Below are positions 1 to 43,306 of a stretch of 43,306 nucleotides of DNA, piece after piece. Origin of the DNA: a virus; IMG/VR virus record IMGVR_UViG_3300034198_002474, positions 1-43,306 of that record; one strand, given 5' to 3'. A model generated the notes under the pieces. It was given only the letters and a program-made list of their open reading frames with translations. It did not search any database and was not told the DNA's origin. Numbering within the stretch: the stretch's first letter is position 1; every line of letters starts with the position of its first letter. The translations under genes were made by a program, and so were the position numbers.

Positions 1-472
1 ACGTTCTTTTTTGTTTGTTTAGATCTTTCAACAAACTCATTTTTTGTTTTTCGCCAACTAGTTTCTGTCCGTCTGTTTCTTCTAGTTCTGGTTTTTCTAA
101 TAATGCTTCGCCTGTTGGTTCATCATTTGCGTGATTCAACTCTTCTTCTTCTTGTTCTTTTAAGTTACGAACTTTGACGCAAGATAAAGACAAACTTAAA
201 TGTTCAGCTATTAAATCTCTAATTTCTAAACTAGTAGCTGGATAATCTACACATACATCAAAGTGTGTTACGCTAATGTTTTTATGATCTGGAAACTCTA
301 CTTGTGTTTCTTGGATTGGTGAACGTTTGCCTTCTGAACAACTTTCTACGCGAAACTTAGTTAATGCTTCTTTAATTCTTTTGGCGCAGTTGTCAGGGCA
401 GTCACCAGCAATCTTGATTTTAAATTCATAGATTGACTTGTTTTCTGCTAGATATTCTTTAAATGATTTCAT
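1..472 (-). CDS. Head-internal protein with capsid-targeting-like N-terminus (partial, C-terminus beyond window)
   Basis: Reading frame opens with ATG at 472-470 and stays open for 157 codons to the window edge, so the C-terminus is missing. The first ten residues, MKSFKEYLAE, closely resemble the T4 capsid-targeting sequence (MKTYQEFIAE as I recall it) that directs internal proteins into the prohead and is cut by the gp21 protease after an (I/L)xE site; here the site would be LAE. Residues 15-105 form a mixed globular domain with five Cys. Residues 106-157 are very acidic, then Lys-rich, and look disordered. It follows gp16 at the end of the sheath-to-terminase unit. A late promoter motif lies 18 nt upstream and overlaps the gp16 stop. 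I recognise the family as one carried by T4-like marine phages but know no tested function; internal head or core protein is inference. Confidence 0.7.
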   Translation of the reverse strand, partial: MKSFKEYLAENKSIYEFKIKIAGDCPDNCAKRIKEALTKFRVESCSEGKRSPIQETQVEFPDHKNISVTHFDVCVDYPATSLEIRDLIAEHLSLSLSCVKVRNLKEQEEEELNHANDEPTGEALLEKPELEETDGQKLVGEKQKMSLLKDLNKQKRT

Positions 473-490
473 ATTATAATCCCGATACTA

Positions 491-497
491 TATTTAT
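491..497 (-). promoter_or_regulatory. Late promoter motif ATAAATA before the head-internal gene
   Basis: ATAAATA on the minus strand (context GAAATAAATATAG), 18 nt before the ATG at 472. It overlaps the TAA stop of gp16. Matches T4 TATAAATA and the NATAAATA motif proposed for cyanophage late genes. Confidence 0.55.
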
Positions 498-976
498 TTC
501 ATATTCTTAAGTTTTTCGATCAAGCTATTACGATCAGCAATAATAACGCCGTCGCCCTGTAGATTAATACCTGTATCTTCATTAACAGTGTCTTGATCTA
601 ACTTTTGTTTTTTAAGTTGTAAGTCGATCATTTTTAACTTTTTATCAAGTTTGGCAGTTTTAGCTTGTATAGCATTACCCAACATACTTGCGGCAACTTC
701 AAACAAACGTCCGCTATATCGTGCTTCTACGTTCATCCCCAAGTCCATGATATCTTCATAGGCTTCTGTCGCACGTTTTGCTAGATCGTCTAGTTCAGCA
801 TCACCAATATCGCCTAATCCCTTTACTTGCGGAAGTGCGGCTGCGATTTTATCGTATTCGCTAATGTCACGTAACAAGGGTTGAGCAACTTCAGCTTTAA
901 ATGCGATTTTTTCTTCCTGCTTAACAATTTTCTTGCTTTCAGGAAGGTTTAGTATTTCTTCAAGTTTCTTAGTCAT
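494..976 (-). CDS. gp16: Small terminase subunit, DNA packaging (gp16-like)
   Basis: 160 aa, close to T4 gp16 (164 aa). The small terminase forms a ring, recognises concatemeric phage DNA and regulates the large terminase (gp17) ATPase/nuclease during head filling. Residues 1-40 are charged and variable. Residues 55-130 are strongly helical, with LMN-type segments (DLGMNVEARYSG) and a Lys-rich coiled-coil stretch near 105-128. The C-terminus ends in DRNSLIEKLKNMK, a pattern I recall from cyanophage gp16 proteins. A GGGAGA ribosome site inside the end of gp4 precedes the ATG by about 10 nt. The large terminase is not in the window. Family assignment is from remembered similarity. Confidence 0.82.
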   Translation of the reverse strand: MTKKLEEILNLPESKKIVKQEEKIAFKAEVAQPLLRDISEYDKIAAALPQVKGLGDIGDAELDDLAKRATEAYEDIMDLGMNVEARYSGRLFEVAASMLGNAIQAKTAKLDKKLKMIDLQLKKQKLDQDTVNEDTGINLQGDGVIIADRNSLIEKLKNMK

Positions 977-984
977 AATGTTAC

Positions 985-1419
985 TTATCTCCCGCCTTGG
1001 TGAAATAAATCATTTTCATTTAAAATACGAAACTTAATGCCCTGCTGTTTGCACCATATATTGGCCGCGGCCCATTTGGCTTGATTTTTTACATACTGGG
1101 CTTGGTTATACTTGTTCTTGCCTACACGTTCTAAAATAGTTTGGCTTGCAGGTTTTATTTCTATTAGTTCTGTTAAAATACGATTTTGTTTGTCTATATA
1201 TTGTATGAAAAAATCGGGTACATACACAGTTTGACGACCAGTTAATGGATCTCTATAGGGAATCTGTACAGCTTCGCTAGCCCACTTTTGTACACTGGGA
1301 TTAGTGTCGCAAAACTTCATAAAACTCCACTCCCAACTAGATCTGTATGTTGGAGTTTTAAGTCCTACATATTTTTCTGGTGCGGTTGGTACAAACTTTC
1401 CACTTGCAAACTTTCTCAT
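985..1419 (-). CDS. gp4: Head completion nuclease (gp4/gp50-like, PD-(D/E)XK fold)
   Basis: 144 aa, near T4 gp4 (about 150 aa). T4 gp4 (also called gp50) is needed to finish DNA-filled heads so that tails can join. The family has a TnsA-like restriction-nuclease fold. The candidate catalytic signature is visible: YVPDFF (about residues 66-71, acidic residue of the PD motif) followed by LIEIKPASQT (about 85-94, ExK). Upstream YRSSWEWSFM and WASEAVQIPY match conserved motifs of the family. The ATG overlaps the TGA of the preceding structural gene in an ATGA, so the two are translationally coupled. It sits directly before gp16. Confidence 0.85.
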   Translation of the reverse strand: MRKFASGKFVPTAPEKYVGLKTPTYRSSWEWSFMKFCDTNPSVQKWASEAVQIPYRDPLTGRQTVYVPDFFIQYIDKQNRILTELIEIKPASQTILERVGKNKYNQAQYVKNQAKWAAANIWCKQQGIKFRILNENDLFHQGGR

Positions 1420-1784
1420 ACTAAAACGTTTCTAGATTCAAACGTATCAACCAGAGGTGCTATTCGATAGCCCAGTGTACTTGTTTTTTCTCTGTAAGAA
1501 TTTAATACCTGTGCTACCACTTGGCTTAGTTGCACGTCGCTTAATGTTTTTAATGTGTCTAATAGTTCAAACACATTAACATTATCTATTCTTGCTTGAT
1601 TTAATAATACAATACCAGTACTTCTAGCACTAGATGTATCAAATCCTCTTTTTAAAAAGAATCCTAATACTGCATCTATTTGATTAGAAGGAAAGCTAAC
1701 TTGGTGTACAAAAAACTTATCAAAGAATGCTCTTACACCTGCACCGCTTTCTATTTGTTCTGGAGTTGGAAGATTAGTAGACAT
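1416..1784 (-). CDS. Conserved small virion structural protein of T4-like marine phages, unknown role
   Basis: 122 aa from the ATG at 1784. An upstream in-frame TTG at 1811 would add nine residues, but ATG lies one base after the stop of the gp54-like gene and is the better start. The protein is mostly helical, with aromatic-rich FFDKFFVHQVSF (about residues 20-31) and a conserved middle (RSTGIVLLNQARI). The C-terminus contains REKTSTLGYR. I remember similar roughly 120-aa proteins from T4-like cyanophages, always uncharacterised, in tail/neck gene neighbourhoods. It lies between the tube-like gene and gp4 and overlaps gp4 by 4 nt, so it probably takes part in head or tail completion; that is inference. 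Confidence 0.7.
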   Translation of the reverse strand: MSTNLPTPEQIESGAGVRAFFDKFFVHQVSFPSNQIDAVLGFFLKRGFDTSSARSTGIVLLNQARIDNVNVFELLDTLKTLSDVQLSQVVAQVLNSYREKTSTLGYRIAPLVDTFESRNVLV

Positions 1785-1785
1785 A

Positions 1786-2781
1786 TTATAATATATTGAT
1801 TGATTTAGCAACAGTCAATGCTTGATTTGCTGTGTTTAATATTGGAAAGGTTGTTCCTTGTATTCCGCTAACACCTTGTACTGATGTTGCCCCTACATTA
1901 TCAACAACATTAGATCCGCTGTTATTTAATGGCTGACTGTTTTGATATGTGTTTATAGATTTTACTACATTATTAAGTGTTTCTGCAGATGCTGTTGATG
2001 AAGCGGCATTAGTAACTTGACTTGCTGATGTTGATTTTGGAATAGCAGTTGCTGACAATGAGCTAGGAGTTGTATCGTAATGCTCTTGTCCAAATCCTTC
2101 TGGGGCGTCTGCTGAAATAACACCAGAACCGTATTGTACTGCTTCATAACCAACGGTCATTGTATTTTCATTTCCTGAAATCGTGCTGTAGTTAAGTGTA
2201 TCATGATTCCAGTTCGTGATCATGGGATTTATAAGTTTATAACTTAGGTATTCGTGACTTGACAGTTGATATATGGTAATATGATTAAAAAACTGTGCTT
2301 GACTTTGATTGGCTAAACCATATGTGTTTGATGGTTTTCCTTTGTATGCATTTCTGCTGTATGCGCCAGGTTGTCCTGCTGATGTAGGATCAGCATAGTA
2401 GTATGAATAATATGCTCGCCACAATCTAGATATTAGGTTAGCACTATCGTCATGAAACTTAATAGCAATAGCAGTATATTCATGAGTTGTTTGAATTATC
2501 TTTTTTCTATTGTACTGATTTAGTGTTTCTGTTTTCAAAGTAAATGCAGGCAACGCCGCAGACTTAACTAGTAAACTTATTTCATTACGATTTTTTTGAG
2601 TCAGTGTTTGATCATTTAATGCCGCAGAGTTTATGTTAAACACTACATGAAATAGATATTTCTGTTTAGGTAATAGCCTAAAGTTATCGTCAGCAAATAC
2701 ACGCCCAGCATGTGCATAGTCTTTAAGAGTAACATTGCTGGTATTATTGTTAGCTAGATAAGAGTTATAGGCATTGGTCAT
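1786..2781 (-). CDS. Tail-tube-like protein, probable baseplate tube initiator (gp54/gp19 fold)
   Basis: 331 aa, like T4 gp54 (320 aa), which seats the first tube ring on the baseplate. Residues 35-225 follow the layout of the phage tube fold: LPKQKYLFHVVFNI (about 37-50), SAALPAFTLKTETLNQYNRK (about 74-93), YTAIAIKFHDDSANLISRLW (about 102-121), FNHITIYQL and a final YEAVQYGSGV strand near 220. Residues 235-331 are a Ser/Thr/Asn-rich low-complexity tail not seen in the adjacent tube protein. The gene lies directly after gp19 but behind a terminator, and has a late motif abutting its ATG with no Shine-Dalgarno. It could also be another tube paralogue such as gp48; the subfamily is unsure. Confidence 0.62.
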   Translation of the reverse strand: MTNAYNSYLANNNTSNVTLKDYAHAGRVFADDNFRLLPKQKYLFHVVFNINSAALNDQTLTQKNRNEISLLVKSAALPAFTLKTETLNQYNRKKIIQTTHEYTAIAIKFHDDSANLISRLWRAYYSYYYADPTSAGQPGAYSRNAYKGKPSNTYGLANQSQAQFFNHITIYQLSSHEYLSYKLINPMITNWNHDTLNYSTISGNENTMTVGYEAVQYGSGVISADAPEGFGQEHYDTTPSSLSATAIPKSTSASQVTNAASSTASAETLNNVVKSINTYQNSQPLNNSGSNVVDNVGATSVQGVSGIQGTTFPILNTANQALTVAKSINIL

Positions 2782-2786
2782 AATAA

Positions 2787-2793
2787 TATTTAT
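2787..2793 (-). promoter_or_regulatory. Late promoter motif ATAAATA abutting the start codon of the tube-like gene
   Basis: Minus-strand ATAAATATTATTATG: the motif ends 5 nt before the ATG at 2781-2779. Transcription from it would begin at or beside the start codon (leaderless). No Shine-Dalgarno is present. Nearly the same string precedes the gene at 10562. Confidence 0.45.
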
Positions 2794-2827
2794 TTAAATA
2801 TAATATGCGCAGTTTATATACAGCCAC

Positions 2828-2855
2828 AAAAAAGCTACCCGAAGGTAGCTTTTTT
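2828..2855. terminator. Bidirectional intrinsic terminator after the tail tube gene
   Basis: Perfect 12-bp stem, AAAAAAGCTACC / GGTAGCTTTTTT, around a 4-nt loop. On the minus strand the loop reads TTCG closed by C-G, the very stable C(UUCG)G tetraloop favoured in T4-type terminators. It lies just 2 nt past the tube stop codon and separates gp18-gp19 from the downstream genes. Confidence 0.9.
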
Positions 2856-2856
2856 A

Positions 2857-3486
2857 TTAACCTCTTGTGCCGCCACCAGTTACGCCAGTTCCTTGTAAAC
2901 GTGTTACAGGAGTTCCAACGCCAGGTGTTGTTGTTTGTAAGCAAGTATCAGGTTGAATAGTTAGTTTGATCATAGCAGGAGTTTGTTCTGCATAGCTGAT
3001 CGCTTCGTAACTAACAGTCTGTACATAGCAACCATAACACTCCCAAGTTTCTAATACTGTAGGAGCATTGGCGCCGTTGCCGCCATCTAACATCTCAATG
3101 CGCATGGTAAACTTATAGTCGCTACCAGCTGCCGCACTAGCTTGCTCAAAAAAGTCAAACTGTTTCTGCATCTGCTCGCCAACTAACTTGCTAACTGCAC
3201 CGGTTACATCATCACGTAGATCAACGACCATCTGATTCCATGTTGGCTTACCTGCGTAGTGCATTGTTGAGTTGTAAATTTCGATCTTCTGATCGGCAAA
3301 TGTAGCAGTCGGACGAACCGCTGTTGCTACTTGCTTAGTCAGTTCAGTTGTTGGTGTGCTAACGCCAAAGTTTTCAAACATAATTCTAAAACGATATTTT
3401 AACTTTGGCATCAACATGCCTTGAGTACTTGAGCTTTGATCAGAAGCTAGTGGTACTGTAAATCTTGATAATGTTGCGATTGCCAT
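2857..3486 (-). CDS. gp19: Tail tube protein (gp19-like)
   Basis: 209 aa; T4 gp19 is 163 aa and marine T4-like versions are about 200 aa. It makes the inner tube through which DNA passes, built as stacked hexamers inside the sheath. Typical features are an early strand LKYRFRIMFENFG (about 29-41), the TATFADQKIEIYNSTMHYAG region (about 54-73), WNQMVVDLRDD (about 78-88), LETWECYGCYVQTVSYEAIS (about 145-164) and an ending strand IKLTIQPDTCLQ. The last roughly 20 residues are Gly/Thr-rich. It lies 14 nt after the sheath gene with a TTAGGAGAAC ribosome site, the canonical sheath-tube order. A terminator follows immediately, which would allow separate control of the most abundant tail proteins. 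Confidence 0.93.
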   Translation of the reverse strand: MAIATLSRFTVPLASDQSSSTQGMLMPKLKYRFRIMFENFGVSTPTTELTKQVATAVRPTATFADQKIEIYNSTMHYAGKPTWNQMVVDLRDDVTGAVSKLVGEQMQKQFDFFEQASAAAGSDYKFTMRIEMLDGGNGANAPTVLETWECYGCYVQTVSYEAISYAEQTPAMIKLTIQPDTCLQTTTPGVGTPVTRLQGTGVTGGGTRG

Positions 3487-3500
3487 TTAAGTTCTCCTAA

Positions 3501-6500
3501 TTATGCGCCTAAGCCTTTGATTTCGCCAGTGTTCTTCAAACGCAATGGAATGTAAATGAATTCAACTGCTTTGACTGGTTCGATAGCAACATCAAGGTAT
3601 AGTTCACTACGATCAATTCTGCTTGGTGTGTTGTTACTTGTGTCACATACAACCAAGAAGTCGTATAGGGCACGTTGTCCAACTAGTTCTAACAATAGGC
3701 TTTCTGCCGCTTGTTTGATTTCGTCACGTGTGATCTTGTCATTAGGTTCAAAGATGTATGGTTTTGCCAACTGAGCAAATTGTCTACGTAAGTAGATTAC
3801 CAAACGTGCTACGTTAATACGATCTAGTGCAGAAGCATTTCTTGCTCTTGTATACTGTCCGTAGTTAACTAGTCCTGTACCTGTAATGAAAGTCAATGGG
3901 TTAACTTTAACTTGTGCAAGTGTATCGCGCTGTCCTGTGTTTAGGGCAACTGACTGGAACTCACCTTCGCTAGTAATATAACCAACTGCACTTGCATTTG
4001 TAATACCGCCACGGCGTGTGCCAGCTGGAGCAAACCATGGATAAGAAACGTTATCACTTAGAGCAATTGTACGTAACATCATATGGCTTGGAGGAACAAC
4101 TACGTTGTTACCTAAGTTGTCACTGGTGTAACCCCATGGATAGAAGAATCCAAGATATTCGTCGCTAGTTACAAGACCTTTGTCGTTATCTTCTAATGCA
4201 CCGTTTTGATTAGTACCCCAGTTCAACAATGAAGTTGCATCTGGTTGTAAACGTGCAGGTGTATCAGCAACAACAAATGCTGTTAAACCACGATCGTAGT
4301 TTAAGTTAACCATTTCGCCAACTAGCTCAGGGTAACCTGGAGTTGCGATCAAGTTAAAAATACGTGATTCTTCATCACGGATTTGTTGGTTACTATTAAC
4401 CAATGCTTGTAGAGCCTGTACAACAACTTTACGCTGTGCTTTACGACCAAATGTACCTGAACCGTCTTCTTGGTTAGCGGCTTCGCTTAACCAACGGTGT
4501 GGGTAATAATCAGTCATATGCTCATCACCTTGACGATGATTTCTTGCTGTTGGATCAATGTAGTTTCTTACAAACTTCTTAACATTAAATCCTGAACGAC
4601 GTAGGTTCCATAGCAACATACCTTTTGGATATAGTGCAGGATCTGGTGCGTCTGGATCTAAGAAGTCGCTATCTAATAACTCGACTATAGTAGAAGATTC
4701 TGCAACCATTCCATCCATGTTCCAACGTGCATCATGGAACAATACACCTTCTTCAGTTGATTGATCGCTGTTGTCTACTAATGCCCACTTCTGTAAAGGG
4801 TAGTTGTACTTGTAGATCATTGGAAAGTTTTCTAAGTCGCTAGTATCAATCCATAGGTCACCGTTTGCAAGTGCTGTTGTGCCGTCTTGTTGTGTAGTTG
4901 GTGCAGTTGCACTTACAGTTGGGCCCATTGGATCTGTTGATCCGCTAGTATCACCTAATGTTTGGTCAAAGTTGTTATAACCAACCCATGTTGTACCATT
5001 GTGAATCATGATATCTACTTCGTCGATGACAGAGTTGTACCATAACTGGCCGTCTGCTGTTGTAGTAGTTGGAGCATCTCCACCGGCAGTATATGATAAT
5101 GGTTCCCAGTTGGATGCAATCATATATGCTGGACCATCTTGACTTGGGTCTTGGTACAAGTTAGTAGTAGTACCTGCAACAAATCCTGTATGAGATAACG
5201 GAGTACCTGTATCATCAAATAAACGAATGTCGCCGCCTGCTAAGTGTTGGATAACAACTTTACCGTTTGCAACTGATGCTTGTATATTTGATCCTTGACC
5301 AACTTGGATGTTGATTTGATCAGCCATTTTATCAGCGTCGGTATTATCGCCGTTACCAGTCCATGATATCACACTTTCACGCAAATCAGTAGATCCTGGG
5401 ACGCTTTCATTAATAGTAAATGAATATTCAGCATCCATTGTTAGACTAATGGTTCCGCTGGTAATGATTGTCTTACCTGCATACTTTCTACGGTATAGTT
5501 TAAAGTCTGCTTCAGGAGTATCCATTTCAGTATCATTAGTTTTAGCATACAATGTGCCTGCTGCCAAGTTGATACCGCCACCGCTTGAATCTAATCCAGC
5601 AAGTGCAGATTGTCCGTTTGGATATAGCTTTGTTGATAGTTCTTCCCATGCTCCTGTTGCGCTGTTGTAACGCTTGACCATTAGGCTTGCACCATGATTT
5701 GGTTCAGTTGTTTTAAACCATACAGAGCCAGTTGGACGAGGCATTTCATCATGTAATTTGAATTCAGGAACTACTGTGTGCTTAGAAATCTGTAGTTTTG
5801 GTGCATTGTATGTACCTGTTTTTACACCGATAACACTGGCACTAGCTGATACTGCTGTTAATGTACCTCCAATGTATACTTCATCAGTGACTGTTCCGTT
5901 TAGGTAAATTTCAAGGTGTCCATATGCATCTACACCTGCTGTAATGCCAGGAAACTCAGCGTTAATAATATTAGCCACTAGGTCACTAACGGAATCACCT
6001 TGAGCAAGAGTAATAGGAGGGCCAAATGTTGTTTGGTCATCTGGACCAAATGTTATTGCTTTACCAATATCTGCACCACCAACTCCTGTTGCTAGTGCTG
6101 GTACTTTTGATCCTTGAACTACCGGCCACGCTTTTGACCAATCAGCCGTTCCTACTTCAACCCATGATCCTGCACGATTTTTAAACCATAGTCTGTTGGT
6201 AGTTGTAGTTGCTACAATAGCATAATCGCCGATTGCGCCAACTGAACCTTTTGGTGCAGGAGGAACATCGTCTGTTACCTTGTTAGTAGCTGTAATAACA
6301 GTAGGATATTTAATGTTGAATGTTTGACCGCCAAGGGCTGCCGAAGCAGAGTTCCATTCAAAAATACCATACTTAGAACTGTCTGTGTCAAACCAGTGTG
6401 TTCCGTTTGTTGGAAGGCCTGCGGGTGCATCTGCTTTAGCATCTAACTGTGCTACATCTAGATCAGCACGTACAGCAAATACTCGATTGCTTACGCCTAA

Positions 6501-6803
6501 GTAGCTGTATGCGGCTTGTAAGCCATATTCGTTTTGTTCTCCAGCGTGTACTGGATTGTTGTTTGCATCAGTTTTAAATACAGGTGTACCAAAAGTGTCT
6601 GCTAAGTCTTTTTGGCTTGTTAATAAAAATACCTGACCAGCATTAGATTTTAGTGTGCCGCGAGCAATGCCAGTGCCTGCTCCGTTCTGTTTATTTTCTG
6701 CTGAAGCAACAATGATAAGGGGTGTTGTACCCGGGGCGGCAGGAGTGTAAAAACTTTCGTCGATAACTGTTACTGCTACGCCTGGTGAACTTAGTTGGGC
6801 CAT
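3501..6803 (-). CDS. gp18: Contractile tail sheath protein (gp18-like), enlarged
   Basis: 1100 aa, against 659 in T4. Residues 1-120 carry the sheath N-terminus (SSPGVAVTVIDESFYTPAAP). The C-terminal 400 residues are the conserved polymerising core: FFYPWGYTSDNLGNN, YPWFAPAGTRRGG, NPLTFITGTGLVNYGQ, ARLVIYLRRQFAQLAKPYIF and AVEFIYIPLRLKNTGEIKG. The middle (about 125-680) is a large beta-rich insertion with at least five short modules of the form G-x-(h)-W-(x)n-Y-(x)n-W (for example GTHWFDTDSS, GDLWIDTSDL, GQLWYNSV). These should project from the outer sheath surface. I recall shorter forms of this insertion in cyanophage sheaths. A late promoter motif lies 32 nt upstream and a GGAGA ribosome site precedes the ATG. 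Confidence 0.96.
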   Translation of the reverse strand: MAQLSSPGVAVTVIDESFYTPAAPGTTPLIIVASAENKQNGAGTGIARGTLKSNAGQVFLLTSQKDLADTFGTPVFKTDANNNPVHAGEQNEYGLQAAYSYLGVSNRVFAVRADLDVAQLDAKADAPAGLPTNGTHWFDTDSSKYGIFEWNSASAALGGQTFNIKYPTVITATNKVTDDVPPAPKGSVGAIGDYAIVATTTTNRLWFKNRAGSWVEVGTADWSKAWPVVQGSKVPALATGVGGADIGKAITFGPDDQTTFGPPITLAQGDSVSDLVANIINAEFPGITAGVDAYGHLEIYLNGTVTDEVYIGGTLTAVSASASVIGVKTGTYNAPKLQISKHTVVPEFKLHDEMPRPTGSVWFKTTEPNHGASLMVKRYNSATGAWEELSTKLYPNGQSALAGLDSSGGGINLAAGTLYAKTNDTEMDTPEADFKLYRRKYAGKTIITSGTISLTMDAEYSFTINESVPGSTDLRESVISWTGNGDNTDADKMADQINIQVGQGSNIQASVANGKVVIQHLAGGDIRLFDDTGTPLSHTGFVAGTTTNLYQDPSQDGPAYMIASNWEPLSYTAGGDAPTTTTADGQLWYNSVIDEVDIMIHNGTTWVGYNNFDQTLGDTSGSTDPMGPTVSATAPTTQQDGTTALANGDLWIDTSDLENFPMIYKYNYPLQKWALVDNSDQSTEEGVLFHDARWNMDGMVAESSTIVELLDSDFLDPDAPDPALYPKGMLLWNLRRSGFNVKKFVRNYIDPTARNHRQGDEHMTDYYPHRWLSEAANQEDGSGTFGRKAQRKVVVQALQALVNSNQQIRDEESRIFNLIATPGYPELVGEMVNLNYDRGLTAFVVADTPARLQPDATSLLNWGTNQNGALEDNDKGLVTSDEYLGFFYPWGYTSDNLGNNVVVPPSHMMLRTIALSDNVSYPWFAPAGTRRGGITNASAVGYITSEGEFQSVALNTGQRDTLAQVKVNPLTFITGTGLVNYGQYTRARNASALDRINVARLVIYLRRQFAQLAKPYIFEPNDKITRDEIKQAAESLLLELVGQRALYDFLVVCDTSNNTPSRIDRSELYLDVAIEPVKAVEFIYIPLRLKNTGEIKGLGA

Positions 6804-6835
6804 ATGTTTATCTCCATGAATACATGTTCTAAATG

Positions 6836-6842
6836 TATTTAG
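6836..6842 (-). promoter_or_regulatory. Late promoter motif CTAAATA for sheath-tube unit
   Basis: Minus-strand CTAAATA (context CACTAAATACATTTAG), 32 nt before the sheath ATG, leaving room for a short leader with a GGAGA ribosome site. One of nine comparably placed motifs in the window. Confidence 0.65.
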
Positions 6843-6907
6843 TGGATTTGGACTTTTTATAGCCGATATATACCTTAGAAAAGGGATGGAAAAGGCTTAA
6901 ATAAAAT

Positions 6908-7243
6908 ATGAGACCACTTTGTTCATGCGGATATAGGCCAGCTGCCATTAACTATGTTAAAAATGGCAAGATCTACTATAGAAAGTTATGTGAAGCTTGC
7001 CTTAAGGGTGGCAAGTATGCTGGCATAGCTCGCTGGCATCGTGCTGGCTATAAAATGAAACAGCTATGCGACAAGTGCGGTTTTAAAAGTTCCCACAAAG
7101 AAGTGTTTGCTGTGTTTCATGTTGACGGTGATTTAAACAACTGCCGACATAGTAATCTCAAGACGGTATGTGCAAACTGTCAGCGTGTGCTTCATAAAGA
7201 GGGTGCAAAATGGAAGCAGGGTGACCTTGTTCCGGACTTATAA
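6908..7243 (+). CDS. HNH endonuclease-like zinc protein
   Basis: 111 aa. Two zinc-knuckle pairs are visible: CxC at 5-7 with CxxC at 28-31, and CxxC at 54-57 with CxxC at 88-91. The second pair frames an HNH core: H71-x-D73-G74, N83-L84-K85-T86, C88-x-x-C91 and H96, the spacing of HNH/EndoVII-type nucleases. I recall near-identical small proteins in many T4-like cyanophages, usually beside gp17/gp18, where they are not clearly mobile. It is the only plus-strand gene here, divergent from the sheath. Its 3' end overlaps the dNMP kinase gene by 86 nt in antisense. An AAAAGG ribosome site lies about 12 nt before the ATG. Nicking during packaging or homing activity is possible but unproven. Confidence 0.78.
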   Translation: MRPLCSCGYRPAAINYVKNGKIYYRKLCEACLKGGKYAGIARWHRAGYKMKQLCDKCGFKSSHKEVFAVFHVDGDLNNCRHSNLKTVCANCQRVLHKEGAKWKQGDLVPDL

Positions 7244-7847
7244 GTTTCTTTACTTGTACATATAAATCGCCAATTTCTCTGTTGTTGTCTAAGACCGCAT
7301 CAAATGCAGTACCGACCCAACTGGTTTCGCTAGCGTGAATATTTTGTTCTTTTAGCCAGTTAGCCGCAGAAGTAGAACCCCTGTTAGCTTGGATAGCAAT
7401 ATCATACCAATGAGGGCGAACACCTCGCTCAACACAGACTATGATGCCGCCTGCATTTTTAATGCTGGCTATTTCGTTAGGAAAACGACAGTCGCTAATA
7501 ACAACATCGTCTTTACTGTTGCGAAGTTTATTTTCTAAGCTGGCAATCCAAATATCATCATGGAATGCTTTACGGCATACTTCTGTACCCCAATATTGTA
7601 GGACCCACCGTGGAGTTAAGTTAGGCATGTTTAGGCGTTCTGCCCACCAAGGATCTACTTGTTCGCGCCATTCACGGGCTTCTTTTGTGCGTCCTTCAAG
7701 CATGGTTCTGTTCCAACCAAATACTTGCGCTACTGCATCTTTTAAGGTGTTTGCAAACGATTCTCGACGATAACCATGAAAGTTAGTAAGATAATCAGCA
7801 ATAGTATCCTTGCCAGAACCAATAAAACCACACACACCTATAATCAT
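7158..7847 (-). CDS. gp1: Deoxynucleoside monophosphate kinase (T4 gp1-like)
   Basis: 229 aa (T4 gp1 is 241). It phosphorylates dNMPs to dNDPs, feeding phage DNA synthesis. A Walker A loop GFIGSGKDT sits at residues 7-15, and the VVISDCRFPNE segment (about 115-125) matches the second conserved motif of the phage dNMP kinase family. YWGTEVCRKAFHDDIW (about 85-100) is also typical. The final 28 residues (202-229) run beyond the expected end of the fold and are encoded antisense to the HNH gene, so they are probably a neutral read-on tail. A strong AGGGGG ribosome site precedes the ATG and a clear sigma70-type promoter lies just upstream, so this gene is probably expressed early, unlike its structural neighbours. 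Confidence 0.92.
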   Translation of the reverse strand: MIIGVCGFIGSGKDTIADYLTNFHGYRRESFANTLKDAVAQVFGWNRTMLEGRTKEAREWREQVDPWWAERLNMPNLTPRWVLQYWGTEVCRKAFHDDIWIASLENKLRNSKDDVVISDCRFPNEIASIKNAGGIIVCVERGVRPHWYDIAIQANRGSTSAANWLKEQNIHASETSWVGTAFDAVLDNNREIGDLYVQVKKLISPEQGHPASILHPLYEAHADSLHIPS

Positions 7848-7869
7848 AGAGCCCCCTAAAAGTAACGCT

Positions 7870-7898
7870 AGTATATAACAGTTTTACCTTAAGGTCAA
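7870..7898 (-). promoter_or_regulatory. Sigma70-type early promoter for dNMP kinase, with palindrome in spacer
   Basis: On the minus strand, -35 TTGACC (7898-7893), a 17-nt spacer and -10 TATACT (7875-7870), with a start expected near 7863, 16 nt before the ATG. The spacer contains the perfect 10-bp palindrome ACCTTAAGGT (7886-7895), which could be an operator. Confidence 0.75.
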
Positions 7899-7915
7899 AT
7901 TATTTGTTAACCAAA

Positions 7916-9442
7916 TCATGCACCGCTAAGGCAACATCGATTTTTCCAAAGAAACTTTTTATCACCGGCATTTTTTGCCAGTTCCTTAGCTCTAGGTAAG
8001 GGCATTTGATCAGGGTATATTGTTCTGCAAACAAGCCTCACTTCTTCAGCATCAAACTTAATACCATTAAAAAACATAGCACGATCTGCTATGATTTTTA
8101 AAGTGATTAGGTAGCTGTCTATTTTAATAATATCTAATATTTGGCTGTTAACATATTCTAAATCAATGTCATCATTAATTCTAATATATATTTTTTCATA
8201 TTGTTTATCTACTACAATATCGTAATCTTCTGTATGCACTAGGTTTGTTACCTGAGTAATAACTTCAACTAGCAGATTAACATAAACAGGAACACCTCGT
8301 ATCCTGTATAGATTTTCACGACCGTTAAAAATATAGTTGCCATTTATAAGAGAAAACTTATCACCGGTAAGGACAGAAGACCCGTCTGGCATAATAACGC
8401 TTAACATGCCTTCGGGAGTTACAGATAACTGATAAAAATCGTCTAGTTGTTTACCAAAGTTGTCATGCTCGTATAGTGTGTAGTTTTCGGGGGTGATCCC
8501 AGGCAATAATAACGGCCCTGTTGTTTCGGTACAGCCAAATATTGAAAAAATACGGTAACCAAACTCTCCTACAACTCTTTCAATATTTGCAGGTTTAATT
8601 CTGTTTAGTACAAATATTGTCAAATCATCATGTTGTTTATTTTCAAGTGATGCTAGGGCAGTAAACTGATCTAACATAGTATAAAACATTAAGCAACGAT
8701 TTATTTTTTTACTCTGCACTAGGTCTACCCAGTTAACAGGACAGTCTGGCAAGTTATCGTGAAATCTAGCAAAATAGTGTGTAGAACAATACTTTATAGT
8801 AGGTAAAAAATAAACACCTGTAACACTACCGTGGTGTAGACCTTTAGTATGTAGGCATATATCTGATGTTTTTAAATCGTATAGTTTGGCATTTCTTTCT
8901 AAAAGATCATACAAAAACTTCTGTGTAGTAGGTATTACTTTAGGGGTATCAGTGGTTCCTGAACTAGTAGAATATATCATTATACTATCCGGTGTAGCCC
9001 ACATTACATCAGCACAGCTATCATCTGTGTAGGTACGTGTAATACTAAAATCTATTAAGTTATGTGAAAACGGTATTTCAGTTACTACTTCAGATTCGGG
9101 GTCGCCTATTACCTGTTGTATATCTCCATAAAGAGATAACTTATTTTCAACGGATTGCGATGAGTTAATAAAAGGATAATCTGATACAACAAATGACATG
9201 CCTAGTTCTGCAACAGCAATAAACCATATTACATAGCTGGGCCATGCACTGGCCGCTAATAAAACTTTTTGGCCAGGTCGTGCGTTGCGTTCTTTTATTA
9301 AGTATGTTTTGGCTCGATTTATTTGCTCAATAATCGTGGCATACGGTATATCAGAACTCAGGGTAGGATTTTTAGGATCAGTATCTGTAAAAACCCTAAT
9401 AACTAACTGCGGATTTAATATGCTTCTTGAGAGTAGTGTCAT
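7916..9442 (-). CDS. ANL-superfamily adenylate-forming enzyme (acyl-CoA synthetase / adenylation-domain-like)
   Basis: 508 aa, a normal length for acyl-CoA/acyl-AMP ligases, which activate a carboxylate with ATP and pass it to a thiol or other acceptor. Core motifs occur in order: A3 P-loop STSSGTTDTPK (158-168); A4-like HHGSVTGVYF (203-212); A5 IFGCTE (301-306); A7 LTGD (358-361); A8 GRENLYRIRG (374-383). The C-terminal subdomain (about 384-508) is present. I see no canonical A10 Pro-x4-Gly-Lys; PLPRAKELAK near 484-493 may replace it. The substrate cannot be read. It lies between an 84-aa protein and the dNMP kinase, among neck genes, which is unusual for a phage. No Shine-Dalgarno is seen; a 36-nt inverted repeat abuts the start. 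No sign of frameshift, so it is probably functional. Confidence 0.88.
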   Translation of the reverse strand: MTLLSRSILNPQLVIRVFTDTDPKNPTLSSDIPYATIIEQINRAKTYLIKERNARPGQKVLLAASAWPSYVIWFIAVAELGMSFVVSDYPFINSSQSVENKLSLYGDIQQVIGDPESEVVTEIPFSHNLIDFSITRTYTDDSCADVMWATPDSIMIYSTSSGTTDTPKVIPTTQKFLYDLLERNAKLYDLKTSDICLHTKGLHHGSVTGVYFLPTIKYCSTHYFARFHDNLPDCPVNWVDLVQSKKINRCLMFYTMLDQFTALASLENKQHDDLTIFVLNRIKPANIERVVGEFGYRIFSIFGCTETTGPLLLPGITPENYTLYEHDNFGKQLDDFYQLSVTPEGMLSVIMPDGSSVLTGDKFSLINGNYIFNGRENLYRIRGVPVYVNLLVEVITQVTNLVHTEDYDIVVDKQYEKIYIRINDDIDLEYVNSQILDIIKIDSYLITLKIIADRAMFFNGIKFDAEEVRLVCRTIYPDQMPLPRAKELAKNAGDKKFLWKNRCCLSGA

Positions 9443-9445
9443 TTG

Positions 9446-9481
9446 TAATCGAAAATATATAAACGTTATATATCTCGATTA
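9446..9481. repeat. Imperfect inverted repeat immediately upstream of the ANL gene
   Basis: Arms TAATCGAAAATATATAA (9446-9462) and TTATATATCTCGATTA (9466-9481) pair over 15 positions with a small bulge and a 3-nt loop. The repeat begins 3 nt upstream of the ANL ATG. It lacks a T-run, so an operator or a translation-control hairpin is more likely than a terminator. Confidence 0.6.
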
Positions 9482-9491
9482 CTGCTAACTA

Positions 9492-9746
9492 TTAAGATTT
9501 TTTAGCGGCTGCTTCTTGATCTAGTTTAGCAAAGATTTCTTTTACATTTGGAAGATCTTTGATTTCTTCTTTGATAGTCCAGATTTCTTTAGGACCTAGA
9601 TCTGCATAGTGGTTAGGAAAAAAGCAGTGCCAAACACTTTTAAGACTTAGTTTACCTAGACGAACTGCAAGTCCCCAGCTGTGTAACCAATGCTGCCAAT
9701 ATGTTAAATGATGATCTGCTAGATGATCTAATTTTTGTGTTGTCAT
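9492..9746 (-). CDS. Small protein, DUF6356-like, unknown function
   Basis: 84 aa. The N-terminal half is aromatic and His-rich (HHLTYWQHWLHSWGLAVR, about residues 12-29), followed by a hydrophobic or amphipathic segment KLSLKSVWHCFFPNHYAD (about 32-49). The C-terminal third is charged and helical. The pattern YWxH-(x)n-GL-(x)n-W-H-x-x-FP resembles small membrane-associated proteins of the DUF6356 type that I recall from cyanophages and proteobacteria; this is a tentative link. It starts 3 nt after the gp13-like stop, with an AGGAT ribosome site, and the ANL gene follows 49 nt downstream, so it is cotranscribed with at least the neck gene. No function proposed. Confidence 0.6.
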   Translation of the reverse strand: MTTQKLDHLADHHLTYWQHWLHSWGLAVRLGKLSLKSVWHCFFPNHYADLGPKEIWTIKEEIKDLPNVKEIFAKLDQEAAAKKS

Positions 9747-9749
9747 GTA

Positions 9750-10520
9750 TTATCCTATAATAAATGCATAACCTTGGTTGCCGCCGGCGATATAGGTTTC
9801 TAACTCTTTGTCTAACTTTTCAAGTTCGGCGGCACCGGCAGTTAATAATGCACTGCCATTTAGTTGAATAGCTTGGCCCGGTCCAGCAATGCTACCAAAC
9901 TTGCTACGTGCTTCACCTAGTATAAGTTTGCAAGTTGCTAGAGTATAATCTCTAAGCCATTGTTTGGCGTATATGTCAGTGAGCAACACAAAGTCTGGAC
10001 GGAAGTTATGGCATCGTATCAAAACTTGTTCGCCTTGGGCAAATGGGCGTTGTAAGATAGTAAGAGTATGGCTTTGTTGTTTCCATTTAAACTCAATATA
10101 GCTACCGAACATACGGCCAACTAGTTTCTGATAGCCTGCAAATAGTTCGTATGTTGCAAGCCCGCCCATCATAGTACTGTTAAGTAAATAGGTGTTTGTA
10201 TAGGCCAAGTTAAAGGGTTCAAATAGTGTTCCGCCGCCACCTAATCCGCTACGTGATCCAATGGATCTACGAAAAATACTTTGAACTTCAATAACTTCGT
10301 CGGGCAAACGATATTCGTTAGTATCTTGTATTAGCTCTAAAAACATGTAGCTTTCTTCTACAGCATTTGGACTGCGCTGACGATATCGTGTTAGTGCGCG
10401 ATCTAGTGCAGTTTCGTAATGAATGGGGTCTAGTTCAACCTCAACCATACCGTCTGCCAGCATAGTGCGCACGTAATCAAATACTTTATTGCGCTCAGTT
10501 AATGATGTAGATTCAGACAT
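9750..10520 (-). CDS. gp13: Neck / head-tail connector protein (gp13-like)
   Basis: 256 aa; T4 gp13 is 309 aa. Together with gp14 it seals the DNA-filled head and docks the tail. The sequence is helical at the start (RNKVFDYVRTMLADGMVEVE), then HYETALDRALTRYRQRS (about 35-51), a LPDEVIEVQSIFRRS segment (about 75-89), a beta-rich middle (GSYIEFKWKQQSHTLTILQR) and a helical C-terminus with ARSKFGSIAGPG and LNGSALLTAGAAELEKL (about 200-240). This plan matches a connector family I remember from T4-like cyanophages; the gp13 name rests mainly on its place next to gp14-like and gp15 genes. A GGAGAAC ribosome site and a late promoter motif precede it, and the 84-aa gene follows 3 nt after its stop. 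Confidence 0.62.
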   Translation of the reverse strand: MSESTSLTERNKVFDYVRTMLADGMVEVELDPIHYETALDRALTRYRQRSPNAVEESYMFLELIQDTNEYRLPDEVIEVQSIFRRSIGSRSGLGGGGTLFEPFNLAYTNTYLLNSTMMGGLATYELFAGYQKLVGRMFGSYIEFKWKQQSHTLTILQRPFAQGEQVLIRCHNFRPDFVLLTDIYAKQWLRDYTLATCKLILGEARSKFGSIAGPGQAIQLNGSALLTAGAAELEKLDKELETYIAGGNQGYAFIIG

Positions 10521-10536
10521 TTTAGTTCTCCATGTA

Positions 10537-10543
10537 TATTTAG
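10537..10543 (-). promoter_or_regulatory. Late promoter motif CTAAATA for gp13-like gene
   Basis: Minus-strand CTAAATA, 16 nt before the ATG at 10520, with a GGAGAAC ribosome site between. It is back to back with a plus-strand motif at 10550-10556, forming an inverted ATATTTA...TAAATAT pair (10536-10557) around GCTAGC. Confidence 0.6.
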
Positions 10544-10549
10544 CTAGCG

Positions 10550-10556
10550 ATAAATA
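10550..10556 (+). promoter_or_regulatory. Late promoter motif ATAAATA abutting the gp14-like start codon
   Basis: GATAAATATCATTATG: motif followed after 5 nt by the ATG at 10562. No Shine-Dalgarno. The expected transcription start coincides with the start codon. Confidence 0.45.
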
Positions 10557-10561
10557 TCATT

Positions 10562-11938
10562 ATGCCACGATTATCCTTATACAAGCCCGAACGAGGGCAA
10601 GACTACAAGTTCATAGATCGCCAGATTTCTGAGATGTTTCAGGTTGGCGGAACAGACATATATCTGCACAAATATATAGGGGTCAATACAGACCTTGAAA
10701 ACTCTACCGCAGATCAGCCGCACTATGATACAACTAGTCCTACAAATATACAAGATTTGTTATTTTTAGAAAATCGAGATCGCAAGTACGATCCGTCTAT
10801 ATATCGAATCCGCGGGTTATACAATGTACAAAATATCGATTTCAATCTAAGTCAGTTTGGGTTGTTTATTGATAACGACACATTGTTTATGACGGTTCAT
10901 ATCAATGATTTTATCAAGTACATTGGCCGTAAACCCATTAGCGGAGATGTTATAGAACTGCCGCATTTGAAAGATCAGTTTGCACTAAATGAATATGATT
11001 TTGCATTGCCAAGATATTATGTTATTGAAGACGTGGGCCGTGCTAGCGAAGGATTTAGTGCCACTTGGTATCCGCACTTATACAGATTAAAACTCAAGAA
11101 GATTACCAATGCTCAACAGTTTGCTGATATTCTTAATCAACCAGCAACTGATGCTAACGGTGATCCAATACCTAATACTAAGATAGGTGACTTGTTAAGC
11201 ACTAGAGTTAAAGAACTTGAAATCAATCAAAGTGTGTTGACTCAAGCAGAACTTGATGCTCCGTTAAGCGGATATGAAACAAGGCACTTTTTTACACTGG
11301 CTGTAGATGAAAAGGGTAAAACTCTGCTACAAACTGTTGACGAAACAGACATAGATGCCAGTCTTACTAATGTAGGTGCTGGGGAAATCAATGATAGACC
11401 TCAGCGAGATGGCTACACTGGCTACTTAATAGGCGATGGTTATCCTCCTAATGGATTTGATTTTGGTCATGGCATTCAGTTTCCTCAAGTTGCTATGAAG
11501 AACGATTATTTCTTACGAACAGACATGTTCCCCAATAGGCTTTATAGATATGATGGAGTGCGTTGGGTCAAGTTAGAAGATGCAGTTCGCCATACAATGA
11601 CCAATACTGATCAACGTCAGACTCTAAAAACCAGCTTTATTAATAATAAAAATATCACAGGTACAGCAGTTATGGGAGAAGGCGTATATGTTCCTATTGC
11701 TGACTCTACTACTATACAAACAGATATACCGTTTACAGATGGCATGGGTGCAAAAACTATGATTGGTGATGTGGCTGTTACTTTAAGTACAGTGTCTAGT
11801 GGCGCTGGCGGCAATGCTCTAATAACTATGAATGCTACTGCTGCCTTGGGTAGTTCAGTTTCTTGGACTGTATATTCATCTTACTTTGAAGAACGTCAAA
11901 GTATTAGTAAAGCTCTTAAACCAAAGGCAGATTTATAA
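10562..11938 (+). CDS. gp14: Neck protein, gp14-like, with C-terminal extension
   Basis: 458 aa, much longer than T4 gp14 (256 aa). Residues 1-185 hold the conserved part: FIDRQISEMFQVGGTDIYLHKY, IQDLLFLENRDRKYDPSIYR, LSQFGLFIDNDTLFMTVHIN, and IEDVGRASEGFSATWYPHLY. That layout (binding of beta strands around an early IRG segment and a late WYPHLYRLKL strand) fits the gp14 connector. Residues 190-458 are an extension: a helical/linker part, then a beta region ending in the module FPNRLYRYDGVRWVKLED and a small Ig-like or jelly-roll end. The stop overlaps the gp15 start (TAATG), so the two are coupled. The alternative is a general virion structural protein. The gp14 name is moderate; virion neck role is likely from context. 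Confidence 0.58.
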   Translation: MPRLSLYKPERGQDYKFIDRQISEMFQVGGTDIYLHKYIGVNTDLENSTADQPHYDTTSPTNIQDLLFLENRDRKYDPSIYRIRGLYNVQNIDFNLSQFGLFIDNDTLFMTVHINDFIKYIGRKPISGDVIELPHLKDQFALNEYDFALPRYYVIEDVGRASEGFSATWYPHLYRLKLKKITNAQQFADILNQPATDANGDPIPNTKIGDLLSTRVKELEINQSVLTQAELDAPLSGYETRHFFTLAVDEKGKTLLQTVDETDIDASLTNVGAGEINDRPQRDGYTGYLIGDGYPPNGFDFGHGIQFPQVAMKNDYFLRTDMFPNRLYRYDGVRWVKLEDAVRHTMTNTDQRQTLKTSFINNKNITGTAVMGEGVYVPIADSTTIQTDIPFTDGMGAKTMIGDVAVTLSTVSSGAGGNALITMNATAALGSSVSWTVYSSYFEERQSISKALKPKADL

Positions 11939-13431
11939 TGTTACATTTCTATGACGGCCAGATCCGTAGATACCTGCTACAAACTATTCGAGTGTTTAGT
12001 AACTTTTCAGTAAAATATGCTGATGGTACACTGGTACAGATACCTGTTGTCTACGGCGATGCTGATAGACAAGCGGCGGCAATCATGCGTCAAAACAGTG
12101 AAAATGTCATCAACTCTGCACCACGTATTTCCATATACATTAGTGGCTTGTCTATGGATGTAAGTCGACTAAGCGATGCCAGTTATGTAGGTAAGATACA
12201 TGTGCGTGAACGTGATATTGATACAGAAACTGGCCACTACAACACTAACCAAGGCAATAACTATACTGTAGAAAGGCTAATGCCAACTCCTTTTACTCTA
12301 AGTATGAAAGTTGATATTTGGTCTGCTAACACTGATCAAAAACTACAGATTTTAGAACAGATTTTAGTATTGTTTAATCCAACGCTAGAGTTGCAAACAA
12401 CAGATAACTATGTTGATTGGACTAGTTTGAGTGTTTTAGAAATAAAAGATTTAACATGGAGTGGTAGAACTATACCTGTAGGCAATGACAGCCCAATAGA
12501 CATTGCTACCATCACACTATCAGCGCCTATATGGATTAATCCTCCCGTAAAAGTAAAACAAATGGGTATTATTACAGCTATTATTACCAGTATTAATAAT
12601 GGCTCTAATCCCCCTGATCCAACTAGTATTGACGGCTTAGGAGTTGATCCTTCATCTAGCGGTAATGGAACAACCAGCGGTGATGGAAGTGGTAACATGG
12701 GTGATGTACTCAGTACTGTAGATGTTGCTGTTGGCGGTTACGGTGTCCAAGTCTACGGCGGCCAAGCAAAGTTACTTAGTGTACATGAGGCGGTAGCGGC
12801 CAACGCACATGCTATTGGTATTGCTGAAAAACTCGGTGCTCCTATCAACTGGAGATCATTACTTGATCAGTATCCAGGCAAATATAGAGCAGGTTACAGT
12901 AAAATATATTTAAAACAACCTAATAAACACGAAGTATCTGGTACATTTAGTATTAACCCGCTTGACGAATCTTTAATAACAGTTAACTGGGATCAAGATA
13001 CATACCCAAGTAATACAGACTTGCATGCTAGCGGTCCTCGACCTAGTCCGGGAACATTTGATGCTATTATTGATCCTATGACCAAAGGTCCAGGACATGG
13101 CCTAGCATTACCCAGTGCCGGTACTAGATACCTTATTGTTGAAAACATTGGTGCTAGCGTAGCTTTAGGCGACCCAGTAACTAATGAAGACGGTCCTGAT
13201 GCATGGAAAAATAATGATGGCAGTGATTTTGTAGCCAAAGAAAATGATATTATTGAATGGCAGGGCGATCACTGGATTGTTATATTTGAAGCTATAACAA
13301 ATCAGAACCCCGCACATCCTATCTATCAAACTAATATATACACTGGAGTACAATACAAGTGGGATGGTCTTGCATGGACTAAATCATTTGAAGGTGAATA
13401 TAGAGAAGGATCATGGAGACTAAGGCTGTAA
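11938..13431 (+). CDS. gp15: Tail terminator / sheath stabiliser (gp15-like) with long C-terminal extension
   Basis: 497 aa against 272 in T4 gp15, which caps the tube and sheath and joins the tail to the neck. Residues 1-215 match the gp15 plan: an opening FYDGQIRRYLLQTIRVFSNF, a VQIPVVYGD strand, PRISIYISGLSMD, PTPFTLSMKVDIWSANTDQK and ILEQILVLFNPTLELQ, closing with WINPPVK, which parallels the WMYPPV motif of T4 gp15. A Gly/Ser/Asp linker (about 222-262) leads to a second region with AGTRYLIVENIG (about 395-406), NDIIEWQGDHWIV and a final GVQYKWDGLAWTK module. The Nudix gene overlaps its last 19 nt. The extension may decorate the neck; its function is unknown. Confidence 0.8.
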   Translation: MLHFYDGQIRRYLLQTIRVFSNFSVKYADGTLVQIPVVYGDADRQAAAIMRQNSENVINSAPRISIYISGLSMDVSRLSDASYVGKIHVRERDIDTETGHYNTNQGNNYTVERLMPTPFTLSMKVDIWSANTDQKLQILEQILVLFNPTLELQTTDNYVDWTSLSVLEIKDLTWSGRTIPVGNDSPIDIATITLSAPIWINPPVKVKQMGIITAIITSINNGSNPPDPTSIDGLGVDPSSSGNGTTSGDGSGNMGDVLSTVDVAVGGYGVQVYGGQAKLLSVHEAVAANAHAIGIAEKLGAPINWRSLLDQYPGKYRAGYSKIYLKQPNKHEVSGTFSINPLDESLITVNWDQDTYPSNTDLHASGPRPSPGTFDAIIDPMTKGPGHGLALPSAGTRYLIVENIGASVALGDPVTNEDGPDAWKNNDGSDFVAKENDIIEWQGDHWIVIFEAITNQNPAHPIYQTNIYTGVQYKWDGLAWTKSFEGEYREGSWRLRL

Positions 13432-13862
13432 GAGAAAAAATTGTTTGTAGCGGTGCATTATTTTTTACTAAAAATACACACCGTTGCCTACTGCTACAAA
13501 AATCAAATGGCAAACACGAAGGCACTTGGGGCCTAGTAGGTGGGACAAACATTACCGGTGAGACCCCGTGGCAGGGTCTACAACGAGAGATTGAAGAAGA
13601 AATAGGGCTAGTGCCTGATATTAAAAAGACACTACCGTTAGAACAGTTTGTATCAAATGATAGTGTATTCAACTTTCACACATATTTTTGTATTGTTGAA
13701 GAAGAGTTTGTACCCATTCTCAGTGCTGAACACGATGCTTGGGGTTGGTTTGATCTTAACAAGTTGCCCAGACCTGTACACAGCGGGTTAAGTTTAAGTT
13801 TAAGAAACAAAGTTATCCAGATTAAAATACAAACAATAATAGATCTTATTGATAATCTATAA
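13413..13862 (+). CDS. Nudix hydrolase
   Basis: 149 aa, the size of a minimal Nudix domain. The Nudix box G-x5-E-x7-R-E-h-x-E-E-x-G-h is intact: G44, E50, then REIEEEIGL at 58-66, giving the metal-binding Glu residues. Such enzymes hydrolyse nucleoside diphosphate-linked compounds (oxidised dNTPs, NDP-sugars, ADP-ribose, capped RNA); the substrate cannot be deduced here. The WGLVGGTN start and DAWGWFDLNKLP end match the MutT-like branch. The gene starts inside gp15 (19-nt overlap) after an AAGGATC ribosome site and ends on a terminator. T4-like marine phages often carry a Nudix gene near structural genes. A role in clearing nucleotides or NDP-sugars during infection is inference. Confidence 0.92.
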   Translation: METKAVREKIVCSGALFFTKNTHRCLLLQKSNGKHEGTWGLVGGTNITGETPWQGLQREIEEEIGLVPDIKKTLPLEQFVSNDSVFNFHTYFCIVEEEFVPILSAEHDAWGWFDLNKLPRPVHSGLSLSLRNKVIQIKIQTIIDLIDNL

Positions 13863-13887
13863 AAAAAGCACCTTGCGGTGCTTTTTT
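13862..13887. terminator. Bidirectional terminator between convergent units
   Basis: Perfect 11-bp stem AAAAAAGCACC / GGTGCTTTTTT around TTGC; on the minus strand the loop reads GCAA closed by C-G, a GNRA tetraloop. It serves both the plus-strand Nudix gene and the minus-strand 1071-aa gene. Confidence 0.9.
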
Positions 13888-13890
13888 GTT

Positions 13891-16800
13891 TTACGCTTGA
13901 GCTTCACCCCAACGTAATACCAAGTTACTTAAAATAGGAGTACCTTGTGTAATGTACACGTTAATGAACAATACGTCTGGACCATTTGGGAAAGTACCAC
14001 GTCCACCTAGTGGTGTATTGGTAAGTTCTTTCAATGGGCTTAGATCGAGAACATCTCGTCCTGATTGGCCGGCAATGAATGAGAAAACAGTTTCACCTGG
14101 TTTAGCATAAGTGTTACGGCTGATAGTAACGTTGTTAGTATTTGACAATGCAGTAATTAACGGGCTACTAATAGTAATGCTGGTGTTGGTAGTAAAACTA
14201 ATAACAGTAGTATTACCAGCGAACGCATTGGTAACAGCAGTTGATGTAACGTCATCGCCAATCTGAATGTTGGCTGTTGATGCAACCGGAATGATTGTAG
14301 CACCGACTGCCGCACCGGTTGTTGTTGTTGCTAAATTAAACACACCGTCAAACGTTACACTTGTACCTAAAGCAACTTGTGCAAAACTTGGTTGACCTGT
14401 TGGGATCGTTGCAGAACTTAGACCGTTCCATGAAATATTGTTTACGTTGGTTGGATAGTTTTGTGGATTCAACACGCCTTCAACGACCAACGCTGAGTTA
14501 GTGTTAGTTGAAGATCCCGCTGTAATCTCAATACCTTGTAGTAGTAACTGCGCACGATTAATAAGCTCACGTACACCCAAGTCACCAATAATAGCATTAC
14601 TAACTGACGGTGCTAAACGAATAGCAAACGCTGTAGTCTTTTTAGTACTGATAGAAACGTTAAGTGCAGAATAATTAAAAATGTATCCGCGATCTTCGTC
14701 AAATCCACCGTCTGACATAAATGCTGAACCCCAGTGACTAATCTGCGGAGTGGCGGTTTGTCCCACTAGAATAACACCGGTGTTTATTGGATGAGTTGAT
14801 GCTGTACCGGCAGTAAATGTTCTAGTTGAGCCTGCGGCAAACTGAGTTAATGTTACTGCTCTAGTACACCCAGTTAAGTTGCCAGCGCCTGAGTTTGCAC
14901 TTTTACCTGCATAGCTGATCAACTCGTTTTCTACATAGACAGTGCCAGTGGGTGGGAAGAATGTTAAATCAGCGATTGGTAAAGAGCCAGTTGATGCGCT
15001 GATTGCACTGGTCAATACTGACCTTGCACTTTCATTAATAACTTCATAACGTACAGGCTGGTTACCTGAACGCATGTATGCTTCTTTGTTTAAGTTATTG
15101 TTACGTAATCTGTGAACAAAAATGTACTTACCTTCTGGACCACGTAGCATCCAGTCAATAAAACCAGCACCGTACCATGTCCATTGCATGCCAATCATCT
15201 GCATCTTACCTGCATCTATTAAGTAGCCGCTTGGGTTAAATGCATTGTTAGATCCGTCTAGTCGGTCAATGTTCCACTGACTTTGTGGTACAATATAGTC
15301 AATAGTTTTAACCATTTTAACGTTGTTTACATTAACTGCGCCACGATAGTCTGGTGTAACATACAGTTGGGTATCACTAACTACTTGTGACACCACGTGA
15401 GTCATACCACGAATAACAATCCTGTCGCCTGCGGCTAGTTGAGATAAAAATCTTGTATTAGAACCAACCACTGAGTTACTATCAGTAGTAACAGTTACAG
15501 TACCTGCAACTTGGAATGTACTTGAACGTCGACCAATGGCAAAAGTTTGCCCGTCGTATTGCCAGAACATGCCGTTTTGATCATCGTAAGTTCCTGCACG
15601 TACTGTAGCACCGTTCCATTGTGTTACTGTTAATGAGCAAGGTGTACCGATAGCGGCAGTAGTACTACCTAGTACACTAGTTGCGGCCACAGTAAGTGTA
15701 CGTTCGTCTACTATACCGTTAACAATATAAGTTCCGTTGTATCCGCTAGTTTGTACACCCTCTAACTTGATAGTTGCACCTACTTGGCATCCGTGGTCAA
15801 CATCGTCTGTTGTAATAGAAATAGTGGATGGCAAACCGGTGCTAGTTGCCGTTACTACTCTTACGTCATAGTTAGGAGCAAATAGAGCACCTGTATTATA
15901 GTTTACAGCTTTACCAGATTGATAACGAATGTATTTTTTACTTTGACGGATGGCTTGCGCACCGTGTGTTGGACCACCTGTACCTAACATAACACCGCCG
16001 TCAAACGGTCTATGTGTGTAGAAACAATCTGGTCGGGCATAGAATGTACCAGTGATACTGCCGCTGATTGTTCCTGGTGCTCGTCCTGTGTAGGTCAACG
16101 TAGTTGCTGATGGTACTGATTCAACAAAGAATGGACCGCCTGCTAGTGTATGATTATTAACACCGTTGTCTGATGCAATAATTACTGTAAAAGTATTGCC
16201 TGGAATAAATCCGTGAGCATTGGTAAATGTAACTGTAATAGTTGGTGCTAATGTTCCGCCTGCGTTGTTAACAAATGTAAATGCAGGGTTACTACTACCA
16301 ACTGATGCGCCTGTGTAGTAAGAACCTTTTCTTAACTGTGTATAAGTTGTTGATAAAATATCGCCGTTGCTCACACCTACTTTTGCTTTGGCGTAGTAGG
16401 TAAATGTTGACGGAAGGCCGTTAACTGTTGGGCTTGCTGGAACACTGTTAATAACAAATGTACCTTCTGCACGAGCAAAACCTGTAATGCTATTCAAATA
16501 ACCTTTAACAGTAATGGGAGTACCTACTGAAAAGCCGTGGGCGGCTTGTGTTGTAACTGTGATTAAACTTGCGCCAGTGCCACCGGTGCCTGTGCTTGCA
16601 TCAGTAGTAACCGACTGTACTAGTGTATCTGTACCAGGAACTTCGTAAATACTTGGGTAGCCGCGTAGCATGTCAATAACTTGCCACTTAGTTGGTTGGA
16701 GACCATATTCAAAGTCAGCGTCAATCATGGATTTTGGACTAGCTACACGCATACGTTCAAATGCGTCAGTTCCCATGGCCCATGGTCTTATTGTTGTTTC

Positions 16801-17106
16801 GGGTGCTTCAAAGAAAATCTGTATTTTATCGCTACTGCTTTGACCTTGTGTGTTTACTGCTAATGTTAACGTTGTATAACCATCAGTATTATCTAGAGCA
16901 GTGACAAAGTTGCTATCATTAGCACGGGTGTAGTTTGCAGTAGTTCCAGCATAAGTTGAATCAGCAAAGTTATAAAGGATTGCGTTTCTAGTTATATTAG
17001 TTATGATTAAGAATTGGTCTAAATTATACAACCCTGGCATCTTAATCGTGCCTTGGGTAGCGGCCCCTGGGGTAAAAATGTATTGTCGTATCTGACTTTT
17101 GGCCAT
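13891..17106 (-). CDS. Large virion structural protein, baseplate/fibre-associated, beta-repeat rich
   Basis: 1071 aa. The N-terminus (MAKSQIRQYIFTPGAATQG, then LDQFLIITNITRN and a FADSTYAGTT segment) belongs to a conserved structural protein that I recall from T4-like cyanophages. AFERMRVASPKSMIDADFEYGLQPTKWQ (here split as AFERMRVASPKS and FEYGLQPTKWQ, about 115-142) is its strongest conserved stretch. Residues about 165-490 hold at least three copies of a small beta module with the pattern HGF-x2-G-x-(T)-(h)-x-V followed by a V-x-S-V-P or NG strand. WNIDRLDGSNNAFNPSG and WTWYGAGFIDWMLRG (about 620-670) are a second conserved core, and PETVFSFIAGQSGRDVLDLS lies near the C-terminus. Some phage annotations place it in the baseplate wedge; I cannot confirm this. 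It has its own late promoter 28 nt upstream. Confidence 0.75.
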   Translation of the reverse strand: MAKSQIRQYIFTPGAATQGTIKMPGLYNLDQFLIITNITRNAILYNFADSTYAGTTANYTRANDSNFVTALDNTDGYTTLTLAVNTQGQSSSDKIQIFFEAPETTIRPWAMGTDAFERMRVASPKSMIDADFEYGLQPTKWQVIDMLRGYPSIYEVPGTDTLVQSVTTDASTGTGGTGASLITVTTQAAHGFSVGTPITVKGYLNSITGFARAEGTFVINSVPASPTVNGLPSTFTYYAKAKVGVSNGDILSTTYTQLRKGSYYTGASVGSSNPAFTFVNNAGGTLAPTITVTFTNAHGFIPGNTFTVIIASDNGVNNHTLAGGPFFVESVPSATTLTYTGRAPGTISGSITGTFYARPDCFYTHRPFDGGVMLGTGGPTHGAQAIRQSKKYIRYQSGKAVNYNTGALFAPNYDVRVVTATSTGLPSTISITTDDVDHGCQVGATIKLEGVQTSGYNGTYIVNGIVDERTLTVAATSVLGSTTAAIGTPCSLTVTQWNGATVRAGTYDDQNGMFWQYDGQTFAIGRRSSTFQVAGTVTVTTDSNSVVGSNTRFLSQLAAGDRIVIRGMTHVVSQVVSDTQLYVTPDYRGAVNVNNVKMVKTIDYIVPQSQWNIDRLDGSNNAFNPSGYLIDAGKMQMIGMQWTWYGAGFIDWMLRGPEGKYIFVHRLRNNNLNKEAYMRSGNQPVRYEVINESARSVLTSAISASTGSLPIADLTFFPPTGTVYVENELISYAGKSANSGAGNLTGCTRAVTLTQFAAGSTRTFTAGTASTHPINTGVILVGQTATPQISHWGSAFMSDGGFDEDRGYIFNYSALNVSISTKKTTAFAIRLAPSVSNAIIGDLGVRELINRAQLLLQGIEITAGSSTNTNSALVVEGVLNPQNYPTNVNNISWNGLSSATIPTGQPSFAQVALGTSVTFDGVFNLATTTTGAAVGATIIPVASTANIQIGDDVTSTAVTNAFAGNTTVISFTTNTSITISSPLITALSNTNNVTISRNTYAKPGETVFSFIAGQSGRDVLDLSPLKELTNTPLGGRGTFPNGPDVLFINVYITQGTPILSNLVLRWGEAQA

Positions 17107-17134
17107 TTATATCATCTCCAAATATATTAACACT

Positions 17135-17141
17135 TATTTAG
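17135..17141 (-). promoter_or_regulatory. Late promoter motif CTAAATA for the 1071-aa structural gene
   Basis: Minus-strand GGCTAAATAAGTG, 28 nt before the ATG at 17106, followed by a GGAGATG ribosome site. Confidence 0.65.
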
Positions 17142-17164
17142 CCTAGCTTTACGCATTGTTTTTA

Positions 17165-17935
17165 TTAACTCATTCCAAAGAAATTAAAGGCTAAAACAAG
17201 TCCTTCAACGTAACGTTTAGTTGGCGCTTGGGAAACATTAGATCCCCATCTTTCGTCAGGCGTTGTAAGAGTTATGTTTGTAAATTTTCCTGTTTGTGGT
17301 GTTGTGTTACCAACTGTTATATTGTCTAAAGTTCCTGTAGTTATTGGATTTATTGTTACTAATCCAGTACCAGTAGGTGATATGGTAATATTTTGACTAG
17401 CAGTCATTGATACGTTACCATTAAATGCAGTAGTTTGTCCTGATGTTCCAAGGGTTAAACTGCCGCTAGGACTGATAGTAGCTGTACCTGTTGGGCTAAT
17501 AGCCACAGGTCCGGTAGGACTAATAGTAACTGACCCAGTTTGTGTTAGCGTAAGAGCACCAGTCATTGATAATGAACTAAATCTTCCGCTAGCAGGAGTA
17601 GTTAGACCTATATTAACATTATCGATGTTGCCTGTTACTGTAGGATTTATTAAGGTATTTGTTCCGCCGGTAACCTGTAGATTGCCATTAATAGCAACAG
17701 TTCCTGCAACATTTAAACCAGTTAGTGTACCTGAAATAGTGGTAACACTTGAACCCAATGCCGTTTTAGTCAGTAGCGGTTGGCCACCGTAACTAATAAA
17801 AGATCCCTCAGTTAGCTCTACCCTGCTACCTGTTACAGTAACAGTTTGAGTTATTAGATTGCCATCAATGTCTACAATAAAATAAGGACTTATGAATCCT
17901 GATGACGATCTAAATAGTTTGGTTGATGTACTCAT
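17165..17935 (-). CDS. Fibre-like structural protein with repeated SPTGTG/TPQSG cassette
   Basis: 256 aa, unrecognised as a named family. After a roughly 65-residue head (STSTKLFRSSSGFISPYFIV) it is made of short beta repeats: GNIDNVNIGLTTPASGRFSS, then four near-repeats of the form (I)SPTG-x-(V/A)-(T/A)-I, then the cassette ISPTGTGLVTINP, LDNITVGNTTPQTGKFTNI and a closing TKRYVEGLVLAF. The cassette also ends the two genes transcribed before it. Such Thr/Gly-rich strands are typical of trimeric fibre shafts; the KRYV ending resembles fibre-end motifs that mark a trimer boundary. It is last but one in the 20779-to-13891 unit, with an AAGGA ribosome site. Fibre or fibre-adaptor role is inference. 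Confidence 0.65.
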   Translation of the reverse strand: MSTSTKLFRSSSGFISPYFIVDIDGNLITQTVTVTGSRVELTEGSFISYGGQPLLTKTALGSSVTTISGTLTGLNVAGTVAINGNLQVTGGTNTLINPTVTGNIDNVNIGLTTPASGRFSSLSMTGALTLTQTGSVTISPTGPVAISPTGTATISPSGSLTLGTSGQTTAFNGNVSMTASQNITISPTGTGLVTINPITTGTLDNITVGNTTPQTGKFTNITLTTPDERWGSNVSQAPTKRYVEGLVLAFNFFGMS

Positions 17936-17944
17936 CGGGTATCC

Positions 17945-18469
17945 TTAAGATAATGCTACTCCGTAGGCAGCAGATAATCCAATAACATAACCGCGTGTTA
18001 CTGCACTGCTAGGATTTGCTGGTTGTGGAGTTGTTAACAATATATTTGTAAAAGTTCCAGATTGCGGTGTTGTTGCACCTATAGTCATATTATCTATGTA
18101 ACCTGTTACCGCAGGATTAATAACTATTGTACCTGAACCTGTTGGGCTAATAGTAACATTATAGTTTACTGGATTTAGGTTAACGGCACCGGTTGTGGTT
18201 AATGTTGTAAATGTGGCAGCTCTAGGAGTTGTTGCACCAATGCTAATATTATTTAACGTGCCTGGTGTTGATGGGTTTAATGTCAACGAGTTGGTAACAA
18301 TAAGGTCAGGATAGGTAATATTATTACTAATATTAAAGTTTAATGTATTAGTTGCAGTATCAGTTGTTATTGTAACGCCGCCTGTTCCTGCAACATTTAG
18401 CGTGTTGCTGGCAGCGTTTAAGGCAATATTATTTTGCCCTGTAACTGCAATGTATGTATATCCGTTCAT
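17945..18469 (-). CDS. Small fibre-like structural protein sharing the SPTGTG/TPQSG cassette
   Basis: 174 aa. It opens with YTYIAVTGQNNIALNAASN, a short beta head, then a repeat unit LNNISIGATTPRAATFTTL and the full cassette ISPTGSGTIVINP, IDNMTIGATTPQSGTFTNI, ending in TRGYVIGLSAAYGVAL. Its layout is a shortened version of the 256-aa neighbour. The ATG directly follows the TAA of the YHYH gene (TAAATG), with a CGGAGC ribosome site, so the two are translationally coupled. No enzymatic motif is seen. Likely a fibre-shaft or tip component made in fixed ratio with its neighbours. Confidence 0.65.
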   Translation of the reverse strand: MNGYTYIAVTGQNNIALNAASNTLNVAGTGGVTITTDTATNTLNFNISNNITYPDLIVTNSLTLNPSTPGTLNNISIGATTPRAATFTTLTTTGAVNLNPVNYNVTISPTGSGTIVINPAVTGYIDNMTIGATTPQSGTFTNILLTTPQPANPSSAVTRGYVIGLSAAYGVALS

Positions 18470-20779
18470 TTATATTGCTCCGTAAAGTAGTCTAGCCTGG
18501 ATTGCACCAATAGGAATAACTTCGTTTTGAAGACCTAGTGTTTGAGTTATCTGTACAGTTGTAAAAGTTCCAGATTGAGGTGTTCCGCTACCAAAAACTG
18601 TTCTATTAATTGATCCAGTTGTAGCTGGATTGACTGTAACAGTACCTGTGCCGGTCGGTGCAATACTTACTGTACTATTACTTGGATTTAAAAACAATTG
18701 TGCCGTAACTGCCAGTGTTGTAAACTGACCAGACGACGGTGTTGTCCCGCCAATGGATACATTATTAATAGTTGATGTTGCTGGTAATGTTGTTGTCAAA
18801 GAGTTAGTGACTGTTAGGCCAGCTAATGCGTTTAATGTAAACTTTAACGTATTTGTACCGGGCGTTCCGTTAATGTTGATGCCGCCACCGTAGGTAGTAG
18901 TAGTTGGATCACCGTACCAAGACGACCCAATAACATAAGGATAAACAGGATTTCCTAACTCATTTATAGTACAAAAATATGCGTAAGTTCCATCAGGGTA
19001 ATCAGGGGTTACACAATAACGACCATTGTGTACATCAAGATCAGCACTGTCAGTAAAAGAAAAATCTTCTACAAATGTACCCAATGGATATGTTGAGTCG
19101 ATAGGTGGCGTTAGTGGCGCTACTGAAAATGCAAGACTTGAACTGCCCATTTGATTTAATGTGTCTGCTATTACAGGATTAAATGTGCCGTATACTCTAA
19201 ACACTGTAGGACTTTGAATATTAGTACTACTAAGAACGAACAGAGCAGTTGTTATACCATCTGCTAGGGTAATCGTTATTACAGTACCTACATTTAAACC
19301 AGTTAATAATGACTTTAGTGTAGTAGTGGCATCAGAAATATCAAAATATGTAGATACCGGTGTACCGTATAAATCTATTTTGCTGTAGCTACTTAATGCA
19401 TATGAAAATGTGTAAGGTATAGGTGTTACTGGGGTTCTACTAACATTTAAAGTGAACCCTGTTATCATTCTTCGAACTCCGCTAGTCTTGTTTGTAGCGG
19501 TACTATATCCATATGGTCCGTAAATAGGATAACCATCTAGTGCCCAACCAAGTATTTTACTATGGCCGTCGGAGTGTGTTAAACTTCCGTCTAGGTAAGG
19601 TATTTCATTAACTTCAGCAGTTCCTGTTGATGTAGTTGATCCAATAGCGGCACCACTTCCAGTTAACCATGAATTGGCAAAGTTAAAATCTCTATAGTGA
19701 TATGCACCACTTGATACTGCATAGCCGCCTGCACTGTCACCACCAAAACTATAACCAAGTTCAGAACCAGATTCATATGCGGCATTATAATGCCAATATG
19801 GCAAGTAGGCATTCACGCCTGACGGTGCAGAAGTTTGCGCACTGGGGTTATAAACAGCTACACCGTTTAGCCAATAGCCAATAGCTCCGCTAGCGGTTGG
19901 GGTAAAAGTAACTGCTGGAGAGTTTGTACCACCTCTTAGACTAAAAGTTACAGAATAGTTTTGTGCAGTAGGAGTAGTAGTTGCTGACGGATTGCCATAC
20001 GAATGATACGGTAAGCCTGTGGTCTGTAGTTGTATTACACCATTGGCAATATTCCAAGTAACACTATTAGCAACTCGACCGCTGCCAAGTTCGCTTGTGG
20101 CCGCGCTAGAGTTTAACTGTGTACTTGAAACAACATTTGTTGTTATTGATAATAACCCGTCTGTATTTTTAAAGTTAAGAGCAGTTAACAAGAATGCCGA
20201 GTTTAAAGTTGCCTGAGTTGGTACTGTTACTGATTTTAAATAACTAAAAACTATTTGGCCGTCTTCATTGACTTCTAATGCACCGTTGGGCAGATTACTT
20301 GAAAGCCAGTTACGAGTAATGCCTGGCTCACCACCTGCGGAACTAGATTCTCCCACTGTTGTAGGTACAGGTATTCTGCCAATCCTTTCAGAATATGTTG
20401 GTTTGAATATTAACTTTAAGTCACTTAGCGGAGTAACTCGATCTTCTTCATAGTATGGGTTGGCAATAAGAGTAACACGTGACGCACTAACTGAAGCACT
20501 AAACTGTACCAAGTCTTTGCCAAGATTGGTCCTACTATAGACCATAACCGACGCTTGATCAACCCTTGCTGTTAATAACAGATTAATATGTTCAACATCA
20601 CTATTTCCGTGCTCAATAGTTATTTCGTAGTTAGCACTGGTAAAGTCACCTAAGAACCAACTGTCAACTACCGTATTGGAATAGACAGGGATAGCCTCTC
20701 CTCTGTAGGAAAATGCCCCTCGATTCTTAAGTTTAAGAGTGTTGCTTAAACCTTTTGTGAAAAAGTCTAGAAAATTCAT
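18470..20779 (-). CDS. YHYH-domain virion structural protein
   Basis: 769 aa. Residues 1-150 (FFTKGLSNTLKLKNRGAFSY onward) form a conserved phage structural N-terminus with PYYEEDRVTPLSDLKLIFKP. A YHYH domain (Pfam YHYH family) is readable: AYHYRDFNFANSW (about 360), SDGHSKILGWALDGYPIYGP (about 405-424) and, after a roughly 160-residue insertion, DVHNGRYCVTPDYPDGTYAY (about 585-604). The domain is found in secreted proteins and in T4-like marine phages; its biochemical role is not established. The last 110 residues carry two copies of the TPSSGQFTTL / TPQSGTFTTV cassette shared with the next two genes. First gene of its unit, with a late motif 20 nt upstream. Confidence 0.78.
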   Translation of the reverse strand: MNFLDFFTKGLSNTLKLKNRGAFSYRGEAIPVYSNTVVDSWFLGDFTSANYEITIEHGNSDVEHINLLLTARVDQASVMVYSRTNLGKDLVQFSASVSASRVTLIANPYYEEDRVTPLSDLKLIFKPTYSERIGRIPVPTTVGESSSAGGEPGITRNWLSSNLPNGALEVNEDGQIVFSYLKSVTVPTQATLNSAFLLTALNFKNTDGLLSITTNVVSSTQLNSSAATSELGSGRVANSVTWNIANGVIQLQTTGLPYHSYGNPSATTTPTAQNYSVTFSLRGGTNSPAVTFTPTASGAIGYWLNGVAVYNPSAQTSAPSGVNAYLPYWHYNAAYESGSELGYSFGGDSAGGYAVSSGAYHYRDFNFANSWLTGSGAAIGSTTSTGTAEVNEIPYLDGSLTHSDGHSKILGWALDGYPIYGPYGYSTATNKTSGVRRMITGFTLNVSRTPVTPIPYTFSYALSSYSKIDLYGTPVSTYFDISDATTTLKSLLTGLNVGTVITITLADGITTALFVLSSTNIQSPTVFRVYGTFNPVIADTLNQMGSSSLAFSVAPLTPPIDSTYPLGTFVEDFSFTDSADLDVHNGRYCVTPDYPDGTYAYFCTINELGNPVYPYVIGSSWYGDPTTTTYGGGININGTPGTNTLKFTLNALAGLTVTNSLTTTLPATSTINNVSIGGTTPSSGQFTTLAVTAQLFLNPSNSTVSIAPTGTGTVTVNPATTGSINRTVFGSGTPQSGTFTTVQITQTLGLQNEVIPIGAIQARLLYGAI

Positions 20780-20799
20780 GTGATCTCGCCAATACTATG

Positions 20800-20806
20800 T
20801 ATTTAT
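20800..20806 (-). promoter_or_regulatory. Late promoter motif ATAAATA for the YHYH unit
   Basis: Minus-strand GAATAAATACATAG, 20 nt before the ATG at 20779; starts the four-gene fibre unit running to the terminator at 13862-13887. Confidence 0.6.
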
Positions 20807-20821
20807 TCATAGTCAATATAT

Positions 20822-20850
20822 TTGCATTTGCCCTTAAACTATGCTAAATT
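20822..20850 (+). promoter_or_regulatory. Possible extended -10 promoter for the HAD gene
   Basis: TTGCAT (20822-20827), 17-nt spacer, TAAATT (20845-20850) preceded by TG (20842-20843). The expected start near 20857 gives a short leader with AGGA before the ATG at 20874, which also argues against the upstream ATG at 20841. Confidence 0.4.
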
Positions 20851-20873
20851 ATAAAGCAAAAATAGGAAATAGC

Positions 20874-21512
20874 ATGAGTTTAAGAAAACTTTTAGAAGAA
20901 GACGGATTAAGTATTGAGCAGTTAAAAATGCAATCCTTGGCAGCACGGCCAAATATGTATGTAAAACCAGTTATTGGCATTACAAGGGACGGTGTTATTA
21001 ACTTTGCCAGAGCTGATCATGTTAAATCTCCTAGTGAACTTGAACCAGTACCCGGCGCTCTTGAAGCAGTTGCGCTGATGCGTAGTAAGGGCTACAGAAT
21101 AATACTGTTTTCCAACCAATACGGCATCGGCGAACGTAAACTAACTCAAGTAGATGTAGATGTAGTAAATCAACACTTGCTTAAACTATTAGGCGATGCA
21201 GGATGTCCTAGTATTGATGCCATGTACTATTCTACAACAAAACTTAAAGATGATATCTATGCATTGCCTAACATTGGCATGTTTCAACGTGCTGAAAAAG
21301 AAACTGGTGTTAGATTTAAAGATGGTTGGTTTGTTGGGGATAAAATTTCTGATATTAAAGGTGCTCAAAATATCAAAGCTAAACCTGTACTAATAATGAC
21401 AGGTGAAGGTGAAGAAACTGCTAAAAAGTTAGAAAGTTTTGCTAATCGAGATCTTAGAACAAAGGTAAAAGTTTTCCAAACATTACTAGAGTTTGCGGAA
21501 AGTTTAGAATAA
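20874..21512 (+). CDS. HAD-superfamily protein (GmhB/HisB-N-like), catalytically degenerate
   Basis: 212 aa from the ATG at 20874, chosen because AGGA lies 6 nt upstream; an ATG at 20841 would add 11 residues but has no ribosome site. The fold matches HAD-IIIA phosphatases such as GmhB (heptose-bisphosphate phosphatase). Motif II, IILFSNQYGIG (S80), and motif IV, FVGDKISD (D156, D160), are intact. Motif I should read DRDGVIN but reads TRDGVIN: the nucleophilic Asp is Thr37 while D39 remains. The usual CRKP Lys motif is also missing; the aligned stretch reads ALPNIGMF and the zinc cysteines are absent. It is therefore probably not a normal phosphatase: a binding protein or a re-purposed enzyme. 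The only plus-strand gene here, facing the carbamoyltransferase across a shared terminator. Confidence 0.82.
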   Translation: MSLRKLLEEDGLSIEQLKMQSLAARPNMYVKPVIGITRDGVINFARADHVKSPSELEPVPGALEAVALMRSKGYRIILFSNQYGIGERKLTQVDVDVVNQHLLKLLGDAGCPSIDAMYYSTTKLKDDIYALPNIGMFQRAEKETGVRFKDGWFVGDKISDIKGAQNIKAKPVLIMTGEGEETAKKLESFANRDLRTKVKVFQTLLEFAESLE

Positions 21513-21513
21513 T

Positions 21514-21540
21514 AAAAAAGCACCCTAGGGTGCTTTTTTT
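21514..21540. terminator. Bidirectional terminator between HAD and carbamoyltransferase genes
   Basis: Stem AAAAAAGCACC / GGTGCTTTTTT with CTAG loop, placed between the convergent stop codons. Its last base touches the carbamoyltransferase stop. Confidence 0.9.
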
Positions 21541-23330
21541 TAGTTTGCTACTTTGATCATTTTACCGTATTCTGGCAAGAACAAGTATTCAATCTCGCTT
21601 CTAGACAAAGTGCTAACAGCATCATCAAGTGTTTCAACTAGTGGATCTCCGCCTAGATTAAAACTGGTATTGAACACAATAGGGCATCCTGTTTTGCTGT
21701 GGAATGTTTTAATCAAATCATAATAGTGCTTATTTTGTGATTCATTAACAGTTTGAATACGACAAGTACCATCTACGTGAATAATACTAGGTATCTTTTC
21801 AGCAACACCTGGTTGACAGTTAACGGCATACATCATGGTAGGACTAGATTGCATACCACGCAAATCAAACCATTCGTGTACATGTTCTTCTAAAATACTG
21901 CCGGCAAATGGACGGAAGTATTCACGATGTTTGACACCGTTAACAAAGTCTTTACCATCTTCAAATCGTGGATCAAATAAGAATGATCTATTGCCTAGCG
22001 CACGTGGGCCGTTTTCACTACGACCTTGGAAGATAGCCACAATGTTTTTGTTAACTAGTAAATCTACAACCATTTCATTTGTAGCGTCTTCAATGGTTGC
22101 ACCGTATTGGTCAGCAGTTGCCTGTAACTGCTCGTTAGAATAGCAGTATGCTGGGCCTAGATACAGGGTTTCTGCTTGTAGTTTAATCGTTGAATCTTGT
22201 ACCAATGAACGATAGAACATCATTGCGGCACCCATTGCTGTGCCTGCATCGTTGCTTACTGGTTCAACATAAATCTCAATGCCTTCATCTTTTAATGCAT
22301 CGAGATAGTGATAGTTAGCAACACAGTTTAATCCATATCCGCCACTGATAACAACTTTATTATGTCCAGTGTCAGCCACTGCCTTTTTAATCAAACGCAC
22401 TACTTGTTCTTGCGTTTGTGTTTGGCAAGCATAGGCTAAGTCTCTACGATTTTGTAGTTTAGTCAAATCAGAACTTGATGCATCAGCTAAATCTTGATAT
22501 GCATGTTCGTTAACAATAGCACCGTTAGGGTATGTTGGAATAATCAAATGCCTATTTGATCCAGGATACATGCCTGAACTTTCAAACAACTCGGGTATGT
22601 TGGCATTTGGTTCGCCGTATGGGAATAGTCCCATGGTTTTACCTGCTTCGATAGGACTAAAGCCGCAATACTGTGTAACAGCTTCATATACTTTGGTAAT
22701 GCCAGCACGTTCGTCAATAAGAACTTCGTGTGTTCCTTGTTCCCCATAGAAACTACTATCAAACTCTTTCATGTAAACTGTAGGGCTTGGTCCACGTAAT
22801 CCAATGTGTTTGAATACTGTATTAAATGTAGCGGGATAAGCACAGTCGTATATTGACTCTACTTCCCAACCAATAACTGTTTCATTTGCAATGTTTAAGG
22901 GAATAAAAGTGCCAGCACCGTCAACAATAAGAGCCGCTGCCTTGTCAAAACCTGAGCGATAAAACGCACAAGCCGCATGCAACTTATGGTGGATATAGCT
23001 TAGGTCAATAACTTGCGGGTGCTGATAAGGATTTTCTGCTCTGCTGATAAGTCCTAGTTTCCTTGCAAGGCCAGTATAAACATCGTCACCTGTGTAGTCA
23101 ACTTTTCCAGCAGTTTCTTTAAGATTTTGTGTGTGTGCTATTACTAGATAGTCAATACGATCTGTATATTCTAAAATCTTGATCATTGCCGCATAAGGGC
23201 CGCCGTCATATTTTTGTCTAGATAATCTTTCTTCTTCAATACTAAAGACAATCTCGCCGTCCTTTAGTAAACACACACCAGAGTTATGACCGCGGGCAAT
23301 GGCCGCAATCCATACAGGTTTATTTTGCAT
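21540..23330 (-). CDS. O-carbamoyltransferase, NodU/CmcH/TobZ family
   Basis: 596 aa, full length for the family (TobZ about 570). These enzymes use ATP and carbamoyl phosphate to make carbamoyl-adenylate, then carbamoylate a hydroxyl on a sugar, antibiotic or other acceptor. The Kae1-like domain shows GHNSGVCLLKDG (14-25), the metal-binding HHKLH (H114, H118), DGAG (137-140), GGYGLNCVANYHYL and PVSNDAGTAMGAAM. The C-terminal domain shows GRSENGPRALGNRSFLFDPR, REYFRPFAGSIL and CPIVFNTSFNLGGDPLVET. All expected motifs look intact. Its ATG lies 11 nt inside the GT9-like gene, so the two are coupled. Phage members are known in marine T4-likes; some metavirome members carbamoylate 5-hydroxymethylcytosine in DNA, so acceptor could be DNA, nucleotide or glycan. 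Confidence 0.93.
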   Translation of the reverse strand: MQNKPVWIAAIARGHNSGVCLLKDGEIVFSIEEERLSRQKYDGGPYAAMIKILEYTDRIDYLVIAHTQNLKETAGKVDYTGDDVYTGLARKLGLISRAENPYQHPQVIDLSYIHHKLHAACAFYRSGFDKAAALIVDGAGTFIPLNIANETVIGWEVESIYDCAYPATFNTVFKHIGLRGPSPTVYMKEFDSSFYGEQGTHEVLIDERAGITKVYEAVTQYCGFSPIEAGKTMGLFPYGEPNANIPELFESSGMYPGSNRHLIIPTYPNGAIVNEHAYQDLADASSSDLTKLQNRRDLAYACQTQTQEQVVRLIKKAVADTGHNKVVISGGYGLNCVANYHYLDALKDEGIEIYVEPVSNDAGTAMGAAMMFYRSLVQDSTIKLQAETLYLGPAYCYSNEQLQATADQYGATIEDATNEMVVDLLVNKNIVAIFQGRSENGPRALGNRSFLFDPRFEDGKDFVNGVKHREYFRPFAGSILEEHVHEWFDLRGMQSSPTMMYAVNCQPGVAEKIPSIIHVDGTCRIQTVNESQNKHYYDLIKTFHSKTGCPIVFNTSFNLGGDPLVETLDDAVSTLSRSEIEYLFLPEYGKMIKVAN

Positions 23331-24414
23331 ACGCTATTTTTCCTTTATTTGCAATATTCATAACAGCACCAGGAGGTTGACTCATTGGTATTTGAACAGG
23401 AGGTTGGTGTTGCTCTGGCGGCACACCGCAACCTTGCATGGTATTTCCTGTTATTTTAGGTGCTAATATTTCCATTGGTTTAGTATAAAACTTTTGCATC
23501 AGTTTGTCAACCGATTGTACAACCACATCTTCAATTTTTTCGTTCATTATCATAATACCGTCGTTATTTCGATCAGTATGTTCATCGGGTGTAATACGTA
23601 TTGGGCTGTATTTTCTTACACCTTCACCCATGTCTAGTACATCAAACTTTTCATAATCAGGATATGAAATGTTTTCTGGGTAAGTAGATCCTGTGACCAC
23701 GGTAGCTGTTTTGTCCATAGCATAGGCAATATGTTGTCCCGCACTATCACAACCAATAAAGTGGTCGCTAGCGGCAATAATACCAGCCCATTGACGAAGA
23801 TTAACACCTGAAGGTTCTGCTACTGGGTCAGGACATCCTTCAGCTTGAAAGTTGATTTGTATTTCTGACATTAAAATAACTGCATAATCTTTTTGTAGTT
23901 TTTTAATAATGTTGACTAGATTTTTGTATTCAAAACTTCTTCCAGATGGATCATAGATGGCACTTTCGTTGGCCTGCATGCCTCGACCAAAAGGTTGAAA
24001 TACTATAATTTTTTCTTTACCTGTTCTTTCGCGTACATCTTTTACAGTTAGTTGTCCTTGGACAATTTCTTCAGTTGATAATCGTAATGTAGGTTTTGGT
24101 AGTTCACGAATACCTTGTCCATTGATCTCAATGTCAAATCCTTGGGCTAAGTTACATTTTTGATTATAGTATTCCCAAACCCTGTAGGGCTCTGGACTTT
24201 TGATGTCCATATTGAATAACTTATCTTGGAATAGATTTTTATGCCAAACATCGTATGCACGTTCGTGCAAAATAGGATGGCCTTTATACAGTTCCATACC
24301 GCCTTCACACACTATGATAAAATCTTTGTTTTGTTCGGCGTATTTTTCCAATGCAGGGATTGAGCACAATACTCGTCCGGCGCCACCGTTAATAAAAAAT
24401 GCAACTGGTCTCAT
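23320..24414 (-). CDS. GT9-like glycosyltransferase (heptosyltransferase-type)
   Basis: 364 aa, similar to LPS heptosyltransferases (about 350 aa), GT-B enzymes that transfer heptose or another sugar from a nucleotide donor. The N-terminal loop GGAGRVL (10-16) matches the GT9 glycine motif. The C-terminal donor site shows IIAASDHFIGCDSAGQHIAY (about 212-231) with D223-S-A-G-Q-H228, then VVTGSTYPENISYP, matching GT9's D-(S/T)-x-x-x-H and G-x-T-x-P pattern. IIVFQPFGRG (136-145) marks the domain junction. Residues about 320-364 are a Pro/Gln-rich tail. First gene of a two-gene unit after a terminator, with an exact TATAAATA late promoter 35 nt upstream and AAAGGA ribosome site. Late timing suggests virion or surface modification rather than early host takeover. 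Confidence 0.75.
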   Translation of the reverse strand: MRPVAFFINGGAGRVLCSIPALEKYAEQNKDFIIVCEGGMELYKGHPILHERAYDVWHKNLFQDKLFNMDIKSPEPYRVWEYYNQKCNLAQGFDIEINGQGIRELPKPTLRLSTEEIVQGQLTVKDVRERTGKEKIIVFQPFGRGMQANESAIYDPSGRSFEYKNLVNIIKKLQKDYAVILMSEIQINFQAEGCPDPVAEPSGVNLRQWAGIIAASDHFIGCDSAGQHIAYAMDKTATVVTGSTYPENISYPDYEKFDVLDMGEGVRKYSPIRITPDEHTDRNNDGIMIMNEKIEDVVVQSVDKLMQKFYTKPMEILAPKITGNTMQGCGVPPEQHQPPVQIPMSQPPGAVMNIANKGKIAYAK

Positions 24415-24449
24415 AATATCCTTTATATAGTCAGTTAATGACTGTGAGA

Positions 24450-24457
24450 TATTTATA
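24450..24457 (-). promoter_or_regulatory. Late promoter TATAAATA for the GT9-carbamoyltransferase unit
   Basis: Exact T4 late consensus on the minus strand (context ACTATAAATATCTC), 35 nt before the ATG at 24414 and just downstream of the terminator at 24480-24505. Confidence 0.72.
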
Positions 24458-24479
24458 GTATACGTTTTTAGCGGAGATT

Positions 24480-24505
24480 AAAAAAGGCCTACTAGAGGCC
24501 TTTTT
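24480..24505. terminator. Intrinsic terminator after the fibre/adhesin unit
   Basis: Stem AAAAAGGCCT / AGGCCTTTTT around ACTAG, 15 nt past the stop of the 225-aa gene and before the GT9 unit promoter. Confidence 0.88.
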
Positions 24506-24520
24506 ATTGAACTAACCAAA

Positions 24521-25198
24521 TTATTCAGGTTGTACAAATCTTGGATCATCTGGAAATGGTATCATCCATGGTTTCCAGCCTGCAAACTTAGTTGGGATTG
24601 CTTCTAACTCTTCTTTAAAAGTAAGCAACTTGGCTCTCATTTCGTCTGAGTAGTCTAGTTCTTCGTCTGCTAGATCTCTAACAATGCCTTCAATAATTCT
24701 TAAACGTGCTCCATTATGCTGTTCTTCAGTCATATGGGGCTTTTTCCAAGGAAATGGTTTAATAAACTGTTGTGCATTTAGGTCATATCTAATTTCTGGC
24801 ACTTCATAAGTGTGATCTGGATATGTTGGGTCTGAACGACTGTAGTAAACTTTGTCATCGCCGGGTACTTTATATTCTTTTTGTGGCAATGAAGAACCGT
24901 CAACAGGCTCAGTAAATAAAGATGCAATAACTGGTTCATCAACTGCGGTGATTAACAGAGCAACTCTAGCTTGACCTGCTGTTTGTGCGGCCTTTTCAGC
25001 ACTGCCTTCTGGATCTCTAGTATCATAAAACTGCTTGCCAGATGAAATATCTATAGAGCCGTCTTCTTTGTTAATAAAGATATAAAACTTTTCTTGTCCT
25101 GAATAAGTCCAAGTTCCTTTTAGTTCTAAATCGTTTGTTTGCATCAGATATTCATCTGGTAAATCAAACTGAAAATCGAATGTTACATTTTTAGCCAT
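24521..25198 (-). CDS. Conserved protein, possible tail/adhesin assembly chaperone
   Basis: 225 aa, acidic, without Cys, unlike the three Cys-rich proteins transcribed before it. The N-terminal half (about 1-95) is beta-rich with FDFQFDLPDEYL and GTWTYSGQEKFYIFINKEDG. The middle (VYYSRSDPTYPDHTYEVPEI) is followed by a helical C-terminal half: RLRIIEGIVRDLADEELDYS, LLTFKEELEAIP and a final WKPWMIPFPDDP. This helical part followed by a Trp/Pro ending recalls phage tail-assembly chaperones that end with WP-x-x-P motifs (Phage_tail_APC type). The link is weak. Position right after adhesin-like genes is where T-even phages keep fibre chaperones. A strong AGAGGATT ribosome site precedes the ATG. 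Confidence 0.55.
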   Translation of the reverse strand: MAKNVTFDFQFDLPDEYLMQTNDLELKGTWTYSGQEKFYIFINKEDGSIDISSGKQFYDTRDPEGSAEKAAQTAGQARVALLITAVDEPVIASLFTEPVDGSSLPQKEYKVPGDDKVYYSRSDPTYPDHTYEVPEIRYDLNAQQFIKPFPWKKPHMTEEQHNGARLRIIEGIVRDLADEELDYSDEMRAKLLTFKEELEAIPTKFAGWKPWMIPFPDDPRFVQPE

Positions 25199-25217
25199 TT
25201 TTAATCCTCTATTCCTA

Positions 25218-26006
25218 TTATTTGTATGTTATTCTAACCAATCCAGCCATACCAGGGAATCCACATGCACAACATCCTGCATTGGCATGTCCTGTTAATC
25301 CACCTAGTCCAGGTACATATTGTGATTTCATTTGCGCAAATCCAATGTAAGTACCTGCAATACATGTTTCAAAATCTTGGTAGTTATTACCACGTTTTCC
25401 GATCCACACAACTCCGCCACATTGATTAACTAGGCCACCTGGATAAGCTACTGCATACTTGTTATAGCATAGGTTATCACAACAAGTGTGCCATAGGCAA
25501 CCTCTAACACTTGGTATATTTATATCACCGCCGTAGGCCAGTGGAGCACTACAGGTACACATGGCAAAACAGCAACTTGGGAAACAGCAACTACAGCCGC
25601 CAAATCCGCCTTCTGCACAGAAGTTGCTAAGACCTGTTCCTGTAATATAAGTGCAGTTTCCTCTACATCCAACGGTGGTATTAGAACAGTTTGTTGACTG
25701 CGCCAACTGTATAGCATAACAGTTACCAGAACTAACAGCCAGAGTCTTTTTAGCATAAGAGCCTGAGCCACCCGGTGGGCCATATTGGCAGCAACACGAG
25801 CCAGCACCACCGCCACCGCCGCCCCATATTTCCATAGTTGCGTTGGTAACACCAGTAGGTACAATCCAAGCGTAACAGCAGTATTCTTGGTAGCTATCAA
25901 ACTGGCAAGTCCAGCAAGTAGCTTGCCACTGCATAATTCGCCCGTCGGGCAAACCTATACCAGTAGCGTTACCTGCGGTTGTCAGTAAACTTCGTAAATT
26001 TGACAT
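25218..26006 (-). CDS. Cys-rich, Gly-rich adhesin-like protein, copy 3
   Basis: 262 aa with 28 Cys (about 11%) and many CC and CCC clusters. Shared plan with the next two genes: MSNLRSLL start; a (W)xVPTGVT-x-(L/M)-x-(F/M)-E-x-W strand; poly-Gly GGGGGGAGSCCC; GGSGSYAKKTL; ITGTGLSNFCAEGG; GGLVNQCGGVVW; and the ending FPGMAGLVRITYK. The VP-GVT / poly-Gly / GYA frame is the Gly-rich domain seen at the tips of phage fibres (as in T-even gp38-type adhesins), but with cysteines replacing many loop residues. No signal peptide. Extensive disulfides after lysis or metal binding are possible. Last of three tandem paralogues, an AGGTAAAGA ribosome site 21 nt past the previous gene. Receptor-binding role is inference. 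Confidence 0.75.
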   Translation of the reverse strand: MSNLRSLLTTAGNATGIGLPDGRIMQWQATCWTCQFDSYQEYCCYAWIVPTGVTNATMEIWGGGGGGAGSCCCQYGPPGGSGSYAKKTLAVSSGNCYAIQLAQSTNCSNTTVGCRGNCTYITGTGLSNFCAEGGFGGCSCCFPSCCFAMCTCSAPLAYGGDINIPSVRGCLWHTCCDNLCYNKYAVAYPGGLVNQCGGVVWIGKRGNNYQDFETCIAGTYIGFAQMKSQYVPGLGGLTGHANAGCCACGFPGMAGLVRITYK

Positions 26007-26026
26007 GTTTATCTTTACCTATTATA

Positions 26027-26920
26027 TTATCTGTATGTCATTCGAACCATGCCGGCTGCGCCTGGGAATCCGTAACAACAACCACCACCACATGATGTAG
26101 CAGATGGAGCACCCATACCTGGTATAAAGTTACCGTCAGTGTCAACAGACCATCCAATAGTAGGAACACATTTTGTCCATTCGTTATTACATGCATCGCC
26201 TTGTACGCGAACCCAAGTTGTTCCGCCACATTGATTAACTAGGCCGCCTGGGAATTGTATTCCATATTTCCAATAGCAACTAGCACAAGAGCATTGTGAC
26301 CATAATAGACCTGGACGTCCTGGAGCGCCACCGTCAGCACCGTAATAACAAGCACAGTAGTTATATGCATCATAACATAGATATACATAACCAGTGTTGT
26401 TACCTGCGCAACTGTAGTTGCCCCAGAAAGTAAAGCAACATGATTTTCCGCTACAACCACCAGTAGCACAGAAGTTGTTTAGTCCCGAGCCTGTTATCCA
26501 AGAGTTACATCCAACAATTCCGCAACAAGTAACTGCACAGTCTGTAGTACTGGCTGCTTGAATGGTATAACATTGGCAAGAATTGTATGTAAAGTTACAG
26601 GCCGCTGTAGTAAGTGTTTTATAAGCATAAGCGCCGGCGCCGCCTGGTTGGCCTTGCATACAGCAACATCCACCAGCACCGCCACCACCGCCACCCCATA
26701 TTTCAAAAGTTATACAGCATACACCCTTTGGTACACACCAGTTAGCAAGACAGTTATGGCAATAGTTTGTATCCACAGTATATTGACACCAACTAACCAT
26801 TGTCTGTTGACAACCTTGAGCTCCAGGTGTTCCTGTAGCATAATAGCTACTATTTGAGTAACTAGTTGCTGTGTTAAACTTGCTGGAGCCTGTGTATAAT
26901 AATGATTTTATATTTGACAT
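26027..26920 (-). CDS. Cys-rich, Gly-rich adhesin-like protein, copy 2
   Basis: 297 aa with 34 Cys (11.4%), the highest of the three. It has MSNIKSLL at the start, VPKGVCCITFEIWGGGGGGA, GGCCCMQGQPGGAGAYAYK, ITGSGLNNFCATGG, PGGLVNQCGGTTW and a FPGAAGMVRMTYR end. Tyr and Asn are also abundant (YNYCACYYG). Compared with copy 3 it carries extra sequence in the first 60 residues and in the middle Cys loops, while the Gly frame is kept, so loops diverge and scaffold is conserved. It starts one base after the stop of copy 1, with GGAGC inside that gene's last codons. No homologue with known function comes to mind. Confidence 0.75.
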   Translation of the reverse strand: MSNIKSLLYTGSSKFNTATSYSNSSYYATGTPGAQGCQQTMVSWCQYTVDTNYCHNCLANWCVPKGVCCITFEIWGGGGGGAGGCCCMQGQPGGAGAYAYKTLTTAACNFTYNSCQCYTIQAASTTDCAVTCCGIVGCNSWITGSGLNNFCATGGCSGKSCCFTFWGNYSCAGNNTGYVYLCYDAYNYCACYYGADGGAPGRPGLLWSQCSCASCYWKYGIQFPGGLVNQCGGTTWVRVQGDACNNEWTKCVPTIGWSVDTDGNFIPGMGAPSATSCGGGCCYGFPGAAGMVRMTYR

Positions 26921-26921
26921 T

Positions 26922-27827
26922 TTAGCTCCATGAGATTCTAATCATTCCAGGGCCGCCTGGTGCACCGCAATAACAGTTACCACCAAACGCTGTGGCACCA
27001 AATCCGCCTTGACCAACTGTTCTTGCATACGTGCCGCCAGTAAATCCTTGTCCTGTTCTACAACTTTCGTATTCGCCTGTTGTATTAACACCGGCTGCTC
27101 TTATATATTGGAATGCACAGCCGTCTGTAGTTTGATTTGAACCATAAGGAATAACGCCTCTATATCCGCAAGTATTAGCTTGACAGTTTTCAGTGTACCA
27201 ATATGACCATGTGCCCGGGACACCATAGTCTGATCCAAAATAACATGCACACGAGAAGCTAGCACCGCTTGGGCCACCATAACAGCAATTAGGGAAAGTA
27301 CCGCATCCATTAACCATGGCACTGTAACAAGAGTCTGCACAATAACAGCAGTTAAACCAGAAACAACTTGTGTAGCCTGGCAATCCGCCTTCTGCACAAA
27401 AGTTAGTAAGTCCGTAGCCAGTTACCCAAGATTGGCATCCCCTGTAACCGCAACTAAATGCTGGGCTACAGCATCCGTAGTACCCAGCAAATAAAATATA
27501 ACAACAGTTGCCTAGTGCCCCTGTTACTGTTTTACGAGCATAAGCACCTGATCCTCCAGACCAGCCCCATTCGCAACAGCAAGCACCTGCGCCGCCGCCA
27601 CCTGCACCCCATGCTTCAAATGTAAGTCTAGTAACACCAGTAGGTACTACCCAGCAACAGTGTGTATTTCTGCAGTAGTTTGTGTCTTGTGCGCCAGCGC
27701 CTGAGCATAGGCCAACAAACACTAACTCGCTACCAGTTTTTAACCTTGACAACGGTGACGTGCGATTGGTTAAATCTGGACTTGTTCCGTCGCCGTATGC
27801 AGGTAGTAAGCTTCTTAAGTTTGACAT
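26922..27827 (-). CDS. Cys-rich, Gly-rich adhesin-like protein, copy 1
   Basis: 301 aa with 30 Cys (10%). Plan as in the other copies: MSNLRSLLPAYGDG, CCWVVPTGVTRLTFEAWGAG, a CCC followed by GGSGAYARKTV, VTGYGLTNFCAEGG and APGGPGMIRISWS. It alone has a long N-terminal segment with no Cys (residues 9-40) and a longer Gly-rich end (RTVGQGGFGATAFGG). It begins 3 nt after the stop of the 107-aa gene and lies first of the three paralogues, downstream of the giant fibres. Cells keep cytoplasmic cysteines reduced, so disulfides would form only outside the cell, fitting a virion tip exposed to the medium; this is inference. Confidence 0.75.
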   Translation of the reverse strand: MSNLRSLLPAYGDGTSPDLTNRTSPLSRLKTGSELVFVGLCSGAGAQDTNYCRNTHCCWVVPTGVTRLTFEAWGAGGGGAGACCCEWGWSGGSGAYARKTVTGALGNCCYILFAGYYGCCSPAFSCGYRGCQSWVTGYGLTNFCAEGGLPGYTSCFWFNCCYCADSCYSAMVNGCGTFPNCCYGGPSGASFSCACYFGSDYGVPGTWSYWYTENCQANTCGYRGVIPYGSNQTTDGCAFQYIRAAGVNTTGEYESCRTGQGFTGGTYARTVGQGGFGATAFGGNCYCGAPGGPGMIRISWS

Positions 27828-27830
27828 TTA

Positions 27831-28154
27831 TTATGATCCGCAAATAACCCAACCGTACGTTACATTGTAAACAAGTGTAATGCTGGCATAGCTAACGTTA
27901 ATCGTTAAATCTTCAGTTAAGTTTTGAATTTTTAAGCTGTTTCTTGCAACAGTGATGTTGTTTGTACCTGCATTTCCGCCAATGTCGATGATCTGTACAG
28001 TGTCACCTTCAATGGGGGTAGCTGGTAAAGTAATAGTAAAAGCACCGCCGGCTGTACTGGCAAAAATACGATCATTAACTATAGCATTATAGTTTGACGT
28101 AACTGTCCTGTTTACGGCGCCTGCTGTTCCGATTGTTGTAATATATCTTCCCAT
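27831..28154 (-). CDS. Small beta-rich virion protein, fibre-tip-like
   Basis: 107 aa. FTITLPATPIEGDTVQIIDI (about 38-57) and NNITVARNSLKIQ are a phage fibre-end pattern: a beta sandwich or knob seen at the ends of many fibre and baseplate proteins of marine phages (the P-x-x-G-D-x-V-x-I-x-D motif). It ends with SITLVYNVTYGWVICGS, also typical. Here the unit is a free-standing gene, probably a separate subunit binding next to the large fibres or the Cys-rich tips. A late motif 21 nt upstream overlaps the stop of the 108-aa gene, and an AGGGGAAA ribosome site follows, so the adhesin genes can be transcribed apart from the giant fibres. Confidence 0.65.
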   Translation of the reverse strand: MGRYITTIGTAGAVNRTVTSNYNAIVNDRIFASTAGGAFTITLPATPIEGDTVQIIDIGGNAGTNNITVARNSLKIQNLTEDLTINVSYASITLVYNVTYGWVICGS

Positions 28155-28175
28155 TTAAGTTTCCCCTAACAGTAT

Positions 28176-28182
28176 TATTTAT
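28176..28182 (-). promoter_or_regulatory. Late promoter motif ATAAATA for the adhesin unit
   Basis: Minus-strand ACATAAATAATAC, 21 nt before the ATG at 28154 and overlapping the preceding stop codon. It would drive the 107-aa gene, the three Cys-rich genes and the 225-aa gene up to the terminator at 24480-24505. Confidence 0.58.
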
Positions 28183-28505
28183 GTCGTAGACGTTTCAATA
28201 CCGTACGCCACTGCGGTGACGTTTGCGGTACTTGCACGTACTAAAATGCTCTTACCTGCGTCTAGCACTAAACCTGTTCTTTCAAGAACACCCTTAGCAT
28301 AAACTTCAGTATCGTATTCAATGTATTCGTTTGCGGCAATAGCACTAGTAGAAGTAGAAATACCTACTCTTACTGTGATTGCCTGATTGCTTCTATTTAC
28401 AATCGATAAGTTTGCGACTGCAAATGTGTTGGACGGAACGGTGTAAATCAGCGTGTCTGTTGCCGCGCTGGTCATATCTATCGCTCCTAATCTTCCTGTT
28501 GCCAT
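28179..28505 (-). CDS. Small conserved virion protein, beta sandwich
   Basis: 108 aa. DTLIYTVPSNTFAVANLSIV (about 17-36), a TVRVGIS strand, EYIEYDTEV and LDAGKSILVRASTANV give an all-beta, roughly eight-strand pattern. I remember such roughly 105-aa proteins in T4-like marine phages in the fibre/baseplate region, with no assigned function. Its order of elements is similar to the 109-aa protein at 41064-41393 (strand, N-x-T, Y-x-(K/E), G-x-x-(I/L), V-x-A), so the two may be distant paralogues. An ACGGAG ribosome site lies 13 nt after the giant-fibre stop. Role as a minor fibre or baseplate component is inference. Confidence 0.65.
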   Translation of the reverse strand: MATGRLGAIDMTSAATDTLIYTVPSNTFAVANLSIVNRSNQAITVRVGISTSTSAIAANEYIEYDTEVYAKGVLERTGLVLDAGKSILVRASTANVTAVAYGIETSTT

Positions 28506-28518
28506 GTTTAATTCTCCG

Positions 28519-31500
28519 TTAAGTTAATAAGAAATTCAATGCTAATGGCGCACCATCTACGCCGCCAATAAACGTCATTCGGGTATTTACGTTAATTTGG
28601 ACATTAGTAGTTGTTGATATTGAATTTCCTGCGATGTATATTACACCCGCCGTTAGTGTATTTACGTTCAAAGCACCACCACCGCCACCAATTTGGCTGG
28701 TAATGTAAGATTTGATAGCCTTTTGTGTTGGAACAATATTATCCGAGTTAGCAGTAAAGTAAGGATCTGTAGAGAACGATGTAATCGTTGCACTAGTTCC
28801 GCCCAATGTAACTGCGCCCAAAGTAATCTGGTTCAAACCTGCAATATTAAATGCATCAGCATTCAATGTTGCAACACCCGTTGCCTGTTGAACTGTAAAC
28901 AAGTCGCCAACGTTGAAGTTACCGTCTTGGTCAGTTGATGTAAAGAACACACGGCCGCCGCCGTAAGCTACGGTTTGTTTAGTAGCATCGACTGCTAATA
29001 ATGGTGTTCCAGGGTAGTTAGTGTTTGTTATATTTCCAGTACCAATATTTAAGAAATCGTGTCCTGTTAATCGTACTTGGCTATATTTTAGTCTTAATGT
29101 AGTAGCAGTTCCATGCGCAGGAGCATTAGATGCAGTTAGCGATGGGCTAATCTGGAATGTTGCTGTATATGGTGTTAATCCGCTGCCGGTTGTTAGTAGA
29201 TTATTTACAGCTACTAGCTTATAGTAGATGCCGTTGCCGGTAATAACCACGTTAGAGCCAGGTGTAGGAGCTGAGTACAAGTTGGTTACATTGATATAGT
29301 TACCAGTTTGATACATGTCTGCCCAACCGTTACCAGCTGAAACTATTGCGGCTGCGGTAGCATACTGTGTACCTCTACTGTTAAATGTTGGGTTACCAAG
29401 AACACCTACTCCAATTCTTACAGACCAAGTAAATGCTACAGTAGCATTAGGATCAGTAATGGTCATTGTCGGAGCACTTGCATATCCGCTACCAGGTTCA
29501 ATAACTCTAAACTCTGATGTTTGGCCGGCCGATACTTTAACTCGGCCACGGGCAGTTGCGCCAACTACTACACTATTTGCTACAGTTGTTGATGGTGTTA
29601 GTGTTACCCATAATGGAACAGAACTTGGATTACCAAATGCTACAGCTATCCATGATGCTGATGAACCTAATGTTCTCGGAGTCCAGTTAATACCATCTTC
29701 TGAGCTTGCGGCTGTGGCTGTTGATCCTGAAGCTGTTGCAAGGAACAATCCTTGACCATAACGAACCTTAGTCCATGTTTGGCTTACTGGTAGTCCAGCG
29801 CCCGATGCATACCATGTGATACCGTCTAGACTGTATGCGGCACTAGTACTTCCGCTTGCCACTGCTACAAAACGTCCGTTACCAAAAGTAACACTTGACC
29901 AAGTTGCAGATGCTGGCAATGTTGCCGCTGTCCAAGTTGTACCATCATTGGTAGAGTATGCGGCCACTGTACCACCACTTGCTACTGCAACCCATGTTCC
30001 AGGGCCGTATGCAACACCAGTCCATGCGTTTGTTGAACCAGGCAATGCACCGCCTGCACTCCAACTAGAGCCGTTTGTGCTGACGTTGTTAGTAGTTGCA
30101 CCACTCATAACTGCAATAAATTTACCGTTGCCGTATGCGATTGCAGACCAGTTACCGCTGACAGTTAATGCACCGCCTGCTGTCCAAGTTGTACCACCGT
30201 CAACACTCTTGGCAGTATTTGTAGTGCTGTTTGCCACAGCAATCCATGTGCTAGTACCGCTAGGTGCACCATAGGCTAAACTTGTCCAAGTTGATGTTGC
30301 AGGTAATGCGCCACCAGCTGACCATGTTGTACCGTTTGTACTGTATTGACTTGTTGTAACTCCAGATGCTACTGCAACATATCTTCCGCCTGCGGCTGTA
30401 CCGCTATAGGTAAAGTTAGTTACTGCACCAGTTATTGCATTAACGTTGGTTACTGTAATCACTAGATCGTTTGTAGTACTTGTTCCACCTAAACTTGTTC
30501 CGGCAATAGTAATAGTATTACCAATGGTGTATAGTGTTCCGCCCGCTGCCAATGCTACGCTATAGGCAACACCTGTTTTTGTTACAGTAAACTGTGCGTT
30601 TGTTCCTGACCCTGCGTTAACTGTACCAGTTTGGCTAGCGTAAGTAGCATTTAGATCACCATATGCACAATCTACCCATGCCGCACTAGTTTGTGTACGA
30701 GCAGTTGCAGTATAAGTAGGAGCAGTAAATGTAATACGTGGCTCAATAATATATGATGATGTAGTATCTAATGTACTAGAAATAGGCCATCCTGGAACAA
30801 CATGATCCCAACCAGCCGCATATAAACTAACACTAAGACCAGTTAATGTTGCTGTGATTGATTGTGCTCCACCGCTTGGTGCTGTTGATACCTGGAACGT
30901 AGTTCCGCCAGTTAACGATGCGCCAACAACATAATACACAGATGTAGCTGACAAGTTTGAAACTGCGCCATTTAAATAAATTGGCATGTTAGCATATAAT
31001 GTTGCTACACTTGCTGTAGTTAACGTGTTTGCACCAGTTGTACAACCAGTGATAGTTAATGTTGTAAATGATTCTTTTGCAATCTTAGCAACTTTTCCGC
31101 CGGCGGCATAATCTACTACAAAACCAGTTTGGCCTGCACCAGTTCCGCTGGTAATTAATAATCTCATACCTCTGTAGACATTATCAATCGCTTGGTCTGT
31201 TGCCGCAATAGTAAACTGTATAGTGTTACCAGTTTGGCCAGTGTTGGCTATTGATACATAGTTTGTACCAGTAGTTAATACTCGATTTTCAAATACACCG
31301 TTATCTCTAAATTCATTAGCGACCACAGATGCTCCGTAACCTGCACCAGATACTGAGTAAGTAACTGTGTTGTAGTTGTTACCAGCATTTAAATATTCAA
31401 ATCTGTAAATTTTGTTTACTACATCTGTAACCACGTTGGTAATCAATGCTGGATAAGATCTGTTGTTGATTGTAGCAGTTAGTGGTACTTCAGATGAATC

Positions 31501-34500
31501 AACACCTTCAGCAACGGTACCGTATGTACCATATGAGCTGTTACCGTTGGTAGCACGAATCTTACCACCGTTCTCAGCAAGATAACCAATATGTCCATAG
31601 TATGAGAACACCGACACAAGTTCTGTTAAGGCATTTGCGCCTGTACACCAAACACCAATACCGTCACTTAGTACTTGTGTAAAGTCGTTTGACACAATAG
31701 AACGATTTCCACCGTTATGTAGTGTGCCGTCAATCTTACATCCTACGCAAGCTGTACCAAATGTCGTTACGTTTTGTACATAGCAAGAGCGAGTTGTTAT
31801 CCATACACGGCTGTCGTTTGGTCCCCAACCTGGGTCTAAACTTACATAAGCACCGGCTGATGGGCGACGTGTACCGTAGGCATTTACGGATCCTAGTGTT
31901 CCGCTAAGTCCTTGTACTGTTAAGTTTCTAACACCAGTACCGTTGCGTACATAGAACATGTCTTCTGTTGTTGATCCAACACCGTTATTAACAGCACGTC
32001 TGTAATATCTTGCAGCCAATAAAGTTTTATAGTTGCCAGTATAGATCAAATCATAACAGACTGCATCAATTAAAGAACGAATATCTCTTGCACAATAAGT
32101 TGCATTGTATAAAAGTTTAACACCAAATGATCCGCTAGCTGCCTGCCATATTAGTGCGGGGCCGCCACTAAATGCGGCAACTCTAAATTTTGTTCCGCCA
32201 GATGTTGAGTGAACATAATAGGTTGTTCCGGCAACAATAGTTCCTACTGTGGTACCTGTAAACACTACTGGCATTCCAACAGTTAAGTTTGCGTTTGATG
32301 CGCAGGTAATATCGCCGTTGGTTGCTGTTGCTGTACAAGTAGTACTGTAAGTAGTATCGGCCCATGCAACTGCTTCTGCGGCAAAGAAATCTTTATTTTC
32401 TTGTAGTACCGCAATAGAATCAAAATAGGCCTGCGTAGTTGTAGGAGTGTTAGATCCTGACAGTGTTGGAGCAGAACCTGAACTATTAATGTAGTAGTTC
32501 AAATAGTCTACATAGTTTTGTAATAGTGCAACTGCCGCTGTACCAACTGTGCTGTTACCTGCCGGTCTGGTTGTTACTTGTGTTACAGTATTTCCAGAAC
32601 TTGGTGTTACAGAAATGTTTTGAATAACATTTGAAATAATACCTTTTACTTGGTTTGCTGCCGCAATACTGTAGGTAGTGTCAGTTGAAGGAATCGTTCC
32701 TGGGCTTGGACGAATGTTAGTACTACGTAGTTCGTCGCCTACTACCGCAGTATTTTCTGGAACAATGATAGGTAATGTTTCGTAGAAAATACCAGTTTTT
32801 ACAAAGATTGTATAGTTTGTAATAACTTCAGCTGGTATGTTTGTAGATACTTGCGCAGTTAACGCATCAGTAATAATCTTAACTAAGTTAGTTAAAATTG
32901 TTGTTACACCGGACTCAAGTGTTTTTGTTGCATCTGTTACACGAGTAACTGTTCCCTGATATGATGTACCTGGCGCAGTATTGGCCAATACTGCATTGAT
33001 AACAGTTAACATATAGTTGTAACCAGCAACGTCTTGAGCACTTTGTGCCGATAGTAATGAATATGTACCTGTTGTAGTTGGGTTTGAACCAGTTAATGCA
33101 TTAACATAGGCCAACGCTGCCTTACGTGATTTTCTGTTACCGCCATGTGACAAGTCCCAAGCTAGGGCATCAATAACTAATCCAATATCGCGTTCACACT
33201 TGGTTTGATTGTAGGTAAATGAAGAAGTAAATGGACTAAGATTATTAGTAACTTGATAGTTGATCCAGCCAATAACTTCTTTTTGTATGTAGCTTCTATT
33301 TCTTGTTAGCAAGTTAACTGCATTGGAATTTTGCGAACCATTTTCAATTTGTTCGCAAGCGTACCTAACAGTTAACCAAGGACGATCTAATGTTACACCG
33401 TAATCAGGCGCAGGAGTGTTTGATCCAGATGCGGCAACATAGTACACTTGATCAATAACACCAAAGTATGACCAGCTTGGTAGTAGGCCAGTTGATACTT
33501 TTAATAGTTGGCCTGCTAGACCAATGCCTAGTCTTGTAGGACCTGCATTGCCAAAGTAAACAATGTCACCTGTTGTTGATAATATAGATGTGCTTGCTCC
33601 AGCGGCCACTACGTTCCAATAAGTAGATGTTAAATCTGCATCAGGTCTGTTACCGCTACTAGAAGTATGTGCCAGTACACAAATATACGATGTTGGGCCG
33701 TAGGTTACAGTATCTCCTGCAACATACGCAATACTTGACGACCATGTTGAAGCAATACCACTTGAAGTAAATGTACTTATTGGGCCTGTACCGCCGCCAC
33801 CAGAAATGCCAGTTACTGTGATTAGTACATCATTGAAAGGCGTTGTTCCGCCAACACTAGTACCTAAGATTTTTAATGTATTTCCAACTGCGTACCCGCT
33901 GCCGTTTGCTGTTTTAGTTACAGTGTATGAAGTTCCGCTTGTATCAACTGTAAACTGTGCGCTAGTACCAGATCCAACAATATTAGTTCCTGATAAACCA
34001 GTAAATGTTTGAGCAGTTGGTTTCCACTTGATACCAAAGTTTAAACGAGACCAATAGGTGTTATTTGGCGGTTGATTTGCACCACTTGAAGTATGGTCAG
34101 CAATAACTAGATAAGTGTAACCACCGTTACGAACTACATCGCCTACTTTGTAAGCAACCGTTGAACCTGACCAGTCACCACGGAAATTAAATCCAGTAGT
34201 AAACACTGCCCAGTCTGATGCATTAGATGTAGGTGTCTTATTGATGTGGTTGGTCTTGGCAATGTAGGAAAAACCACCGTATGTAACTAGATCTCCAGGT
34301 TGATATGTAGTAGCATTGCTCCAGCTATTTTCAAACTGTAGTCCTTCTACAAACTTTGCCCAGTTAGACTCATCTGTAATGAACGAAGTTGTTGATACAT
34401 GATAAGTTGTACAAATCCAAATATCAGCACCGTACTTGACAACATCGTTGACTTTATAACGAATACTACCCGCGGCATTCCAATCACCTAAATAGATAAT

Positions 34501-35226
34501 ACCTTTGTGGAAGTAGTCCCACTTGCTTTGGTCAGCTTCAAGCCCGCCAACAGCACTTGATGCTGATGCGTTACTAGTGTGTGCAAGATTACAAACATAA
34601 ACTTGGCCGCCGTATGATACAACATCATTAACCTTGTATCTATAACTAGTTGTCCAAGTTGACAACCACTTAAGGCCTTCGGCATAAACATCCCAATAAT
34701 TTTGGTTGTCTTCTAATCCTAATGTAGCAGTTGCCGCACTAGTGTGCCCTGTGTTACAAACATAACTAGTTGATCCATACTTGACAACATCTCCAACTTT
34801 ATATCTGGTTAGAGTTGCCCAAGTTCCTTTCCAATCAAAACTACTAGCATATAAATCCCATTTACTTTGATCGGCTTCAAGTCCTGTAGTAGTTTCTAGC
34901 CCTTGTGACCCTGTTCCTAGACTTGCATTACTTGTATGTGTTGTCTTACAAATGTATAAACGAGCACCGTACTTTACAATATCGTTTAATCTATAATAGT
35001 GGCCTGTTGTCCAATCGCCTGTCCAAGTTGAGCCGTCAGATACTTGATTCCATTTAGTAGGAATGTTCGATAGGTCTGTTGTAAAATCCGCCGAGCTAGT
35101 ATGGCCTACTACGCATACATAAGTTTTGCCGCCGTTTCTAACAATATCGTCTTTAACGTATGTGATGCCGTTGGCCCAAGCGCCTTTCCAAATAAAGCGG
35201 ATTCTACCTAGTTTAAATTCAGCCAT
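28519..35226 (-). CDS. Giant tail fibre protein, 2235 aa (CBM-like repeats, beta-helix, beta-propeller)
   Basis: Domain order: eight N-terminal repeats of about 45-50 residues with the pattern W-x5-Y-x2-(N/G)D-(I/V)-V-x-Y/N-G-x3-Y-x-C-x3-H-(T/V)S, like small chitin-type carbohydrate-binding modules (1-540), the eighth split by an inserted domain (about 412-494). Then YYVAASGSN and a right-handed beta-helix start (about 580), a helical insert with CERDIGLVIDALAWDLSHGG (about 670-700) and a related CARDIRSLIDAVCYDLIYTG (about 1060), the beta-helix proper (NGTGVRNLTVQGLSG to GKIRATNGNSSYGTYGTVAE, about 1095-1245), a seven-bladed propeller with W-x3-AYG-x-G-x-(F/W)-(V)AV repeats (about 1515-1885), and a C-terminal STDQDGNFNVGDLFTVQQAT domain. 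It likely binds host glycans. A late motif lies 29 nt upstream. Confidence 0.85.
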   Translation of the reverse strand: MAEFKLGRIRFIWKGAWANGITYVKDDIVRNGGKTYVCVVGHTSSADFTTDLSNIPTKWNQVSDGSTWTGDWTTGHYYRLNDIVKYGARLYICKTTHTSNASLGTGSQGLETTTGLEADQSKWDLYASSFDWKGTWATLTRYKVGDVVKYGSTSYVCNTGHTSAATATLGLEDNQNYWDVYAEGLKWLSTWTTSYRYKVNDVVSYGGQVYVCNLAHTSNASASSAVGGLEADQSKWDYFHKGIIYLGDWNAAGSIRYKVNDVVKYGADIWICTTYHVSTTSFITDESNWAKFVEGLQFENSWSNATTYQPGDLVTYGGFSYIAKTNHINKTPTSNASDWAVFTTGFNFRGDWSGSTVAYKVGDVVRNGGYTYLVIADHTSSGANQPPNNTYWSRLNFGIKWKPTAQTFTGLSGTNIVGSGTSAQFTVDTSGTSYTVTKTANGSGYAVGNTLKILGTSVGGTTPFNDVLITVTGISGGGGTGPISTFTSSGIASTWSSSIAYVAGDTVTYGPTSYICVLAHTSSSGNRPDADLTSTYWNVVAAGASTSILSTTGDIVYFGNAGPTRLGIGLAGQLLKVSTGLLPSWSYFGVIDQVYYVAASGSNTPAPDYGVTLDRPWLTVRYACEQIENGSQNSNAVNLLTRNRSYIQKEVIGWINYQVTNNLSPFTSSFTYNQTKCERDIGLVIDALAWDLSHGGNRKSRKAALAYVNALTGSNPTTTGTYSLLSAQSAQDVAGYNYMLTVINAVLANTAPGTSYQGTVTRVTDATKTLESGVTTILTNLVKIITDALTAQVSTNIPAEVITNYTIFVKTGIFYETLPIIVPENTAVVGDELRSTNIRPSPGTIPSTDTTYSIAAANQVKGIISNVIQNISVTPSSGNTVTQVTTRPAGNSTVGTAAVALLQNYVDYLNYYINSSGSAPTLSGSNTPTTTQAYFDSIAVLQENKDFFAAEAVAWADTTYSTTCTATATNGDITCASNANLTVGMPVVFTGTTVGTIVAGTTYYVHSTSGGTKFRVAAFSGGPALIWQAASGSFGVKLLYNATYCARDIRSLIDAVCYDLIYTGNYKTLLAARYYRRAVNNGVGSTTEDMFYVRNGTGVRNLTVQGLSGTLGSVNAYGTRRPSAGAYVSLDPGWGPNDSRVWITTRSCYVQNVTTFGTACVGCKIDGTLHNGGNRSIVSNDFTQVLSDGIGVWCTGANALTELVSVFSYYGHIGYLAENGGKIRATNGNSSYGTYGTVAEGVDSSEVPLTATINNRSYPALITNVVTDVVNKIYRFEYLNAGNNYNTVTYSVSGAGYGASVVANEFRDNGVFENRVLTTGTNYVSIANTGQTGNTIQFTIAATDQAIDNVYRGMRLLITSGTGAGQTGFVVDYAAGGKVAKIAKESFTTLTITGCTTGANTLTTASVATLYANMPIYLNGAVSNLSATSVYYVVGASLTGGTTFQVSTAPSGGAQSITATLTGLSVSLYAAGWDHVVPGWPISSTLDTTSSYIIEPRITFTAPTYTATARTQTSAAWVDCAYGDLNATYASQTGTVNAGSGTNAQFTVTKTGVAYSVALAAGGTLYTIGNTITIAGTSLGGTSTTNDLVITVTNVNAITGAVTNFTYSGTAAGGRYVAVASGVTTSQYSTNGTTWSAGGALPATSTWTSLAYGAPSGTSTWIAVANSTTNTAKSVDGGTTWTAGGALTVSGNWSAIAYGNGKFIAVMSGATTNNVSTNGSSWSAGGALPGSTNAWTGVAYGPGTWVAVASGGTVAAYSTNDGTTWTAATLPASATWSSVTFGNGRFVAVASGSTSAAYSLDGITWYASGAGLPVSQTWTKVRYGQGLFLATASGSTATAASSEDGINWTPRTLGSSASWIAVAFGNPSSVPLWVTLTPSTTVANSVVVGATARGRVKVSAGQTSEFRVIEPGSGYASAPTMTITDPNATVAFTWSVRIGVGVLGNPTFNSRGTQYATAAAIVSAGNGWADMYQTGNYINVTNLYSAPTPGSNVVITGNGIYYKLVAVNNLLTTGSGLTPYTATFQISPSLTASNAPAHGTATTLRLKYSQVRLTGHDFLNIGTGNITNTNYPGTPLLAVDATKQTVAYGGGRVFFTSTDQDGNFNVGDLFTVQQATGVATLNADAFNIAGLNQITLGAVTLGGTSATITSFSTDPYFTANSDNIVPTQKAIKSYITSQIGGGGGALNVNTLTAGVIYIAGNSISTTTNVQINVNTRMTFIGGVDGAPLALNFLLT

Positions 35227-35255
35227 TCAATGCTCCAGATTCTGTTCTATAGTTA

Positions 35256-35262
35256 TATTTAT
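35256..35262 (-). promoter_or_regulatory. Late promoter motif ATAAATA for the 2235-aa fibre
   Basis: Minus-strand GAATAAATATAAC, 29 nt before the ATG at 35226, with a CTGGAGC ribosome site. It lies in the 68-nt gap after the 1789-aa fibre gene. Confidence 0.62.
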
Positions 35263-35294
35263 TCTTTTTAAGTTTTAGTTTTTTCTGTTTCATT

Positions 35295-38200
35295 TTAACT
35301 GCTAAAACTATGGGCAAAATATGTGGAAGCTAAAATTCCCCCATCGACACCCTTTTTAAAACTTACTTTGTTTTTCATTTTTACTGCGCCACCTGCTGTA
35401 TTTCGCATGGCGTTTGCAGTAATACCAATTTGTCCCGAAACAAGACTGTTTGTACTTGCATCAGATCCGCCACTGGCAATATTTCGAGACAAGTATGATT
35501 TAATTGCTCGTTGAGTTGGAACAATAGCATCACTATTTGCCGTAAAATATTGATCTGTTGAGAACTGCGTAACGGTTACAGTATTAACACCAATTTGCAC
35601 ACCGCCCAGTGTTAACGAATTTAATCCGTTTAAGTTGAACAAGTCTGCAGAAACTGTTACAGTACCTGTTGCCTGCTGAACAGCAAATAATCCGCCAACT
35701 CTAAAGTTACCGTCTTGGTCAGTGCTGGTATAGAACACACGACCACCGTTGTGTTCTTGTACTTGCTTAAATCCTGCGGCAGTATTAGTGTCAACGTTAG
35801 GATAGTTAGTATCAACAGCATTTCCAGTACCGATCAACAAATAATCGTGTCCAGTTAATCGTACTTGACTATACTTTTGTCTAATAATAATTCCAGTGTT
35901 ATGATCCGGTGATGTAAGGTTATCCAAAGACGGACTTATCTGTAGTCTGTACACGGACGGGCTAAGGCCCGTTGCTGTTACAATTTTATACTGTGTGCTA
36001 TCGCCACTGATCAATAAGTTTGAACCCGGGCCTGGCGCAACATTAAGTCCTGATACATTTAGATATTTGCCTGATGGATAAATGTCGGCTGCTCCGTTTC
36101 CTGAAACTGTACAGGTAGTAGTTGAAGTTTGGTATCCAATACCTCTGTTAGCCCAAGTAGGTTGCGCCATTACGCCTGTTCCTATCCTAGCTAGAGGAAC
36201 AGCCGGCGTTCCTCCTGTTAATGTAGGATTAGGATCGTATATAGTAACAGTAGGTGTTGTTATGTAGCCACTTCCAGGGTTCCACATTTTAATTAAACCT
36301 ATTTGGTAACTTGCTATTACAGCACGGCCGCGAGCAGTGCATCCAACTTGTAACAAACTTGCCACTGAAGTATTACCGGCGGCTGCGATTGCACATCCGC
36401 CACCACTTACTGGTTTACCCATAGCAATAACTGACCATGTGTTAACGCTTGGCATTGTTCTTAATGTCCAGTTAATACCATCTTCTGATGTGGCAGCATT
36501 GTTAGTAGCACTTGCTACCGCAAAAAATACACCTTGGCCGTAAGATAAATCAGACCAAGTAGCACTAACTAGCATAGTTGAACTGGTCCAAGTAATGCCG
36601 TCTAGGCTGTAGGCGGCAGTTTGAGTACCGGCAGCGATTGCAACAAACATTCCAGAACCATACTTGACTTTGACCCAGTTTGCTGTTGCTGGTAATGTAG
36701 TTGTTGTCCAAGATGAACCATCGTTGGTTGAATATGCGGCAACGTTGCTGTTACTACCAGTTATAGCTACCCATATACCAGCTCCGCTATACGCAACACC
36801 TGTCCAAGATGCAGATGCAGGCAATGTGATTGCCGACCAACCTGAACCGTTAGATGATGATATTGCAGCCGCTGTTGATCCGCCTGTTGATACTGCCATG
36901 AACTTGCCGTTACCGTAGGCTACGCTTGACCAGTTTGCTGAACTAGGTAACGAACCAATGGACCAGCTGGCTCCGTTAGCAGAAAATGCGGCGTTAGCAG
37001 ACCCAGAAGGTACTGCAACAAACGCACTATTACCATAGGCTACACTTGTATAGTTGTCAGTGCCCAATCCAAGTCCTGCTTGCCAAGTTGATCCGTCGTT
37101 TGTATATGCCGAAGCACCGCTTGCTCCTAGCATTGTAAACGTACCGTTTCCATAAGCGGCTGTTGCCCAACTTGAAATACTTGGCAATACTTTTGTTGAT
37201 GTGGTATAAGTAGGTGCTGGGAATATGACTCTTGCTTCAACACTATATACTGTTGAAGTATCTAATAAGTTAGCAATAGCTGTTCCCGGAACAACATGGT
37301 CCCATCCTAATGCTACTAGACTCATAGTACTGGCCAGTTGATCAGTTAGTGTTATTGCTGAGCCGCTTGGTGTTGTACTTACTGAAAAATTACTTGAACT
37401 AAAGTTGGCCGCTATAACATAAAATGTATCTGTAGTAGTAACACTTGCACCGCCAATCTTAGTACCAGTGAACTTGATAGGCATTCCGACATATAAACTT
37501 GAAGTGTTAGCCACTGCAAATGTATTGTTTGCGCTGAAAGATTGTGTAACTGTTAATGCTGTAAAAGATTCTTTGGCAATAGTTGCTACTTTAGTCGTAG
37601 CGTTGTATGCTTGAATATAACCGTATTGTCCAACACCTACACCACTGTTTAGTACTACTCTCATGCCTGTGTAGTTAGCAGAAGTATTAGAATCGTTTGA
37701 AACAAATGTAATGCTGGTTGTGTCGCCAGTAACAGTTTGATTACCAGACGTTAAGTATCCAAAGCCTCCTGCTTGTAAGTTTGTGCCAGTCATTCTAACT
37801 TCATAAATGGCATTGTCTCTAAAATCTTCTGCTATGGCGCTGGCACCAGTACCTGCACCGCTAAACGAATATGTTGCTGAACTATATGATTGTCCGCAGT
37901 TAGAGTACTCAAGAACTAGCATTTTGTTTTGCGCTTGGCCAGCAAATACTGAATACACTTGAGTTTGATATGCTTGATGGTTAACTGTTGCCAATAAAGG
38001 ACTTTCAGTAGCATCATACCCTTCTGCTACAGTACCATATGTACCGTATGAGCTGTTACCATTAGTAGCACGAATCTTGCCGCCAGCTTCCGCTAGATAA
38101 CCAATATGTCCGTAATATGAGAACACAGACACAAGTTCTGTCAATGCGCTACTGCCAGTACACCATGCACCTATGCCATCACTTAAAACCTGTGTAAAGT

Positions 38201-40664
38201 CATTGGCCACGACAGATCTGTTACCGCCATTGTGTAGTGTGCCGTCAATTTTTAATCCCACACACGCCGTACCAAAAGTTGTTACGTTTTGTACATACGG
38301 AGATCGAGAAGAAATCCAAACAGTAGTATCACTTGGGCCTGTGCCTGGATCTAAACTTACGTAAGCGCCAGCAGTTGGGCGTTTTGTTAAATATGCATTT
38401 GCTGTTCCAAGAAATCCAGTTAACCCTTTTAATGTCATGTTTCTAATGCCTGTACCGTTGCGTACATAGAACATGTTTTTAACTGCATCACCTCCAAATA
38501 CAGGCACTGATCCGGTGCCATCCGTTAAGTTTCTAACAGTTCCACCAGGCGAGTTGCTGATACTAAACTGCGTGCCTGTTATACTAGACCCTATAACATA
38601 GTAAGTTGTTCCTAGTATAACACCACCCATTGTACCATTAAACTGAACGGCAGTACCATCGGCCATACCGCTAGTTGATGTTACTGTAAACTTGTTGGTG
38701 CTGGCACTTGATGCTGTTGCTGTTGTTAAGATAGTAGTTGCAGGCAGTACTGTGGTACTGCGAAGTTCGTCGCCTACAAGAGCAACATCTGCCGGTATAC
38801 TTATAGGTAGTGTTTCGTAATAGCTACCTGTTTTAATAAAAATAGTTGCTGGGCCAGTAACAACACTACATGCGTATCGAATAGTTTTAAATGGTGCATT
38901 AAGTGTTAAGCCGTAGCCTGCTCCGTCAACACCGTTACCGGCAACATAATAAACTTTACCAACTTCACCAAAACCTCCCCATAAGGGCAGTGTTCCATTT
39001 GATTTAAACACATTACCGGCAGTACCAATGTTAACTGCTTGGGGTGCAGTATCTCCCCAAGTGGTCATATCGCCGCGTTCTTGAACTACTTCAAGTTGGT
39101 CACCGGGTAGGTATATTTCCCACAGTACACCTGCTGTGGCGTTTGTTGGTTTGTTTAAAGGACTTGATACGTGTTTAGTTAAACAACGATAAGTGGTTAC
39201 GTTTGCTCGAACAATATCTCCAATGAGATATGTTGTACCGGTTGCCCAAACATTAAACCACATTTCACCTGGAACTACCAAAGTCCAGTAGTTGGTGTCA
39301 GTCGTTTCAACCGCAGTGCTGTCTGTATTGGCCACATATAGTTGGCCGTTACGTCTAACAACATCACCTACTCTGTAGGTTGCCGCTAGACTCCAATCAT
39401 CTCGTCTATTGTATCCTGTACTTAATAGTGACCAGTTTGCCGGAGAGTTTGATGGTACTGAGTTTAAGTTATGTGTGCTACTGCAATAGCTGTAACCACC
39501 ATAGATAACAATATCACCGGGAATATATTTGGTTGTAGAAGACCAGCCTGAAAGATATTCTAATCCAGGAATATATACAGACCATTTTAATGTATCAAAC
39601 GATGCACTAGATACGTGCGCTTCAGTACAAATCCAAACATCTGCACCATACTTTACAATGTCGTTAAGTTTATACCTAGTAGGGTAGGTCCATGTAGATT
39701 TATATTCAATACCATTAGTGACCACTTCCCAGTTGATGCTGTCCAGTTCTAGACCAAACCAAGTTGGACTAACGTAAGTTGCCGAAGTGTGGCCTGTTAG
39801 GCAACGATATACTCGGCCGCCCCACTTGACTAGATCGTTAGCTCTATATCGAGTAGTGGCAGTCCAATCAGTTCTCCACTTGTCAGCCGATTCAACTACT
39901 TCCCAGTTGCCTTGATTATTTTCAAGTCCCAGTGCTTGTGTATTAATACTAGTATGCGGTACTGTACAGCGATATATAATACCGTTGTATTTTACAATGT
40001 CGTTAAGTTTATATCTAGTGCTGGTTGTCCAAACTGACATCCATTTGTCAGTTTTAGCATAAGCAGTCCATTTAGCTTGATCTCCTTCTAAACCTATTTG
40101 GCTAACTCCGGATACAGTTCCACCTATGTTAAATCCTGTTGTAGAATTTGCAAAGGTTACAGATGAAGTTGTACATGCTGTTACTGTTTGAGAACCGTTA
40201 TAACCGGTTGGCAGCATACCTGCTACAGTAATAGTTGATCCTATTGTATAAGGTTTAATAGCTTGAGGTGCAAATGTTATTGTTGCCAAACTTCCAGTGC
40301 CGCTTGCTCCAGTAACACTTAAAACTGCGGTTGCTGATTTACTAGTATGTTCTGCATTACACAAATAAACAATACTACCATATTCAACAATATCACCTAC
40401 ATTATAGTAAGTGCCATTAGTCCATTGACCTTTCCATTCATAACCATCAAACCATAACCCCCACGCAGGTGCTGGAATATCTGGTTCTGTTGCTGTATTA
40501 ATATTTTCTAAGGCAGCATAAAAGCTATCTGTGGAATCATGGCCTACTAAACAGACATACGATTTACCGCCATAGCGAACTATGTCGTCTTTGACGTAAG
40601 CAGTCAGCGGTGTCCAATCACCTTTCCATGTAAATCTAATCCTGTCTATTCTAAAATCAGCCAT
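35295..40664 (-). CDS. Giant tail fibre protein, 1789 aa, paralogue of the 2235-aa fibre
   Basis: Same plan as its downstream neighbour. Eight CBM-like W/YG/HTS repeats occupy about 1-520, with a short inserted beta module after repeat 2 (about residues 110-185). The beta-helix entry is VYYVAGNGVDGAGYGLTLNA (about 565), then YETLPISIPADVALVGDELR, the core NGTGIRNMTLKGLTG to GKIRATNGNSSYGTYGTVAE (about 730-885), a seven-bladed propeller (about 1165-1440) and the C-terminal QVRLTGHDYLLIGTG and STDQDGNFRVGGLFAVQQAT. It lacks the roughly 450-residue helical inserts of the other copy, explaining most of the length difference. The CBM-like repeats and propeller diverge most. It has an exact TATAAATA late promoter and a GAGGTAAA ribosome site. 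Confidence 0.85.
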   Translation of the reverse strand: MADFRIDRIRFTWKGDWTPLTAYVKDDIVRYGGKSYVCLVGHDSTDSFYAALENINTATEPDIPAPAWGLWFDGYEWKGQWTNGTYYNVGDIVEYGSIVYLCNAEHTSKSATAVLSVTGASGTGSLATITFAPQAIKPYTIGSTITVAGMLPTGYNGSQTVTACTTSSVTFANSTTGFNIGGTVSGVSQIGLEGDQAKWTAYAKTDKWMSVWTTSTRYKLNDIVKYNGIIYRCTVPHTSINTQALGLENNQGNWEVVESADKWRTDWTATTRYRANDLVKWGGRVYRCLTGHTSATYVSPTWFGLELDSINWEVVTNGIEYKSTWTYPTRYKLNDIVKYGADVWICTEAHVSSASFDTLKWSVYIPGLEYLSGWSSTTKYIPGDIVIYGGYSYCSSTHNLNSVPSNSPANWSLLSTGYNRRDDWSLAATYRVGDVVRRNGQLYVANTDSTAVETTDTNYWTLVVPGEMWFNVWATGTTYLIGDIVRANVTTYRCLTKHVSSPLNKPTNATAGVLWEIYLPGDQLEVVQERGDMTTWGDTAPQAVNIGTAGNVFKSNGTLPLWGGFGEVGKVYYVAGNGVDGAGYGLTLNAPFKTIRYACSVVTGPATIFIKTGSYYETLPISIPADVALVGDELRSTTVLPATTILTTATASSASTNKFTVTSTSGMADGTAVQFNGTMGGVILGTTYYVIGSSITGTQFSISNSPGGTVRNLTDGTGSVPVFGGDAVKNMFYVRNGTGIRNMTLKGLTGFLGTANAYLTKRPTAGAYVSLDPGTGPSDTTVWISSRSPYVQNVTTFGTACVGLKIDGTLHNGGNRSVVANDFTQVLSDGIGAWCTGSSALTELVSVFSYYGHIGYLAEAGGKIRATNGNSSYGTYGTVAEGYDATESPLLATVNHQAYQTQVYSVFAGQAQNKMLVLEYSNCGQSYSSATYSFSGAGTGASAIAEDFRDNAIYEVRMTGTNLQAGGFGYLTSGNQTVTGDTTSITFVSNDSNTSANYTGMRVVLNSGVGVGQYGYIQAYNATTKVATIAKESFTALTVTQSFSANNTFAVANTSSLYVGMPIKFTGTKIGGASVTTTDTFYVIAANFSSSNFSVSTTPSGSAITLTDQLASTMSLVALGWDHVVPGTAIANLLDTSTVYSVEARVIFPAPTYTTSTKVLPSISSWATAAYGNGTFTMLGASGASAYTNDGSTWQAGLGLGTDNYTSVAYGNSAFVAVPSGSANAAFSANGASWSIGSLPSSANWSSVAYGNGKFMAVSTGGSTAAAISSSNGSGWSAITLPASASWTGVAYSGAGIWVAITGSNSNVAAYSTNDGSSWTTTTLPATANWVKVKYGSGMFVAIAAGTQTAAYSLDGITWTSSTMLVSATWSDLSYGQGVFFAVASATNNAATSEDGINWTLRTMPSVNTWSVIAMGKPVSGGGCAIAAAGNTSVASLLQVGCTARGRAVIASYQIGLIKMWNPGSGYITTPTVTIYDPNPTLTGGTPAVPLARIGTGVMAQPTWANRGIGYQTSTTTCTVSGNGAADIYPSGKYLNVSGLNVAPGPGSNLLISGDSTQYKIVTATGLSPSVYRLQISPSLDNLTSPDHNTGIIIRQKYSQVRLTGHDYLLIGTGNAVDTNYPNVDTNTAAGFKQVQEHNGGRVFYTSTDQDGNFRVGGLFAVQQATGTVTVSADLFNLNGLNSLTLGGVQIGVNTVTVTQFSTDQYFTANSDAIVPTQRAIKSYLSRNIASGGSDASTNSLVSGQIGITANAMRNTAGGAVKMKNKVSFKKGVDGGILASTYFAHSFSS

Positions 40665-40692
40665 TTTTTACCTCAAAAATATGAATTCTTGT

Positions 40693-40700
40693 TATTTATA
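40693..40700 (-). promoter_or_regulatory. Late promoter TATAAATA for the 1789-aa fibre
   Basis: Exact T4 late consensus on the minus strand, 28 nt before the ATG at 40664, overlapping the stop codon of the 118-aa gene. Confidence 0.68.
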
Positions 40701-41052
40701 TACCAGTAGGGTACTGGTAACTTGTATCAATACGAACCACTAACTGCCCATCATCATTGATGTAATAGTATAAACTTCTGTCGTCCCAACGGTATTGCTC
40801 GTAGTTTAAGTTTTCAAATACCAAGTTATGATATACATCTCGCCCTTCAAAAAAGTCAGCGCCAACTTCAAACTCAGTGTAGTTGCCGTCTACTGTTCCT
40901 TCGTTGTTAATCTGTATAGAGTCATCTCGACTAAGTTGATTTATTCTAGCAAAATATAACTCGCCTTCGTCAGTTCTACGTAATGCTAAAAAATACTTAG
41001 GTTGACCGCCGATTACATCTGACCCTTCTCTTCCAAAATAATAGTTACTCAT
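40696..41052 (-). CDS. Small virion protein of unknown function
   Basis: 118 aa, rich in Tyr, Asp and Arg. PKYFLALRRTDEGELYFARI (about 19-38), FEVGADFFEGRDVYHNLVFE (about 60-79) and WDDRSLYYYINDDGQLVVRI (about 88-107) suggest a compact beta protein. No Cys and no low-complexity tail. It lies between the 109-aa gene and the 1789-aa fibre, with an AAAGGAG ribosome site 7 nt before the ATG. I recall similar roughly 120-aa proteins in cyanophage fibre clusters, none characterised. Probable minor fibre or baseplate subunit by position. Confidence 0.6.
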   Translation of the reverse strand: MSNYYFGREGSDVIGGQPKYFLALRRTDEGELYFARINQLSRDDSIQINNEGTVDGNYTEFEVGADFFEGRDVYHNLVFENLNYEQYRWDDRSLYYYINDDGQLVVRIDTSYQYPTGI

Positions 41053-41063
41053 TTGAATCTCCT

Positions 41064-41393
41064 TTATACAATCTCAGCATAGCTAATGATTGCATCTACA
41101 CTATCATCAGTATCGCTAACAATGACCATAGTGTGATTTTCGGCGAGAATAATTTTTTCGCCGTTGGTTACTAGTTTAGCACTGTTGTATGGCGGTATTA
41201 CTAGTTTTTTAATGTAGTAACCTTCATCCATGGTGGTATTGTTGTGAAATATAATGTCAATGTTTACATCATAATCTGTTGTGTTGGCCAAGTTACAGCC
41301 AATGACTGTGAATCTACTAGTAACTGTATCTAATACAGTTGTGCCAGCAGTTCCTATATTTTGTGCGATCTTTGTTCTAAAAAACGTTGCCAT
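41064..41393 (-). CDS. Small beta-sandwich virion protein, distant paralogue of the 108-aa protein
   Basis: 109 aa. Strand-rich: AGTTVLDTVTSRFTVIGCNL, DYDVNIDIIFHN, YYIKKLVIPPYNSAKLV, EKIILAENHTMVIVSD and a final DAIISYAEIV. The order of elements resembles the 108-aa protein at 28179-28505, suggesting one small fibre or baseplate family used twice. It starts 5 nt after the stop of the partial fibre gene and lacks a strong ribosome site, so it may depend on translational coupling. Function unknown. Confidence 0.62.
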   Translation of the reverse strand: MATFFRTKIAQNIGTAGTTVLDTVTSRFTVIGCNLANTTDYDVNIDIIFHNNTTMDEGYYIKKLVIPPYNSAKLVTNGEKIILAENHTMVIVSDTDDSVDAIISYAEIV

Positions 41394-41398
41394 AATTA

Positions 41399-43306
41399 TT
41401 ATCCAAATATAAATGCAGATACAATACCAATCTCTTGGGCTTCAGTGCTAGTAACACCACCACTGGTTCCAGCAACACTGGTCCAGGTTACACCGTTAAA
41501 GATTTCCACCAACTGCCCGTCAGTATTATATCGCATCATGCCAGTTTCTGGTGTTGATGGGCGGTCATTGTATGTGTCGCCAAACGGAATAACAACTCCG
41601 TTTGATCCTGTAATCTTTACATAACCAGATCCTGTTTCTCCAAACTCAGTCACTGCATTATTAACAATATTAGTTATAGTATTGTTATAAATTTTTAGGT
41701 TACCTATTCTAACGCCAGCAGTGCCAGTTGTAACAATGTTAATATCAGTGCTACCAGTAACTGTAGTTATGGTATTATCGTATACTGCTAGATTGTTTGT
41801 TTCAAATCTGTCTGCCCACAACTTTGTACTATCAATGTAAGACATCAATGTGTTGTTAACATACGAGTAAATGACATTGTCATTGGCGCCTGGCGTAGCT
41901 TCTGCTAGTACTCTAGTTAGGCCGTCTTCTGATATAACTCCGCTTAACTGTAACCAATATCCGTTATTATATCCTTCGTAACGATTACGATCAGTATTAT
42001 AACGAATCATACCGTTAGTTGGGCTAGCAGGACGTTGTAGATCTGTACCTACAGGTATTTGTACACTTTGATTGCTGTTAACTATAACACCGCCTGTGCC
42101 TTGTGGAACTAGAGTAATATTAGAGTTTGTTACCGTACTTTGAATATTATTGTCACTGACTTTGATGCCTTCAACTACTACATTTCCAGTGCCGTTGGCT
42201 TGAAGCTGTAGATCAGTATCAGTTACAGTAGTTGATATAACATTGCCTTCAATGCGAATCTGCGGTAACTGTACATAACCAGTGCCTGTAATGTTTCCGG
42301 TAACTTGTGTATTACCGCTAGTAACAAAGTTTCCAGTTTGGTTAATATCTCCGGTTTGAGTTATATTACCAACTACTGTGGTATTCTTTAAGTATGTAGT
42401 TCCAGTAGTAACAGTTAAATCGTGTGTAACTGTTAAACTTTGATCAATCTGTACATTATTGTCGGGAATGTAGATTGTGCCAGAACCATTAGCTGTTAGT
42501 ATTAAGTTATCGTTGCCACTGGTTGTGCTGATAGTGTTATTATCAATAACTAGATTATCTACTTCAACACGATTTAAAAATGCTGTTTTCCAACGTAGCC
42601 CACTAGTACCCAAGTTATAAGTTGCAGTTTGTGATGGTATTAAATCACTGTCAATGCCTGCAACAAAGTTAATAGTGTCAGTTATTTCATTACCAATAGT
42701 AATGTTACCGCCAATGTTAACGTCACCTGTAACATCTAAGTTGCCTGTTACATAGGTATTATTTTGTAGGTTAATAGCACCGCTAGCCGCAGTAACATTA
42801 ACATCGCCTGTTATAGAATCAATGTTGTTGTCGTGTATTCTAATATTGCCTGTAGTAATATCAGTTGACGTCACTGTTGTTGTATGAGCGCCGTCTGTGA
42901 ATGTAACACCGTTTACACTGGTAACAGTTAATAGTTGACTGTCAAATAATACTTCACCAGTTTTTTGATTTACATAAAAATTATTACCAACTCTAAAGTT
43001 ACCTTCGTTATCAACGCTGGTTCTATAAATGTGTGCGCCATTTAACTCTACAACTTCATTAGCTGTAATGCGATCGTTAGGATCATTATTGGTTAACTTG
43101 CCTGCGCCAACATAGGCAAAGTTCTGCGATATTAGATAGGCAATAACACCTGGGCCATCACCGTATGCACCATAGTCGCCGTAGACGTTGGCTGAACCAA
43201 TGGCACGAATCTCGGCACCAAAATCACTATAGTCAGCAAAGTTGATTAGGCTTGCTGTACCGCCTGCGCTGGTTCTTAAATCTTGGAATGTAATACCATC
43301 GTCTAA
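41399..43306 (-). CDS. Tail fibre protein, partial (N-terminus beyond window)
   Basis: The frame is open from 43306 to the stop at 41399 (635 visible residues); a GTG at 42874 is internal, since coding sequence continues upstream of it. The first visible 140 residues match the beta-helix end and C-terminal domain of the giant fibres: FADYSDFGAEIRAIGSANVY, GDYGAYGDGPGVIAYL, VGAGKLTNNDPNDRITANE, and RTSVDNEGNFRVGNNFYVNQ (compare STDQDGNFNVGDLF). The rest is a Thr/Asn/Gly-rich shaft of repeated strands (GNITGTGYVQLPQIRIEGN) with two modules of the form G-M-(I/M)-RYNTD-x5-E-x3-G-x-W at about 425-455 and 590-615. So it is a third member of the fibre family, with a different C-terminal half. Confidence 0.78.
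   Translation of the reverse strand, partial: LDDGITFQDLRTSAGGTASLINFADYSDFGAEIRAIGSANVYGDYGAYGDGPGVIAYLISQNFAYVGAGKLTNNDPNDRITANEVVELNGAHIYRTSVDNEGNFRVGNNFYVNQKTGEVLFDSQLLTVTSVNGVTFTDGAHTTTVTSTDITTGNIRIHDNNIDSITGDVNVTAASGAINLQNNTYVTGNLDVTGDVNIGGNITIGNEITDTINFVAGIDSDLIPSQTATYNLGTSGLRWKTAFLNRVEVDNLVIDNNTISTTSGNDNLILTANGSGTIYIPDNNVQIDQSLTVTHDLTVTTGTTYLKNTTVVGNITQTGDINQTGNFVTSGNTQVTGNITGTGYVQLPQIRIEGNVISTTVTDTDLQLQANGTGNVVVEGIKVSDNNIQSTVTNSNITLVPQGTGGVIVNSNQSVQIPVGTDLQRPASPTNGMIRYNTDRNRYEGYNNGYWLQLSGVISEDGLTRVLAEATPGANDNVIYSYVNNTLMSYIDSTKLWADRFETNNLAVYDNTITTVTGSTDINIVTTGTAGVRIGNLKIYNNTITNIVNNAVTEFGETGSGYVKITGSNGVVIPFGDTYNDRPSTPETGMMRYNTDGQLVEIFNGVTWTSVAGTSGGVTSTEAQEIGIVSAFIFG

Follow-up and report, generated by a model that had tools for sequence, protein, structure and literature searches.

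An ANL adenylate-forming enzyme paired with a small DUF6356 protein forms a candidate two-gene cassette in the neck/tail block of a T4-like phage

Why would a T4-like phage carry an adenylate-forming enzyme amid the genes for its neck and tail? The question is raised by the window, i.e. a 43-kb IMG/VR virus record over its entire length, in which the original prediction described an intact enzyme of the ANL superfamily within a T4-like neck/tail block. The surroundings of the gene are as described: a head-tail adaptor, a dNMP kinase, a tail sheath and a sheath stabiliser are encoded around it, and the sheath has its closest counterparts in Sinorhizobium phage Phosso and Agrobacterium phage Atu_ph07 (42-44% identity). 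Overlooked at that stage were a small DUF6356 gene next to the ANL gene at 9492-9746 and an A10-like NGIK motif in the enzyme. The features of the locus are:

3501-6803, tail sheath, 1,100 aa
7158-7847, dNMP kinase
7848..7915, no strand given, right edge of the candidate cassette (TTTGGTTAACAAATAATTTGACC), matching the junction of adaptor stop and dNMP kinase promoter in cassette-free relatives
7916..9442, minus strand, ANL adenylate-forming enzyme, member of the phage ANL family (Pfam, family alignment, AlphaFold2, Foldseek)
9443..9491, minus strand, intergenic hairpin (-17.3 kcal/mol, z -4.0), which ends 3 bases before the ANL start codon
9492..9746, minus strand, DUF6356-like protein of 84 aa, partner of the ANL enzyme (Pfam PF19883, alignment, adjacency, AlphaFold2)
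9747..9749, no strand given, left edge of the candidate cassette, at the adaptor stop (comparison with relatives)
9750-10520, head-tail adaptor (phrog_211)
11938-13431, sheath stabiliser, gp15-like

The ORF at 7916-9442 encodes 508 aa from an ATG start in an unbroken frame and matched Pfam AMP-binding (PF00501) with E=5.9e-15 and 55.4 bits, exceeding the cut-off of 29.9; a weak Pfam GH3 match lay across its A3 region. The five core motifs that had been read from the translation were all located in the reported order, i.e. TSSGTTDTPK (A3, 159-168), HHGS (A4, 203-206), FGCTE (A5, 302-306), TGD (A7, 359-361) and GRENLYRIRG (A8, 374-383), and NGIK at 459-462 provides an A10-like motif. The key residues of the enzyme are:

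S161, G162, T164 and K168 (A3); H204 and S206 (A4); G303, E306 and T307 (A5)
D361 (A7); G374 and R375 (A8); K462 (A10)

In a 36-row alignment of the family, A76, S161, G162, T164, K168, N184, H204, S206, P214, I282, S300, G303, T307, P310, D361, G374, Y419 and K462 (window numbering) are invariant and E306 and R375 are nearly so; the window ANL keeps all ATP-site residues. The original prediction held that the A10 lysine is not evident and that the enzyme may, therefore, catalyse adenylation only. Profile comparison with EntE and MenE by hhalign did not extend beyond the N-terminal half, and the A10 question was, therefore, decided by multiple alignment. In three MAFFT modes, K462 aligned with K437 of E. 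coli MenE, K520 of EntE and K543 of FadD; in this region, MenE reads GGIK and the phage ANLs G[IV]K. Because the A10 lysine is present, the adenylation-only idea loses its basis. We conclude that the window ANL, as judged from its aligned sequence, keeps every residue for the two-step ANL cycle, the A10 lysine included.

An AlphaFold2 model of the window ANL with 36 family members as input reached a pLDDT of 79.6, and a Foldseek search of this model against the PDB returned exclusively ANL enzymes as top matches (best E 2.7e-22), among them McyG A-PCP, a keto-acid A-domain, fatty-acyl-AMP ligases, CytC1, THR1 and MenE, with an identity to solved structures of about 12-17% only. We consider it almost certain that 7916-9442 encodes an ANL enzyme. 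Within the superfamily, no curated NCBIfam subfamily model was matched at its cut-off, the best being amino-acid adenylation with 49.7 bits against a cut-off of 317.4, and the acyl-CoA ligase models giving at most 27.9 bits against 748. Neither the ANL enzyme nor the DUF6356 protein matched a PHROGs family at E<=0.01.

As to the substrate, amino-acid A-domains have an Asp at A4, which binds the alpha-amino group. H204 of the window ANL instead lines up with the A4 His residue of both MenE and FadD in each of the three MAFFT modes and with that of EntE in two of them; with a His rather than an Asp at A4, an alpha-amino acid is therefore an unlikely substrate, and the enzyme probably acts on some other carboxylic acid. 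The window ANL does not qualify as an NRPS A-domain, having His204 at A4 and no carrier domain, and no recurrent carrier-protein gene was seen near family ANLs in the neighbourhoods examined.

The rarity of such enzymes in phages, which was part of the original prediction, is borne out by a tblastn search: neither 50,697 phage records nor 72,556 plasmids contained a relative of the window ANL. Queries with one DUF6356 protein and with four members of the family likewise found nothing among these annotated phages. The control query, E. coli FadD, matched 92 of the phage records and, among the matches listed, mostly found host-like ligases in records resembling bacterial fragments. Relatives were recovered by motif scans of IMG/VR. 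Three viral contigs, each with a full-length relative of 28% identity, matched a degenerate DNA pattern for GTTDTPKV; the pattern IFGxxET[ST]GP gave 41 viral contigs, of which 36 encode a member of the phage ANL family, and CTSSGTTxTPK gave 45 viral contigs; an alignment-driven scan chose poor patterns and brought no gain. Altogether, the family comprises about 60 loci with more than 40 distinct proteins. Among bacterial and archaeal genomes totalling 257 Gb, CTSSGTTxTPK occurred in three contigs, none of which encodes a family member (two without a family match, one with a weak generic match of 17 bits). The family profile matched all of the 46 carriers and had no match at E<=1e-15 in 200 Pseudomonadota genomes. 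The close relatives lie on phage contigs and are not host contaminants. Only 6/46 carriers matched the terminase model phrog_2, which is thus a poor phage marker on these fragments.

The window ANL itself scored 427 bits against the family profile, with the window among the training rows of that profile, and 102 bits against L165 in plain phmmer; no close relative was found in IMG/VR, GTDB genomes, cultured phages or plasmids. In the tree, it is placed with moderate support next to L177 and L180, on a branch as long as 2.96 changes per site, and given this branch its specificity may have drifted. In the records G078, G084 and G086 (L230, L231, L248 and L249), two or three ANL copies lie within about 20 kb, and the second of these ends around position 373-389 of the profile, seemingly without the A10 part.

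Clustering of neighbouring ORFs revealed one constant companion of the ANL gene, a protein of ~80 aa of the DUF6356 type. With strict ORF calling, it is directly adjacent to ANL in at least 39 of the 60 loci and lies within 2.2 kb in three more; it went undetected in up to 18/60, with some of these absences reflecting misses of the ORF picker (at least L214) or nearby contig ends. Usually, the DUF6356 gene is downstream of ANL with overlapping or touching ends, while it is upstream in L173, L218, L221, L228 and the window, here by about 50 bp. The reverse search is a stronger test of the pairing than this forward count: when IMG/VR was searched with DUF6356 alone, 8/8 phage loci had an ANL gene directly upstream, some of these ANLs being distant (E 6e-14 to 6e-41) and two of the eight contigs being already known. 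Based on these data, the two proteins very probably form a functional pair.

The window copy matched PF19883 just below the gathering cut-off (E 3.9e-5; 24.1 bits against 24.4), and two other phage partners matched with E 2e-13 and 3e-17. H8, H19, S37, H40 and P44 are invariant in 27 phage members, the window copy included. The AlphaFold2 model of the window protein is all-helical (pLDDT 84.6) and had no match in a fold search against the PDB. In most DUF6356 members, one segment is hydrophobic to a degree that is borderline for a transmembrane stretch; hydrophobicity is lowest in the window copy (Kyte-Doolittle 0.77 compared to about 1.3-2.2 in others) and, because this copy is also just below the Pfam cut-off, the case for a membrane role is weakest in the window.

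How did the pair come to lie in a neck/tail block? In most related IMG/VR loci carrying both the adaptor and the dNMP kinase gene, these are separated by 53-75 bp, while other relatives have 0.2-8 kb of cargo in this gap, including tail-fibre-like genes, genes for putative 2OG oxygenases and genes for proteins starting with MKVxEI..E. The junction (7848-9749 in the window; L002-L160) is a cargo hotspot, empty (~60 bp) in most relatives and filled with different genes in the others. Many small cargo proteins begin with MKVxEI..E or MKSFKEYLAE (L081, L082, L083, L104, L108 and others, as well as 2-472 in the window); these starts presumably resemble the T4 capsid-targeting sequence, and the proteins may represent internal proteins that are packaged. 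In the window, DUF6356 plus ANL make up the cargo, and neither AMP-binding nor DUF6356 was found in the 50 related records searched. We read the two genes as an accessory cassette inserted at this junction of a large T4-like phage. No Shine-Dalgarno sequence was seen for ANL, whereas most neighbouring genes have a GGAG-type site, and translational control by the hairpin before the start codon is possible.

Elsewhere, the pair occupies other sites. In L239, with a tail block as in the window, it lies between a conserved gene for a 157-aa protein and a CTS-like gene; in L232, a 300-kb phage, between gp47- and gp46-like genes; in L240, beside SPASM and sulfotransferase-like genes; and in L234, beside an amidinotransferase gene. 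Genes of the amidinotransferase, aspartyl-hydroxylase-like, SPASM, sulfotransferase-like or halogenase type recur as neighbours, the amidinotransferase, sulfotransferase and gp46/gp47 labels being in part by-eye readings of the sequence rather than curated matches. In L198, L203 and L190, a tryptophan-halogenase homologue directly follows ANL-DUF6356 (Pfam E 1.7e-59 in L198). Because the neck/tail position is one of several insertion sites, we do not infer that the pair is a structural part of the neck or tail.

The window also contains genes for a HAD phosphatase, a carbamoyltransferase and a weakly GT9-like protein (20841-24414). The original prediction suggested that the carbamoyltransferase may join the ANL enzyme in a modification pathway; this is not supported by the distribution of the two genes, with a carbamoyltransferase in 10 of 46 ANL carriers versus 20 of 50 ANL-less relatives. 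At 25218-27827, beside tail-fibre-like genes, a row of three similar proteins is encoded whose composition is unusual (10-11% Cys, 16-19% Gly).

What could the pair do? Our best reading, to which we give nearly even chances, is a portable module of two genes for acyl activation, in which DUF6356 would be the membrane-side partner. In this scheme, the ANL enzyme would bind ATP and a carboxylic acid other than an alpha-amino acid and would form an acyl-AMP, from which the acyl group would be passed to a thiol (CoA or a host carrier protein) or straight to an acceptor. The short helical DUF6356 protein with its invariant histidines might bring this chemistry to the membrane as an anchor, acceptor or transferase and, as a result, an envelope lipid, a glycan or a membrane protein of the infected cell would be acylated. 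A target in the membrane or envelope is conceivable and somewhat short of an even prospect. The boldest version, rather unlikely as it stands, is that ANL and DUF6356 constitute an unrecognised portable phage module for acylation of an envelope component of the infected cell, in which DUF6356 would represent a novel kind of acyl acceptor or transferase bound to the membrane.

Other explanations were weighed against this reading. The ANL-activated acid could be joined to a glycan or side chain of structural proteins, such that the pair would belong to larger islands for decoration of the virion or tail fibres. Many carriers indeed have amidinotransferase, 2OG oxygenase, aminotransferase, epimerase, radical SAM/SPASM, sulfotransferase-like or halogenase genes in the vicinity, and a tail-fibre-like gene often adjoins these; however, none of these partners is constant while DUF6356 is, the cassettes in the window and L232 have no such genes adjacent, and the carbamoyltransferase is not associated with ANL. 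We regard decoration as unlikely. The same holds for fatty-acid salvage, in which the ANL enzyme would simply be an acyl-CoA or acyl-ACP synthetase supplying the lipid metabolism of the host during infection, with DUF6356 aiding uptake at the membrane: the A4 His and the overall motif set are as in FadD and MenE and the fold resembles fatty-acyl-AMP ligases, but acyl carrier, beta-oxidation or fatty-acid genes do not recur nearby and the closest sequence models score far under their curated cut-offs.

A pair for superinfection exclusion or counter-defence, with the small membrane protein acting as effector after modification or activation by the ANL enzyme, would suit a portable, self-contained cassette of a small hydrophobic protein and an enzyme in different phages; PADLOC, however, gave no match to a known defence system, and we hold this explanation to be very unlikely. 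That the ANL gene stems from contamination with host DNA, or was captured from a host and is now decaying without a phage function, is barely credible. The GC content of the cassette genes (0.35 and 0.36) is below that of the flanking genes (0.42-0.43) and the branch is long, as might be expected for such a gene, but the catalytic set is intact, a phage family with the same partner is present in many contigs, and the insertion between conserved phage genes is almost precise. A host contaminant is largely ruled out by this insertion between phage genes together with the relatives on phage contigs.

If the acyl-activation module exists as proposed, envelope acylation could, for example, exclude other phages or reshape the membrane. 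Because the pair is small, intact and present in many phages and gene contexts, it is directly testable. Through the analysis, a family of phage ANL enzymes is defined that has a small protein as its fixed partner, and the pairing provides a first functional lead for DUF6356, which has one mention in the open literature searched. Neither the phage ANL family nor its pairing with DUF6356 was found in that literature; by term search, acyl-CoA, AMP-ligase and NRPS enzymes are unmentioned in a survey of 224 jumbo phages (PMC7824862).

Among known systems, DUF6356 proteins (PF19883) of Alphaproteobacteria, present in 11 of 58 genomes, have the ETYxxH...HxxxP pattern in common with the phage partners, but in the bacterial loci examined no ANL gene is adjacent and one lies within 5 kb in only 2/8; these neighbourhoods gave no clear functional lead. 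In three of 12 loci (L250, L255 and L256), bacterial DUF6356 adjoins, by eye, Lrp/AsnC-like regulator genes, possibly a clue to its role there. On the viral side, the BFVD entry A0A6J5L571 from an uncultured Caudovirales phage, named 'AMP-dependent synthetase/ligase', matched the modelled fold with a Foldseek E of 1.1e-31 (26% identity over 460 columns) and is probably a member of the phage ANL family under an automatic name. EntE (2,3-dihydroxybenzoate-AMP ligase) is the better of two E. coli ANLs by profile (E 1.6e-9) and the top PDB sequence match of the phage ANL; it differs in the A4 motif, and the phage side lacks genes for a carrier protein or for siderophores. E. coli MenE (o-succinylbenzoate-CoA ligase) is alike in A10, GGIK(437), and in the A4 His, whereas its profile alignment is weak and confined to the N-terminal part and no menaquinone genes lie near the phage ANL. 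With the ANL superfamily (PF00501; NRPS A-domains, aryl/acyl-CoA ligases and firefly luciferase) as a whole, the phage enzymes share the fold of both domains, motifs A3, A4, A5, A7 and A8 and the A10 lysine, but they have CTSSGTTxTPK, HGSS and IFGxxETSGP motifs of their own. The class of chemistry is known; what seems new, as judged from the literature searched, is the phage ANL family with DUF6356 as its partner.
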